The position numbers and the translations under genes are program-made. The notes below the pieces were generated by a model. It searched no databases and was not told where the DNA came from. It worked only from the letters and a program-made list of their open reading frames with translations. A stretch of DNA of 64,000 nucleotides from Parietichytrium sp. I65-24A (lineage: Eukaryota > Sar > Bigyra > Thraustochytrida > Thraustochytriidae). The stretch lies in NCBI GenBank assembly GCA_012862575.1, contig BLSF01000050.1, positions 62,001-126,000 of the forward strand, read 5' to 3'. The number at the start of each line of letters is the position of its first letter. Within the stretch, counting starts at the first letter, position 1. Below are positions 1 through 64,000 of this stretch, piece after piece.

Positions 1-3000
1 AAAGCCTCATTGAGAGCAACTCGACAGCAGCAAGTCCCAACCCGGAAGAATTCCTGCTAGAAATAATAGCAACAAAATTGCGAAATAGAAAATCCGCGCT
101 CTCCGCGCCCAAAGCCTCGTCGATAAAGTTGCAAACCTTCCCAATGTTTGAAAGCTCCTCCCGCTCGATTGAGACAGCCTTGGTAAGATGTATCATCGGC
201 ACCCTCGAATCCCGTATCCATTGATCAACGTCATCCATGCTTGCTGCTGCCCACTCGAAGGATGTAGCCTGCAGGCGATGCCAGCCCCCTCCACCGTGAA
301 ATGGAATCAAAGTCGGTAACTGAGTATCGGCAGTCTGGCGATCATCAGTATACGAAAGCGCAAAAGCTTTGATTGCCTCCAATTCGGCGTCAGTGCTGAA
401 TTGCCGAGTTTCGTCACCCACTCCTTTTAACATCCGCGAAGCCTTCAATTTTGGGCGACCCGCTCTTGAAGCGTACCGTGCGATAAGCTTCACCTTGTTC
501 CGAGGGAGGCGCAGACGCGGCTCAACAAACCGGTGCATGGCGACATAGTGGGACATGTCACGAAATAAGCTCGCATGCTTTGGGAGCTGCTCGCCGCTTC
601 GAAGATAAGTTGCCTCGTAAAAATGCAAACGGGAAGCAACTGCGTTGGGTTTGGAGGTTTGTAGAGAGGAGTTCGACAGCCTTGCAACCAAGGCGTGCTC
701 CATAGGAGAGAATGGAAGGTCGGTGCTCGCATAATTAAGTATATCCAGAGCAGAAGAATACGCGCTGTACTCAAGCTTGAGCAGGTACAGAGCCATCGCG
801 GCTGGGCGGCTCATAGGGAGGAAGAACTGCCGCGTGGGGTCAATTTGCGCCACGAAGTATCTCTGGTGCCGGAACTCATCCTTTGTTGTATTTTTCATTG
901 AAGCACCTTCCCCTCCTGGAGCAACAGCAAACAGAATATACTCCTCTTTCCAGGCGTTGGTAAGGGTCACGAATTGAGCGAGCCCTTCCGTAACCGGGAG
1001 CTCAAGTCGAGCAAACTCGCGATCAAGCGCAAAATCGATTCCAAGGTGCGGATTGTCAGCGAGGACTGTAAACCCGTCTTCTTGGACCAAGAGACGAAGT
1101 TCAAGGCTTGTTACCTCAATTTCTCTCAGTCTGGTTTCGCCAAGCGTCCTCCAAAACAATACAAAGCGAGCTTCTGCAAGCCTGCAGACCGATTTGATGA
1201 CGTTCTTTGGCGGACTTCGGTCCAGCTCAACATTCGCAATTGGTTTCCATATACATCCTGTTGGCACGTCAATGACAATATCATAAAATTGCAAAGGTGC
1301 TGTTCTTCCGCCTTTAAAGAACGGGGTACTTGCAACTATCGCATTTTCCTCCAGATCCAACCAAAATAATTCGTACTGATTGAGCAGCCCGGTCGGAAGA
1401 TAAGCACACAGCGCGTCACGCGGAATAAGATAGTACTGTTTGCCAGTAGATCTTGACTCAAATACGCCGGTCACAACGTTGGGCTGCTCCACCAGACTGC
1501 TGTGGTCTAAGGAGAAGTGCGAACAAGACTGGCGAGTAGTTGACTCGGGACGCACAATCTTATGCCCTTCGGGCGTGATTTGTAGGGCGTATATTTCGTC
1601 AACTTCCCCCACCGCGAATTTAACTCGCTCGCAATCCTTTGTGACCGGTTCAAACAGAGGGGAGGAATGCAAGCTGACCTGCAACCTATCTCGGTTCTCA
1701 TTGAGAAATTCCACAGAGCACACCACAGAGGGAGCAGACGTTACCAAAGTCTCGCTTGTACTAACATAGCATACCCCACCGTCCAAAGGACGTGAAGTGT
1801 CGATCCCGAGGCATTCGCCCACAATGCTGTAGCCGCGAAGCTGCGTTGGAACTGAGGACTGCGGCACTCGGCCAACTAAGGCCACGTTTCCAGTAAAAGA
1901 GTTGACTCGCATATCCTGGAAAGAGTAGTCAAAGCGGTCCAATTTCCATTCGCAAGACGATGGTAGTGGCCGGGCGATGCAGCGCTGCACAAGCTCATTT
2001 AAATCTGCGCTATCCAAGCTGCCAAAGTACATACAATTCCTCACCAACACACCATGAATGTGAAGCCTTACGCTTTTATCGGCGTACTCCTCACTTTGCA
2101 GTGATTGCAGACACCAGAGCAAAAGTTCAGTGCTATGCTCTCGTACGGTTGCTTGGTCAGCCTCCAAAAAGCACAGACAGCATCCCCAATATAAATTGGA
2201 AGCCTTGAAAAATTCAAGCAATTTTGTGCGAAGCAAAGTTTGTATTCTAAGGAGATCAGTCTCCCGAATAGCGACCGCGCTCTCTAACCTTCCCAAGATC
2301 AAAACTGTGTCTTTTAATGCCGCCAAGACAGTCCTGGGAACCTTGGTGGTCGACTTGCACACCTCCAAAATACTCTCAGCAAGGCTTGCAAGAAGCGTTA
2401 CCACCTGAGATCCCTGACGTGAAAGCTCAAACTCCAACAAGCTCGGTAACTCTCCTTCCACATAACATCTTGAGACAGGTTGCGGACAATCCAGGCTCTC
2501 GGCAGCCCGAAACTGTTTGTCCTGTATGCTGCAATGGCCCGGTTCGAGAAGCGCAGCGTTGAAGATGGTCCGAAGCTCTTCGTTGAAAAGCAACGTTGGT
2601 CGATCCTCTGCGACAAAAAAGCTGAGGAGAGCCGGTATCCGTACGAAGGGAACTGTTAAGAAAGTCGCAATTCGCTCCGACTCTGCTGGCCCAAGGTACT
2701 CCGAGAAAGTTGAAAGAGGAGAGGCGCAGAGGACATCGTGTTCGTCCATGGATGCTGCAAGTCGCCAAGTTCCCCCAAGCACGCATGCTTTCGGAGATGC
2801 ACGAGAAGCAAATTGTCTTGACTTGAAAGAGAATTCGTGGAAAAGATCTTTTCCGAATGCGCGCGCAAAGATTTCCAACTCGTCCTTTGCCCGAAAGCAT
2901 CTCCATCGAACTGGCCTTTCCACATCTAGCTCAAATTCGCTCCAGTCATCCTGTTCTTGATGGTCTGAAGGCGGAGAAAGGCACCCAAACTTGAACATCA

Positions 3001-5416
3001 CGGCGATATCGCGGACACTACTGAACAAGGCCAGGGTTTCGGAGCACATGGCCTTGGCGCTTTCGAAGAGTGAGTCCGTTGGTGCCCCTTCTACTGCCGC
3101 AGCGAGGCGGAGAACTGATGGAATTGCTTCTCCATCAAAATGCTTAGATTGAAGGGTGCTAAAGTCCCAAATATTTCGCTCGTCGTGGTCTGGTTTCTTC
3201 GCGTCTGCGAAAAAAAGAAGAAGCGATTTCCGCACAACCGCAAACGAAGGGCTGGTGCTTGAATAGGCAGTCGCATCGTGAAAGTCGACCCCGTTAAGAG
3301 CTTTGGCATCTGGCACCATTCCTTGGACCAGACCGCTTGCGCTAGAACCACCTTTTGGGCAGAGAAGAATAGCATTGGCGTACATGTAGAGGGCCCCGAG
3401 TGTGACGAGGAAATCCCCAAACTCAGTCCCACTGCGCGACAAGCTCGGCATTTCCTCCGAAGCTGCAATCCGAAGAAATGAATGCAAGTATAGAGCGGTG
3501 ATTTGCGTCAAGTGTCGCGCCGTCTCGTTTTGCACAATCACCGAAACCCACTCCTTACTTTCAAGCCACAGGTTTGGATCATGAGGAAGAAATCGAACGA
3601 CTGCGTTCTGTACAACGGCAACGATTGCAAAGTTGTGAATGCTGCCTCGAGCCGGAACTTGACTAAGGTTCAGGACAATTGCATGAAGCCCAGCCACCTT
3701 TTTGGACAAGATTGTGTCCGTGAATAAAGGATTATCGGGGCTGACGTTGATTGATGGTTCTCCGCGAGCCTCCTCCGCGGTCCCTTCGATAAGGCCGGCC
3801 GTATGTGCATATAGAGCAGACCCTTTTATAGCTATCGCGACTTCAGCAACCATGAACTCGTTATATGTCATTGCGGAGCCAATGTTTGTCTCTCGAGCTT
3901 CGTCCATAATCGCTTTTCTGTCCTCTTCGCAACGCGTCATCAGCTTCTCGACCAGCGCTTGTGCCTGCTCACGGTCGCTCATAAGGTGCGCCTTCTGTAC
4001 CGACTTTGCCACACGCGTAGCAATCACTTTGAGCTGCTCAGGGGACCTAGCTGAGGCCTCACTCGAACTTGTCACGGCTTCCGCCAGCTCCAGGCGCAGT
4101 GCTAATTTTACGCGTTTCCAATGTGATGCATCTAAACTTGCTCGGAGCCGCATTGCGACAAATAGAGCAGGCAACACGGACTGTGACGGCTGTCTTCCCG
4201 GTTTGGTCCACCACCAATTCTCATCTACCCACTTTCCAGAGTATTGCTCTGGGATGGCGACGTGCAGCGGTTTGCCACCTGCCAAAAAGGGCAGCAGCAC
4301 TTCATACAGCACCCGGGAGGTATTTTTTGCAGACGAGGAGTAACGAAGTTTTATGAGCATGGACGCGAATGTGGGGTCCAGGAGCCGAAGTCGAGATACA
4401 TACGGTATCAACAGTACCGGACAAGCCTTGCATTCGCCAGTGCGTGAGAATTTCTGTGGGTGATACTCCAGGTGATGCTTGCTGCACACATAAACTGCAT
4501 ATTGATTTTGGCGAGGCTCAATTACCAGAGCAAAGCTTCCAGACACATTTGCACCTTTGAAACCAAGAGGATATATCCCGTAGTCTTGGGAGCCTAAGGA
4601 CGTCACATGTCTCAAGAAGCACTCCACCTGAGCAACTACATCACCTTCCCTGTCCTCCATGAGTTGTAAAAATACTGCGGCCTTGCTCAGAGCCTGAAGC
4701 GCCGCTTGAGGAACCTTGTCTTCGAGTAATCCCCGCAAGGCAAGGATCTCTTTCACTTCTGGCTCAGATCCTAAGGTGACGAGCTCGAAAGATTCGAAAA
4801 ACATCGCATGATAGAGTCTTTCACAACTAGGGAGCTCCGTCTCGGTTGTGGATGGCTCTGAGTCTACTGCCAACGCCCCAAGCTCTTTGATTCCGTTAAC
4901 AAACTTGATGGACTCGAAGGCTGCTCCAAAGTCAACCCCCGTAGCATCCGTCATCTGTGCAAGAACCTTAGACTCTCCGTATCGGTCGACCAATTTGTTC
5001 ACCTGCGACGCCTCGCCTCGACCTGTGCCTTCAACTTCATCAAGGACCGTGGCCAACACAGTCTTCACCTCTTCGCGATGAGCATCAACACTGCCACCCC
5101 ACCCCATGTCCGTCGTTGCGGACAGCAATCTAGCGCGGCGACTTGCGTGAGGATCGGCCTTGTTTTGCACTACGATCTCCGGAAGATCTTGCATAGCCTG
5201 TGCGGTGAATCCTTCTCTGCGGTCCGCGTCCGAAACGTGCGCCGTCTCCGCAGACTGCACATTATTCCCGGTGCTTTTGGCATACCACGCTTTGAACTCC
5301 TCGATCGAAGCTGCATCACATCCGGAGAGCTGCATCTGAGTCAAGATCCCCGTCAGAGGCACGCCGGACCTGGCCATAAGGAAGAACCTCTTCTGCTGCT
5401 GCTGCTGCTGCGCCAT
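1..5416 (-). CDS. giant protein, N-terminal 1805 codons, runs off left edge; possible DUF3638-type family
   Basis: I see one uninterrupted frame on the minus strand from an ATG at 5416 to the window edge (1805 codons plus one base, no stop). Three in-frame stops (TAG TGA TAA) lie about 30 to 40 bases upstream of this ATG, so it is the first possible start in this exon. The N-terminus is MAQQQQQQKRFF, a six-Gln run followed by M-x3-GVPL-x3-L-x-QM-x3-G, which resembles the short segment of CCDC53/WASH subunit 3 also found in other protist proteins. No signal peptide or clear membrane span was seen. Far downstream are segments such as ALCAYLPTGLLNQYELFW (positions about 1450 to 1360) and QFFLPMSRPAAMALYLLKLE (about 850 to 775). 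These remind me of the very large DUF3638/DUF3645 proteins (annotated as putative ubiquitin hydrolases), but the diagnostic P-loop-like part would lie left of the window. The family call is therefore weak, while the reading frame is very strong. Confidence 0.9.
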   Translation of the reverse strand, partial: MAQQQQQQKRFFLMARSGVPLTGILTQMQLSGCDAASIEEFKAWYAKSTGNNVQSAETAHVSDADRREGFTAQAMQDLPEIVVQNKADPHASRRARLLSATTDMGWGGSVDAHREEVKTVLATVLDEVEGTGRGEASQVNKLVDRYGESKVLAQMTDATGVDFGAAFESIKFVNGIKELGALAVDSEPSTTETELPSCERLYHAMFFESFELVTLGSEPEVKEILALRGLLEDKVPQAALQALSKAAVFLQLMEDREGDVVAQVECFLRHVTSLGSQDYGIYPLGFKGANVSGSFALVIEPRQNQYAVYVCSKHHLEYHPQKFSRTGECKACPVLLIPYVSRLRLLDPTFASMLIKLRYSSSAKNTSRVLYEVLLPFLAGGKPLHVAIPEQYSGKWVDENWWWTKPGRQPSQSVLPALFVAMRLRASLDASHWKRVKLALRLELAEAVTSSSEASARSPEQLKVIATRVAKSVQKAHLMSDREQAQALVEKLMTRCEEDRKAIMDEARETNIGSAMTYNEFMVAEVAIAIKGSALYAHTAGLIEGTAEEARGEPSINVSPDNPLFTDTILSKKVAGLHAIVLNLSQVPARGSIHNFAIVAVVQNAVVRFLPHDPNLWLESKEWVSVIVQNETARHLTQITALYLHSFLRIAASEEMPSLSRSGTEFGDFLVTLGALYMYANAILLCPKGGSSASGLVQGMVPDAKALNGVDFHDATAYSSTSPSFAVVRKSLLLFFADAKKPDHDERNIWDFSTLQSKHFDGEAIPSVLRLAAAVEGAPTDSLFESAKAMCSETLALFSSVRDIAVMFKFGCLSPPSDHQEQDDWSEFELDVERPVRWRCFRAKDELEIFARAFGKDLFHEFSFKSRQFASRASPKACVLGGTWRLAASMDEHDVLCASPLSTFSEYLGPAESERIATFLTVPFVRIPALLSFFVAEDRPTLLFNEELRTIFNAALLEPGHCSIQDKQFRAAESLDCPQPVSRCYVEGELPSLLEFELSRQGSQVVTLLASLAESILEVCKSTTKVPRTVLAALKDTVLILGRLESAVAIRETDLLRIQTLLRTKLLEFFKASNLYWGCCLCFLEADQATVREHSTELLLWCLQSLQSEEYADKSVRLHIHGVLVRNCMYFGSLDSADLNELVQRCIARPLPSSCEWKLDRFDYSFQDMRVNSFTGNVALVGRVPQSSVPTQLRGYSIVGECLGIDTSRPLDGGVCYVSTSETLVTSAPSVVCSVEFLNENRDRLQVSLHSSPLFEPVTKDCERVKFAVGEVDEIYALQITPEGHKIVRPESTTRQSCSHFSLDHSSLVEQPNVVTGVFESRSTGKQYYLIPRDALCAYLPTGLLNQYELFWLDLEENAIVASTPFFKGGRTAPLQFYDIVIDVPTGCIWKPIANVELDRSPPKNVIKSVCRLAEARFVLFWRTLGETRLREIEVTSLELRLLVQEDGFTVLADNPHLGIDFALDREFARLELPVTEGLAQFVTLTNAWKEEYILFAVAPGGEGASMKNTTKDEFRHQRYFVAQIDPTRQFFLPMSRPAAMALYLLKLEYSAYSSALDILNYASTDLPFSPMEHALVARLSNSSLQTSKPNAVASRLHFYEATYLRSGEQLPKHASLFRDMSHYVAMHRFVEPRLRLPRNKVKLIARYASRAGRPKLKASRMLKGVGDETRQFSTDAELEAIKAFALSYTDDRQTADTQLPTLIPFHGGGGWHRLQATSFEWAAASMDDVDQWIRDSRVPMIHLTKAVSIEREELSNIGKVCNFIDEALGAESADFLFRNFVAIISSRNSSGLGLAAVELLSMRL

Positions 5417-5572
5417 CTTGAGAGCCTCCTTCTTCTCTGTCTGTCTCGCCGGCCCTTATCACTACCGCACACCTTCTCCCAATCCGTCCTCACAAACGAC
5501 CTCGAGTACCTCCGAGTCCGGACTTTGTCACAACTCACAAGTCACAACACCAGCACCGCGCCACCGGCATGC

Positions 5573-5637
5573 GCAATGCACAATGCACAATGCACAATGC
5601 ACAATGCACAATGCACAATGCACAATGCACAATGCAC
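5573..5637. repeat. tandem repeat, unit TGCACAA (7 bp), about 9 copies
   Basis: Perfect or near-perfect 7-bp units about 160 to 220 bases upstream of the giant gene's ATG. A unit not divisible by three makes any protein role unlikely; it sits in a promoter or 5' UTR position. Confidence 0.95.
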
Positions 5638-5740
5638 GTTCGCCCTCTGTTTCGAGCTCCTCGCCTCTGCCAAGTCTGGGCTCTTCGGGACAGGCAACAA
5701 GTGACGCACAGCGCAAGCGCGAAGTGGCCAAAGCGAGCAG

Positions 5741-5773
5741 ACCCTGCACCCTGCACCCTGCACCCTGCACCCT
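5741..5773. repeat. tandem repeat, unit CCTGCAC (7 bp), about 4.5 copies
   Basis: Second heptamer array about 100 bases from the first. Both units contain TGCAC, so they may derive from one another. Confidence 0.9.
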
Positions 5774-6969
5774 TCGTCCGTGCTGTCAGCGCTGTCGATG
5801 CCAACCGAAGGGATTCTGCGCTGTCCTTCTCTGGTTCGTTTCAACCTCTGACCTTCCCACCTTCGAATTCGTCTCACAGTCAATTCAAGTTTGTCTGATC
5901 TCTCTCTCTCTCTCTGTCTCTCTCTCTCTCCTTCTCAGGCAATGTCTCAAATGTTTGGAGATGTAATAGCGTGGTCTTAACACAATATCTAATGATCTAG
6001 GCTCTGCTACTGATATGAGCTGACTGTGGAGAGGCTGGTAGTAGGGGCGCACTATGGTTGACATGAAGTGCATGCATCGCCAGGAAACTTTCGTTTTGAT
6101 TTCAATGATTATGATTGACTGTGAGTTTGCATAGTGTGGAAGTTTCACTCTCGATGAAAGGTTGGTCATAAAGTGATGCATGCTTTCGAAGGAAGTGCTG
6201 ATGAACTGCGGAGTTATTTGGACGTGTTTGGGGATTTCTCGTTTTAATGTTATCGTGGTCATCATGCTGGAGGTTTTTTTTTCCCTCTGTCAACACCCGT
6301 GTCTCGTGCTCGCTGTCAAGTGCTTGCTTGCAAAACTTGCAAGTCGGGTTCACTTCTCTTCCACGACCAGTCGTCGCAGTCGTCGCAGTCGAGCCATCAC
6401 AGCAAGACACGACGTGAAAGAACAAATTGTGGAGGACGTCTCATGCTGCTTGGCGGTTGTAATACTCTTGTCGGAAGGTGTTCTTGCGTCTTCAGATGGA
6501 CGAGATGAACTTTGGACCCTGAGTTCCTCGAGCTAATGAAAGTGTCTTCAATACTTGTCCTGGCGACTTGGATCACAGGATCGCACTAGGCAGCTCGTCA
6601 AGAAGAAGAAGGAGAAGTAGGAGGAGAAGAAGAAGAGGAAGCATGCGCTGCCCTGCCACTGGCACTCGGATTATTGGCACTTGAAATGCATTCCACTGTG
6701 CCACCAAGGTGTACTCAGTTTCGATGGAAGCAGTCAGTGGAAGTGTGTAGAGTAAGTTAGTACTCGAATCTCTCGAATCTCTCTAATCCCTGTGATGACT
6801 TGGAGCTGTGTGACACAAGACACATGAAGAGACACTTGCTCGCACAAGGCGCACTCCGGCACTGGAGCAGCATAAACAGAGCAAGGAAGTTCGAGCTTTA
6901 CGGGGAGTTTGGCTGCACAGGGCGTGCAAAAGCAAAAGAGCCCGGTTGGTCTTTCACTGCGCGCACAAA

Positions 6970-7701
6970 ATGTCGAGGGTGGTTGTCGTGGCCAGCGTCT
7001 TCGGAGGGATGGGAGACGTTGGCAAGTTCGCTGGGTTGAAGGGCGAGGCGTTGGTGGCCATGTATGGCGGGAAAGAAGACCGCAGCAGAATGATGCACGT
7101 GGATGTTGCGAACGAGGATTGGAAGCGCGAGACACACGACGCGCTATGCAAAATAGCCGACGAGATAACGTACGTCGATGTCGACAGCCACACGGCGCAA
7201 GCAGAGCTTGAACAGGCGTTTCAAGGAGCCACGGCTGTGGTGTCTTGCGTGGGAAATCGGCAGGGTTCCATGCCAAGGTACTGTGCGGACGGGACGGCAA
7301 AAATAATCGGAGCCATGAAAGCCGCGGGTGTGCAGCGCTTGGTGTCGCTGGCAAGCTTCGGGATCAATGACCCTTACAGCAGATGGGGAGCAATACCGCT
7401 GCTCTGGGGCTGCATGCTCCGTACGATCTGGCGCGACGTGCGAAAGGACATTAGCGCGCTTGAAAGGCATGTCCAGGGCTCCGGATTGGACTATCTCTTG
7501 GTTCGCCCGCTCGGCCTCGACCCACAGGAAATGCCACGCGGGACATGGATGTTACAGAATGAGTCAATCAACAAGGGTGAAACCATGAATGTGACCGTGT
7601 CGAAGCGAGACACTGCCGATTTTATGATGCAAGAAGCGAGGACGCCAACTCTCCATAAAACTGGAGTGTCAATATCCTCATCCAAAACTTCAAAGGAGTA
7701 G
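6970..7701 (+). CDS. NAD(P)-binding atypical short-chain dehydrogenase (NmrA-like)
   Basis: A 243-residue protein if translation begins at ATG 6970 (AAAATGTCG context). An in-frame ATG at 6946 would add eight residues, but starting at 6970 places the first Rossmann strand (MSRVVVVASVFGGMGDVG) at the very N-terminus, as expected. The glycine-rich GGMGDVG loop fits a nucleotide-binding atypical SDR. Later segments AVVSCVGN, GVQRLVSLASFG and SGLDYLLVRPLGL match the strand 4, strand 5 and substrate-loop regions of NAD(P)H-binding NmrA/SDR_a5 proteins. The classical Tyr-x3-Lys pair is not evident, which is usual for this branch. Such proteins act as redox sensors, epimerases or reductases; the substrate cannot be told. 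Intronless, no targeting signal seen. Confidence 0.8.
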   Translation: MSRVVVVASVFGGMGDVGKFAGLKGEALVAMYGGKEDRSRMMHVDVANEDWKRETHDALCKIADEITYVDVDSHTAQAELEQAFQGATAVVSCVGNRQGSMPRYCADGTAKIIGAMKAAGVQRLVSLASFGINDPYSRWGAIPLLWGCMLRTIWRDVRKDISALERHVQGSGLDYLLVRPLGLDPQEMPRGTWMLQNESINKGETMNVTVSKRDTADFMMQEARTPTLHKTGVSISSSKTSKE

Positions 7702-7973
7702 TGTTGTGCATAGAGTCAGCCCCCTTCTCTAAACTAGTGATACCTCAAATCGAGGAAAGAAAGAAAGCAAGACGTGATTGAGAGCGAAGCAGAGGGGGTA
7801 CCGGTAGCCGCTTCGCCTCTCCAAAGTCCTTCTGAACTGCTTTTTGCAAAGCAAACGCCATACAACGATTTCAATGTTTTAAAAATTGTGAGAAGATTTT
7901 GATCGAAAGGGAAAGAACTGCGGAAATTTCGAGTAAGGGTACTGTGACACATAGTTGCGCGCTCTGAGATATG

Positions 7974-9398
7974 TCAGGATTTTGAAGCACTCGGCCGTAC
8001 AGATACCATTTGAAGGCGCGGCGGTTTGCAGAATTTGAAGATCAGGGCAAGGCTCAGGATTGTCACAAACAGCAAGGTATTCATGACAATAGTGGTGATG
8101 ACATTCACCCCGAGCCCAAGAGCATCATCATCTCCAGCTACATTTTGAGGCGAGGCAGTTGGGTACAAGGTTTGGTTTGTGCTAATTGAGGTAGTTGGTG
8201 CTGCGGTTGGTTGGGGGGTAGGTGCCAAAGATTCTACAGAGCCATCTGTCGTCGTCGGTTGGCTAGTGTATTCCAGCTTGTCCACACTTGAAGCAAACAG
8301 AGTAAAGCCTGCTCCTTTCACAGTTCGGTCTGAAGAGAATTTGAGCAGGACGTTAGATGCTTGGTATGTCTGTGCGGTCGAGGCCATTTGACCTGTAAAA
8401 CTCCCAAGCAATGCCCCCACATCGTCGCCGTCCACATCATGTACGTACAGGTAGTCAAACCCGTCCTCAAGATCCAAGGACTCGATATCGATGCGAATGC
8501 TCTCGCCTTGGAGCAACCAGCACTTTCTCAAGTAACTTGTGTAGTCGTCCGTTCCCAAGGTAATATTTGTTGCCGTGGACTTGCTGAGCTCCACGGCTAT
8601 GTACTGATCACACCCGAATGGCTCACTCGTTCCGTGCTTTTCGATAACACTATTGATCCACTCGATTTGGTATGGGATCCCTGTATACGCACCAAATGAA
8701 TTGGGTCTGGCACAGCCGATCCCGTGACTTGTAATGCCGACTTGAACAGATGCTACACCATCCGTGTAATACAATGGCCCGCCTGAGTCGCCCTGGCATG
8801 TATCCACGCCGCCCTCAACGTAGCCCGCACATATTGTGGTGTTCACCTCCGCAGAATCACACTGCTGCACCGGCACGGTTGCAATGTAGAGCACATTAGT
8901 CGACACTGTTGTATTCTCGTGCAGGTTTCCCCATCCTATGATCGTCAAGTTTGTCCCAATCGCAGTATAGTTGGTATCAAGCCCCGCCAAAGCCATAAAA
9001 TTATTATTCCCCCGCTCAAAGCTTCGTCTCGTCCGAAGAAGCATGATATCATTTTCTTCGCTGGTTTTGTTGTAATTTGGATGAACGTACACCTTCAGTA
9101 TGTCTTCCCGCTCTGTGGAGCTATCCGAGTTTTCCTCGGACAGCTCAAGAGTTCCTCGAACCGCTGTTGTGTCCGTATTCCATGGCTCGCAATGAGCTGC
9201 GCTCATAACCCATCCCGGGGCAATCACTGTTCCTGCGCAAAAGTGCTCGGAATTAGACTGCAGCGACACCATCCAGTCATAAGTCTCTGTCGCCAGTAGC
9301 CCGCCCACAATTCTTGTGCTCGCCTTGGCCGTTGCCACAGAACCCGTCAAGAGCACCGCCGTCAAGGCGATGCTGCAACCAAAGTGTTCGCGTCGCAT
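7974..9398 (-). CDS. trypsin-like serine protease with CUB domain and C-terminal membrane anchor
   Basis: 474 residues. An N-terminal hydrophobic signal peptide (about 7-27) is followed by the S1 activation motif RIVGG (29-33). Catalytic residues are His69 (AAHC), Asp117 (NDIMLL) and Ser205 (CQGDSGGP). Asp199, six residues before the serine, is the S1-pocket Asp that gives trypsin-like cleavage after Arg/Lys. A CUB-like domain follows (about 262-375; FDYLYVHD and YQASNVLLKFSSD are typical), then a Pro/Thr-rich linker and one membrane span (about 436-458) with a short basic tail. It is therefore probably a type I cell-surface protease, possibly processed by cleavage before Ile30. Intronless. 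Neighbours give no pathway clue; a second, differently built S1 protease lies at 16811-18214. Confidence 0.93.
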   Translation of the reverse strand: MRREHFGCSIALTAVLLTGSVATAKASTRIVGGLLATETYDWMVSLQSNSEHFCAGTVIAPGWVMSAAHCEPWNTDTTAVRGTLELSEENSDSSTEREDILKVYVHPNYNKTSEENDIMLLRTRRSFERGNNNFMALAGLDTNYTAIGTNLTIIGWGNLHENTTVSTNVLYIATVPVQQCDSAEVNTTICAGYVEGGVDTCQGDSGGPLYYTDGVASVQVGITSHGIGCARPNSFGAYTGIPYQIEWINSVIEKHGTSEPFGCDQYIAVELSKSTATNITLGTDDYTSYLRKCWLLQGESIRIDIESLDLEDGFDYLYVHDVDGDDVGALLGSFTGQMASTAQTYQASNVLLKFSSDRTVKGAGFTLFASSVDKLEYTSQPTTTDGSVESLAPTPQPTAAPTTSISTNQTLYPTASPQNVAGDDDALGLGVNVITTIVMNTLLFVTILSLALIFKFCKPPRLQMVSVRPSASKS

Positions 9399-10770
9399 GG
9401 TGCCATGTGCGCCGGGACGAAGAGGAGGGCGCCGGTGCGTTTTGCAGCGAGACGACTTCGCGATGTCAGTGTACTGATAGTGAGTACCGGTTACATCAAC
9501 CCCCTCCCCTTTACCTTTCCTCGATGAACACCATGAACACCTCTAGGTTAGAGAGCCAATTGCCTGCGGATGCTCTGAGTATTTCGCTCTCATCCACTAG
9601 CACATGGGAAGGAAGGAAATTACCGGTACACAGTCGTATTGTTAGTTCACGTTATGGGAAAGTGGTGAAAGTTACCCAAGCCATCCAAAAACTACCGACA
9701 GTTCAGGGCTTAGCCGGAATTGCGACGAGCCAAACCCAACGGAAATGCGGCCCCTAAAATCCGACTCATCGATGCTCATCGTACTCAAAACATTGTGGAT
9801 GCCTCGAAGCCTTGTGGCCTTTTGGGTTTTCACTTTATAAACCCTCACATCACACCTAGACGTCATCTCACGTGCTCTCGAAGCTATATTACTAAAATAA
9901 GCGTTAAGCAACAGTGACCGCGACGATTATAATAACTTGAATACTTGAAAAAAAATTGAAAGAATTCAGAATTGACTCGTAGTAGCCTACTTTCCTAACT
10001 TCAACAACTTCAACGGCTCTCTCTGCTTCGCGAGTGGCTAGAGAAAGCGGTAGGGTTAGTGTATTTGCACACCTCCATCCTGCCTACAATTCGTCGTAAA
10101 ACACAATGCAGAATTTTAAGATGCAAAGTCGCCTGAAAAGTTGCTTGAAAGGTCTGGCGGCAGAAATAGGAAAGGGCAATTCGACGCGCTTCGTCAAATG
10201 CATATCGCAATCACATCGTTTGGGCAGGTTCAAACGAGAACGGCGGAAGAACGCGGATGAAGGAGCATGCCTGCAGAACGGGTCCGAGTATTATCTTCGC
10301 ATCATGGCTTGTCTTGGAACGGATACATTCTTCGGATCTATGAGTTCCAGCAGGCATGTCAGGGGGGGAGCTGCCAAGAAAGAAAGAAAGAGAGAGAGAG
10401 AGCTGCGATGTGATGTGTGGTGCAAGAAAATGATCGTGTTGATGCCTCGAGCTGTCAGTTGTTTTTCTACTTCGAACGAAGTTTTTGCCTCAGTGGATCA
10501 AAATTTACGATTGTCAACACGGAAGTGAGCTGATACAAACTTTAGTTTTGCTTTTCTAAGAAAGAGAGGTCTCATATGGTCTCATGCACGATTCTATTCG
10601 CGTAAACGTGTTTAGCACAGCGGCACGATAAGCATTTTTAATTAACCGGCTGACGTAGTACTTCAACAAAGTAAGGATCAGATTACCTCTCTTGCGCAAG
10701 TGCACTGCTGCACGCTCTCTGGCGAAGCCGCGCCTTCGGCCAGGCTGTTACGCAGCTTGGCAACGACGCG
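9399..10770. other. intergenic region, no supported gene
   Basis: Contains GTAC-cored motifs near 9467-9494 and 9620-9630, upstream of the trypsin-CUB gene. A 140-residue open frame at 10106-10528 has no recognisable domain and a low-complexity Lys/Arg/Glu stretch, so I do not call it. The last 100 bases (from 10672) stay open in frame with the next gene and might hold part of its N-terminus. Confidence 0.5.
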
Positions 10771-11940
10771 ATGGGTTGTGGGAGCCTTGCTCCGCTGGAG
10801 AATCCATGCGCCTTCGGCATCTGCCAAAACGACACTTGCGTTTGCTATGATGGATGGTCTACCGGCGGGGAGCTTGACTTTTTCGCAGGCGACGCGCAGC
10901 AAGAAGTATGCGGGAATCACCACGCTGCATTGCGCGGGTTTTGGATGTTTTTCTTGATGTTCACCAGCGCCAATCTGATCTTCTTTCTATTTGTCACATT
11001 CGCACGTCTAAGGGCACAATCTCGAAAGGGTAAAGGCAGGCCGGCCCCCTCGCCAAAAATTTTATTGCGATTGTCGCCGACGCTTTTGGCAATGACTGGA
11101 ATGGTTCTTTGTGGCCTTGTACGTATACAGGACGAAGAAGGCAAGAGCGACTTTGGCCTTGCGCGTGATCCAGTGTACTCGGTCTTTCTCTCACTCTCCG
11201 CTCTCGGGACACACCTGTCGAGTACTGTACTTCTTCGAAAATATTTGAGGTTTTTGGAGCTGCAAACCAAAACTATACCCAAAGGAACGAAAGGCCTTCA
11301 TGAGAAGTACTCCCGTTTGTCCATGTCAAGCTCAGCAATCCGAAGGAGTCTGCTCTACTTCGAGGCCTTCATAATAGTCGTCAACATCGGCCCGATTTCC
11401 CTCTATTTTTTGACACCCGAAACCGAGGTGGCCGGTATTCGCATAAATCTTGGCTTTGAGGCGTTGGTGAGCATCGTGTTCAGCACCACAGCCCTCAAAT
11501 TCTACAAGCCGACGATAGATAGTCTCCGAGCAATTGCTGATATGAGCTTTGAGTTGGACGCAAAGTCTCGCTCGAGTATTAGGAGCGCGTTAAAGTCAAA
11601 TGTGGCCTTGCGGCACATCCTCGTGTACGGAAACTTGTATCTTGGATTTGTTGATTTATGCGGAGCGATTTTTCCGTTGGGGTATAATTTCACCAAATTT
11701 GGCATCCCGGCTCGTATGCTCTTTGCGCAGGTGTTCTTCTTTTCCACGAGCTTGTCATACTTGCTTTCGGTGAATAGACGAAGGCAGCGGAGGCCTAGCC
11801 GTAAGAGTGACATGAGGAGAAGAACATTTGAGATCCACAGCCCATCTCGACAGTTCACTCTCGTAACCTCGTCGCGTTTGTCCAACTTGGCCCCGTCCTC
11901 AGTGGCCCCCTCTCCAGAGCTCTCCGAGTTGTACACGTGA
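10771..11940 (+). CDS. EGF-like seven-transmembrane protein, unknown function
   Basis: 389 residues from ATG 10771. The N-terminus has an EGF-like cysteine pattern (C13-x4-C18-x4-C23-x-C25, reading NPCAFGICQNDTCVCYDGW). It is followed by about seven hydrophobic spans, at roughly 54-78, 97-118, 134-156, 193-214, 224-245, 281-304 and 313-334, and a basic, Ser-rich tail. The topology is receptor-like: EGF outside, tail inside. I recognise no GPCR family motif, so ligand and coupling are unknown. No signal peptide precedes the EGF motif from this ATG. The frame is open upstream to 10672 without another ATG, so the true start may lie in an unseen upstream exon or the first span may act as signal anchor. 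C-terminal tail motifs such as RRRRTFEIHSPSR could be phosphorylated (inference). Confidence 0.75.
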   Translation: MGCGSLAPLENPCAFGICQNDTCVCYDGWSTGGELDFFAGDAQQEVCGNHHAALRGFWMFFLMFTSANLIFFLFVTFARLRAQSRKGKGRPAPSPKILLRLSPTLLAMTGMVLCGLVRIQDEEGKSDFGLARDPVYSVFLSLSALGTHLSSTVLLRKYLRFLELQTKTIPKGTKGLHEKYSRLSMSSSAIRRSLLYFEAFIIVVNIGPISLYFLTPETEVAGIRINLGFEALVSIVFSTTALKFYKPTIDSLRAIADMSFELDAKSRSSIRSALKSNVALRHILVYGNLYLGFVDLCGAIFPLGYNFTKFGIPARMLFAQVFFFSTSLSYLLSVNRRRQRRPSRKSDMRRRTFEIHSPSRQFTLVTSSRLSNLAPSSVAPSPELSELYT

Positions 11941-13480
11941 GACAAAACTTCCCCTCATTGGACGCCCGGTATCCGAACCATCTATTAAATCGACTCGAGA
12001 AGCGTGTCATCATGCCTGTCGTTCTCAGATCAGCTTTCATAGCATTTCTCTGAGTATATTCGATCTACCAAAGTTGAACGATTGATCTCTGACTTCTTCT
12101 TTTTCAGGCTCAGGCTATCCAGTCCCTCAAGATTTCTACAATTATCCGCCGTCAAAAGAAAGAGCGCGATTTTGAAGCTCTACAGTACGTTCAAGCCCCG
12201 AAGACTTCAGAATAATTCTCCTGCACCTGCAACTGTTCTACTTGCATTAGCACTTTATGGCAAAGTACTTCAGTTCGCTCTAACATATATTTCGTTCATA
12301 AGGTAAATCAGAGCAGCAGACGGGCAGACGAAGATTCGCGCATCACTCCACGCTCTTCGATTCCTCAGGTTGTATCGCAGCTTTTCGGGTTCCGGTGGTT
12401 AAACTAAGCCTTCAAATCACTCATTCAAAACAGTAGAATTGTTTACGACAAAGACCAAGTTTTAGTTTAAACGTTCCTAGAGGTTCACATTGTTCCGAGA
12501 AAGAACGATTCACGAAACCCTCAAAATGAACACATAGCCGATTGCTAAAAGTGCTCTTTAGAATGTAAGAACAAGTATCACATGTGAAACTGCTGTTTCA
12601 ATGTTCTTGAGCTCATTGCATGCTCATGCGTTTTACAGTCTATACTCTCGCTTGGCCTGCGCACACTTTCGCAATCAATGAGTCCAACGAACAGGGAAGC
12701 AAGCGTCCGTCACCAGCCCCCATTTCTCCGATGAAGGGGAGGAATCTGTGCTTGATCTTCCAAGGCAGTCTATGCGAGCTCCATGTCGATCTCCGTATCG
12801 GCGGCGTTCGCGTTCGCTGTTTCAGAGTATCTCGGAGTTCTCAGAGGCTCAATCGTGGCGTGTCATGGCGTGTCTGATGTGTTGGATAGGTGCGCACTGG
12901 CAGCTTCGATGGTGGCGCCGCTCGTCGGGGAACATGGAACGCTGTGAGCTGGGAAGCTGGTGAGAAGGAACATGGAACATTGCAAAATGCACACTGTGCA
13001 GTGAACCTCCTTAATCGAGGTCAGTACCACGCTCACAGCTGCTAGCAGCACCCGTTCACGCCGCCAAGTCCGAGTCTGCAACCAGTGATTGATGGCGGAG
13101 ATTCCTTTCGCGCGACCTGTTTGTCTTGCGCGGTTGACCAGCCCAACTTGCCAACTTCAAGTTTTTGATTAATCAATCGACTTGTTCAACAATGAACATC
13201 GAGAAAAGGTTTGTAAGTTCGACGTCACCGTTTGTTTCCCATTTCCAAACGTAAAACGCAGTACAAATGCCCATCAAATAAGTTCAGGCCTTCTACAGGC
13301 TAGCTACCTGCTACCGGTAATTTAGCCCTTACTACTGTCGGAGAAATTTTTACGGACCCAAGCGCAGGGAGACTACCGTGGCACTACCTCAAACAGTAAG
13401 TGCAAATTGGCTGAGAGTGTGGCTGGCTAGCACTGCCTACCAGCGAGAGTACCGGTGAGGAAAGGAAAATGGAAAGTTGG

Positions 13481-13516
13481 AACGATGCTAACGATGCTAA
13501 CGATGCTAACGATGCT
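13481..13516. repeat. tandem repeat, unit AACGATGCT (9 bp), 4 copies
   Basis: Four consecutive copies about 160 to 195 bases upstream of the SDR start codon. Confidence 0.95.
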
Positions 13517-13555
13517 GACAAACTTTGAATTGGATTGGCCACAGTGGCAAGTCCC

Positions 13556-13595
13556 AAAAGGCGAAAAGGCGAAAAGGCGAAAAGGCGAAAAGGCG
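13556..13595. repeat. tandem repeat, unit GCGAAAAG (8 bp), about 4.6 copies
   Basis: Consecutive GCGAAAAG units about 80 to 120 bases upstream of the SDR start codon, a likely promoter/5' UTR position. Confidence 0.93.
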
Positions 13596-13676
13596 GTGGC
13601 GCAAGCAGAGCAGACACCAAACTGAAAATCGATTTCCTCCAAGTTTCGAGAGGTGACGAGGTGCAAAACTGCAAAC

Positions 13677-14750
13677 ATGTCGGGGTGGGGAGATGAAAAG
13701 TTCACGACCAAGACGACTGCCATGAGCGCCATGCTCATGTGCGCGGACAAGAAGGGCGGCAAGTTCGATGACAAGGTGTGCCTCGTGACCGGCGCGAACT
13801 CGGGCATCGGGCGAGAGGCCGCAGTCGCCTTTGCCTCGGGCGGCGCAAAGGTGATCGTGATCTGCCGCAGCTTGGACAAAGCTGAGCGTGCAGCTGACGA
13901 GATTGCTATGAGGTCTGGCGCAGACCGGGCGAATCTTATCCCAGAAGTGATCGACTGCTCGTCTTTGAGAAGCGTCAAGAGCTTCTGCGACAGATTCAAC
14001 GCAGGAGAGATTCTTGCTAACAAACAGCTCAATGTTCTTGTGAACAATGCTGGTATTATGCAGCTCCCAAAGTACACGGAGTCTGCGGACGGCTACGAAA
14101 TGCAGTTTGCCGTCAACTATTTAAGCGGGTACCTTTTGGCAGACTTGCTTATGCCGGCGCTCAAGGCGAGTGCAACCCGTAGCGAGCCTTCTCGGGTCGT
14201 GAATGTCTCTTCGAAGGCACACACCATCCTCAAGCTCAAGCGATTAGACGCCCCCAATCTGCCCATCAAGAAATCTCAGTATGCATCCTTTCAGGAGTAC
14301 GCTATGAGCAAATTTTTTCAAATTCTGCACGCTCAGCAGCTTAATGCACTTCACGCAAAGGACGAGGAGCACCCCGTGCTTGCCTTCGCCTTGCACCCAG
14401 GAGTCATTCAGACTGGACTGAAGAGGAATGCAAGCACCTGCTCCCTCACGTGGTTCCTCTACGCCATGCCGAAGCTCGCTCTTGCTGCGGGGTTTCACAA
14501 GACTATGGAGGCCGGCGGTGCGCCAACAGTCCGTTGTGCGCTTGACCCGGACTTGAACAGGATGGAGTCTACCACCGACATCTATTTTGACGACGATTGC
14601 AACCCTGGTAAGATGCACATGCCAAGCAACCCAGACAGGATTGGCAAGGAATTGATGGCCCGATCCCGCGAGCTGGTGGAGTCAGCTCTTACATCTGCCC
14701 CTTCGCAGACAAAACAGAATCAACTTGCTGTGGAGCCCTCATCCGAGTAG
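13677..14750 (+). CDS. short-chain dehydrogenase/reductase, retinol dehydrogenase/WWOX-like
   Basis: 357 residues from ATG 13677; an in-frame ATG at 13653 is possible but its context is poor. Classical SDR features are present: cofactor motif TGANSGIG (38-45), NNAG (from about 123), the VVNVSS strand, and catalytic Tyr208-x3-Lys212 (YAMSK). The R after VIVICR, replacing an acidic residue, is typical of NADP(H) use. The PGVIQTGL segment after the active site resembles retinol dehydrogenases RDH11-14, WWOX and protochlorophyllide-reductase-like SDRs. It probably oxidises or reduces a lipid-like alcohol/ketone; the substrate is not inferable. The N-terminal 30 residues lack a clear membrane anchor. 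Intronless. Confidence 0.88.
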   Translation: MSGWGDEKFTTKTTAMSAMLMCADKKGGKFDDKVCLVTGANSGIGREAAVAFASGGAKVIVICRSLDKAERAADEIAMRSGADRANLIPEVIDCSSLRSVKSFCDRFNAGEILANKQLNVLVNNAGIMQLPKYTESADGYEMQFAVNYLSGYLLADLLMPALKASATRSEPSRVVNVSSKAHTILKLKRLDAPNLPIKKSQYASFQEYAMSKFFQILHAQQLNALHAKDEEHPVLAFALHPGVIQTGLKRNASTCSLTWFLYAMPKLALAAGFHKTMEAGGAPTVRCALDPDLNRMESTTDIYFDDDCNPGKMHMPSNPDRIGKELMARSRELVESALTSAPSQTKQNQLAVEPSSE

Positions 14751-15378
14751 CTTCGGTTTCCGCCATCTTGAACTCTGAACATAGCATTTGTTGTTATTGT
14801 TGTTGTTATCCGCCCTCGCCCCCATTTGTTAACAGAAACAGAAAACAAAAGATTTAACTTCTCCTTTCCGTGTCATGCCTTTCTCATTTAGAAGCAAATT
14901 CAGGAGCCCGTGGATCACCGCGGCGAAGCGACAGTTCGCATCATCGGTGGACTCGCTGGACTCTCTGGGCTCGGATCGTCCCGCCTTTTAATAGGGTCAG
15001 TTTCCGCTATCATTCGCAGCCTCGTCGCTCTCGTCGCGCTCCACTTGAATCAAAAAAGAAGCATTGAAGTCGGCTCTGGGTCCTGCCTATTTGCCTATTT
15101 GCCTACCTGCCCACCCCACCTTCCGATAGGGTTTGTTTACGCTCTCACTTCGTGGCTTCACTTTTGCTACCTGCCTACCTCCATAATATCCAGAACTCAT
15201 TTTTCTCACATGAAGCCTCCACCAATAGCGGTCTGCCCACCTTTAACATCAAGTTCAGTCTCCGAAACCCATTCTAGCCTTTCTGTTTCCCACCTGCTTC
15301 ATCACTCATCACTCATCTATCTTCACTCAATTTCACTCCCCTCTAAAAAGAAAGCAAACAACAAGCAAACATCATCAT

Positions 15379-15409
<31 letters not shown>

Positions 15410-15615
15410 CACAACAACAAAAATCAACAATTAACAACAACAACAACAATCAATAACAACAAGAACAAGAACAAGAACAAGAACAAGAACAACAACAAGC
15501 AAACAAGAACAAGAACAAGAACAAGAACAAGAAAAAGAAAAAGAAGGTACGCAATCAGTCCGCGAGTACCCCGCAGTTCCTTCCCCACAGGTGTCCCGCA
15601 CGAACCCTCACAAGA
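14751..15615. other. intergenic region with long CAA/AACAAG microsatellite
   Basis: Region between the SDR stop and the CX9C gene. The final quarter is A/C-rich low complexity (15371-15546); before it no gene is seen. Confidence 0.6.
15371..15546. repeat. microsatellite (CAA)n passing into (AACAAG)n
   Basis: Almost uninterrupted CAA and AACAAG units on the plus strand ending about 70 bases before the ATG at 15616. It could form an unstructured CAA-rich 5' leader if transcribed. Confidence 0.95.
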
Positions 15616-16071
15616 ATGAGCTGCCCTGTGATCCACTCCCCGCAGCAGGACCGCGGCGCCTCCTGCCCGTTCCCGCGCGATCCGTCTCTGGCGGCGAGCA
15701 CACGCTGCCTCCTGGGACGGCTCTCTGCGATTCACAACGCGCACGCCGGGGTGGGACAGGTGGGACAGACGGGACAGGTGGGACAGACGGGACAGACGGG
15801 GTGCGCGGGGCTGTCGTCGGCGCTGAGTTCGTGCCAGGGGTCGGTGATGCGCGGTGAAGCAAAGTCGTGTGGGGACGAGGCCACGGCGTACCTGGCGTGC
15901 GCGAGGGCGGTGGCGCGGGAGGAGAAGGAGTGCGCGCACTGCTGGGGGTCCGCGGAGGGGAGGATGGACGTGGAAAAGAGGCTCGCGCAGTGCGCGGACA
16001 GAGGAGACCCGGCGCAGTGCGTGGCCAATCTGAGGGAGTATGTGGAGTGCGCAGAAAAGTTGCAGGCGTGA
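15616..16071 (+). CDS. small protein with three CX9C motifs, probable mitochondrial intermembrane-space (CHCH-like) protein
   Basis: 151 residues. Cysteine pairs spaced exactly CX9C occur at C63/C73, C85/C95 and C135/C145, with additional C106-x2-C109 and C126. Twin CX9C pairs form helical hairpins (CHCH folds) in proteins imported by the Mia40/Erv1 relay, so an intermembrane-space respiratory-chain or assembly role is likely. The first hairpin opens CAGL-x3-L-x2-C, faintly like COA5/Pet191, but the rest does not match, so no ortholog is named. Residues 47-62 (GQVGQTGQ type) come from a 9-bp DNA minisatellite, and the region before it has no presequence character; the N-terminus may be longer or shorter than given. 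Intronless. Confidence 0.7.
   Translation: MSCPVIHSPQQDRGASCPFPRDPSLAASTRCLLGRLSAIHNAHAGVGQVGQTGQVGQTGQTGCAGLSSALSSCQGSVMRGEAKSCGDEATAYLACARAVAREEKECAHCWGSAEGRMDVEKRLAQCADRGDPAQCVANLREYVECAEKLQA
15751..15806. repeat. coding minisatellite, 9-bp units GGGACAGGT/GGGACAGAC
   Basis: About six 9-bp units within the CX9C gene, in frame, giving alternating Gly-Gln-Val and Gly-Gln-Thr triplets just before the first CX9C motif. Length variation here would not shift the frame. Confidence 0.9.
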
Positions 16072-16810
16072 TGGTGACAGTCAAGAGAGTCAAGAGGGCA
16101 AGGGCACGGGGAGCAGAGTCTGTTTCTTTGTTTCTTTGTTTGTTTGGTCGGTTGGTTGGTTGCACGCTGGCGGCAACGTCGCGGGTGGTAAGAGATATTG
16201 TATCAGAATCTGTGAGGTTTCAACAACGCTGCAATGGTGTATGGGAAAAACTCTTTCGGAATTTGCAAAGTTGCATCGGGAGATATCGGAAGATATGTCG
16301 AAGGCGCTGTTGGTTGCTGTTGGTGCTGTTGGTGCCAACAGTGATTGTAAGGGAAGGAGAAAGGTTCCGCAGTTATGAGAGGTAAATCACGCGCCGGGTG
16401 AAAAGCGGGTGCCAGGTGTTGGTATGTTAAATGAAACCCCCGCCTTCTAAGAATATATATTGTGATCACTTTCTTTCTCTTGAGTTGAGCGATAAGATAA
16501 GATGAGTGTAAAATGACAAAAGCAGAAACAAGATTGGGGGATTTTAAAACAGATAAAAAAGCAAATCATGTGCAGTTTATGTCGACACCCTCAGGTGTCC
16601 CTCCTGGTACGCGTGTACAGAGAGTTCCGCTCATAACCTGGCGGAGAGATGTGAACATAGAGGTGGTTGGTTGATACACATCCGAGAGACTCAGCAAATG
16701 CAGAGTGGCTCGGATTGAGCATTTTGGAGTGCATACACCCAAGAAAGTAAACGAAGATCGACGAGGGTAGCTTATTGACACGCTGAGCACCTGCGGCTGA
16801 CTGTCATGCC
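16072..16810. other. convergent 3' region
   Basis: Lies between the stop codons of the CX9C gene (plus) and the PAN protease (minus). Repeated TTTCTTTG and GGTTGGTT tracts occur around 16120-16160. No gene seen. Confidence 0.55.
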
Positions 16811-18214
16811 TCAAAGGTCCTCCACATTCCACACAGTCCATGAAGTTCTGCTCTTGACCAAACACTTGTTGGAACTCAGGTAGCAGTAGCCATTGACGGC
16901 ATCCAAGTTGAAGGACTTGCAACCCTCCTTGAAGCACTCACGGGCGCAATCATTGGCATTCTCAATTTGAAGCTTGATGAAGTTACCCTTTGTGGCCCTC
17001 TGCCTGCACACGCGGCTCTCCTTTTTGACTGCCTCAAGCATGTCATCAAGGACGTACATAACGTGCGAGCTTGAGGAGCGCTGCGTACATTCCGAGTAAA
17101 GAGCGCATGATCCAGAACTTTCGATGAAGGTGAAGAGTTTGCAATCAGCATTAAGGAAGCATGCCTTGCTACACTCCGAAACAGTCTCGACGGTGAGAGA
17201 CTCCAGAGTGCTACCCTTGCAACGAATTCCAACGTTTGCCACGGACTGGAATGCAGTTGTTGGCGAAGGGGTTGGGGACACAGTTGGCATCTTTGTTGGG
17301 CTCACTGTTGGCAACTCGGTTGGGGCCTTGGTTGGAAAGCTTGTGGGCTCCTTCGTTGGGTTCTTTGTTGGCGCCTCCGTGGCGCTCGAGCTCGAATCAA
17401 TCACGACACCCTCAGATATTTTCAGGTTGGATTCTCCCACGTAAGCTGCGATCTTGCCAATAAAGCTTGACATGCGAACGTAGAGAACTGGGGTACCGTC
17501 ACATCCATATGTTCCGCGGGAGACAATACCAAGCTGGACATAGCCAGTCGTAGTCTCCATCAGAAGCGGGCCGCCGCTATCTCCGGTGCACGGGCTTTCA
17601 CCGTCCGTACCAAGAACACAAATGTGTGCATCGGTAACATCGCTGATGTACTTTTGGCACTCCTCGGTGCTGAGAACCTGCACCGTCGCTTGTCTCAGGG
17701 CTTTGTCCGAAGAGTACACGTCACCCTCGATCTTTCCAAAGCCGAGAGTGACCGCCGAGAAGCCTGGCTCCGCAGCGAGTGACTCGTCGGCGTTCAAACT
17801 AACAACAGGCAAGTCGATTGGAGATGCCAATTTAATAAGAGCAACGTCAGTGTACAGTGCATTTCTGCTCGCGGGATGGATCACGTCCTTGACAGCAACA
17901 TAGTGATCCGCTCCTGATGGATTACGAACATAAGCTCCAAACCCGACTTGAGTGATCTGAGTCATGCAGTGCCCTGCGGTGATAGCCCAGCTCGGGTGGA
18001 TCAGAGTTGCAGCGCAAGCAAAGTATTTGTTCCCGTTGAGCTCAAGATACAGTGACAGAATGAATGGGTATGGGTCTTTGCTGGCGTCCACGACTGTGCC
18101 TTTGTAGATCAACTCGCGGCCATCTGCGTGTGGGGACACCAGCTGAGGCGCCTCCCGCGCTCCGCATGTACATGCTAAGAGCGCCAAACTAACAATTGTG
18201 GATAACCTAAACAT
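16811..18214 (-). CDS. secreted S1 serine protease with Pro-Thr linker and two PAN/Apple-like modules
   Basis: 467 residues from ATG 18214 (MFRLSTIVSLALLACTCG), chosen because it opens with a clean signal peptide; an in-frame ATG at 18331 would bury it. Catalytic residues are His82 (TAGHC), Asp123 (TDVALIKL) and Ser213 (CTGDSGGP). The residue six before the serine is Ser207, not Asp, which predicts chymotrypsin/elastase-like rather than trypsin-like specificity. The usual IVGG start is replaced by LIYKGTVVD, so activation may differ. Residues about 281-320 form a Pro-Thr-rich spacer with x-PT-x repeats. Two cysteine-rich PAN/Apple-like modules follow (ECSKACFLNADCKLFTF and DCARECFKEGCKSFNL), probably binding carbohydrate or protein. 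No membrane anchor, so likely secreted. Confidence 0.92.
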   Translation of the reverse strand: MFRLSTIVSLALLACTCGAREAPQLVSPHADGRELIYKGTVVDASKDPYPFILSLYLELNGNKYFACAATLIHPSWAITAGHCMTQITQVGFGAYVRNPSGADHYVAVKDVIHPASRNALYTDVALIKLASPIDLPVVSLNADESLAAEPGFSAVTLGFGKIEGDVYSSDKALRQATVQVLSTEECQKYISDVTDAHICVLGTDGESPCTGDSGGPLLMETTTGYVQLGIVSRGTYGCDGTPVLYVRMSSFIGKIAAYVGESNLKISEGVVIDSSSSATEAPTKNPTKEPTSFPTKAPTELPTVSPTKMPTVSPTPSPTTAFQSVANVGIRCKGSTLESLTVETVSECSKACFLNADCKLFTFIESSGSCALYSECTQRSSSSHVMYVLDDMLEAVKKESRVCRQRATKGNFIKLQIENANDCARECFKEGCKSFNLDAVNGYCYLSSNKCLVKSRTSWTVWNVEDL

Positions 18215-21200
18215 CTTGTGATATTGTGAAGACCTTGCGAATGCAGGTGAAGGTGGATTGGCCGAGTTTGGGTTTTGGTTGCCGGAAAATTGTACTGTGC
18301 GAAGCCTGGCCCAACTTGGGAGTACCAGCAATGATGTGCACTCTAGAGTTTCCCAAGAGCGGATGGTGTACTGCTGGCTGGATCTTTGCCGAGCAGAACA
18401 GGGCCACCTAAATGCGTCGCTTAATAAATACTCTCTGACGGTGCTGGCTTGTTTGAGCTTAGTAGGTGTGAGATGACGTGAGCTGGTGTGACAAAATGGC
18501 CATCCTAGGTTTTCCCAACCATTCTAGCGTCTCCAACTCCATACCCTCACCAGTAGAACATCGTTGGGGACTGGCTAAAATCAGGTCGAACTCAAGCACT
18601 TTTAAAATCCTGTTCTGTTTCTGCCATTCAACACAACATCCTTGTGTGAACACTTTCATGAACAAGAAGTGGAGGGAGGGGACAGACTGACAGTGAATTT
18701 GGTGAGCATAGTACTGGTATTGAGTACCAAATTTACTGCGCACGAGGCAGTTTCGCTTCGCTCATCGCCAACTGAAAACAACCAATCTTGTACGTGGATA
18801 TAGGCTGTAGTGCTACACCATTTGAAAAAAGGACATCAGATTTCAAGATTTCGAGTCACCTCAAGAACCCAAAACTCCTTCATACGCGCTTCACTACATA
18901 CTATAAGGTGCTGTACCCGGCAGTGCCGCTGCCGCAGCAGTTTTGGTAACGGAACGAACACTTTCTCACCGTGTGTATCCACTGACTGACGTAGCGGTGC
19001 CAGTACTAGTAAATGGCGATTTTGTATGGGCGGCACAAAAATCTCTGCACAGCAATGAGTGGTCAGTGGCCTAGTGCCGCACTTAACGATGCATTATACC
19101 GTGAACAGATGAGTCAGATTCCAAGTCGAAAACGCTCAAGAGGTGCATTTCTTCACTTTTTGCATCGTTGGTTGACTGAATATTGATCTGGTCACTTCGC
19201 CGCGATCCGATAGAATTAGGACTATCGCTCCATACTGTGTTTACACTTGGCTGAATTCCACCGTTCCTGCTCTTTCGAATACGAAACGACAATCCGAGTC
19301 ACGATTCACACGGTTTCTGTCAAAAGCACAAGGGTTTGACTCAGAATCGAGGTGGTGTCGCACATCTTTGGCACGAGTCACGACTTCTCAATGAAAGACT
19401 CTTCTGATTGCAGTCATGACGAAGGAAATCCATGGCGTTGTGGGCCTTTCGAACGATTGATGAACTGTGTCGCATCGTCACTTCTACCTGAATTTGAGCT
19501 GACTGGCAAAACCAGAAAACGGCACAGGAAGAATGCAGTGTTTTTGTCACGCAGATTTTTCTTCTTTCGCCGCTAAAGCTTGGTGGAGCGAAACGAGGTC
19601 AGAAGGTTACGAGTGAGAGCGGAACAGACCCTTTGGAATCTTTGGAAGGCCAAGTTGATGGATCGATTGAGACCAGCTGATGTGTGAGGTGGCGGACTGC
19701 ATTCGAGCCCTGCAAAATTACTAGGAAACGTTTGCAGCCGGTCTTCTTGCTATAGCAAAAAAATTATTGACTGTGTTCTGTTTCCTCTTGCCAACAGTGT
19801 ATCATCACCAAAGCCGTCTTTGGGTCGGCCGCATATCCGCTCAAGCAAGGCTACAAATAATGATACAAAATTCTGCAAGCACTCCACCTCAATCAACAAA
19901 GGGTGCACATCCATCCTTTCAGGCCTCCACATTGGATATCCTCCCGAGTCTCCCGAGTCCCAGTCTCATTGACTCGTGAGCTCTCGACTAAAACCATGAA
20001 AACGTCTAAATCAGATTTCTCAAACGAATAGCTTTAACCATAAGTGACGCTTATGTGACCCTTTTGGTCCCTTCGCTAATGTCTGGCGATAGCAACAGAG
20101 TTCATAGCGACAAAGGAAGGACCTAGGAGTATCAAACTATGCCACGTGTGAGTAGCTAATCGACGTGAATCAGTGGTTGTGTCGACTTTTGAGCTGGCTC
20201 GATGGCCGCAATCTTGACATCAGAGTCTCGGATTTCGACGGTGGAGAAGCTCTTGGCAAGTACCACCTTTGAATTAACATTCGAGTAGACTGGTCTGGTG
20301 CTTCATGGAATACATAAATTGGTTCAAACTGCGGCCTGAGCCCTCTTCACGGTGATGGCGCTGGTGCTTTAGTCGTGTAGAACGACACCGTGACTCACAA
20401 GCAAAAGAATAGGCACACACTGCTAACACCGATCGTCGTGAGTCGTGACTTTCTTTACTGGGAGTAATTGCACCCTTTTCGAAGTGCTCTCATTTTGAAT
20501 TACCGGTACTCAGTACCGCCACAATCGCTGCTGCCTTTTAGACACACGTGCGAAACAGGGAGTGGTCAGAGCGGCCTTTCTTTGATGCGGCGCATTCCAT
20601 TTGGTCTTGCAGTGGGAAAATTTCTGAATTCTGCATATAGTATCGTACTGCACAACGCAAGTCGAGATTCGTATTTCCGAGGTGGCGAATGAAATGCAGG
20701 CAGAGGACATTCGCCATAGTCTCACTGCACTAAAGCTGCTCACTCCACTAGTAAACATGACGCACAAGGGCCAAAAAGATGTACTTTACTAAAATGTTTC
20801 TGAGATTTCGCATCCTCGTTCATGGATTTCGGGTTCATGAACTTGATTCACGAATAAAGGAAGCGCTTCCCAGATATTACACTGAGAGCCTATGGTGTTA
20901 CTCGAGTACCATCAACATTCTCGTGTTATCCGAGTTGGCAGCTGGTCTCATTTGTCTCATTGGGGTTTGGTGGTACCGATACGTCACTCTAATCATGAAC
21001 GAACCGAGAGTGCATACGTGGCAACTACATGGAGCTGCAGCCGCTATACTTTCTCTTTCCCGTTCGAATTCTATTCTTCCGTGAGCGCGTACCTTTGCGT
21101 CACTTTGAGTGGCAGTTCCAGTCGGAATCGTGGCGCACAATGCATGCACCCCATTGTTTGCCTTTTTCTTTCAGCGTCAATTGACTGTGTGAGAAACCTC

Positions 21201-21493
21201 AAAATCTGAATTCTGAGCAACTGTTCAAACCGCAGTTGTATTTCTTGAGATTACAGCCTCTTCAGCTAAAAGCGGAACAGAAGCTTATTAAAATAATTGA
21301 AACGAAACAAGTAGAATGTGTGACAAGAATTTGAAGCACGTGCGATATCTTCCATCATATGCACTGGGAAACCTTTATCTCACATAGTTGCAAAGTATGT
21401 TTTGTTCTTATTTTGAGAAAGCTGTAGATATTAAATGCGCATCAATCAAGAAAACTTCCCTGGTTGACTGAGGCATAAGCTAGATTGTTTGTT
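18215..21493. other. long intergenic region without supported gene
   Basis: 3.3 kb of moderately A/T-rich sequence. I scanned for coding continuity, LRR-like exons and tRNA boxes and found none. GTAC-cored motifs occur at 18710-18728 and 20501-20518. Short open frames show no domain or codon bias. Confidence 0.5.
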
Positions 21494-23247
21494 TTAGATC
21501 ACCTTGTTCTTGCCAAGCGCGAAGACGTCAAAACCGATCTTGCGGAGCTCCTCGTGGTCGACAATGTTGCGTCCATCAAAGAAGAATGCAGGCTTGGCCA
21601 TATCCTTGAAGATGCGGTTGTAGTCAAGGTCTTTAAACATATCCCATTCTGTGCAAATAACAACGGCATGAGCGTCTTTGCAGGCCTCGTACACATCAGG
21701 AACCATTTCCAAGTAGTTTGTCAAAAGCTCCTCCTCGCACTTGACATATTTCATTTCGTAGGTGAGCTCATCCAGGTGTACCTTTGGATCGTAAACTGCG
21801 AGACGAGCTTGCTCGTGAAGAAGGGTGCGGCAAACATAGCTAAAGACGGCCAAAAATGGCTCACAGTCAGAAAGTGCGCAGTGGATGGGAAAGAAATGAG
21901 AGGATAAACTCACCTTGCAGCGGTCTCACGAGTATCACCGGTGTCCTTCTTGAAAGCGAATCCAAGAATTGCGATCTTCTTACCAGTTACCTATGAACAA
22001 GTTGGGACAAAGGAGTGAGAGTGAGATCATTGTCTTGGCATATGCAAAAGTACGTTAGAGCTGCCAAACTTACAGTGTTGAACATCTTCTTGACAATAGT
22101 TTTTGCAAAGCGGTCCTTTTGGTAATCATTCATATCCACAACGCCCTGCCAATATCTAGCAACCTCAGTGAGGCCAAAGCTTTCGCACAAGTAGACAAGA
22201 TTGAGAATATCCTTCTGAAAGCAAGAGCCGCCAAAGCCAACACTGCTCTTGAGAAAGTGCGAGCCGATGCGAACATCAGTTCCGACAGCGCGCGCCACCT
22301 CATCGACATCAGCTCCACTAACTTCGCAAAGGGCGGAGATGGAGTTGATGGACGAGATACGCTGCGCGAGGAATGCGTTTGCAACCAGCTTGGAGAGCTC
22401 GGAGGACCACAGGTTGGTGGTAATAATTCTCGACTCCTCCACCCAGTATGAGTAGACATCTGCAAGCTTCTGGATAGCGGCCAGACCTTCTTTGGTCTGC
22501 TCACCTCCAATAAGAACACGGCTTGGGTTGGCCAAATCCTTCATGGCGGTACCTTCCGCAAGGAACTCAGGGTTGCTGAGGATCTGATGCTTGATGCCAG
22601 ACTCGTTGCACGAGAGAACGCGGCCCATAGACTCTGCGGTGCGCACAGGGACGGTGGATTTTTCTACAACGATCTTTGGCTCGGTTGCGACCTTTGCAAT
22701 CATACGTGCGCAGTTCTCGCAGTTTTTAATGTTTGCAGCGCGGCCGGCACCAATACCAGTCATCTTGGTTGGGGTGTTCACGGACACAAAGATGATGTCT
22801 CCCTCGCGAATAGCATTCTCCACGTCGGTGGAGAAGAAGAGGTTTTTTCCACGCTGTGCCTTGACCTGCTCATTCCAAACGCGTAAGCCGAAAACATTCC
22901 CCCGCCGACAAAGCAAGCAAGCGAACAACATTTCAATTCCAACGGCGCCGAAAACGAAGCATCGATACATACAAACACATTCCACCAAAGAGTCAGTCAC
23001 CGCCAAAACCGAATACATGATGTCACAACAACATCATCACCAGGCAGCCCATTGTACTTACAATCTCATCGAGACCAGGCTCGTAGATCGGCAAGTTATC
23101 CGAGTTCCACTTGGCAATCTGCGCCTCATTGATGTCCACCACCGTCACGGTCACATCCGGGCAGTACTTGGCGATGGACGCCATGGTTGGGCCGCCCACA
23201 TACCCTGCGCCCATGCACACAATCTTGAGTCCGTCGCACTTGCCCAT
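21494..23247 (-). CDS. UGDH: UDP-glucose 6-dehydrogenase, four exons
   Basis: Spliced model on the minus strand: exons 23247-23062, 22865-22074, 21990-21914 and 21839-21494. Introns are 196, 83 and 74 bases, with donors GTAAGT, GTAAGT and GTGAGT. The result is a 466-residue protein colinear with animal UGDH. The NAD-binding loop is GAGYVGGP (about 14-21), GLDEI joins RGKNLFFST across intron 1, and the catalytic Cys277 lies in [23 protein letters not shown] and [13 protein letters not shown] mark the C-terminal UDP-binding domain. The enzyme oxidises UDP-glucose to UDP-glucuronate with two NAD+ in the cytosol, feeding acidic polysaccharides and UDP-xylose. Start ATG 23247 is preferred over upstream in-frame ATG 23295 by family alignment. 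Phases are 0, 0 and 2. Confidence 0.97.
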
Positions 23248-24736
23248 CTTTTCAGTCCTTTCCGCTCTGCAGATCGGCGTGATCCAATACTCCAATACTC
23301 CAAAACTTCAACACTCCAACACTCCAACTCACGCGCGAGAATGGCTTTTGCGATGGGTTCGAAGTCGCTCAACTTTTCTCTCTCTCTCTCTATCCATTCG
23401 ACTATCCATCTATCTATGATTTCTATGATTTCTATCTTCTCTGTCTCTCTCTGTACTCTTTACTCTTTACTCTTTACTTAGTTTCATTCATTCTTTGACG
23501 CTCTCTAGTGTTCGCCAGGACACTGCTGCTAGGGGACCGAATTTACCACATCGGAAACATATGGCTATGCCTTCCCAGCATAAAGTATAGTATACCATCC
23601 TTAAGGAGGATATAACCCTACGGGTAGCGGGGAGGAGTAGTGAGAGCTTGAGGGACACTATGGTGCTGAGGGAACCTTGCTGTCTCCATCGCTCTTATAT
23701 GGACCTGCTATGTGTCGATAGGAGGGCATGGCCTCATAGCGGGGATTAGAGGGCACGTATGATCAGGTAGTATCATCTTAAACAGCATAGGATGGTAGAG
23801 TCTTACTGGTGAGATTAGTGAACGAGGTAGGAGGCGGGCTAATTGGGTAGGAGAACCTCGGGAAAGAAACTCATAATGTAATGAGTATGTACATGGTAGA
23901 AGAGGACGTGCGGAGACGAGAGATTCGCCTTTGGATTGGCACTATCCAGCGGAGCTATCACTCTTAGCACATCGCAAGAATCGGAATAAGTAGTAGTCTC
24001 TACCGCAAGTGGTAGTTTGAGGAGACAGAGGTAGGATGTCTTAAACGGAACATGTAGATGGCTTTCAGAGACAGCGAGCGATTCCGACTCTAAGCGGTTT
24101 CTCCTCGCACAACTGGCTCCAAATCAGTAGGGTCTTCGTCACTCAGGTCCCGATCGCGTAACGGATCAAGGATTCTTTCCCGGCAGTGAAGATGGGTTGG
24201 ACCGAGAACATAACGTAGAGTCAATCGTTATTGCAGTGGATTCGAGAATGACGTGTCCACGACTGGTAAAGGGTTTCACCGTAGCCAGGTAGATTCGTTA
24301 TAAAGAATCGGTCGCGGAATCTTCCGACGACCATGGTACAACTAAAGGTACAGTGAGCTGTTCCTTTTTCAAGGGCACTCCCCGACGAACAACGAGCTGC
24401 TCCCCTATCACCCTGACCGGGCTAGGTTAGGTTGTGCTTCAATGGTTGGCTGTCCAGTTGCCCACTGCAAGAGTGTGATTCGAGGAGCTCCGCGAAGGAC
24501 TCGCGCGCGGACGTACGTCTAAGATCCGGATATTATTTAACCTAGGAGGAGTATCTAAATATCCACCTACTTTGGGGACTCTACGCGGGGACGTTCCTGA
24601 CGGGAGGAAGGTGTGATCCGGTGTTTGTGTTCATTGGTCTCGAGGACACTTTGGCGGTAACGGGTACAGAGGGGTTAGAAGGGTTAGAAGGGGTGTACTC
24701 GGGAATAGGGACAGAGACAGAAGAGAAGAGAAGGCG
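23248..24736. promoter_or_regulatory. divergent UGDH/eIF3i upstream region, stop-dense and GTAG-rich
   Basis: Shared upstream region. Next to UGDH are imprecise CAATACTC/CAACACTC units (about 23284-23330) and a TC tract (about 23378-23397). Next to eIF3i are two GGGTTAGAA units (about 24672-24692). The core 23500-24600 has no open frame of 60 codons in any frame and many GGTAG/GTAGG words on the plus strand. I infer a bidirectional promoter; no known core element is certain. Confidence 0.5.
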
Positions 24737-25885
24737 ATGCATCCAATCATCTTGAAGGGCCACACAAGGCCTCTGACGTGCGTCAAGTACAACCGCGAAG
24801 GAGATCTTTTGTTTTCGTGCAGCAAGGACAACGTGCCAACAGCATGGTATTCTGACAATGGCGAACGCATTGGAACGTACGACGGGCATAAGGGAACAGT
24901 GTGGTCGCTGGATGTGACGCGGGACTCGAAGACGCTGGTGACTGGAGGCGCTGACATGAGCGTCAAGATCTGGGAAGTGGAGACCGGCAAGAAGTTGCAC
25001 GATTTTCCTCACACAGGTCCAGTGAGATGTGTGGAGTGGGCAGAGGGCGACTCGATGTTTGCGTCCGTGAGCGATCCTTTCCGCGGGGCTCCTGCAACTG
25101 TAGCTATATACGAGTTCACGGGCAATGTCGACAGCCAACCACAGGAGCCAAAGCATGTTTGGGAGATCAAGGGACTTGAGGTGAACAAGAAGCTCACAAA
25201 GGTTTCATGGTTGCCACTCAACAAGGGAGTTATTACAACTGACGAGAACGGCGTCTTGCGCATTCACGAGTTTGAGACCGGCCGCGTCATTCAGGAATTC
25301 CACGAGCACACTAAACGTATCAACGCGCTGGCATGGAACAAGGAGAAGTACTTTCTGCTCACAGGTAGCGCGGACAACACCGCCAAGCTCTGGGACGCTG
25401 AAACCTGGGAGGTCATCAAGACCTACGAAACAGATAGGCCTGTTAACGCTGTTGCGTTTTCCCCAATCAAGGAGCATGTGTTTGTAGCTGGAGGTCAGGA
25501 GGCTAGGGATGTCACAACAACGTAAGTCTATTTTCAGCTGCTGAGAACTCAGATCTGAGAAATTCCGCAAAGTATGATGTGACGTGGATGTTTCAATTTT
25601 GTATATATGAGTGCGCATTTATCTGACATTTGATACGGATGATTCAACTACAGTTCTGCCAAGGTAGGAAAATTCGAAACCAAGTTCTTCCACATGGTTT
25701 TCGGCGAGGAGTTTGGAATCGTTCGCGGACATTTCGGTCCAGTCAACACACTTTCCGTTCATCCTGAGGGAATTGGTTTCACAAGTGGAGCAGAAGATGG
25801 ATACATTCGTGTGCACCAGTTCGACCAGGACTACTTTTCATATCACTCTGAGCTTGACGATCTGTCCGCCTTGACCCAACTTTAA
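24737..25885 (+). CDS. EIF3I: eukaryotic translation initiation factor 3 subunit I (WD40), two exons
   Basis: Exons 24737-25521 and 25654-25885; the 132-base intron (GTAAGT...ACAG) splits the Thr codon in DVTTT|SAKVGKFE, which restores the conserved eIF3i sequence. The product has 338 residues. It opens MHPIILKGHTRPLTCVKYN, as eIF3i proteins do, and contains WD40 repeats throughout (KGHTRPL..., DGHKGTVWSLDV, MSVKIWE, NTAKLWD, RGHFGPVNTLSVHPEG, DGYIRVHQFD). As part of eIF3 it binds eIF3b/g and the 40S subunit during initiation. Divergent from UGDH across a 1.5-kb shared upstream region. Confidence 0.97.
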
Positions 25886-26299
25886 TTGATCTGCAGGACC
25901 TTCGACATATTCAATTTTTCTTTCGCTGCCTTTTTTTTCTCTTCCTTTCTTTTCAGCTTTTCTTCGGTTCAGTCTCTTTTCCTTTGGAATCAGATTCCAC
26001 GCCAACCAGATTCTAACTCAGAAGCTGTGAAACTCGTCAAAGCGCTTCTGTTTTGCTCTCTGTTCGTTTCTCCATGGGAATTGCCGGCTCCATCTCGTTT
26101 TGCGAAAGGCATGGAGCCATTGGTCGATACAGCCAATCCCGCCAAGCAAAGCTCCGACTTTTAGCATTTCTGAACTCGTTTTCGCTCGATGGCGTGCGCG
26201 AAGAAATTTACACCTCAAGTTTGGGTGACATTTGAACGTTTCCGAAGAAGCCAACATCAAGTTGCAAAAGCAATCCCAATCCCCTCAACCCTCCCTCAG

Positions 26300-26365
26300 T
26301 GAAAATTACTGATGTAAGAACTGAAAATTACTGATGTAAGAACTGAAAATTACTGACGTGAGAAC
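26300..26365. repeat. tandem repeat, 22-bp unit, 3 copies
   Basis: Three contiguous 22-bp copies. The first two are identical and the third differs at two positions, changing GATGTAAG to GACGTGAG. Located about 415 bases after the eIF3i stop and 1.3 kb before SOD. Confidence 0.97.
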
Positions 26366-27607
26366 CGAGCCGAAAAAGGTCGATTGCCCTTCATACCTGA
26401 CACCGGTACGTCACTATGATACAGTGGATGTCCTCCCGCTTGCGAGACCAGAGTATTCAGCAAACGCTCTCACATTTGCTCTGCTACGCAATGCCAGAAA
26501 CCGTGGAGTGCTCTGCATACGTGACACTGTCTCGGACATGGCAGTAGAGAGGTACGTCACCATCGTGCGCGTCGTCCTCCGGCCTCAATCATCCATCATC
26601 CATCATCCTCAATCCCTCGAACAGAAGGAAATGTGGCGTGCCGTCCACACCTGACTTGCTCGGAAACACCATCCCGGTCCATTGATCGAGCATGCATCTA
26701 TCTATCCGTCTACATCGATGCGTTCATGTTCCGTTTCCATGGAGAACCGCACAAAAACGAACAAAGACCATCTTCTGCTTTCCCAAGACGCCTGGCCCGA
26801 GGCGTCCTGAGAGGCAACTAAGAATGGATTCACAGTCAACGAGTATCAACGAGTATCAACGAGTCGACAAATTCGAAATCAACAAGATCAACTGACACTA
26901 CTGACACTGTGAAATCTATGAAAGCCAACTCGGAGAAAGCGCGTCTGGTGCCGAACACCATCTCCTCGCGTCAGCGTCCCCGTGGCGACCAGCTAATCAG
27001 TCGCATTACGCTGGCGTCACGTTGGTCCCGCTTGGCGTTTGGTTTTCTCAGTCCTCACAGTCGAGCCTCCTAGCCTACTGTTTACGCTGATTAAACCTAT
27101 AGCACCGCAGCTGTTACGCGTTGTCACACAGCAATCAGCGCAATCTTACTGTTTACCTATTCCAAGTGGTAGGATGAAGCGAAAGATATTCCTGCCCAGT
27201 TTACGCAACACTAAGGGTCGACAATCACTGAGGGTATAGACTCGAATAGATAATTCGCTACGATCCCCCATCTCAAACATCCCAAACACGAAGCACATAA
27301 GGGTACTATCCCAACACTACCTCTACGATCCCGCCACCACCTTCTACCACTCACTATACTCCCCATAACAACACTGTTACGACTACCGCTTCGCGATCAA
27401 AGTGCTAGAGAGTAGACTAACCCTCAACACTCAAGGTCACTATAAATTTCTCTGGCAGCGCCTTAAGGAAGCCGCGCACTGCTAGGCAGCAGTTAGCGGC
27501 GCAGGTAGGGAAGGGGAGACTTGGGAGACTAGACTCTGTCGACTCTGTCGCGTTGCGAATGAAAGAGGAGAATAGAGAGAGAGCAGATGAGAGCAGACAG
27601 GAAACGA

Positions 27608-27639
27608 GAAGAGTGAAGAGTGAAGAGTGAAGAGTGAAT
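27608..27639. repeat. tandem repeat, unit GAGTGAA (7 bp), about 4.5 copies
   Basis: Heptamer array about 45 to 75 bases before the SOD start codon, hence probably in the 5' leader. Confidence 0.92.
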
Positions 27640-27682
27640 TGTCGCGAGCAGAGAGTAGAAGAGTAGGAGAACAACGAGCAAG

Positions 27683-28361
27683 ATGGGAGGAGACAGCGCA
27701 ATCTGCATGCTCATCGGAGCGGACGGCCCAAAGGGACTCGTCACCTTCACTGAGGAGGACGGCAAGACCAAGATCACCGGCGAGCTCTCCGGCCTGACCC
27801 CAGGCAAGCACGGCTTCCACGTGCACCAGGTGAGTTGAGGGCAGCTGGAATGGAGTTTGCGTTTTGCTGGAAGAGTTGGATGGGCTGGATGGTGATGGTC
27901 TCGAGGATTTTGATTGTTCAAGTTGTTTGAGACGCTGACGGAGAAGTGAATGACGGATTTGGGGGATGGATAGTTTGGAGACACCAGCAACGGATGCGCT
28001 TCCACTGGAGGACACTACAACCCGCACGGCAAGAAGCACGGTGCTCCTTCTGATGAGGAGCGCCATGTTGGAGACCTCGGCAACATCATCGCTGGCGAGG
28101 ATGGAAAGGCAAAGGTCGACATCACTGACTCTCTCGTCGAGATCCCAAAGATCATCGGACGTGCTATCGTTGTGCACGACGGCGAGGATGACCTCGGAAA
28201 AGGAGGCCACGAGCAGGTAAGTGCCGCGCAAAGCAAGCTCTTTTTGCCTTCTTTTCGTTTTTTTTCTAACCCTGGGATTCTTGCTTGCTTTTTAGTCTTT
28301 GACCACTGGAAATGCTGGTGGCCGCTTCTGCTGTGGTATTATTGGATTCCAGTCCCAGTAA
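27683..28361 (+). CDS. SOD1: Cu/Zn superoxide dismutase, three exons
   Basis: Exons 27683-27829, 27974-28216 and 28296-28361; introns of 144 and 79 bases, both phase 0 (GTGAGT/TAG and GTAAGT/TAG). The spliced protein has 151 residues, matching the family length. Metal ligands His46 and His48 (GFHVHQ), His63, His71, His80 and Asp83 are at almost human numbering, with the last copper His at 117 (IVVHDG). The disulphide Cys57 is in NGCAST; its partner lies in RFCCG, where two adjacent cysteines (142-143) occur instead of the usual Ala-Cys. With no signal peptide it is probably cytosolic, converting superoxide to hydrogen peroxide and oxygen. Intron 1 falls right after the first two copper histidines. 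Confidence 0.97.
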
Positions 28362-30066
28362 ATTCGAAAATGAAAATTTTATATTATTTTTTCTCCATAT
28401 ATTCTCGGGCGTTGTTGCATCTTATAGCGAAGAAAATCTTTCTACTAGAAGGGCAGTGAAGCGCAGATACAGTAGCGAGCCGCTGATCTCCGATCTCCCC
28501 CAGATGGCGTATTCGGGTGGGACCTCACGATTTGAGTTCGGTGTTTTCCCAAGGGATTGAAGAAATCTTCTCTAAAGAGTGAGTAGCTGTGTAAAGTAAA
28601 GCCTCCTCGATCCTTGCCGTGCGCCTCTTTATTTCGTCTGGGTCCTCGTCCTCCACATCAAAGTGTGAATTCACAATTCGGCCTTTTCAGTTCCCAATTA
28701 AAATAGTCAGCTGGGCTTCTCCAGCAACCGCAGCTCTGCTCTGCTGTCCACTGAATCGGCGCACTTTAACTTAGATGCCATCTTTCACTGATGTGCCCTC
28801 CCGGCACTTCGAAAGCCTCCGAGGGAACCATCGTTCACTACCCAATACCAGGTCCCTGAACTGGCTCACATTCCTGAACCACCCACCCCGAGATCTTGAT
28901 CGTACAAGACAGGCGGACTTGAGCTCTTGACCAAATTTTTAATGTTTCCAAATAACCAGGCCTACGTTTGCTCTCCTCGAGGCTTCAAGACTCCTCCTCA
29001 GGGTCTCTTGATGTCTCTTGATTGATTGATTGATTGACTGTGAGTGCTGAGTGCTGGGCGGGAACTTCAAGGCGACCTAGGCGAGTCATGGCGAGTCCGA
29101 AACTATCCGGAACTACTGAGAAGGGTACCGGTACTGACGGTGAGTACTGTGAGTACCGAGTACCAGTACGCTTTCGCACAGTCGCTTGTCCAGCACTTTC
29201 CAGGGGCAGAGTTTGCTCTTACACTTCCGCTTATTAACACTGTAAGTTATCAGAATTCAGAATTCAGATCCAGAAAAAGTAGAGCCATTTCATCAGTGCA
29301 CAGACAGCGTCATCAATGCGGCGGCAGTGGGAAAAGTGGGAACGCTATTTAAATTATCTGCAAATGAGATAATGAGATAAGCTTGGACAGAGACAGACAC
29401 TCAGCTGAACGTCTGAAATTCTGAAATTCTGAAACATTGGAGGAGGAGGACTCTGGCATCTCTGGCCTCTGAGTCTTCGCGAACTGTAAGTTGCACACAG
29501 ACTTAACATCCCCTCAACACATTGAGCGGACTCCATCCAGCTGAGTCTCACGCCAACCACTGATGACTCGCGGATGACTCACTCGCCGCACTCTCCACAT
29601 TAGTTAGTAGCGCGAGGATACAGCACTGAATGGGACCGAAAAGAAGAGACATGAGAGAGACAGAGACAGAGGCAGAGAGGAAGAGAAGAAGACGAAGACG
29701 AGCTAGCTAGTAGGTGGGGGAGACTACTGCTGCCTTAGACGAGCGACTGTTCGCGCTCACACTACTAGTGAGTGAATGAGTGAGTGAGTGAGGCTTGCAC
29801 CGTGACGCCTCACACTCCTCGCACCCGCAAACATTCATTCTCCCATCTTCTGTGCCTTGTGCGGTCAGTTTCGAATTGGTCAAACCTGAACGCATCTTTG
29901 CGCGCCGCGTAAATCACAGTCGGTACAGCGCCGTCCGCATAGTTCGAGAGCTCAAAGCGCTAGGTTCATTCGAACAGAGGTTCACGCAAAGAGGGAAGAG
30001 GATCCAGAAGCTACAGAAGCTGCCGCCGGTGGAGAAGAGCTCAGCACGAAAGAGTCGGGAAGACGA
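28362..30066. other. intergenic region with ATTG and GTAC motif clusters
   Basis: No supported gene. Contains a GATT repeat followed by TTGACTGTGAG (29034-29044), a dense cluster of GTAC-cored motifs (29123-29170), a 9-bp TGAAATTCT repeat (about 29414-29434) and AGTG repeats (about 29768-29790) upstream of the lipase. Confidence 0.5.
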
Positions 30067-31773
30067 ATGCTGGAATCGTCAGGGGCGATGCCCCTACTGA
30101 GGAGGGCGCGGAGCTGGCACACAGCGGACGCGGAAGCGAACCCAGCGGCGGGCGGGGAGAGCAATCATTTCAAAATTAACATTAGCAAAATGGACATGAA
30201 GGCTGCCTTGGACAGGCTCAAGGAGCAACGCGAAGAGCTGAGGAGGGGCGGCCGGCCTGGTTGCCTGTGCTGCCTATTCCGGTGCGGGAAATGCGCTTTG
30301 CTGCTCTTTATCTTGGTGAATGTCATAGCCTTTCTCTTCAGGTTCACAGAGCACGCGATTTCCAACCCGGCCATCGTTCTAGAGGGAACTTGGCACGAAA
30401 ACTTATCGTCAGCGTTTCAACAAGTCTTGTATGACTTTAGGCGTCCGGAGACGTGGTTCGGCTCCGACTCGCTCCGGCTCTGGACCCTTATGACAGAGGC
30501 GCTGGATCAGGCAATGATACATTTTGAACACGTGCCCATGCCCCCACTTCACAAGCTTGTCCCGCTCATGATTGCGCACGTTAACTATGTCGAGGCCCAC
30601 AAACAAATCCCAAATATTACCTGGCAAGAGTGGGATGTATTCGACGCCGAAAATGTCAGTCGGAGCAAGATCGAGCTTCTTCACGAGTACATCGACCTGG
30701 CCAATTTGGCGTATGAGATGTCAGATACCGTGAGGGTTGAAATCGCAAAGGACGGATACCATCTACTGCAGTGGGAGCCACAGGTTCAATACATCAAGCC
30801 CTGCTACTTTGTGGCTTTCCATCCGGGCAAGAGGGAGGTAGTGATTTCCATACGAGGAACGAGCTCTTTTACAGACCTCATTACCGATGTGATTCACACA
30901 CCCGTACCATTTTTCAACGGCTCGTACACGCATTTAGGTATGCTTGAATCTGCGCGCTTTATTGTCAATCGTACACAACCTCTGCTTACCAACATATTCG
31001 TTCCTCTCAACTATTCCGTTGTGATCACGGGGCACTCCCTGGGCGCGGGAACAGCGACTGTGGCCTCCATGATCTACCGATACGAGCTGAATCTTGACAA
31101 CCTCTGCATCGCCTACGCGCCCCCACCCACCCTTAACTTTGACTCTCTTCATTTGGCCTCGCACGTTCTTGCGATGGTCCATAACGACGATGTCATTCCG
31201 CGCTGGAATTTTAACATTCTTGCGACGACTTTTCTCGTGGTGCACAAGTTTATAGAGGAGATGGAGGAAGATGGGCTCTCAGTCGAACAGTTTTACAATA
31301 ACAGCAACTATACGTTGCGCGTGGAGCAGTTCAAAGAGGTGATTGATGAGCATTCGGAAGCACTTGGAGCGCAGCGCGACATGCACATCAGCGGAGAGGT
31401 CATCTACTTTGTCGACTCTTTGGAGGGCTACATTTGGCAAAAGGTCCCTAACGACCTGCCATCACTTCGCCGCCTGGAAATTACCCGCAGAATGGTCGCA
31501 GACCATAGTATGGAAGGATACATTATGTCTCTCGACCTCGCCCTCAACAAAACGACCGTCGCGAATGCCAAAGAACATCTGCAACATCATCACTACTTTC
31601 CAAACGGCCCACCAGCTGAAGCTGCAGAGTTTAGCACCGAGAGAGTTGCCGCAGCGGCTGATAAGGTCGCCAACTCATTTAAGCGCGGCGGGGTCGGCGA
31701 TGCAATCTCCGCATGCGGGGAGGTTCTGAGGAATGAATACGGTGAAGAGGTTGCAGTGCCCTGCGATGAATAA
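30067..31773 (+). CDS. class 3 lipase, diacylglycerol-lipase-like, membrane anchored
   Basis: 568 residues from ATG 30067 (in-frame alternatives at 30088 and 30187 cannot be excluded). A basic, Cys-rich N-terminus leads into one hydrophobic segment (about 76-92). Residues about 250-400 carry the lipase fold: FHPGKREVVISIRGTSS, the nucleophile elbow ITGHSLGAG with Ser324, then HNDDVIPRW with the likely catalytic Asp374/375, and a candidate His480 (MVADHSMEGY). This layout fits PF01764 lipases related to sn-1 diacylglycerol lipase alpha/beta, which release 2-acylglycerol from membrane diacylglycerol; the substrate here is inference. Several Asn-x-Ser/Thr sites occur. Intronless. Confidence 0.88.
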   Translation: MLESSGAMPLLRRARSWHTADAEANPAAGGESNHFKINISKMDMKAALDRLKEQREELRRGGRPGCLCCLFRCGKCALLLFILVNVIAFLFRFTEHAISNPAIVLEGTWHENLSSAFQQVLYDFRRPETWFGSDSLRLWTLMTEALDQAMIHFEHVPMPPLHKLVPLMIAHVNYVEAHKQIPNITWQEWDVFDAENVSRSKIELLHEYIDLANLAYEMSDTVRVEIAKDGYHLLQWEPQVQYIKPCYFVAFHPGKREVVISIRGTSSFTDLITDVIHTPVPFFNGSYTHLGMLESARFIVNRTQPLLTNIFVPLNYSVVITGHSLGAGTATVASMIYRYELNLDNLCIAYAPPPTLNFDSLHLASHVLAMVHNDDVIPRWNFNILATTFLVVHKFIEEMEEDGLSVEQFYNNSNYTLRVEQFKEVIDEHSEALGAQRDMHISGEVIYFVDSLEGYIWQKVPNDLPSLRRLEITRRMVADHSMEGYIMSLDLALNKTTVANAKEHLQHHHYFPNGPPAEAAEFSTERVAAAADKVANSFKRGGVGDAISACGEVLRNEYGEEVAVPCDE

Positions 31774-34700
31774 AACGTCAAACCTTCGGTTTGCTACCTT
31801 CTTCGCATTGCGAAATTTGCGAAGGTTCTGGTTGTCTTTTGCAAGAATCGAAGAGACCGCACTTGAGAACTCGACAACCTACTGTACACAATGATATTGT
31901 TAGTTTTGAATGAAGAGATCTTCTTGTTTTGATATTTTAAAATTCTTTCTCACGAGCAGGTCGATAACCCAAAGCCACTCATCCACTCCAATGCATGCTT
32001 TGTTCGCAAGCCTTTGGATCTAAATGATATCGGCAATGCATGCGCTCACAAAATTCGCACAACCTGAAAGTTAATTGAGGGTACTGAAATTCCGAAAGAT
32101 GGTATCTTTTTTAAATGTGAAGAAGTTACTCGGCCAGGCCGAAAGAATACTTGCAAATTGGAGAAAAACTGTAAAGTGTCGAAGAGAAAATCTGACGGGC
32201 ACGCCCATCCAAAAATGCGCTCGAGCAATCAAGCAATCAAGCCTCAAAAACGATTGCAGGAGATAACGAAGCGTTCACACGGAGATTGGTCGACGAGAAG
32301 AAAAATAACCGCCGAATCCCCTTGTGACCGCAAAAGTGTAGTGCGTTTGACCATCGCAAGACCTAGTTTTTGTCTTTGTTCCCCGTCGAAGGGCGACCAA
32401 GAAACACCCCGAGCATGGATCTCGTTGGCATGCTTCGCATTGACCTTTGCGTGGTCAGTGGGGCTGGCTTGCGAGGGCTGAGAGGCATTTTCTTGGTCTT
32501 GGTCTTGGTATTCTCCGTGCGCGCTGAAGTGCTCATAAGGGATCTTTTGTTTTCGAGCTTGCGTTGATCTGTGTTTGGTGTCTACCTTCATCTGCTTCGC
32601 CCGTTCCGGATCTCCGCGCTTCCTTAGTCGGAAATACGGTCGTGGTTATCTTCTGCTGTGCGTCTGTTATGTTTGCCCTTGATTCTCACGATGGCCCACA
32701 CCAAAGCGACTTGGGGGTACTGAGTACATATTGTTGCGGAATAGAGCCTTTCAAACATGCCACAACTGCGCTTTCACGCCCTCTGGTCCTTCGCCTCAAA
32801 CATGGCTCACAAATGACTCAAAAATCTTTGTCGTCTGAGGAGAGGTTGAGAACTCGAAATTGAGCGCAGTTGACTCGTTGTCCTTGGTTAGTCAAAGTTA
32901 GTTTTCGTTGGAGGCAGCATATGCATCTGTGCTCCCCTCGTCTTTGGAGAAGAGTGCTTCAGCGATGAATGCTTAGTTGCAAGCCTGTCGCTGAAACATG
33001 CAGGCAAGTACCGGTACAGTACATCATTTCACTTGAAGGGCTCAAAGAGACTTGGAAGAGCCGGCCCCTGACCACTAGCTGCCTGTCTCCAGTCGAGCTA
33101 GCCCCAGGTACTTTCGGGAGAGCCGTCGCGACTCAGCGGGCGAAAAACGCTGATTCCAGGACACTTGCAGAACGTGCAAAGTCAGGCTAGCAGCTGTAGA
33201 AAACCCGGCGAAGTTGCAAACTCGCACGAGAGCGGGCGAATATCTCGAGCTGTTTCTTGCACAACTTCTCGCTAAAGGACTTGCGGATTGCTTTCCACAA
33301 GTGTTTCAGCGCTCAGCACTCGCTCCACCTCCTCTCGCGCATTTTGTCATCCAAATGGTGCATAATCTGCGCTTGCTGGACGTTCGACAAGTATCCATTT
33401 TCAGTCCACTTTCGTGACGGACCGCCAAGCCCAAGGTCAACGCTACGCTATGCTATGCAATGCACTGCACTGCACTGTGCTTTGCATCTTGGAATATCTT
33501 GGACTTACGCGGTACTACTCTTTACTCGTACGGACAACCTCTTCGTTGACTTCGTTGCGATTTTGAGTCTAAGGAGACGCTTTCGAACAGAGGACGAGTC
33601 GGCGGGGGCTCAAGCACTGCGTCTCCTGAGTGATTGCGTTCTGTCGTGGTCCGTCCTTCCATCACAACTCTCTCCTTGCGAATGCGAATGCAAATGCAAA
33701 TGCAAATGCAAATGCGAATGCAAATCTAAATGCAAATGTTAAGGGCTCGTAGATCCGTCTCTCTATAGATAAATTTTTTAAGCAAAGTTTTCAAAAATGC
33801 AAATGTAAATGCAAACGAAAAAGGAAACGCAATCGCAAATGAGAATGAGATAGCTTGGTGCTACTTGTTCGGCATTCAGCAGTGGCCAGGGCCTCGTGGT
33901 TTTCACAGTCAATGTCGCCTTGAAGTTAATAATTGTCAGAAAATAGCGAACTTGTTTGGCTTTGAGTCTAAGGAGTTGTTGAAATGCATGCGAGTTGTCT
34001 GACAGCGAGTTTGGTTCCAAGTACAAGTAGCAGCAGAGACTTCGAGTCTGGCACTTGAGTGATTGAGCAAGCGACCCACCACCATCACCACCACCATCAC
34101 CACCTCCTCCTCTACCACCGCCACCTCGTGTACGAACGAACGCCTGCGACGATGTACACAGATATTTTGCCATCCAAGGATATATGGTCGAGGCTTGCGT
34201 GTCAGGTTCCTTGCGCCGGCCAGCACGCTGTACTTGTTTAAACACGCGAGCAACTCTATGATGCTCTGAGCTCGTTTCGATTCCGCGCCTTTTGATTCTT
34301 CTCAGGTCCTCCCGACGAGTTAGTTGTCTTGGCAAACTTTTCTATGTTTTGTTTTGAGCTTTCATCAGCTTTGATCCTCTGATCTGAATGAAACGAGCTC
34401 TGACCGTGGGCGCGACGACATGTCACGAACTGGGAAAAACAAAAACATAAAGCTTGTTTCTAACAATAAAGAGCATCTCGCTCGCTTCGTTCGCATTTGA
34501 AGTTTTGTGCAATGGAATGAGGAATTTTTTATAATTTTCGATGTTCGAATGTTTCCGTTATCGCCTACTACTACTACTAGTAGTAGTAATGTACACTATG
34601 AGAACACGGCTCAATATCGGCAACTTGTGCCTCTCGATACTCTCGATGGCTGCTCTGCGTTTTGCTAAAGTTGTTCCAAGTTTAAGTTCGCATGGTGGGC

Positions 34701-35318
34701 ACGGACGTGGGGCACAGCAGAGGCAGACCGCCACATCGGAAAGAGTCTGGTGAGCGTTGCATCCAGGCTGAGTGTGCAGGCAGGCGAGCAAAGGTATAGA
34801 GGTATTTCGTAGTTCAGCCGGTCCGACTTCAACGGACCCAGGGTTGCGTACGGGTCAAACTGATCAAACTGACCTACCCTCCTCTGGCACTCACCAGCAG
34901 CTGGCCACCTGCTATGACTGTCGAAGGCAAGAGTCGTGTGGGCTTAGTGGCGGGCCAATGCCCGATTGGAAAAGTCACTTTCTGCATTTGCAAATTCTCA
35001 CTCCCTTTGCTCAATCGTGTGCAGTTGGTGGAGGGAGGGCAAAGGGCTCCTCCCTATCCACGTAAAGAACGTAAAGACGACGTTGGTGTTGTCCCTTGCA
35101 GTGTACTGTACTAATGTGACTGCAAAACGAGGCCAATTGGCATTACGCTGATTCCACTGAGGCTCCTTGACAGAGCCGTCGGTTCAGGTTTGAGCAGTCC
35201 ACTTTGGTGTGGCCTGGACGTACTCGACGGCTTGGATCCATTTTGCGAAAAGGCCTTCACCACATCTTCACGTCTGAGTGCGAAGCGTTTGGAAATAGAG
35301 CCCGCGTTGAAGCCGAAG
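31774..35318. other. 3.5-kb intergenic region, only simple repeats seen
   Basis: The largest gene-free stretch. Contains GTAC-cored motifs (32716-32728, 33007-33022), a GCAAAT hexamer array (33678-33738), a CACCAT/CCACC tract (about 34075-34125) and ACTACT/AGTAGT inverted units (about 34567-34589). No continuous coding signal or tRNA was recognised. Confidence 0.5.
33678..33738. repeat. tandem repeat, unit ATGCAA (6 bp), about 9 imperfect copies
   Basis: Imperfect ATGCAA/ATGCGA units; degenerate copies continue around 33797-33845. The AAATGCAAAT form equals an octamer-like word, with no implied function. Confidence 0.85.
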
Positions 35319-38300
35319 ATGCGTTCTCCAATTCATCAGGCAATTGCTCTAATTTTGCTGACTCTTCTTGTGTTTCAACCGGGAGTTGACGCCTCCAACT
35401 TTGATATTGTCTTCGAAGAGAGCGCTATCGAGGTGCTGTTCACGAAGAAGGCTCCTTCGAAGACTGACCCCGAGCCTACGCAGTCCAAAACTGCGCGGTC
35501 TGTACCCTTCACCAAGCTGGATGGCGAGAGCCTCGAGCTCTCTGCGAGCATCACTTACGTAAACTCTTCCAGCAGCTCCGAGTGGCTCCAGGTCAGTTTG
35601 GATCTGAGCGATGTAGTCTTGCCACTGCCTGCGACTGTCAGGGCGGACATAACGAAAGGCAAGCTTGCGCTGAATTTCAACAGCGCTATAATGCCTGGCG
35701 GAGACCACTTTGCTTCCGTCGTCTTTGAAGGCCGAGATTCCAGCAAAGCTTTGGTGTTCTCGCGTGAACTTGCCATGATTGTTCGCGTGGTGAGTGAGCC
35801 GGACTTCACACAAAGCACCTTGCACGCAGAAAATTGCACCTCGATGCTCTGGGCATCCACTTGCGAGACGCAAATCTACCTTCGAGACATCGACGGTCTT
35901 GCAGTGTCGGACGGGGCCATCTATATAAGTGTGATGCGTGCTGTTCTCGTAGGCATGGGGAATTCAGAAAGCGTAGTCCAGCTCCGAGTACCTGATGATG
36001 GTGCAGGGAACGAGTTAGTCGGAGAGTTCGTCGCATTCACCGGAGGAGTTCTCACCCCGGTTCTAACCATCTACGGTCTTGAAGTCGATTTAGGCGATCT
36101 GCAGGTGGACGTATCTTGTGGGGAAACCGCTCAATACAACAGCACTGATTACTCTTGCGTTTGCAAGCGAGGTTACTTGATGTCGGATACCGAGGGCACG
36201 TGTGAGCGATGCCCGGCTTGCAAAGCTGGCCAGCATATACCCCTCGACGCCATCGGATGCACTTGTGCTCAATGTCCGGTGGGATATTATTGCCCAGATC
36301 AAGACAGCGCTCTAGCTTGCCCCGTCGGCCACGCTTGCAAGGGTGGGTTGTCAGCTCCGGAAGAATGCCCAGTCGATACTTATGCGGACCAGGCACAACT
36401 CTCAGAGTGCCTGAGTTGCAGCGACGTGGACCAAAGTAGCTCTACACTTGGTGTAACCGGGGCTGATTCAGCTAGATATTGCACCAAGTGCCCGAAAAAT
36501 GCCATTTGTAACACTTCAAGTGTTTATATCGCCACGGCCGAAGCATGTATACTACAGGACCGACTAGAATACGTTCCTGCAAATGAGAGTGGAATTCAAA
36601 CGACCTACTCTGTCGGAAACGAGTCCGCGGCGTCGATGGCGCTCCTTTACGTCGCATACCCTGAGAAGGGCTTCTATAGGTTCCCAACGTTGGAAGAAAC
36701 CAACTCTTCGGTGAACGACCTCTGCAGCTCCGCTACATTTTATGAGTGCCCAGGTGGGGAAGAAACCTGTCCAGGAGGGTCGGACTCGCTATCTAATGGA
36801 TGTGCGCCAGGATATGACGGATTTCTGTGCGAATCGTGTGCAGAAGGGTTCGCAATGTCAGACGGAGTATGCTTGTCATGTGATTCGTCCAATCCATATT
36901 TTTTCGCGCTTTTGGCCTGCGTCCTCATTCTTATTTTCACAGCTGTGCTAACATGGAGCACCGTTCGAAAATCCCATCACAAGGCAAGGAAATACTCCAA
37001 ACAACGGCTGAGTTCCTCGGAGTCTACAGTGTCAGGAGACACCTTGGAGTCAGGGACGACCCCAGAGGCGACTCTTGTACAGCGCAACTCGCGGAACGGC
37101 CTTGAATTTTCTGCGATCATGGAACCCGTAATCGGCGACACGGTGGTGACGGTCATGAAGATTGGTTACTCGCATCTTCAGGTCATAGCTCTCATTCTTA
37201 CCTTCAAGGTGGACTGGCATGAGTCTGTCCATGCCGTGGAAAAGATCAGCTCGACTCTAAGCTTTACAAATGGCGAGGTGACAAGCTCTATCATGTGTTT
37301 GTTCACGGGGGAGACTGACTCTGATTCGTTCTCTTTGGACGCCTTCTACGGCAAAGTTCTGCTCGTCTTCGCCTTCCCGTTCATCGCAATGGCGATTTTC
37401 GCTGCTATCTGGCTGACTCTGTACCTGTCAGAGAGCTGTGGGTTTCACACGCGGTCGATGTTTTACTATCACGGTTTCGAACTGACCATGATGATCTTTC
37501 TGTTCTTGTCGCACCTAATATTGGTTAGAGCAGCATTGGAGCTATTTGTTTGCACCTCCCCGAAGGTCAACCACCGGTCGTTCCTTGTTGCGGACCCTCG
37601 AGTTGAGTGTTTTGAAGGCTCTCACACCGCCTGGTTCTTTGTCGCAGGGTTTGGAGGGCTGATCTTCTATGGCTGCGGAATCCCGTGGCTTTCGGCTCGT
37701 TTAGTCGAGCGGAAATCGAATGGGTATCTGTACATCTTTCTTTGCAAGAACTTCAAACCATCCATAATGTGGTGGGAGTCTGCAATTGCTGCTCGCAAAG
37801 TTTCTCTCCTTGTATTGATAGTAACGCTGGAGAAGTTTGGTCCACGATCGCAAGGCCTTGCAAGTTTGTGCGTACTTTTCGCGAGTCTTGGATTTCATAT
37901 TGCACGGTACCCATACATTTTTCAATTCCTGAATCAGCTGGAATCCTCAGGAATTATAACCTCCATCATCACGGTCACCCTGGCTCTGTATTCAATTGAA
38001 TTTGACAACCTCGACAACGCTAGTAGTATCGACCTTGCTCTCAACATCTCGATCGCGTGCATCAATTTTGCATTTCTAGGTTTCCTGTGCTACGAGCTCT
38101 ACAAGGTGGGCCTTCACCGACGACTGAAAACGAATATTGACAGCAAACGCTACGCTGCTCCAGAACCGGTTTATGTTCCGATCGGAGGCAATGGGGGTGG
38201 TCCAGTAGATCCTGAAGCCCAAGATGACAATAAGGCTAGTAGCAACCCGCTGTGGGAACTCGAACGCCGCAAGTCAATCCGCCGGAAGCAGAGCTCCGAG

Positions 38301-38468
38301 ATCGTTTCTAGTGATGACACTTCAGTGGACCACAACAAAGTGGCCCAAAGCGAACGTCCATTGAGTTCAAACAGCGTGTCCCTGCAGCTAGATGACTCCA
38401 ACAAGGGAGACAACGAGAGCTCTTCGCGTCCGACCAGCCCAAAGGACTTGCAGGTCGATTTACAATAA
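35319..38468 (+). CDS. large cysteine-rich, multi-span membrane protein, unknown function
   Basis: 1049 residues from ATG 35319, selected because MRSPIHQAIALILLTLLVF is a signal peptide; the ATG at 35190 adds 43 residues without such character. A long extracellular part ends in a cysteine-rich block (about 267-368) of ephrin-receptor-like/GCC2-GCC3 type, with CPACKAGQH, CPVGYYCPDQ and CPVDTYADQAQ repeats, plus a second Cys cluster near 480-525. About nine hydrophobic spans follow between 526 and 930, including YLYIFLCKNFKPSIMWWE, a Trp-Trp-Glu segment I associate with this architecture in other protists. The cytoplasmic tail is Ser-rich with KSIRRKQSS. A surface receptor or channel role is possible but unproven. 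Intronless. Confidence 0.82.
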   Translation: MRSPIHQAIALILLTLLVFQPGVDASNFDIVFEESAIEVLFTKKAPSKTDPEPTQSKTARSVPFTKLDGESLELSASITYVNSSSSSEWLQVSLDLSDVVLPLPATVRADITKGKLALNFNSAIMPGGDHFASVVFEGRDSSKALVFSRELAMIVRVVSEPDFTQSTLHAENCTSMLWASTCETQIYLRDIDGLAVSDGAIYISVMRAVLVGMGNSESVVQLRVPDDGAGNELVGEFVAFTGGVLTPVLTIYGLEVDLGDLQVDVSCGETAQYNSTDYSCVCKRGYLMSDTEGTCERCPACKAGQHIPLDAIGCTCAQCPVGYYCPDQDSALACPVGHACKGGLSAPEECPVDTYADQAQLSECLSCSDVDQSSSTLGVTGADSARYCTKCPKNAICNTSSVYIATAEACILQDRLEYVPANESGIQTTYSVGNESAASMALLYVAYPEKGFYRFPTLEETNSSVNDLCSSATFYECPGGEETCPGGSDSLSNGCAPGYDGFLCESCAEGFAMSDGVCLSCDSSNPYFFALLACVLILIFTAVLTWSTVRKSHHKARKYSKQRLSSSESTVSGDTLESGTTPEATLVQRNSRNGLEFSAIMEPVIGDTVVTVMKIGYSHLQVIALILTFKVDWHESVHAVEKISSTLSFTNGEVTSSIMCLFTGETDSDSFSLDAFYGKVLLVFAFPFIAMAIFAAIWLTLYLSESCGFHTRSMFYYHGFELTMMIFLFLSHLILVRAALELFVCTSPKVNHRSFLVADPRVECFEGSHTAWFFVAGFGGLIFYGCGIPWLSARLVERKSNGYLYIFLCKNFKPSIMWWESAIAARKVSLLVLIVTLEKFGPRSQGLASLCVLFASLGFHIARYPYIFQFLNQLESSGIITSIITVTLALYSIEFDNLDNASSIDLALNISIACINFAFLGFLCYELYKVGLHRRLKTNIDSKRYAAPEPVYVPIGGNGGGPVDPEAQDDNKASSNPLWELERRKSIRRKQSSEIVSSDDTSVDHNKVAQSERPLSSNSVSLQLDDSNKGDNESSSRPTSPKDLQVDLQ

Positions 38469-38563
38469 TCTGACGTCAGGGTGGAGAAAAGAAACTCGAC
38501 AAGATTACGCTTCGATACAGGATATGTAATTAATTTGAACAATACTACTTGGAAAGTAATACC

Positions 38564-40087
38564 CTACTTCTCGTCGCCATTGACATTTTGTTCGCTCTCT
38601 TCTCCGGCCTCGCCATCCTCCTCCTCCTCCTCGTCATCATCATCATCATCATCGTCGTCGTCGTCATCAGGAACAATTTTGCAAACGCAAGATATGTCAA
38701 AACGAGGTGTTGGCGCAGTCGAGTTGACATATTTGACAAACGATTGAACCCCGCCATCAGCGCGAAATACAAGTACCAGCTGATTACCCTTTGGAGGAAC
38801 CAGAAGCAGAGGCTCCTCTTCGCCTTCGACTGCGTAGACGAGTTGTCCACCTGAAGGCTGCTCCTCGTCGGCCCAGGCCTCGTCTTTGTCGATCGCCATC
38901 CAATGCACGTCTAACTCCTCTAAACTTGCCTCTTTCTCTTCGTCCGTGAGATCATGTACAAGGGTGTAACATCCGTGAGTCATCCTCCGAAGCACACAAG
39001 AGACGCTCTCTGGCGTAAGGGTAGTGAGTTTGCTCAGCAGGTTAGCCATGGACTTCGACATAAAAACTGTTTGAAGGTTTGTGAGGAACTCTGATTTAGC
39101 CTGCGCAACATTGCAGATGTCAAAACGTTTCTTTTGGTATGGCCCCACCGCCTCCCAGCTTTGGCACGCTGCCAGCGCAGCCAACGCTTGCTTGAATTTG
39201 GAATCTTGCAGAAAGTCCTCCAGGAGAATAGAGGAGGATGCCTCGAATTGACCAGCAATAAGTTTTTGTGTGCTTGACTTCAAATACGTCGGGTTGATCC
39301 ACTCACTAAGGTCGACTTCTGCGTCCTGCAGAGCCAGGAACTGCATCGGGCCAGGGATGGAAACTTTCCCGTACAGCGGCTCCACGGGCGCCCAGTCCCG
39401 AGGAGCGTGCGCTTTTGGCCCGTGGAACCAGCCTCCGATGGAGATGCGCTTCTTGTTTTTTGAGAGGACCTCTGCCACCTGGTGGTACGACCTGTCACTG
39501 ACCTCGAAAAAGGCGAGCGTGTTCCGTTGCGGCACGATGCGCTTGAAAACGCCATTCGGCTGCTTATCCGCGTCCACGGTAAAGAGCTCCAAAGCGCCGC
39601 CGTCGTCCTCCGTCCAGTCTGCCGGGACGAGATACAAGATGAACGCGATCCTTCTGCTGGAGAGCTCGTCGTCGTGGCACAATAAGTTGTTGGTGAACGA
39701 GTACACTGAGCTCGTCAGGTCAAAGTGGTCCGTGAGCCCTGTCACGCCCGTCACTCGTTCCAGAACGTCTCGCACTTGGCTGCTGTACAGCGCAGTCGCG
39801 AATGCATGCAGCGCGGGCTGCTTGGACGCTGCCAGGTCGCGGCATTGCACGAATGAAAACAAATCATTTTCCTTGATCAAGTACTCCTGCTCCAGCAGCT
39901 CGGACTGCAGCGCAGCGACTGCTTCCTCGCTCCTCAGCCAATTGGGCAGCACCAGGTGCGGGAATGGCTGTGCGGCGTGGAATCTGTCTTTCGCGTCTGC
40001 CACGGCTGCTGCGTCGTCCGCCCAGTCCACGTTCACCACGCTCTCCGTACGAGCGCGCTTCGGCGCGGACCCGTTCGACGTTTCCAT
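38564..40087 (-). CDS. OGFOD1: 2-oxoglutarate/Fe(II) prolyl hydroxylase of OGFOD1/Tpa1/Ofd1 type
   Basis: 507 residues. The N-terminal catalytic domain has the iron triad His138-x-Asp140 (LLCHDDE) and His202 (SYHQV), with Arg214 (RISIGGWFHG) for 2-oxoglutarate. PFPHLVLPNWL is typical of the N-terminus. The second, non-catalytic C-terminal domain is present (RRMTHGCYTLVHDLTDEE). Family members hydroxylate a proline of ribosomal protein uS12/RPS23 and tune translation termination and hypoxic responses; Ofd1 also controls sterol regulators. The protein ends in an acidic tail of about twelve Asp then Glu, encoded by a GAY trinucleotide run (about 38626-38668), suggesting a nuclear or ribosome-associated site. 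The gene converges on the plus-strand membrane-protein gene, with only 95 bases between stops. Intronless. Confidence 0.94.
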   Translation of the reverse strand: METSNGSAPKRARTESVVNVDWADDAAAVADAKDRFHAAQPFPHLVLPNWLRSEEAVAALQSELLEQEYLIKENDLFSFVQCRDLAASKQPALHAFATALYSSQVRDVLERVTGVTGLTDHFDLTSSVYSFTNNLLCHDDELSSRRIAFILYLVPADWTEDDGGALELFTVDADKQPNGVFKRIVPQRNTLAFFEVSDRSYHQVAEVLSKNKKRISIGGWFHGPKAHAPRDWAPVEPLYGKVSIPGPMQFLALQDAEVDLSEWINPTYLKSSTQKLIAGQFEASSSILLEDFLQDSKFKQALAALAACQSWEAVGPYQKKRFDICNVAQAKSEFLTNLQTVFMSKSMANLLSKLTTLTPESVSCVLRRMTHGCYTLVHDLTDEEKEASLEELDVHWMAIDKDEAWADEEQPSGGQLVYAVEGEEEPLLLVPPKGNQLVLVFRADGGVQSFVKYVNSTAPTPRFDISCVCKIVPDDDDDDDDDDDDEEEEEDGEAGEESEQNVNGDEK

Positions 40088-41068
40088 CTGCCTCCTTCTG
40101 TCTCGATTCGCACTAAGTCAACTCGTGCTCCGGACTGACTTTTGAGCTGAGCTCGCGGGCACACTGAGCCACGCTGCCAATAAATTTCCTCCGCGGAGCA
40201 ATTGTATGTGTGGGTATGTGTGTTGTGTGTGTGTGTCTCGGACTACTCAGACTTGTCAGACTTCTCAAACTATGAGTGGTACTCAGTACCTCGTGCGTGG
40301 ATGGATGTGACTTATGCTGATAAGTTATGTGAGTAGACATTGCGTGCGGACGTGTCCAAGTTGGCGCATTGCTCCTGGGTCTTCCATTGAACAAACACAA
40401 CAAACACAACAAACACATACATTTATTTATTTATTTGTTTACATTCATTCAGAACATTCATTCATGGAATCAATCATTCGGTCCCTGAGCCACTGACAAC
40501 ACTGCAACATACTGCAACGCCGTGACTGATAACATATACAGACATCAATGATCATCAATGGCCGGATCCTTTGCGGGCCCGGCAACTTGAAGTCTGAGCT
40601 ATTCAGAGCTCACCGTCAGAAACAGAAACAGAGACAGAGAGAAAGAAAGAAAGAGTGTCACAGTCTCATTCATTGCGTCCCTCTCATTCTTCGCACAAAC
40701 ATTTTCAATGAACATTCAATCAACGTGCGGAACGTGCGGTCAACACAGTCACCAGCCAGGAAGAAGCGTTCCGCAGTCGCCCTCCCACGACCACCTATCC
40801 CCTCGCTACTGCATCGGTACACGAGCTTACTCTCCTACTACAGGTGCTATCCATTGATAGATGTATTTCGTGTATTTAGACCACTGCGACACCGCACCCA
40901 TAATACGAAAGACGCAAGCGGTGCGTATAATACCGTCGCGAGCATATCTTGCCCCTTTCAACCCTTTCACTCCTTTCTCCCTCCCGCAGCTAGCGTCCAA
41001 GTACTCACTCTCAGTACTAAGTACGCGCCCCACACGTGCAGCCAGCGCATAGCTTCTTCCCGCAGCTA

Positions 41069-41095
41069 CCTTTCACCTTTCACCTTTCACCTTTG
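41069..41095. repeat. tandem repeat, unit CCTTTCA (7 bp), about 4 copies
   Basis: Heptamer array about 140 to 165 bases before the ABCF3 start. Confidence 0.9.
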
Positions 41096-41195
41096 TTCCG
41101 TCCCAACAGACTGGACTGAGAAATTTCCAGCATTTGACTCGCGTCAGCATCAGCATCAGCATCAGCATCAGCAACAGCAAGAGAGAGCAAGAGAA

Positions 41196-41197
<2 letters not shown>

Positions 41198-41231
<34 letters not shown>
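41198..41231. repeat. (GA)n microsatellite abutting the ABCF3 start codon
   Basis: A GA run ends directly at ATG 41232. The frame upstream stays open and would encode Arg-Glu repeats, but alignment to ABCF3 proteins favours 41232 as start, placing the tract in the 5' leader. Confidence 0.9.
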
Positions 41232-41237
<6 letters not shown>

Positions 41238-43376
41238 GAAGTGCTCCGCGGGCACGCCAGCGAGCTGGACGAGGACACATTGTCGTACTTGTGCGGTCTG
41301 CTGAGCGAGTGCGAGGTTGCGGCGGAGGCGCAGGAGCAGCTGGCGCCGTTCTTCGAGTCCGCTGGCGTTGATGATGCCGAGTCAGCTGCCGCCAAGGCGG
41401 TGGAAGAGCTGCTGGAGCAGGGATACATCGCAGCTGCGAGCGCCGCGCCGCCAAGTGCACCAGCGCTCAATTCGTTCTCGTTCTCAGGCAAACTGAATAA
41501 GCTGGAAGAGGACGAAGACATGTGGGGACTGAAAGGGCTCAAGGTGAAGGCCACCAACTCCACCGTGGAGAGCATTAGCGAGGCCATTGGAAGCACCAAG
41601 AACCAGGAGAAGATGCAGAAGAAGCTGGAGAAGGAGCGCCGCAAGGAGGACATGCGGCTGGCGAAGGAGTACGAGGACCGCCAGCGCGAGAAGGAGATGG
41701 ACCAGATTCTTGCAGCCAAGGCCATGGACGTGGGACAGTCGGCTCTCGGGTCGCGCAACAAGTCCAGGGATATCAATATTGAGAACATCAACATCAGCGT
41801 TGGCGGCGGGAAATCGCTCCTGGAGGACGCCGAGCTCAAAATTGTTGCAGGGCGAAAGTATGGCTTGATCGGCAAGAACGGTACAGGAAAAACCACTTTG
41901 CTGAAGCACATCTCCCGCCGCCAGATCGACAAGTTCCCAGCGCACATCTCCATCGTGCACGTCGAGCAGGAGGTCGTTGGTGACGAAACGTCTGTCATTC
42001 AGTTTGTCCTTGCAGCGGACAAAGAGCGCAACCGTCTCTTGAACGAGGAAAAACAGCTCCTCGACAAGCTGGAGAAGAATGCAGACCCGGCTATTGGCGA
42101 CGCTCTGCGCAAGGTTGGTGACCAGCTCATGGCCATCGGAGCTGACTCTGCGGAGGCCCGGGCGCGACAGGTGCTTGTCGGCTTGGGCTTTACCGAGTCC
42201 ATGCAAAGCCAGGCTACGAAAAGCTTGTCCGGAGGTTGGCGCATGCGCGTTGCAATCGCGACCGCACTCTACTTGTCTCCTGACCTACTTTTGCTAGATG
42301 AGCCTACCAATCACTTGGACGTGCTCAGTGTGCTTTTCTTGGAGCGGTACCTGCAAAACTACGAAAAGACTCTGATTCTGGTGTCCCATGACCGTATATT
42401 CACCAATAACGTCATCACGGATGTGATTCATCTGGAGAACAAGCAGCTTGCCTACTACAAAGGTGACATTGACATTTTCGAGCAGACGCGCGAGAATCAG
42501 AGGTTGCAGCAGCAGAGAGAGTTTGAAGCGCAGCAAGCCAAGCGTGCGCACATGCAAAAGTTCGTGGACAAGTTTAGGTACAATGCCAAGAGAGCTTCAA
42601 TGGCGCAGTCTAGGATCAAGGCGCTCAATAAGATGGTCCTTGTGGAAGAGGTGCTGAACGACCCAGAGTTTACTTTTTCGTTTCCGGAGCCAGCCAGCGA
42701 ACTCAGTAAGGTGATTGAAATTCAGGATGTCTCCTTTGGCTACCCCGCGAGAGATGGTAGCTCCAAGGAGCCCACGAGCATGCTGTTCGAGCACGCCGAA
42801 TTTAGCGTGTTTACATCTTCCCGGATGGTCTTGCTTGGAGCCAACGGATGCGGAAAATCCACGCTCCTCAAGATTATCATGGACAAGCTCAACCCCACTT
42901 CCGGGTACGTGTGGCGGGACCCAAAGCTGAGAATCGGCTTCTTTGCGCAGCATCACGTGGACCAGTTGGATGTGCGCCTTAGTCCGCTCGAGTATTTGCT
43001 CCAGATGTTTCCTGGCTCCAAAGAAGAAGATGTGCGCCCTCATCTTGCTCGTTACGGTATTCCTGCGGATCTCGCGATGCAGCGCATTGGAACAATGTCT
43101 GGAGGTCAGAAGAGCCGTGTTGCTTTCGCAAAGATTACCTGGGACCGCCCTCATCTTTTGATTTGTGATGAGCCTAGCAATCACTTGGACCTTGAGACTA
43201 ACGCAGCTCTGTGCATTGCGATCAATACTTTTGAAGGCGGTGTTCTTTTGGTTACCCACGACCAGTATCTCATCGAGATGTGTGCAGAAGAGTTTTGGGT
43301 GATGCAGGACAAAAAACTATTTCAATTTAAGGGCACCTTCCCAGAGTACAAAAAGTGGGCGCTGCCAGATTCGTAG
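41232..43376 (+). CDS. ABCF3: ABCF3/GCN20-type ATP-binding protein, translation control
   Basis: 714 residues from ATG 41232, close to human ABCF3 (709). Two ABC cassettes without membrane spans. Cassette 1 has Walker A GKNGTGKT (about 214-221), signature LSGGW (about 330) and Walker B LLLLDEPTNHLD (about 352). Cassette 2 has GANGCGKST (about 536), MSGGQ (about 622) and LLICDEPSNHLD (about 641). The N-terminal region carries the helical GCN1-binding-type segment and a Lys/Glu-rich coil. The inter-cassette linker FVDKFRYNAKRASMAQSRIK matches the family. GCN20 works with GCN1 on ribosomes to activate GCN2 during amino-acid starvation. The frame extends upstream through a GA microsatellite to 40548; I regard that part as leader because it lacks family similarity. 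Intronless. Confidence 0.95.
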
Positions 43377-43729
43377 ATGGTTTGATGGCGCGAAAGGCGA
43401 CGGATGGATATTTCTTCTTGTCCAATAATCATCAACCACCGTGCTGGACGGAAGCGAGGATCATGTTCTATTTTCTTCAGGAAATGTTCGCTCTGTACTC
43501 CGCTCGCTTCCCCGCTAATTCCTCAGCATCCTCCCACCAAGCGCCTCGCCCTTGTTAGCCACCGTTTAATACAAATACAAATCCTCGATCGTGAAATCGA
43601 CTCTTCCGCTTTTACTGCGCTTGCTCAAGTTCCGAGAAACAATGCGAGGATGGACGACGGCGTTTAGCTTTTGTAGGGAATTGATGCGTATATAAAGTTT
43701 TTTTTGGCAGGCAGGCATTCACCGGTCGA
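43377..43729. other. convergent 3' region
   Basis: 353 bases between the ABCF3 stop and the Sfi1-like stop. T/C-rich, nothing further seen. Confidence 0.5.
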
Positions 43730-45280
43730 TCATTTTTTCCGATACGCACCCCTTGAAGGGTTCAAGAGCCACGAAGGCTCGTCGCTAGTGAAGAGGGTTT
43801 GTTCGATTTGCAGACGTTGGGCTTCTGCTCGGAATGACCGCACGTATTCAGTCTTCCAGATTGAGAATGTCCAGCGAAGTCTTTCCTCTCGCTGGTACAT
43901 TGCGAGTTGTCTCCAAGAGTGGAATACTGCAGATACTGCTAGGACATTGAAAGTGTACCTCGCCTCATAATCGAGCATGAATTGGGTTTCTGCGACAATT
44001 ACCCACTTGCGAAAGACCCTCCGAAGCAATACTTTGCCTTCGTAGAAACTCTTCGCCGTCGCGAGCTTTTCACGGTCTGCTTTTTGATCCCAAACAAAAG
44101 CTTTCCAGCTGTGGAGACACCGCAGACTCAATTTCATAAGCCGGTTGTAGCGAGCGTGCTTGCATATCCTGGACAAAAGTGCGAAACAGCCCCAGTATCG
44201 AAACATGCGGCTGAGCAGCTCCCTGCGTCTCCGTCGCTTACATTTTTGGTAAAGCTCGCGTATGCCAGCAAGTTTTTTCCACTCTTGCATCACTCGGTAT
44301 TTCGTTAAATAAATTTGCTCCTCCGACTCTCGAGGAGACGGTACACCGCGTACAGGCACGCCGGGTCGTTCTACGCGTCCCGCATCGCGCAGCGCAAGCT
44401 GTTCTTGCAGCATATGGATGCGCTCTTTTGCTATTCGTACGTTTTCGGTGTTCTGTTTCTGAAATACTATCAATCTATCTTGCAGACGAACGTTAATATC
44501 CCGCAGTTTCGCTTCATTCTCTCGAAGCTTGTCCAGCGTTGCTTCCAGCTCCACCACCTTGTTGGCCATAGCTTGGCTTGAGAGCTTCTCCTTGTTCGCC
44601 CGATACGCCTGGGCGGCGTGCGATATCGTGGCTGCATAGGCTTTGCCAACGCCGCCATTTAAAGATCTTTCTTGCTGAGAGGGACTCGACTTTGGCGATG
44701 AGGTCCCGCGACGAGCAGGCTTCACTTGCGCCTTTTGCAGCTGGCCACCAGCCCTAAGCTCATCCGGCAGAGGCGGTGGCGGAGGAGGCGGAGGGGAGTG
44801 CGGCCGTCTTTTCCTGAAAGGCTTCGTCTTCTCGAGCGAAAACGTGACCCGCTGATCCCTGTTTCTGCCCAATGATCTCACTTCTTCAGTCTTCTGCGGC
44901 CGGAAACTGTCCGGCCTTGCTCGCACAGGGGTTACCATGGATCTGTTGAGCATCGACACGCTGCCTTTGGACGCAGGTGACACATCTCCAGCCCTCGGCG
45001 GCCACCTGGGGTGATCATCCATCGTTGAGACCGATCTTTGAAATCTCTGATTCGGATTTCCGCCGAGGGCCAATGGCCTTGCGCTGCGAGCACCTTCGCT
45101 TCTCACCGACAACGGAGCCCCGACCGGGGCCGGGGAAGACACCGGCGACGACCAGTAATCATCTCTGCTTCGAAGCGCGAGCTTTCTTCGCGACTGGAGG
45201 AACTGGCGGGCATATGACGGCGCTTCTTCTTCCGAGTCCAACATTGTTGCATGTTGTTCGACCAACGTGCTCTCTGCCAA
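43730..45280 (-). CDS. coiled-coil protein with Sfi1-like Trp repeats, probable centrin/basal-body protein
   Basis: 516 residues. The N-terminal third is Ser/Pro/Arg-rich and disordered, with an eight-proline run (about residues 162-169). A coiled coil follows (about 235-300; KVVELEATLDKLRENEAKL type). The C-terminal part holds at least five short helical repeats each with a Trp: FRYWGCF, LHSWKAF, FRKWVIV, FHSWRQL and FSIWKTE, spaced about 22 to 40 residues. In Sfi1 such L-x7-LF-x2-W repeats each bind a centrin along a long helix at the centrosome, basal body or spindle pole. A basal-body or flagellar-root protein is my inference. The order of elements is unlike yeast Sfi1, which is almost all repeats. 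Intronless; 353 bases from ABCF3, convergent. Confidence 0.75.
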   Translation of the reverse strand: MAESTLVEQHATMLDSEEEAPSYARQFLQSRRKLALRSRDDYWSSPVSSPAPVGAPLSVRSEGARSARPLALGGNPNQRFQRSVSTMDDHPRWPPRAGDVSPASKGSVSMLNRSMVTPVRARPDSFRPQKTEEVRSLGRNRDQRVTFSLEKTKPFRKRRPHSPPPPPPPPLPDELRAGGQLQKAQVKPARRGTSSPKSSPSQQERSLNGGVGKAYAATISHAAQAYRANKEKLSSQAMANKVVELEATLDKLRENEAKLRDINVRLQDRLIVFQKQNTENVRIAKERIHMLQEQLALRDAGRVERPGVPVRGVPSPRESEEQIYLTKYRVMQEWKKLAGIRELYQKCKRRRRRELLSRMFRYWGCFALLSRICKHARYNRLMKLSLRCLHSWKAFVWDQKADREKLATAKSFYEGKVLLRRVFRKWVIVAETQFMLDYEARYTFNVLAVSAVFHSWRQLAMYQREERLRWTFSIWKTEYVRSFRAEAQRLQIEQTLFTSDEPSWLLNPSRGAYRKK

Positions 45281-45956
45281 TCCAGCAGTCTAGCAGTCCA
45301 CCAAGTAAAAGACCCCAGCGCGAACCACAAATCCCAAAGAAAGACGGTTGCGCAAGGACAGTCTTCGTCACAGTCCCAATCAGAGTCCAAAACTCACCAA
45401 TAGCGGCAGCAGCAGCTCCTCGCACAACGCACTGGCGTTTCGCGGTCTTATCGCGAGCATACGCTCGCTACTCGCTACGATACGTGCTGACTGTAAGAGA
45501 AAGTGTGCGCGCACTGTTGAGCTGTTGAGCTGTTGAGGGGAAAAATTTGGCCAGACGTGAGAGATGAGAGAGAGCAGAGAGGGAAAAAAAATGGGAATCT
45601 GTCAAAGGACAAGCTTCCCGCTAGTAGACTAGAGTAGCGTGAGTTAGTTGCGCGAAGTAATTGTTTTCGGAGCAAGGAGGTACTGGTACATATGTTCACT
45701 TTTGCTATTCATTCACTCTTTCACAGTCAATTGAAATCAAGCCAGTGATTGCAATGAAATGACAAGTGGTTTGTAAATTTATTCTTTTGAGAATGCATAT
45801 GCTTGACTGTGAGCCCACAAATGGTGAGAGAATCGTGTCGGCCTTCTCGACGACGATGAGGGTTTTGGTGGGTACGCTGTCAGTTTCATCGAAGGTTGAT
45901 CAAGATGGATTGCTTTTTGACTTTTAGCTTGAGAGAGAAATTGGGTGGGAAGTTTT
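45281..45956. other. 5' region of the Sfi1-like gene / 3' region of glyoxalase I
   Basis: No gene. GACTGTGAG occurs at 45805-45813 and a related TTCACAGTCAAT word near 45719-45730. A triple GAGCTGTT-like repeat lies at about 45517-45537. Confidence 0.5.
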
Positions 45957-47156
45957 CTAAAACTTGACTCCACGCTGGATGATCTCGATCCAGTAGCCTG
46001 TCGGGTCCTTGGCGAAAGCGATGCCGCGCATACGGCCGTCAGAAGGCTTCTTGATAAAGGTGACGCCGACTTGATCAAGCAGTTCACAGAATTTGTCCAG
46101 ATCATCTACAAGGAAGCCGATGTGGCCAAAGCCGCGAGGCACGTTCTCCTGGTCGCCGAATTTTGTGTCGTTGCCATTGTGGTATACAGGCCCTTCCTGG
46201 CTCTCCGTGCCGTGATTGTGAGTGAGTTCAAGGCATGGATCCCACATCTTCTTGGTGACTCCATCGTTATTCTCTGAATCCTTCATGAGCGCCTCCAGCG
46301 CTTCGGTCTTGGTTGCCAGGAAATAGAGGGAAAAGTCGCCCTTCTCAGGCTCAAAGTGGCGTTCTGTGATGAGCTGCAGATTGAAGAGCTTCTCGTAGAA
46401 CTCCACGCTTGCTTTGGCGTCCTTGACGCGAAGCATGGTCTGGCTCAGAGTGCAACGTTCCTCGATGTCGTCATGGCCTTTAACAAGCTCGATCCAGTAG
46501 CCGTCCGGGTCGAGCGCGAAGGCCAGGCCTTTCATGCGGCCCTCGTCAGGTCGCTTCTTGAAGGGCACTCCCGCAGCTTCCATTTTCTCCGCCATTGCGT
46601 ACACGTCCTTCACGTTGAAGGCCACGTGGCCGAAGCCGCGCGGCTCGCTGTTGCCGCTTGCGTACATTTGTTCGCGCCCTGCCTCGTCTTTGACGGTAGT
46701 CTTGCCTTCCAGAGCGTCTGCCTTCTCGGAACCATGGTTCCAAGTGAGCTCCAAATGGCACTGGCCTTTGCGAGCATCAAACACGTTCTGCACCGCCTCT
46801 GGAGAGTCTGCTGGAGTTCGCAGCGCCTTCTTTTCCTCCTCCGTGAGGCTGCCCAAGAAGAACACGCTAAAGTCTCCTTGACCTTCCCCAAAGTGAAGCT
46901 CGGCCATGAGCGTCATGCCAAAGTGCTCCTGGTAGAACGGGATGGACACTTTAGGATCGCGAATGCGAATCATGCTCTGCTCCCACGTAGGGTTCAGCGC
47001 CGCCAGCTGTCCTGCCACCGATTCGTACGAGGTCGCCATGTTTCTCACCGCGAGGACGCCCCTGTGCCAAGTACCCACGCTCTGCCTCACAATCAGTCGC
47101 GACCCTGCCTCGCTTGCAAACACTCTTCGTAGGCCGAGTCTGCTCCAGTGCAACAT
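45957..47156 (-). CDS. GLO1: glyoxalase I, two fused domains, probable mitochondrial presequence
   Basis: 399 residues from ATG 47156, or 360 from ATG 47039 (MATSYES). Two glyoxalase domains are fused as in yeast and Plasmodium. All expected metal ligands are kept in both: Gln (EQSMIRI; SQTMLRV), Glu (HLELTWN; CLELTHN), His (RGFGHVAF; RGFGHIGF) and Glu (GYWIELV; GYWIEII). It isomerises the methylglyoxal-glutathione hemithioacetal to S-lactoylglutathione, a detoxification step for a by-product of triose phosphates; TPI is encoded nearby at 50969. Residues 1-39 of the longer form are Arg-rich and nearly free of acidic residues (MLHWSRLGLRRVFAS), resembling a mitochondrial presequence. An in-frame ATG at 47258 falls in a tandem repeat and is unlikely. 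Confidence 0.95.
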   Translation of the reverse strand: MLHWSRLGLRRVFASEAGSRLIVRQSVGTWHRGVLAVRNMATSYESVAGQLAALNPTWEQSMIRIRDPKVSIPFYQEHFGMTLMAELHFGEGQGDFSVFFLGSLTEEEKKALRTPADSPEAVQNVFDARKGQCHLELTWNHGSEKADALEGKTTVKDEAGREQMYASGNSEPRGFGHVAFNVKDVYAMAEKMEAAGVPFKKRPDEGRMKGLAFALDPDGYWIELVKGHDDIEERCTLSQTMLRVKDAKASVEFYEKLFNLQLITERHFEPEKGDFSLYFLATKTEALEALMKDSENNDGVTKKMWDPCLELTHNHGTESQEGPVYHNGNDTKFGDQENVPRGFGHIGFLVDDLDKFCELLDQVGVTFIKKPSDGRMRGIAFAKDPTGYWIEIIQRGVKF

Positions 47157-47219
47157 CCGAGACCACCGCCCCCTTTCGCTGCGCCGCTGACCGTGCTCGT
47201 CGGTCCTGCCTTGCCTGAA

Positions 47220-47263
47220 CAAGTGCACAAGTATGCACAAGTATGCACAAGTATGCACAAGTG
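47220..47263. repeat. tandem repeat, unit CAAGTATGCA (10 bp), about 4 copies
   Basis: About 65 to 105 bases upstream of the longer GLO1 start codon; its Tyr/Cys/His-rich translation is not considered protein. Confidence 0.93.
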
Positions 47264-48182
47264 CGCTTAGTCTCCCCAGTTTTGCCGAGATGATCGCACT
47301 ACTTCGGAGTAGCCAGAGTAGCCTCGGGGGATCTTCCGTATCCTGTACTCACAGTCAGTACATGGCTGTCTTCTGACGTGACAATGACAATGGCAATTGG
47401 CGTCGCCGCGTCTCGGACTTGGACCATTCAATGTACTTCTTCGGCATCACTTTCCCTTCTTCATTTTCTATTCTTTCTTTGATATTCAATTGATCACGTG
47501 TCCATCTCACTGTCTGTGTAAAATTAGTTTTGCTGATTTGATCGATCAAATCTCCAATCTCCAATCGCCCTCCAATCACAATCAAGTCATGAAAGTGAAG
47601 TGAAATGTTGCGCATCTCTCTAACCATAAGACTATTCCCCTCTTTAACCACGCCACTATCACCCTCGCTACCAATTTTCAGTAGTTCTTTACCAAAATGC
47701 ACTAGCCATCCAGTAGCACTGTACTCGTACCACAAGCGGTAAGCTCAATGGGAGATATTCTTAACCTACGAGTTGTGGTTTTTATATAGCGAGCGAAGTA
47801 GCGAGTATCCTACAGAGTAGGGCGAGCGGCCACCACCAACTCGAACTATCTGCATATCTGCATTCTGAAACCATAAGTACCTTACTACCAATTTCCTTAA
47901 GAATACTCTCGTCATCTCTCGTCATCTCTCGTCTCTCGTCTCTCGTCTCTCGTTGTCTCTTTCGATTTGAGAGAATGGTCGATTGATCGATTGATCGATT
48001 GATTATGATTGATTGATTGATTGACTGAGGTAAATGAGGTCAACCAGTGTTCACTGATTGATTGATTGATTGATTGATTATGAATGATTATAGATTGGAA
48101 AGACAGGATGGGAGAAGATGGGAAGCAGAGTTGACAGTGCATAGCGAATTGCGGTGGAGGAGTTGAAGTTGGAGAGCGTGGT

Positions 48183-48209
48183 GTCAGGTCTGTCAGGTCT
48201 GTCAGGTCT
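48183..48209. repeat. tandem repeat, unit GTCAGGTCT (9 bp), 3 copies
   Basis: Three exact copies about 55 to 80 bases before the NAP start codon. Confidence 0.93.
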
Positions 48210-48261
48210 GCGTGCGTAGTTGGAGCGTTGGAAGCTGAACGTGTCGCAGTGCCTGCCGAAG

Positions 48262-49428
48262 ATGAGCAGTGAACAAACGCCAGCGTCGCCGCCGGGAGCG
48301 CCAGGCGCTCAGTCGCCAGGAGAGACGGGAGGACTTCGAGCACCGACGAATACACCGAGCCAGAGCGCTGCGGGAGTGCAGCTCAACATCCCGGCCGTGT
48401 CACTTGATGGCGATGATGACGCACAATTCGTGAGCAGCGTCTCGCAGAAGCTGTCCGGGCTGGACGGCCAGGACGCAGGGGACGATGGCGAGGAGGATGA
48501 GGATGAGGACATTCCAGAGCTCGACGACTTGCGCCAATTGCACGAGGAGTTCGAGTCGGCGCAGGAGGCGTACTACGCTGAGCGCGAGAAGCTCGAGCGC
48601 AAACAGGTGGAGCTGTTGAACAGCACTGTGTTCGCGAAAAGGGCCCAGGTCGCGGCGAGTGTGCCGATGTTCTGGTTTACGGCGATGATTAACAATCAGA
48701 TGGTCTCAGAGGTCATGAATATTGTAAAGGATGCAAAGATCCTCGCGTATCTCGTTGACATAAAGGCTGTGAGCCTCGGGGAGTTTCCAAAGGACATTCC
48801 AGGCAAACAGTTTGCCGCTTCCGTTCAGCAAGAAGGCGACAGACTCTACCGCGAGACTGTCTCCCCATACGGCTTCCGCCTGGAGTTCTACTTCGAGGAG
48901 AACCAGTATTTCTCTCAAAGGGTTCTCTTCAAGGAGTACCGCAGCCCTAATATTTATTCGTCCGGCGAGCAAGTCCTTTCTCACATCGCAGGATCCGAGA
49001 TTGAGTGGCTTGTTGACTTGAACGAAGAAGCAGAGGACGACGACGACGACGAAGAGGAGGACAACGTACAGCCGGAGAGAAGCTTTCTTGAATTCTTTTT
49101 CGACCCAACCCGTGCTCGCAAATTGAACGAGCTGCCAAGTGATTCCGAAGAGCGTGAAATGTATATGGAGGAGATCTGGATGGATATGTCCATTGGAGAT
49201 ACCTTGATAAGCGACATTGTGCCTGAGGCTGTCCGCTGGTTCACCGGAGAGGCTGCCGAAGAAGAAATCGGCTTCGGTGAAGACGAAGACGAGGATGAAG
49301 ACGAAGATGAGGATGAGGACGAAGACCCTTCTTACATGCCTCCAAAAGGCGGCCGCGGACAACGCCGCGCCCCGCAGTCTGCTGGAGGTAAGACTCCTGC
49401 GCAGCAGCAAGAATGCAAGCAGCAATAA
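48262..49428 (+). CDS. nucleosome assembly protein (NAP/SET family histone chaperone)
   Basis: 388 residues from ATG 48262 (MSSEQTPASPPG); an in-frame ATG at 48220 adds 14 residues of no family character. A long dimerisation helix (about 84-115, RQLHEEFESAQEAYYAERE) precedes the NAP earmuff domain (about 125-330): VPMFWFTAMINNQMV, GFRLEFYFEENQYF and SFLEFFFDPTRA are recognisable. The C-terminal tail is an alternating Asp-Glu run (about 340-355) that would contact histone basic surfaces, followed by a Gln-rich end. NAP proteins shuttle H2A-H2B and assemble or evict nucleosomes. Whether it is NAP1-like or SET-like is not resolved. Intronless. Confidence 0.93.
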   Translation: MSSEQTPASPPGAPGAQSPGETGGLRAPTNTPSQSAAGVQLNIPAVSLDGDDDAQFVSSVSQKLSGLDGQDAGDDGEEDEDEDIPELDDLRQLHEEFESAQEAYYAEREKLERKQVELLNSTVFAKRAQVAASVPMFWFTAMINNQMVSEVMNIVKDAKILAYLVDIKAVSLGEFPKDIPGKQFAASVQQEGDRLYRETVSPYGFRLEFYFEENQYFSQRVLFKEYRSPNIYSSGEQVLSHIAGSEIEWLVDLNEEAEDDDDDEEEDNVQPERSFLEFFFDPTRARKLNELPSDSEEREMYMEEIWMDMSIGDTLISDIVPEAVRWFTGEAAEEEIGFGEDEDEDEDEDEDEDEDPSYMPPKGGRGQRRAPQSAGGKTPAQQQECKQQ

Positions 49429-50968
49429 ACTATCTGACTTTGACTTTTGTCTGTTGGGGACTACGGTCCTGCTTGCTCGAGGAGCTCCTCCTATCGTAGA
49501 GTTCACCCTCCAGCTAGCTCTTTGTCTTCTCGATTCCCGTAGCTTTGTCCGGCATGCATCCTTGTGGCCCTCGTAGCACTCGAACGAATCAAATTTTAAC
49601 CTCAGCCCACGCAAATGATCATCTGCGCATGAAATGAATTCTTCTATCCCTTTTTCCACATTTTTCTTACGGACTCCTTTTTCGTTTCGTTCGCGGCCTA
49701 CACTGCACTGTACTTGCACCAAGACGAAGACTTTTTCTCATTGTCATAGAACCCTCTCTTCGCACAGTTTCTCTTGACAGCTTCAATGACTCTCCTGCTC
49801 GACCGCGTGCGTCTGCGTCTCCAAGACCGCCAAAGAACACTGGCACAACTACAAAGCAAGAAGAAGCGTAAGGCAGGGCAGCTTTGAGACAGCAATAACG
49901 CCTGCCATTGCCTTCCATTGCCTATTATTGCCTTCCATTCGACAAAGGATGACAAAGGTCGAAGAAGCACTTTCGAACATTTCGAACATTTCGAAATATT
50001 TTGAACATGAACAAACATTTCGAACAGATGACAAACAAACAAACATGCACGGAATGCACGGGGCAAGCTAGGGAGCAAACGAACCGTTCCTCCATCACCT
50101 GCGTAGGCGCTCTTATGGGGAGACGCATCATCAACCATAGCCACTCCGTAGTCCTTCTCACCGCATCATGCGATCCCTGCCGCTACCCGTCATCTACCCT
50201 CCCCCCTACCCTTACCCCTCCTACCAACTTGCACTACCCTATTCCCTTACCAAGCGCTCCGACTTTGCACCTACTCAACCTACTCGCCGAATCCTACCCA
50301 AAACAACAACACCTCCTCTAGTACCTCTAGTCACGCATCATGAACAGCCTTGCAGCGCTAGCCACTAGCCTAATGCTCCCGGGTAATAGGACTGGTAGGA
50401 TGTCATGGGATAAACGGTAGGAGTGGGGAATCTGCGATGCTGAGGAGAAAGAGAATGAGAAAAATGAGAGAGAGAAAGAGAAGCTGCGAGAGCTGTGGGT
50501 TGCGGTCTCCGCGTGCTGTTAGGGTAAGTAACTGCGGGAGCGTTAGTGAGGGGACTTGTGGGGCGTGGTCTGTTGTGGTCTGTTGTGGTGTGTTGTGGTG
50601 TGAGGGGGCGACTGGCGTTGACTTTGGCGGCGCGAGTGTTTGGAAAAATGTGGAAAAATGTGTCGTCGCAGACAAGTGCTGTGAGCGTGGCGACGAAAGT
50701 GATGTGTCTTTTGTGCTTGGTGAAGCTGCGGTGGAGCGTGGTTGCTGTGTGGAAAGTGGGAAGAAGGCGCGGCTGCGGTGGTGGTGGCGGTGGCGGTTGC
50801 GGTGGGCCAAGTGGGACTGAGTTGCTGACCGTGCTTGGAATGTTGATTTGATCATTGATCATTGATCATTCTTTTTGTTTCTGTTTTGTTTAAATTTGTT
50901 CGGCGACGTGCGGACGGGGAACTCAGGTTTGGGCTTGTTTTTTGAAAGAGCAGGGATAGACAGAAAAG
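49429..50968. promoter_or_regulatory. NAP 3' / TPI upstream region
   Basis: No supported gene. Includes TTTCGAACA units (about 49973-50025), a C/T/A-rich stretch dense in CTACC/CCTAC words (about 50165-50370), GTTGTGGTCT decamers (about 50566-50602), a doubled GTGGAAAAAT (about 50640-50660) and ATCATTG heptamers (about 50850-50871) before TPI. A proline-rich minus-strand open frame (50365-50862) arises from this low complexity. Confidence 0.5.
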
Positions 50969-51730
50969 ATGTCAGCTGTGTTTAGAAGAGTGCCGCTGGT
51001 GTGCGGCAACTGGAAGCTGAATGGATCCGTGAAGATGGTGACTGACTTGGTCAAGATGCTGAACGAGTACAAGGTGCACGAAACGGTCCAGGTCGGCGTC
51101 GCTCCATCTGCAGTCCACCTCAAGATGGTGAGGGACTCGATAAAGGGCGAGATCATGGTGGGCGCCCAGGATTGCTGGACCTCAGGAAGCGGAGCTTTCA
51201 CCGGCGAGACTAGCGCTGACATGCTGCGCGACCTTGGCATGGAATTCACCCTGGTGGGCCACTCGGAGCGCCGCGAGAAAGGAGAGACCAGCGAGTTGGT
51301 CGGTCAGAAGGCGTCGTATGCAACCACATGCGGCCTCACTGTCATCGGCTGCATCGGAGAGAAACTTGAACACCGCGAGTCCGACAAGACCATGGACATT
51401 ATTACGGAGCAGATGCAAGGGTACGTGAACAACCTCAAGGACGAGAGCCAGTGGGCCTCCATGGTGCTCGCCTATGAGCCTGTGTGGGCAATTGGAACCG
51501 GGAAGACCGCTTCTCCAGAGCAGGCGCAAGAAGTCCATGGCGAGCTCCGTGAGTGGATCAAGAAGAACATCTCCGAAAAGGTTGCTGCAGAAACTCGTAT
51601 CTTGTACGGTGGTTCCGTGACCGCAGACAATTGCGACGCACTCATCAAGAAGCCAGATATTGACGGTTTTCTCGTGGGAGGTGCATCTCTGAAATCTCAG
51701 TTCCTCAAGATCTGTGATGCGCCACTTTAG
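50969..51730 (+). CDS. TPI1: triosephosphate isomerase
   Basis: 253 residues, intronless. Catalytic Lys16 (CGNWKLNGS), His98 (LVGHSERR) and Glu170 (LAYEPVWAIGTGKTA, with the mobile lid loop just after) are all present, as is the phosphate-binding ILYGGSV and GFLVGGASL. The length equals the family norm. It interconverts dihydroxyacetone phosphate and glyceraldehyde 3-phosphate in glycolysis. No targeting peptide is seen, so the cytosol is likely. No fusion to GAPDH is present, unlike the mitochondrial TPI-GAPDH of many stramenopiles, so this would be the stand-alone isoform. Confidence 0.98.
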   Translation: MSAVFRRVPLVCGNWKLNGSVKMVTDLVKMLNEYKVHETVQVGVAPSAVHLKMVRDSIKGEIMVGAQDCWTSGSGAFTGETSADMLRDLGMEFTLVGHSERREKGETSELVGQKASYATTCGLTVIGCIGEKLEHRESDKTMDIITEQMQGYVNNLKDESQWASMVLAYEPVWAIGTGKTASPEQAQEVHGELREWIKKNISEKVAAETRILYGGSVTADNCDALIKKPDIDGFLVGGASLKSQFLKICDAPL

Positions 51731-52377
51731 AAAACGCCTCAAGTTGAACAAAGCCTTCAACAAGAGCGCCTACTGAAGGGGCATTTGTTTGTTGCGCTCC
51801 ATCTGCCCAACTACGGGAGGGTGAAGTTACTACAGGCGTTCATTTGCAGATGCAGAAAAAGTGAAAGGAAAATTCGAGAGAACCCAAGGCTTTTCTTCTT
51901 TTCCCCCAGTTTCTCTTCCAAAACAAATCAGTGTTAAAAAAAAATACGAAAAAATATGAATTTCTCCAAGCCCGTCGCCGTGAAGCATAAGGTTCCTCTC
52001 ACTCTCCGTGCGGCAAGATGTAAGCGCGAGAGCGTCGACAGATAAAGAACGGAAAATAAAAAATTTCAATAAAAAAAATCTGACTCTGTAAAATAAAAAA
52101 TATAGCTGCGAAAGCAGTGTGCGAAAGATAAAATAAATGAAACTATGGAGATGATGAGAGGCGGCTGGTTTGTCATCACCCAGAACAAATTTAGGACGCC
52201 TCAAATCAAAACGTCAAGACAGAACGATATTAAGTAGACAGTTTCCAGAAAGCTGTGCAGGAGACTAGTTGCAACAGTCTTGAGGCGGGATGAGCCAAAA
52301 CAACGGTGTCAGTGTAAGGCAGAGTGGACCGCCAGTCAGTATCAGGCATGCCTGGCGGCATTGTCAACAGGATAGCA
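51731..52377. other. convergent 3' region
   Basis: Between the stops of TPI and the BTB-WD40 gene. A/T-rich with A runs near 51936-52100. No gene seen. Confidence 0.5.
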
Positions 52378-55134
52378 CTAGTCCGTATCGGGAGCACTGC
52401 TCCGACCGTCGGCGAGACGAAGCACCTCTGCTGTGCTTTGTGCGAAGATAGGTCGAGAAAAGTCCCAGACTCGGACAGTGCCATCGGCTGACCCTGAAGC
52501 CAAGCGGCTGTTTGTCATGAAGAACAAGGATTTTACCCAATTTCGGTGGCCTACGAGAGTCCGGATGCACGACTTATTTTGCGGATTCCAGATTTTGATG
52601 GAGTTGTCACGAGACGCCGAGGCAAGCACCGGGTGGGCGCCTGGCTGTGGGATGCTGGCCAAACTCTCGATAACATCCGAATGGCCGATCAAGGTTCCCG
52701 CAGCCTTACCGATAGACTTGCCAGAGCACATCCACAACCGGATGGTTCGATCTGCAGATGCTGTAGCAAGGTACCTCCCGCACTGCTTGATGGACCGGAT
52801 TGAGCCCTTGTGACCCTTCAAAGTCTTGATCTCCGCCCAATCCGCAGCAGGGTCCCAAATTTTGACAGTGGAGTCCTGTGACCCAGATGCAAGCAAAGGT
52901 TTGTTGCTCTCGGGATCGACAACTAAGCACACGCCATACACATGGTCCGAGTGACCAGTTAAAACCTTGACGCATTCTCCGCTATCGTAATCCCAAACTC
53001 TCAAAGTGTTGTCAGCCGCGCCGGACACAAGTCTCCCAGCACACTCTGCTATGGCAACGACCCAGCCCTCGTGTCCGAGAAGAACGCGCTCACGCTTCCA
53101 TGTCTTCGGCTCCCAAATCATCACCGTGCCATCAAAAGAGCACGAGGCAAGTTTTCCGTTGGAGAGACACACCAGGCCGAAGACCCGGTCACTATGGAGG
53201 TCCAACACCAGTGGCTGCAAGCCATTTCCGTCTTCCCGATCGAAGGTAGCAATGCAGTTGTTTTTCAAATCCCAAATACGTATGGTTTGGTCGCGTGAGC
53301 CGGAGGCAAGCATCCCGTTTTTCATCTCAGTTACCGCGTAAACGTATCCGCTATGACCTTCCAGAGTCGCTAGGCAACTAGCGCCTTCGACTTCGCAGCC
53401 GCCTGCGGTATTGTAGCGACGCAAATTTGGGATAACCTCAATTTCCACGACATCTTCGTCATCTTCGGCGTCGTCGTCGTCAACGTCACAATTGTTTACC
53501 ATCTTGGAGTCTTTTTGCATTGTCTTATCAACCTTTTCCTGGCGCTTGGTGCGCTTCGCGTTTTCCTTCTCCACGGCGGCGAGCCAAAGCTCGTAAAGAA
53601 CGCCATTCAGCTCTTTGAGCTCTTCCGTAAGCACCTTGATCTCATCGTTCGACAGATGGGCAAAACGAACCGACCCATCGGCAAGCATGTTTGCAAAGGC
53701 TTCAACACGATTCTCGTCATCGTCGTCATCATCATCATCATCATCGTCGTCGTCATCATCGTCTTCTTCGTCGTCGTCTTCCTCCTCATCGTCGCCAAGT
53801 TCATCTTCATCGTCGCCGTCCTCCATTTCATCCTCTGCCATCTCGCCTTCGCCAGCCATGGAAGGCGCCACGTCATTTGCCTTGTCGTTGTTATCCTGGG
53901 TGGTCTTAACAGATGGCTCTGCCTTCTCCTCCGATTCCAACTTTTCGTCCTCGCATTCAGCACCTTCATCGTCCTCCTCGCCCGACTCGTTGTCATCGTC
54001 TGCGTCGTCAAGGTCGTTCTTGCTCGAATTACTGTTTGGGGTCAAGTCCTCGAGCTTGAGCAACCTCGACTCCGGGGGCCTGTTGTATGCAGCCCAGCGA
54101 TACAATGCGCGAACGACAGAAGCTTCGCTGTCGCACTTGAGGTTGTCCCGAGAGAGCAAGCGCTGCACGGCATCGCATGCAAGCTCGCCCCATTCCACGT
54201 CATCTGTGACCTCCATAAAGTGATCGCTCAGATACTCATCCGCCATCTCCTCGAGGGTGCCGCAATTAAACAAGTTACCCAACGCGCAAATCGACAAAGC
54301 GTTGCATGGTTGCAATTTCCCAAGGAGGTAGTTTACGCACAAGTCGATGCCGCCTTGAAGCCCGAGAAAGCGACACGCGCGCAGCGTTTCCGAGATCGTC
54401 ACATCACAGAGTCGAAGCGAGCCCGTGTAGAGAAAGTTTATTGCCCGAACAAAAGCGCATCCCTCAATCACCGAGATGTCCAGGGAAAAAATGGTTAAGC
54501 CATCCCTCAATAGTTTCGCGGAACCCCCAAAATTCTCCAGATTCGGTAGGTTGAACGAAGCGCCATCCGGGAGCACCCGGGGTGGCATCGCGGTCGCCGG
54601 TGCGTCCGCAGAAAGAAGCGGAGTCGCGCGTCCTGAGTTATCATCCGTCGACGACTTGGACGAAGTGGTCTTGCCCTCGCCGTCGCCAGACGCAATGTCA
54701 GTTTCCACGTCGTTGTCCGCCCGCTTGCGTTTCCTGCCTTCAGCCGACCCTTCCACCACGACGAGCCTCTTGCGCGCCATCTGCTGCAGATGGGCCAGGA
54801 GCGGGGACAGCGCCGCTACAACGCCGTGCATGCGCACCAACGCCAGCCCATCCTCGTAGTAGGTCACTGGCAGCCCTTTGAACTCTTCCACGAAGTCTTT
54901 CTTGGACGCGCTGCACCGCACGAACACCCCCACATCACACTGAAACGCCTGCTTCCACCTGTTCAGCAGCGACTTTCGCAGGTCCGCGTCGTGATGCTCG
55001 CAATGTTCCACCGTGCTCTTCACCACGAACGCACCGCCGCCCTTCTCCAAACCCTGTCCCACCGGCGAACCTAGCGGCTGCTCTATCACCAGGCTATTGA
55101 ACCTCTGTCTCTTCGGGATCCCGTGGAACAGCAT
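52378..55134 (-). CDS. BTB/BACK protein with long acidic tract and C-terminal WD40 propeller
   Basis: 918 residues, intronless. An N-terminal region with no recognised family is followed by a basic RKRKRAD stretch (possible nuclear signal). A BTB-like segment ends in AINFLYTGSLRL (about 227-238), and a BACK-like helical block follows (about 240-320; LFNCGTLEEMADEYLSDHF). An acidic tract with about 17 consecutive Asp near 448-476 is encoded by a GAY trinucleotide run (about 53705-53790). The C-terminus is seven WD40 repeats (about 583-905), each closing in the style SGSRDQTIRIWDL or SGSADGTVRVWDF, enough for one complete propeller. BTB-BACK proteins often recruit substrates to CUL3 ubiquitin ligases, and the propeller would be the substrate reader; both roles are inference. 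The BTB portion lacks a fully convincing dimer start. Confidence 0.85.
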   Translation of the reverse strand: MLFHGIPKRQRFNSLVIEQPLGSPVGQGLEKGGGAFVVKSTVEHCEHHDADLRKSLLNRWKQAFQCDVGVFVRCSASKKDFVEEFKGLPVTYYEDGLALVRMHGVVAALSPLLAHLQQMARKRLVVVEGSAEGRKRKRADNDVETDIASGDGEGKTTSSKSSTDDNSGRATPLLSADAPATAMPPRVLPDGASFNLPNLENFGGSAKLLRDGLTIFSLDISVIEGCAFVRAINFLYTGSLRLCDVTISETLRACRFLGLQGGIDLCVNYLLGKLQPCNALSICALGNLFNCGTLEEMADEYLSDHFMEVTDDVEWGELACDAVQRLLSRDNLKCDSEASVVRALYRWAAYNRPPESRLLKLEDLTPNSNSSKNDLDDADDDNESGEEDDEGAECEDEKLESEEKAEPSVKTTQDNNDKANDVAPSMAGEGEMAEDEMEDGDDEDELGDDEEEDDDEEDDDDDDDDDDDDDDDDENRVEAFANMLADGSVRFAHLSNDEIKVLTEELKELNGVLYELWLAAVEKENAKRTKRQEKVDKTMQKDSKMVNNCDVDDDDAEDDEDVVEIEVIPNLRRYNTAGGCEVEGASCLATLEGHSGYVYAVTEMKNGMLASGSRDQTIRIWDLKNNCIATFDREDGNGLQPLVLDLHSDRVFGLVCLSNGKLASCSFDGTVMIWEPKTWKRERVLLGHEGWVVAIAECAGRLVSGAADNTLRVWDYDSGECVKVLTGHSDHVYGVCLVVDPESNKPLLASGSQDSTVKIWDPAADWAEIKTLKGHKGSIRSIKQCGRYLATASADRTIRLWMCSGKSIGKAAGTLIGHSDVIESLASIPQPGAHPVLASASRDNSIKIWNPQNKSCIRTLVGHRNWVKSLFFMTNSRLASGSADGTVRVWDFSRPIFAQSTAEVLRLADGRSSAPDTD

Positions 55135-55634
55135 TCTCTCTCTCTCTCTCTCTCTGTCTGTCTGTCTATACTGTCTGTGTATGTTGTGTATTATGTATAG
55201 ATTGTCTATCCTTTCGCCCTCCCGTGTATGTGTGTGTGTGTGTCTCCCTCACACACCACACACGCGTGTCGCCACAGTCACTCACCTACGACCACGACAC
55301 AGTCATAACCCGAACCGGTTCCCCACACGTACGCGTGGGACGACCTGGTCCCGCGGACAATTTCCAAAAATCTCGCGGGACGACCTGGTTCCCCAACAGC
55401 TGGCTCCTGCGCCTTCTGCACCGCTTCGGCCTTGCGGGGACTGGCGACTGGCGACTGGCGACTCACGATTGGCGCTGGCTGCGGGCGCGCTGCTGCGGGG
55501 TGCGCGGGAGGAGGAAGGAGGAAGGAGGAAGGGTGGAAGAAAGAAGGAGGTAGGAGGAGGAAGGAAGGAACGCGTGAGAGGGAGGAGAAGAAGGAGAAGA
55601 AGGAGGATGGATGCAAAGTGAGTGTGTGACGGCG

Positions 55635-55665
<31 letters not shown>

Positions 55666-56265
55666 CTCTTTGTCTCTCACACACAAATGGGTAAACAGAA
55701 TTGAGACAAAGGGAGGGAGGGAAGAAGACTATTGAAATGCTTAGGTAAGGCTAGTTGCCCGGGCTGACGCTGTTTCGTGCAAGCGACTGTTACGCAGGAC
55801 CTTATGTGAGGCTAGGTGATTTATTGGTCGAGGTTGTGCGCCACGGCTACGGGAAGCGGTAGAGCGCCGTAGTACCAGCTCCTGTGACAGAGTGAGACTA
55901 GTGAGACAGACAGAAACATGTCGAGGGGACTAGCGCTGGTCATAGCTGGCTGCTAGACGACCGGTGGTGCTGCTGTACGAGAATCAGCGGCGTCATCACT
56001 AGCTCTACCATGCGCAGCGGTCCTCACATTCCTTCCATTTCGCACTCCTAGCGCCGAGTAGCCGTGTACTATGTGTCCGCGCGCTCTTTCCTTCTCCTCT
56101 CCATCTGTTTCCTTGCCAGCATCCACTGAAGAGAGATATCTTGATCAAGAGTTGTTTGATTGATTGATTGACATGTGAGTACTGAGTACTCGTACAACGA
56201 TGCGCGCTGCGCTCAATGCGCATCCGTCGCTTTTTGGCAAACGTTGAACCTTTGGGAAGTGATTC
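55135..56265. other. upstream region of the BTB-WD40 gene, microsatellite-rich
   Basis: TC tract touching the start (about 55133-55155), TG repeats (about 55224-55243), GGCGACT heptamers (55440-55463), GGAGGAA tracts (55508-55610), a second TC tract (55636-55672) and a GTAC motif cluster (56175-56196). Open frames here are low-complexity. Confidence 0.55.
55440..55463. repeat. tandem repeat, unit GGCGACT (7 bp), about 3.4 copies
   Basis: Heptamer array about 305 bases upstream of the BTB-WD40 start. Confidence 0.85.
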
Positions 56266-58157
56266 TCTGAGAGCGACAGGGTGTAGTGTATTGGGTGTCA
56301 GAAATATGAGATGACGGAGATGACTGAAAGCTTTTCGTTCAAGTGACTTACTTACATCAGAATCCCGGACTCCATGCATCCCCAATGGACATGCACAGTG
56401 ATTGCCAGTGATGAGATTTCAAAGGATACTAAGGATACACTGAACACTGAGTGGTCAGTAAATGTTTAAAAGTTTGGAGTAGGCCCGTCTAGCTACTAGC
56501 CAAAGAAAGAAACCTCCGTCCAGCTTTGCTAACCCCCTTCAGGTCTAAACTATGGAAGTGCTTTTCTAAGGCGAGGAGTAGAAAATGCATAAGCCAGCTC
56601 TGTTGAGAAAGCGAATGAGGCAGCAAAGCAAACGCAAAAACTTGATGTGTTTTCATGTTTTATTTTTCTACGAAATTATTTTTACAAAATTAAATGCAAA
56701 AAGAGCGCGAAAGGGACTGGGGAAATGGCGCTTTCAGGTTGTGGTGGCACAATGTACGTTTTCGACAAGCCAAGGTGTGCCCGGCCAGCAGGCTTACTCG
56801 ACGTGCCATTTCCTTCACCTGAAGTTGAGGCAACGAACGCTTCCTCGGGCCTGGCTGTCTTAACTGAACTGACTGTGAATTCTTTTCACAATTTGTAGAC
56901 ATTTTGTGCACCGCCTGTGATGCGCCTTTTGAAGATTCACAGATTTGCACAGTCACTAAAATATGGATGCGAAGCTCAAAGTTGGAAGCTTATGCCCGGA
57001 CGGTGGAACCCGATCTCCATTCTAGGATGCACGTCTTGGAAGGGGCATGTATTTTTTAGGTGTTACTGCCACTGATTTGTTCCCCAAAGAAGACACCCCA
57101 CTACGCAGGGGTTACAGCTGCTCACTGTCGTTCGCTTCCGCTGCAAAGAAGGAGAGATGCCAGAGTGAAAGCGTAACACATAGTAGTAACACAGCATAAG
57201 CCCAAAAAAAGAGCCAAAGCAAATACACACTTCGCGGGAACTAGTGTTTTAAGATGCCACATATGCCACAGATGCCACCACGTACTTTTACTAATATCGA
57301 ACACATGAAAGGTGTGAGTGAGGTGAGAACAACTTGACAGCAATTCCACATTCCCCAGACCACACTCAGTTCAGTTCAGTTCAGGAAGAAGCGGGGTCTT
57401 CAACAAGGGGCAGTGGTCGCACCGAGTGGGGCAGGACAGGCCCTCGCGAAGACAGAAGATGAGAAAGGGATGCTATGTCGTGGAGAGGATCGATGGTGTA
57501 TCATATCGGTTTTACAAAGCGTCATCGATTGAAGACGCGCTCCTCGCCATGGAGAGAGGTGAGAAGAATGTTTTCTTGAAGTATGTTTTGGGCTCCTTGG
57601 CGTGAGAAGACCTTTGTGATTTCATGCTGACGCTTCTTGATGCTGATGCGGTGGACTCTATGACGGTCGTTTGAAGACTTTATAATGGGGAAAAACTTGC
57701 AATTTCGAAGCTGGCTTTAGTCCTGAAAGACAACAAGTTCTTAAGGCGCTTGAAGTACGTCGAGGGCATTTGTGGCTGTCGCAGTCTGAGTCTAAAGGTC
57801 TTGTGCGAAGCAAGCGTTACTTCCGCGCAGCTTCTGCGTCTCCTTGACGCCACAATCTTAATTGTCAACTAACGTTTTACTTCACAGACTCTTCGTTCGA
57901 GCTCTCAACGGAGAGGAGAAGCTTCTCTTCAGTGCTCTTGAGGCAAACAAAACGCTCACCTCCTTAGAGTAAGTCTGAGCTCGTCTTGTGTAGATCGATA
58001 TCTGACGTTCTTCAAGCGCAACTTTTTTTCGGATTTACACTGTTCATGAAAGAATGCGGAAAGCCGATAATCGAGGCTCTGCGAACGCCACTAACCAGCC
58101 CCGTTTCAACATGCTTTCTCTACAGCATTTCTGGCACCAATTTACACCATGCATTGG
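56266..58157. repeat. direct duplication, left copy (1892 bp)
   Basis: Matches 58159-60050 base for base with a fixed offset of 1893 and no net insertion or deletion. I count roughly 25 substitutions, most in the right half. It stops exactly at the single N at 58158. Contains exons 1-3 and the beginning of exon 4 of the LRR gene. Confidence 0.97.
57459..58157 (+). CDS. LRR gene, 5' part (exons 1-4 partial), duplicate of the copy at 59352
   Basis: Exon 1 57459-57580 (40 codons plus two bases), exon 2 57677-57754, exon 3 57888-57968, exon 4 from 58126 until the N at 58158. The reading frame stays intact in all of these. Exon 2 here has donor GTACGT where the right copy has GTAAGT; both are usable. 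Because the copy is cut precisely by the assembly gap, I treat it as an alternative allele or unmerged contig end rather than a separate truncated gene. Confidence 0.6.
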
Positions 58158-58158
58158 N
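58158..58158. other. single ambiguous base (N), probable contig join
   Basis: The only N in the window. It separates the two copies of the 1892-bp duplication exactly. Confidence 0.97.
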
Positions 58159-60050
58159 TCTGTGAGCGACAGGGTGTAGTGTATTGGGTGTCAGAAATAT
58201 GAGATGACGGAGATGACTGAAAGCTTTTCGTTCAAGTGACTTACTTACATCAGAATCCCGGACTCCATGCATCCCCAATGGACATGCACAGTGATTGCCA
58301 GTGATGAGATTTCAAAGGATACTAAGGATACACTGAACACTGAGTGGTCAGTAAATGTTTAAAAGTTTGGAGTAGGCCCGTCTAGCTACTAGCCAAAGAA
58401 AGAAACCTCCGTCCAGCTTTGCTAACCCCCTTCAGGTCTAAACTATGGAAGTGCTTTTCTAAGGCGAGGAGTAGAAAATGCATAAGCCAGCTCTGTTGAG
58501 AAAGCGAATGAGGCAGCAAAGCAAACGCAAAAACTTGATGTGTTTTCATGTTTTATTTTTCTACGAAATTATTTTTACAAAATTAAATGCAAAAAGAGCG
58601 CGAAAGGGACTGGGGAAATGGCGCTTTCAGGTTGTGGTGGCACAATGTACGTTTTCGACAAGCCAAGGTGTGCCCGGCCAGCAGGCTTACTCGACGTGCC
58701 ATTTCCTTCACCTGAAGTTGAGGCAACGAACGCTTCCTCGGGCCTGGCTGTCTTAACTGAACTGACTGTGAATTCTTTTCACAATTTGTAGACATTTTGT
58801 GCACCGCCTGTGATGCGCCTTTTGAAGATTCACAGATTTGCACAGTCACTAAAATATGGATGCGAAGCTCAAAGTTGGAAGCTTATGCCCGGACGGTGGG
58901 ACCCGATCTTCATTCTAGGGTGCACGTTTTGGAAGGGGCATGTATTTTTTAGGTGTTACTGCCACTGATTTGTTCCCCAAAGAAGACACCCCACTACGCA
59001 GGGGTTACAGCTGCTCACTGTCGTTCGCTTCCGCTGCAAAGAAGGAGAGATGCCAGAGTGAAAGCGTAACACATAGTAGTAACACAGCATAAGCCCAAAA
59101 AAAGAGCCAAAGCAAATACACACTTCGCGGGAACTAGTGTTTTAAGATGCCACATATGCCACAGATGCCACCACGTACTTTTACTAATATCGAACACATG
59201 AAAGGTGTGAGTGAGGTGAGAACAACTTGACAGCAATTCCACATTCCCCAGACCACACTCAGTTCAGTTCAGTTCAGGAAGAAGCGGGGTCTTCAACAAG
59301 GGGCAGTGGTCGCACCGAGTGGGGCAGGACAGGCCCTCGCGAAGACAGAAGATGAGAAAGGGATGCTATGTCGTGGAGAGGATCGATGGTGTATCATATC
59401 GGTTTTACAAAGCGTCATCGATTGAAGACGCGCTCCTCGCCATGGAGAGAGGTGAGAAGAATGTTTTCTTGAAGTATGTTTTGGGCTCCTTGGCGTGAGA
59501 AGACCTTTGTGATTTCATGCTGACGCTTCTTGATGCTGATGCGGTGGACTCTATGACGGTCGTTTGAAGACTTTATAATGGGGAAAAACTTGCGATTTCG
59601 AAGCTGGCTTTAGTCCTGAAAGACAACAAGTTCTTGAGGCGCTTGAAGTAAGTCGAGGGCATTTGTGGCTGTCGCAGTCTGAGTCTAAAGGTCTTGTGCG
59701 AAGCTAGCGTTGCTTCCGCACAGCTTCCGCATCTCCTTGACACCACAGTTTTAATTGTCAACTAACGTTTTACTTCACAGACTCTTCGTTCGAGCTCTCA
59801 ACGGAGAGGAGAAGCTTCTTTTCAGTGCTCTTGAGGCAAACAAAACGCTCACCTCCTTAGAGTAAGTCTGAGCTCGTCTCGTGTTGTTCGATATCTGACG
59901 TTCTTCAAGCGCAACTTTTTTTCGGATTTATACTGTTCATGAAAGAATGCGGAAAGCCGATAGTCGAGGCTCTGCGAACGCCACTAACCAGCCCCGTTTC
60001 AACATGCTTTCTCAACAGCATTTCCGGCACCAATTTACACCATGCATTGG
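58159..60050. repeat. direct duplication, right copy (1892 bp)
   Basis: Begins at the first base after the N and continues without break into the unique 3' part of the LRR gene. See the left copy for comparison. Confidence 0.97.
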
Positions 60051-61301
60051 CTATCGGTGAGGTACTGACGGTGAACCCGACTCTAGTGACTCTCGAGTAA
60101 GTATCTTGGGTAGAGCTGGCACGCACCTCTTCATCCTCAACATTCCCAGCTTTGAGCAGGGTCTCAGGCTTGGCAAGCTGCTCGGGCTCACGCAGTGGCA
60201 AGCGCAGCGCTCGCAGTTGGTTTGGTTGGTCAGTCGGTCTGACATAGTTGCCTAACTTCCTGGCAGTCTTTCACATTCTTGGTTTGCTGAATTGCAAGAT
60301 GTGAAATCTTTAGCGGAAGCACTTGGTTCCAGAAATACAAAGCTGGAAGTCCTCCAGTAGGTCACTGCGAGATACCTGTTTCACCTACGGCATTGCCAAG
60401 AAGAAGTAACTGACAACGTGATCAACAAGTCTTTCCAAATCGCTTATTCCTATCAAAGGAGTAGCCCTTTTGGCCAAGGCCGTTCGATTTAACGCTGTGC
60501 TTTCTAATTTAGAGTACGTTTGCTGTTCTGCATTTATATCTCCTGAAGGAGTCGATTTCGAGGAGTCTCACAGGTGTTGCAGCTTGAGTTCGTGTAGCAT
60601 TGGTGATAAAGGGGTATCTTTACTCGCAAATTCGCTGGAGCAGAACTGCGCACTGACTGCACTTACGTAGGTTAGAGCGATTGCGTGCTCTATGATGAAG
60701 TCCGTGTTGAAAGCAGGACAACAAACTGAACTTTTCTATTGCCGTGATGGTAGCCTCGAGGGGAATAACATTGGCCTCAAAACTACTTTGGTTCAAAAAA
60801 TTCCACAGCGCGTTGGGGTCATTTCCGTGAGTCGTGCGTGCTAGGCGGCTTGTTCAGCACCATGGAGTCGAAGCAACTGACTTGTGAGAGTAGTCTGATT
60901 TCAACATACGACGGAGCTAAAGCGCTCGCCAAGTGCCTCGAAAAGAATTCGACGTTAACTTATCTTGAGTACGTTCTAGAAGGCAAGCGACCTGATCTTC
61001 CGAACACGAGACGACTTACTCATTTTACACCTTTACAGTCTTGAGTGGAACCAGATTGACGACCGCCGAATGGTCGCACTTGCCGAAGCGCTGAAGGTGA
61101 ACAAAGCGTTGACGTTTCTCAAGTAAGTTGATGCTGACACTCTTTTTGAAATGCAAGAGCGAGAGACTGACTTCTTTTCTTCTCTGATTCATTTTTATTT
61201 TTGAACGGAATAGCCTAAAGTCAAACCGGTTTAAAGAACAGGGGTGCAAACACCTCGCCGAGGCTCTCCGGGTGAACAAGACCTTGTCAGTACAGTTGTA
61301 G
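59352..61301 (+). CDS. leucine-rich repeat protein (ribonuclease-inhibitor-like repeats), 11 exons, about one repeat per exon
   Basis: Spliced model: 59352-59473, 59570-59647, 59781-59861, 60019-60096, 60267-60356, 60430-60513, 60583-60666, 60754-60826, 60889-60968, 61039-61122, 61214-61301. Total 942 bases, in frame, 313 residues. Introns are 62-170 bases with GT...AG ends. Most internal exons are 78-90 bases and encode one 26-30-residue LRR of RI type, e.g. LSSCSIGDKGVSLLANSL and LEWNQIDDRRMVALAEAL. Introns fall after the first two bases of the D/E/K/N/H codon that follows the L-x-x-L motif (phase 2). Exons 8 and 9 are degenerate and joined in phase 0, so that junction is the least certain. 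No NB-ARC, NACHT or membrane segment is seen; the 40-residue N-terminus (MRKGCYVVERIDGVSYRFYK) is unrecognised. Likely a cytosolic protein-binding scaffold; partner unknown. Confidence 0.8.
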
Positions 61302-62690
61302 TGCCCAGAGCATTCTATCTTTCGGTTTGCGGGGCCAAAACACGACAGACGTGCCGCTTCGTATGATGCACCGCTGAAGCCGATCAAGATGCTCTTGTCA
61401 GCGTGTTCATCTCTTTACCGGGACCCGGCTGGCCGAGCACTTTTCTTGTCTCGACTTTTATCTATTAGAAGAGTATCTTTGTTGATGGGTGATCTCATCA
61501 GCGGAGATCTTGCCACAAGCATGCATTCCCACAGTACTGAGTAACGGTTTCGTCGCCCTTGCGAATTCGCAGAATTCAGGACTTCGGAACTCATAGAATG
61601 GCAGAAATTTATGATAGGTTTTTAAGTTTTGAGAAATGCATGAAATCAAAACGTTTCGATTAGTTTGTATCTTGTCTCCTCATCGAGTCAGGTTGCCACC
61701 TTGTCTGGCAAACATCAGCTGCAAAGCCCGACTTCTTCATTATAACCAGAACCAGAAACGTCTTTCCGAGGGTTTGTTGGCTCGATCATGTCAATGTTTT
61801 TTAGTTTTGAAATTTTATTGACACTGAGATTTGTTCTTTGTTGACAGTGTGAAGAAAGAAGACTTTCTCTTCTAACAATTCAGTTTGTCAGTTCTGATTC
61901 TGTGACTATGCTGAGTGACTATTCTACGCTTCATTACCCACTCGCATGAAGTACGCTGAAAGTATATGCGAGTCAATAGCCTTCCAGCTAGCCATAGCAG
62001 TCCTCCTTACTTTGGCATTAGTCTCGCTACACACAGCGTACACTACTATCGTAATAAGACTCTATAACGTATCGTCCATAATAGCGAAATCACTATCTCT
62101 CCATATCGTACACTATTCAGTGATGCACCGAACAATGGATCGTTCTCAGGTCACCCTCACAACTCTAGCTCCACAGCTCTAATTTCCTCTATTGTTTACC
62201 GTGACTGACCCTACGGCGAAGTCCATGTTCATCATCATTTCAGAACATTCAGAGAAGGACACTGTCTGTGAACATCATTGATTTCAATGAACATTGATTA
62301 TTGATTTCTTTTGAGTTGATTGATTGATTGATCAATCTATCTCACAGCGATAGCCACAGATAGTCAGTCAATCACTGAATTGATTGAAAATTGATCATGA
62401 TCAATGATTGAAGTGATCATCACAATGATTGAAGACTGGAAAACGGAAAGATACTAGTAGCAACTCCACTGACTGCACTGCGCGTACTGACTGAGAGTAC
62501 TGCTTGTGAGTACTGAGTCCCAACGACCCTCCGAGTCAAAAGACCGTGCATCGCAAAAGCGGGACGGGGACAGTGGGACATAGTGGGACAGGAGGAGGAG
62601 GAAGAAGAGAAGAAGAAGAAGAAGACGCGGCGGGTGAAGAGGAGGCGCTCTGGTGATCTGGCGCTCAGAAGAGGAAAGGGGCAAGGAAAG
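61302..62690. other. intergenic region before the SYLF gene
   Basis: No gene supported. ATTG/TGATCA-type repeats (about 62275-62430), GTAC motifs (62483-62516) and a GAAGAA purine tract (about 62590-62640) lie upstream of the SYLF start. A stretch around 61930-62200 resembles the CTAC-rich upstream regions elsewhere in the window. Confidence 0.5.
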
Positions 62691-64000
62691 ATGAACATGA
62701 AAGGGCAGATAAAGAGAAGCATGAAAGTGCTGAGGCGGTCGGAGAAGGAGAATGTTATTCCGTCGGAGGTGCTGGCGCATGCAGAAGGAATCGTCTTCAT
62801 GACGCAGATTAAAGGTGCGTACCTGTTCAGTGGAACGATCGGATCGGGTATTTTCATGAAACGGATCGGAGATGGCCGCTGGAGCCCTCCTGCGTCCATT
62901 GGAATGGCTAGTTTTGGGGCAGGGCTGCAAATTGGAGCTCAAAAAGCAGATGTGGTCATCGTCTTGAACGATCGCTTTGCTGTCAAGGCCTTTGAGAGCC
63001 ACGGACAACTGAAATTAGGCGGGGATTACGCGATATCGGCTGGGCCAATTGGTAAGTTTTTTTTCCCTTCCGTTTTGAGTTTCCAAACTTGTGAGGGTGG
63101 TGCTGACCAGAAAGTCGCTGCGAACGTCCTGCAGGCCGAACCGCCAAAGCTGAGCTTGGTGTCTCGGGGAAGGGGTTTACTGGATGTTTCTCTTACAGTA
63201 TGAGTCAAGGATTATTCGTTGGCGTTTCGTTGGAAGGAACAGTGCTGGTCACGCGCTCGGGCGACAATCGCTCATTCTATAAATCCAAAGACGCACATTT
63301 ATCTACTATTCTCTCCGGCACGCTCGAGGTACCTGAGGCAAAGGACAAGCGCAAAAATGTCGCACTTTTGCACCGCGCTCTGAGGAACGTTAGCAATGGT
63401 GTGCCGTTCGAGTCTGGTCTCGACAGTATTGATTCCCAATTGGATATGAAAGAATTTGACGATTTAGACACCGCAAAGCGCCCCGACGGCCATAACACTC
63501 GCAACGACGACGACCTTCTACGTAAAAGGGCGAGCCAGCGTAAACTCGAAGAGCAGGCGCTCAAGAAGATGGACAGCTCGGAGGTGCCACCCTCGCAAGC
63601 TCTCGCCGCGAACGGGAAAAATCTGCTTGTTGGAGCTCTAGACGCACAAACCAAGCCTCCTACACAGGCTAGCGCGCAAGGCTGGGGAGGCGGAGCAGAA
63701 GACATACTTGGCCTCGATTCATACCATCCCACCGTGACGTCTACTGCGCAGTCTGCTGGCCACCCTGCAGCCTCATGGCAGTACGCGCAGCAAGATTCAC
63801 TCCGAAACATCCCAGTCGCTGCACCGCTAACGCAGAAGGGTAGTTCAAGTCCGCAAAGCCGTGCACTTGCTACAGCCTCTTCTGGGTCGGCCAGGGGCTG
63901 GGGCGCCGGCGGGTTCAAAGACGAGCCCAGCTCTGATTACGAGCGGCCCTTGGTTGCTGGACTTTCTGCAACCAACCTGAATGACACAAATCAGGCTTTG
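62691..64000 (+). CDS. SYLF-domain (Ysc84/SH3YL1-like) protein, two exons seen, runs off right edge
   Basis: Exon 1 62691-63051; intron of 83 bases (GTAAGT...GCAG); exon 2 from 63135, open to the window end, for 409 codons seen. The SYLF domain spans about 10-190: VIPSEVLAHAEGIVFM, GSGIFMKRIGDGRWSPPASIG, ADVVIVLNDRFAV, and after splicing GPIG|RTAKAELG and SQGLFVGVSLEGT, which follow human SH3YL1. SYLF domains bind phosphoinositides and, in Ysc84, actin at endocytic sites. Downstream is a charged coil and then Gly/Ser/Gln-rich disorder with two WG-rich motifs (QGWGGGAED, RGWGAGGFK). An SH3 or other C-terminal domain would lie outside the window. Start 62691 is preferred over 62583, whose extra residues come from a GAAGAA tract. 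Confidence 0.92.

What the first reader, a model, noticed from the sequence alone, without database searches (positions are those of the whole stretch)
59352..61301. Hidden 11-exon LRR gene built as one exon per leucine-rich repeat
No long open frame marks this gene, but conserved phase-2 junctions after an L-x-x-L motif let eleven exons be joined into 942 in-frame bases. Exon size (78-90 bases) equals repeat size, so repeats could be gained or lost by exon duplication or skipping without changing frame. The other genes here have 0-3 introns, so the structure stands out. One-repeat-per-exon LRRs are known in vertebrate RI/NLR genes; in a microbial eukaryote this would suggest either exon shuffling or a variable recognition family.
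Basis: partly seen in the sequence, partly recalled or inferred. Interest (0 to 1): 0.75.

Follow-up and report, generated by a model that had tools for sequence, protein, structure and literature searches.

The report
Diverged member of exon-per-repeat LRR family
The gene is real in outline, and it most likely belongs to a large family in this microbe's genome whose receptor-like genes are built from short interchangeable exons, each coding one leucine-rich repeat, with variation concentrated where such proteins usually touch their targets.

Summary
The eleven-exon gene at 59352-61301 is there: 942 nt, 313 aa, ribonuclease-inhibitor-type LRRs. One correction: 9 of 10 introns are phase 2; intron 8 is phase 0. 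Independent support: a partial copy 1893 bp upstream differs at 4 of 313 exon bases, all silent third positions, against 15 of 386 intron bases.

It is not a one-off. An exon-end pattern of one-repeat-per-exon LRRs matches 521 times in this genome, its reversed control 0. In 18 fetched array loci, 192 and 193 of 198 repeat cores have AG and GT exactly where an 84-nt phase-2 exon needs them. Arrays start with a cap exon that the window gene shares; one fetched tail carries a protein kinase, another ROC-COR. Residue variation concentrates on target-facing positions.

Window gene: probably an old, diverged, tail-less member, perhaps decaying; by overall sequence its best matches are intron-poor LRR genes. 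The architecture is known in Tetrahymena (90-bp exons) and brown algal ROCO genes (72-bp): a new variant of a known kind. Expression, splicing and species are unknown.

The parts
59352..59473 (+). exon 1: cap (N-terminal) exon, ends phase 2
   Evidence: cap HMM match 19.4 bits
59570..59647 (+). exon 2, LRR, 78 nt, phase 2/2
59781..59861 (+). exon 3, LRR, 81 nt, phase 2/2
60019..60096 (+). exon 4, LRR, 78 nt, phase 2/2
60267..60356 (+). exon 5, LRR, 90 nt, phase 2/2
60430..60513 (+). exon 6, LRR, 84 nt, phase 2/2
60583..60666 (+). exon 7, LRR, 84 nt, phase 2/2
60754..60826 (+). exon 8, degenerate LRR, 73 nt, starts phase 2, ends phase 0
   Evidence: not matched by the strict motif
60889..60968 (+). 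exon 9, LRR, 80 nt, starts phase 0, ends phase 2
   Evidence: not matched by the strict motif
61039..61122 (+). exon 10, LRR, 84 nt, phase 2/2
   Evidence: donor kept in the contig 60 relic
61214..61301 (+). exon 11, last LRR, ends in a stop codon; the splice donor present in the contig 60 relic is missing here
56266..58157 (+). tandem duplicate of 58159-60050 (1868 of 1892 bases identical): 5' flank, exons 1-3 and the first 32 nt of exon 4
58158..58158 (.). single N exactly at the junction of the two copies: assembly joint

Best explanation
The gene is an old, diverged, tail-less member of a large family in this genome whose genes consist of a cap exon, a run of exons that each code one ribonuclease-inhibitor-type LRR between phase-2 introns, and, in some members, an effector tail (coiled-coil plus protein kinase, or ROC-COR). 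In the young members the LRR exons are 84 nt and their introns are alike, so repeats can be gained, lost or exchanged by unequal crossing-over and gene conversion without breaking the frame. Shown: gene model, cap similarity, exon geometry, array abundance, tails at the loci scanned, exon variation concentrated at xxLxLxx positions, and exons that differ between units whose introns are identical. Inferred: that the variable positions form a target-binding concave face, that they are kept diverse by selection, that the proteins are intracellular recognition receptors signalling through kinase or ROCO tails, and that the window gene, having no tail, acts at most as a binding or decoy protein.
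For: Model. Cap: an HMM of 17 distinct caps built without the window gene scores its cap at 19.4 bits, E 8.8e-5 in a set of 2157 sequences; best of 2000 shuffles 12.3 bits. Same junction L-NN|N-L as in the arrays. Family: 521 exon-end matches against 0 for the control; 786 candidates for a 28-aa unit, 150 scored and listed, on 40 contigs by my count; AG in 192 and GT in 193 of 198 anchored cores, both in 187; clean cap with phase-2 donor in 15 of 18 array loci, a degenerate one in a 16th. Tails: Pkinase 1.2e-25 in L036; Roc 6.3e-19 and COR-A 2.8e-14 in L055; six Roc matches lie beside arrays. Variation: a priori xxLxLxx codons differ at 0.51 per site against 0.10 (positions 1+2) and 0.17 (position 3) in the rest of the exon, for 191 unit pairs with 5-10% intron divergence; the same four codons are the most variable in both halves of the loci. 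Shuffling: 3 of the 7 unit pairs with no intron mismatch differ at 16, 11 and 12 of 84 exon bases; the other 4 are identical throughout.
Against: By whole-protein similarity the window gene's best matches outside its own locus are intron-poor LRR genes (C50:282347, E 1.3e-21, 39%); the array loci score far weaker. It lacks the array consensus, its introns do not resemble theirs by eye, and only 3 of its 9 internal exons are 84 nt. Its cap is not among the 64 matches of the cap-plus-tail search at E up to 10. The caps were gathered with a motif and a consensus to which the window cap contributed, a mild circularity. Apparent synonymous differences are high at the variable codons too (pS 0.70 against 0.27 in the framework), so selection is not cleanly separated from saturation or local mutation. 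No expression data.
Confidence: 0.6

Rival explanations
1. The window gene is a decaying relic of the family: transcribed weakly or not at all, without function today.
For: Exon 8 is degenerate and of length 3n+1, with a phase switch at intron 8; the donor after exon 11 that the contig 60 relic keeps is gone and a stop follows; no effector tail; the upstream copy is cut within exon 4.
Against: All 4 exon differences between the two copies are silent and introns differ three times as often, which points to constraint until recently; the other junctions are intact and the frame is open over 942 nt.
Confidence: 0.4
2. An unrelated RI-like LRR gene, for instance a cytoskeletal or axonemal LRR protein, whose introns happen to fall at repeat boundaries; its likeness to the arrays is convergence.
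For: Best genome matches are intron-poor LRR genes; the PDB matches include dynein regulatory complex and other axonemal LRR proteins beside ribonuclease inhibitor.
Against: Shared cap with phase-2 donor and identical junction position within the repeat; all 39 listed LRR_6 matches elsewhere lie in open frames of 169-1548 aa, so exon-per-repeat is not the general LRR gene style here.
Confidence: 0.2
3. The exon chain is a chance assembly of splice-like sites.
Against: 0 matches in 500 shuffles and none elsewhere in the window beyond the duplicate; silent-only exon differences; conserved sites in the contig 60 relic.
Confidence: 0.01

Closest known systems
Tetrahymena 90-bp-exon LRR gene arrays (PMC6564038; abstract and passages seen)
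   Same: Tandem LRR exons of one fixed length, almost all between phase-2 introns, many loci, signs of repeated expansion and exon shuffling.
   Different: 90 bp there, 84 bp here; the words positive selection, hypervariable, diversifying and ROCO do not occur in that paper's text; the cap exon and ROC-COR tails are not described in the passages I saw. 50% GC and frames read with the standard stops argue against this genome being Tetrahymena (inference).
Brown algal LRR-ROCO genes (PMC11378527; abstract, sections 11 and 15 seen; Zambounis et al. 2012 known to me only as cited there)
   Same: One LRR per exon, phase 2, exon shuffling, positively selected sites on the concave face, ROC-COR tail as in L055.
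   Different: 72-bp exons of another LRR type; here 84-bp RI-type repeats, also with kinase tails, in a genome without a match to light-harvesting proteins.
Vertebrate ribonuclease inhibitor and NLR LRR domains (PMC6642158, passages seen)
   Same: RI-type repeats, modular frame-preserving LRR exons that permit alternative splicing.
   Different: No NACHT domain in the window protein; microbial eukaryote.

Membership tests
RI-type (LRR_6) leucine-rich repeat proteins | Repeats matching the LRR_6 profile | tested here: met
   Pfam 2.4e-16 against cut-off 23.4 bits, 58.9 bits; porcine RI 1dfj 1.6e-15
84-nt-exon LRR array family of this genome | Cap exon with phase-2 donor | tested here: met
   19.4 bits, E 8.8e-5, but not found by the genome search
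84-nt-exon LRR array family of this genome | LRR exons between phase-2 introns at L-NN|N-L | tested here: met
   9 of 10 introns
84-nt-exon LRR array family of this genome | Exon length exactly 84 nt and the consensus GASAIGRALEKNTALT | tested here: not met
   3 of 9 internal exons are 84 nt; consensus absent. Hence 'diverged relative', not core member
Brown algal-type LRR-ROCO | ROC-COR domain | tested here: not met
   Window protein shows LRR matches only; met by array locus L055
Brown algal-type LRR-ROCO | 72-bp LRR exons | tested here: not met
   73-90 nt in the window gene, 84 nt in arrays
Tetrahymena 90-bp LRR arrays | 90-bp exons | tested here: not met
Tetrahymena 90-bp LRR arrays | Phase-2 introns between LRR exons | tested here: met
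   9 of 10; both sites placed for phase 2 in 187 of 198 array cores
NLR | NACHT or NB-ARC domain | tested here: not met
Variable recognition receptors | Ligand binding and a role in recognition | not testable with these tools
   Only the sequence signature was seen

The most novel reading that the evidence does not exclude
This heterotrophic microbial eukaryote keeps a germline library of many hundreds of interchangeable one-repeat LRR exons, reassorted independently of their introns, whose target-facing codons are diversified close to saturation while frame and introns stay alike. It would be a third, separately evolved exon-shuffled LRR receptor system, feeding both kinase and ROCO outputs, possibly with a local mechanism that targets the variable codons.
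Probability: 0.2. Interest if true: 0.88.

Novelty: new variant of a known kind. Interest (0 to 1): 0.62.

Why it matters
Exon-per-repeat LRR arrays under phase-2 introns have been described in Tetrahymena and in brown algae. A further case with another exact exon length, its own cap exon, two kinds of effector tail and variation focused on the presumed binding face would show that shufflable recognition repertoires arise repeatedly in microbial eukaryotes, and would give a compact (42.5 Mb) genome in which to measure how such arrays turn over and whether splicing adds diversity.

Tried and rejected
Species: the 18S family search gave no usable answer, the 5.8S family found nothing, an exact small-subunit rRNA motif found nothing. 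The PfaD model gave 4 matches, the best 30.3 bits against a cut-off of 449; no light-harvesting match. I leave the organism as an unidentified, apparently non-photosynthetic eukaryote.

A first exon-end pattern was mis-spaced and gave 5 matches against 9 in its control; the corrected one gave 521 against 0, of which the first 100 places were listed and a few of those look isolated.

I first compared variability at codons picked from the same data, which is circular; others (positions set beforehand; split halves) replace it. Comparing exons with introns is confounded because exons reassort against introns, so the framework of the same exon is the better yardstick; there pN 0.62 at codons 2, 3, 26 exceeds framework pS 0.27, but pS at those codons is 0.70 as well. 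Same-residue pairs use the same codon in 0.52 of cases there, 0.80 in the framework, 0.31 expected for random codon choice. So selection, age and local mutation are not separated.

The 1893-bp duplicate as a real gene duplication: doubtful. A single N sits at its junction, and 5 of 11 distinct single-N places in the loci fetched have the sequence right of the N also present shortly before it. Unmerged overlap or haplotype copies are likelier.

Structure prediction was not run. Literature searches; none listed a paper on 84-bp LRR exon arrays, but the library lacks most subscription journals.

Full report
1. The observation. The window is part of contig 50 of a 42.5-Mb eukaryotic assembly in 172 contigs. 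Nine introns are phase 2; intron 8 is phase 0, between exons of 73 and 80 nt. The protein matches Pfam LRR_6 (2.4e-16) and, in the PDB, ribonuclease inhibitor, NLR and axonemal LRR proteins (65 distinct sequences at E up to 0.001, 60 shown).

2. Is it more than chance? A strict motif of a phase-2 LRR exon, fitted to this gene, finds 7 of its 11 exons and 2 in the duplicate, none elsewhere in the window, and none in 500 shuffles. The upstream duplicate is a better witness: over exons 1-3 and 32 nt of exon 4 the two copies differ at 4 of 313 bases, all silent third positions, while the three introns differ at 15 of 386 (0 of 96, 9 of 133, 6 of 157) and the 5' flank at 5 of 1193. The uneven spread and the small numbers make this supportive rather than conclusive (p = 0.037).

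3. The duplicate. 56266-58157 repeats 58159-60050 with 1868 of 1892 identities, and a single N stands exactly between them. Of 11 distinct single-N places in the fetched loci, 5 show the same sign of a local repeat across the N. I read it as an unmerged overlap or two haplotypes set in tandem.

4. The rest of the genome. LRR_6 finds 39 listed matches, all in open frames of 169-1548 aa, so ordinary LRR genes here are intron-poor; only 150 of 372 candidates were scored. Searching with the window protein gave 133 matches. The best outside the locus are intron-poor genes, but weaker ones with stops inside led to loci with tandem repeats of the type IGDEGASAIGRALEKNTALTTL. There each repeat is one exon, mostly 84 nt, after AG and before GTACGT or a variant of it, with introns of about 100 nt (median 102 for 135 units). 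A few exons differ in length, such as an 81-nt pair in L036 and a 99-nt one in L039.

5. Geometry without assuming splice sites. Anchoring on the repeat core alone in 18 loci, 192 of 198 cores have AG at -30 and 193 have GT at +3; 187 have both. These 18 loci were picked because they held the family; not all array loci were fetched.

6. Number. The exon-end pattern has 521 matches (285 and 236 by strand) against 0 and 0 for the control. A 28-aa unit finds 786 candidates, 150 scored; by my count these lie on 40 contigs, and all but one are in open frames under 90 aa. A query of cap plus tail gives 64 matches at E up to 10: by my count 43 to the cap part (17 of them at E up to 0.001) and 21 to the tail part. 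Several lie within a few hundred bases of a contig end, so the assembly probably breaks in arrays and counts are low.

7. Architecture. Fifteen of 18 loci have a clean cap exon ending in a phase-2 donor, one a degenerate cap without ATG, and in two (L041, L042) none was found. The window cap matches the HMM of 17 caps at 19.4 bits, the best shuffle reaching 12.3. Caveat: the caps were collected partly with a motif and consensus that the window cap had informed. After the array, L036 runs into a 987-aa frame with a protein kinase (1.2e-25); the cut-off L034 tail had no Pfam match. L055 runs into ROC-COR. Roc matches also lie beside arrays on C4, C35, C47, C75 and C107; these were not read further. 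Several loci have no long tail frame in the DNA fetched.

8. Variation. Among 182 distinct units the most variable codons are 2, 3, 5 and 26 (16-20 residue kinds each), with the junction residue also variable by base. In the scheme LxxLxLxxN (recalled) these are mostly the exposed positions around the beta strand; the brown algal study places its four selected sites on the concave face. With positions fixed beforehand (codons 25, 26, 2, 3), 191 pairs with 5-10% intron divergence differ at 0.51 per site there, 0.10 and 0.17 in the framework. Halves of the loci agree on the same four codons. Within loci (981 pairs) pN is 0.62 at codons 2, 3, 26 and pS in the framework 0.27; pS at the variable codons is 0.70, and codon identity for equal residues is intermediate. 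So the diversity is old or locally fast; selection is likely but not proved.

9. Shuffling. Of seven unit pairs with no intron mismatch, four are identical throughout (three of them in segments duplicated around a single N) and three differ at 11-16 of 84 exon bases. Exons and introns therefore have partly separate histories, as exchange between arrays would produce.

10. The window gene's place. For membership: cap, junction position, phase. Against: overall similarity, loss of consensus, exon lengths, absence from the cap search. A relic on contig 60 (about 2967-3933, minus strand) aligns to the 3' part of the gene (score 338, best of 50 shuffles 198), with exon 11 as an 84-nt phase-2 exon and an intact donor that the window copy lacks. 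I take the window gene for an old member that lost what followed, and give even-handed odds to its being in decay.

11. Known or new. One LRR per phase-2 exon is known in Tetrahymena and brown algal ROCO genes, and modular LRR exons in human NLRs. The 84-nt length, the cap exon and the paired kinase and ROCO tails make this a new variant of that kind.

Noticed in passing
window 56266-60050: Tandem 1893-bp duplicate with a single N at the joint; probably an assembly joint.
   Followed up: yes
L035, L036, L059, L044 (C99): Further single-N joints with locally repeated sequence across them (5 of 11 distinct places including the window's).
   Followed up: partly
L032, contig 60, about 2967-3933, minus strand: Relic of a paralog of the window gene's 3' end with intact splice sites around exon 11.
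   Followed up: yes
L036:2389-5349: Array tail of 987 aa: coiled-coil-like stretch, protein kinase, then a cysteine-rich stretch that looks to me like RING/IBR-type zinc fingers (by eye; no Pfam match).
   Followed up: partly
L055, contig 12: LRR array running into ROC-COR: an LRR-ROCO gene with 84-nt exons.
   Followed up: partly
contigs 15, 22, 41, 53, 54, 110: Cap matches within about 0.2-1.7 kb of a contig end: either subtelomeric arrays or assembly breaks in arrays.
   Followed up: no
window 7974-9398 (-) and 16811-18331 (-): Trypsin-like proteases with a CUB and a PAN domain, respectively, uncommon pairings for a unicellular eukaryote in my recollection.
   Followed up: no
window 52378-55134 (-): BACK domain joined to WD40 repeats in one long frame.
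   Followed up: no
L044, contig 99: Several intron-poor RI-type LRR genes in tandem.
   Followed up: no
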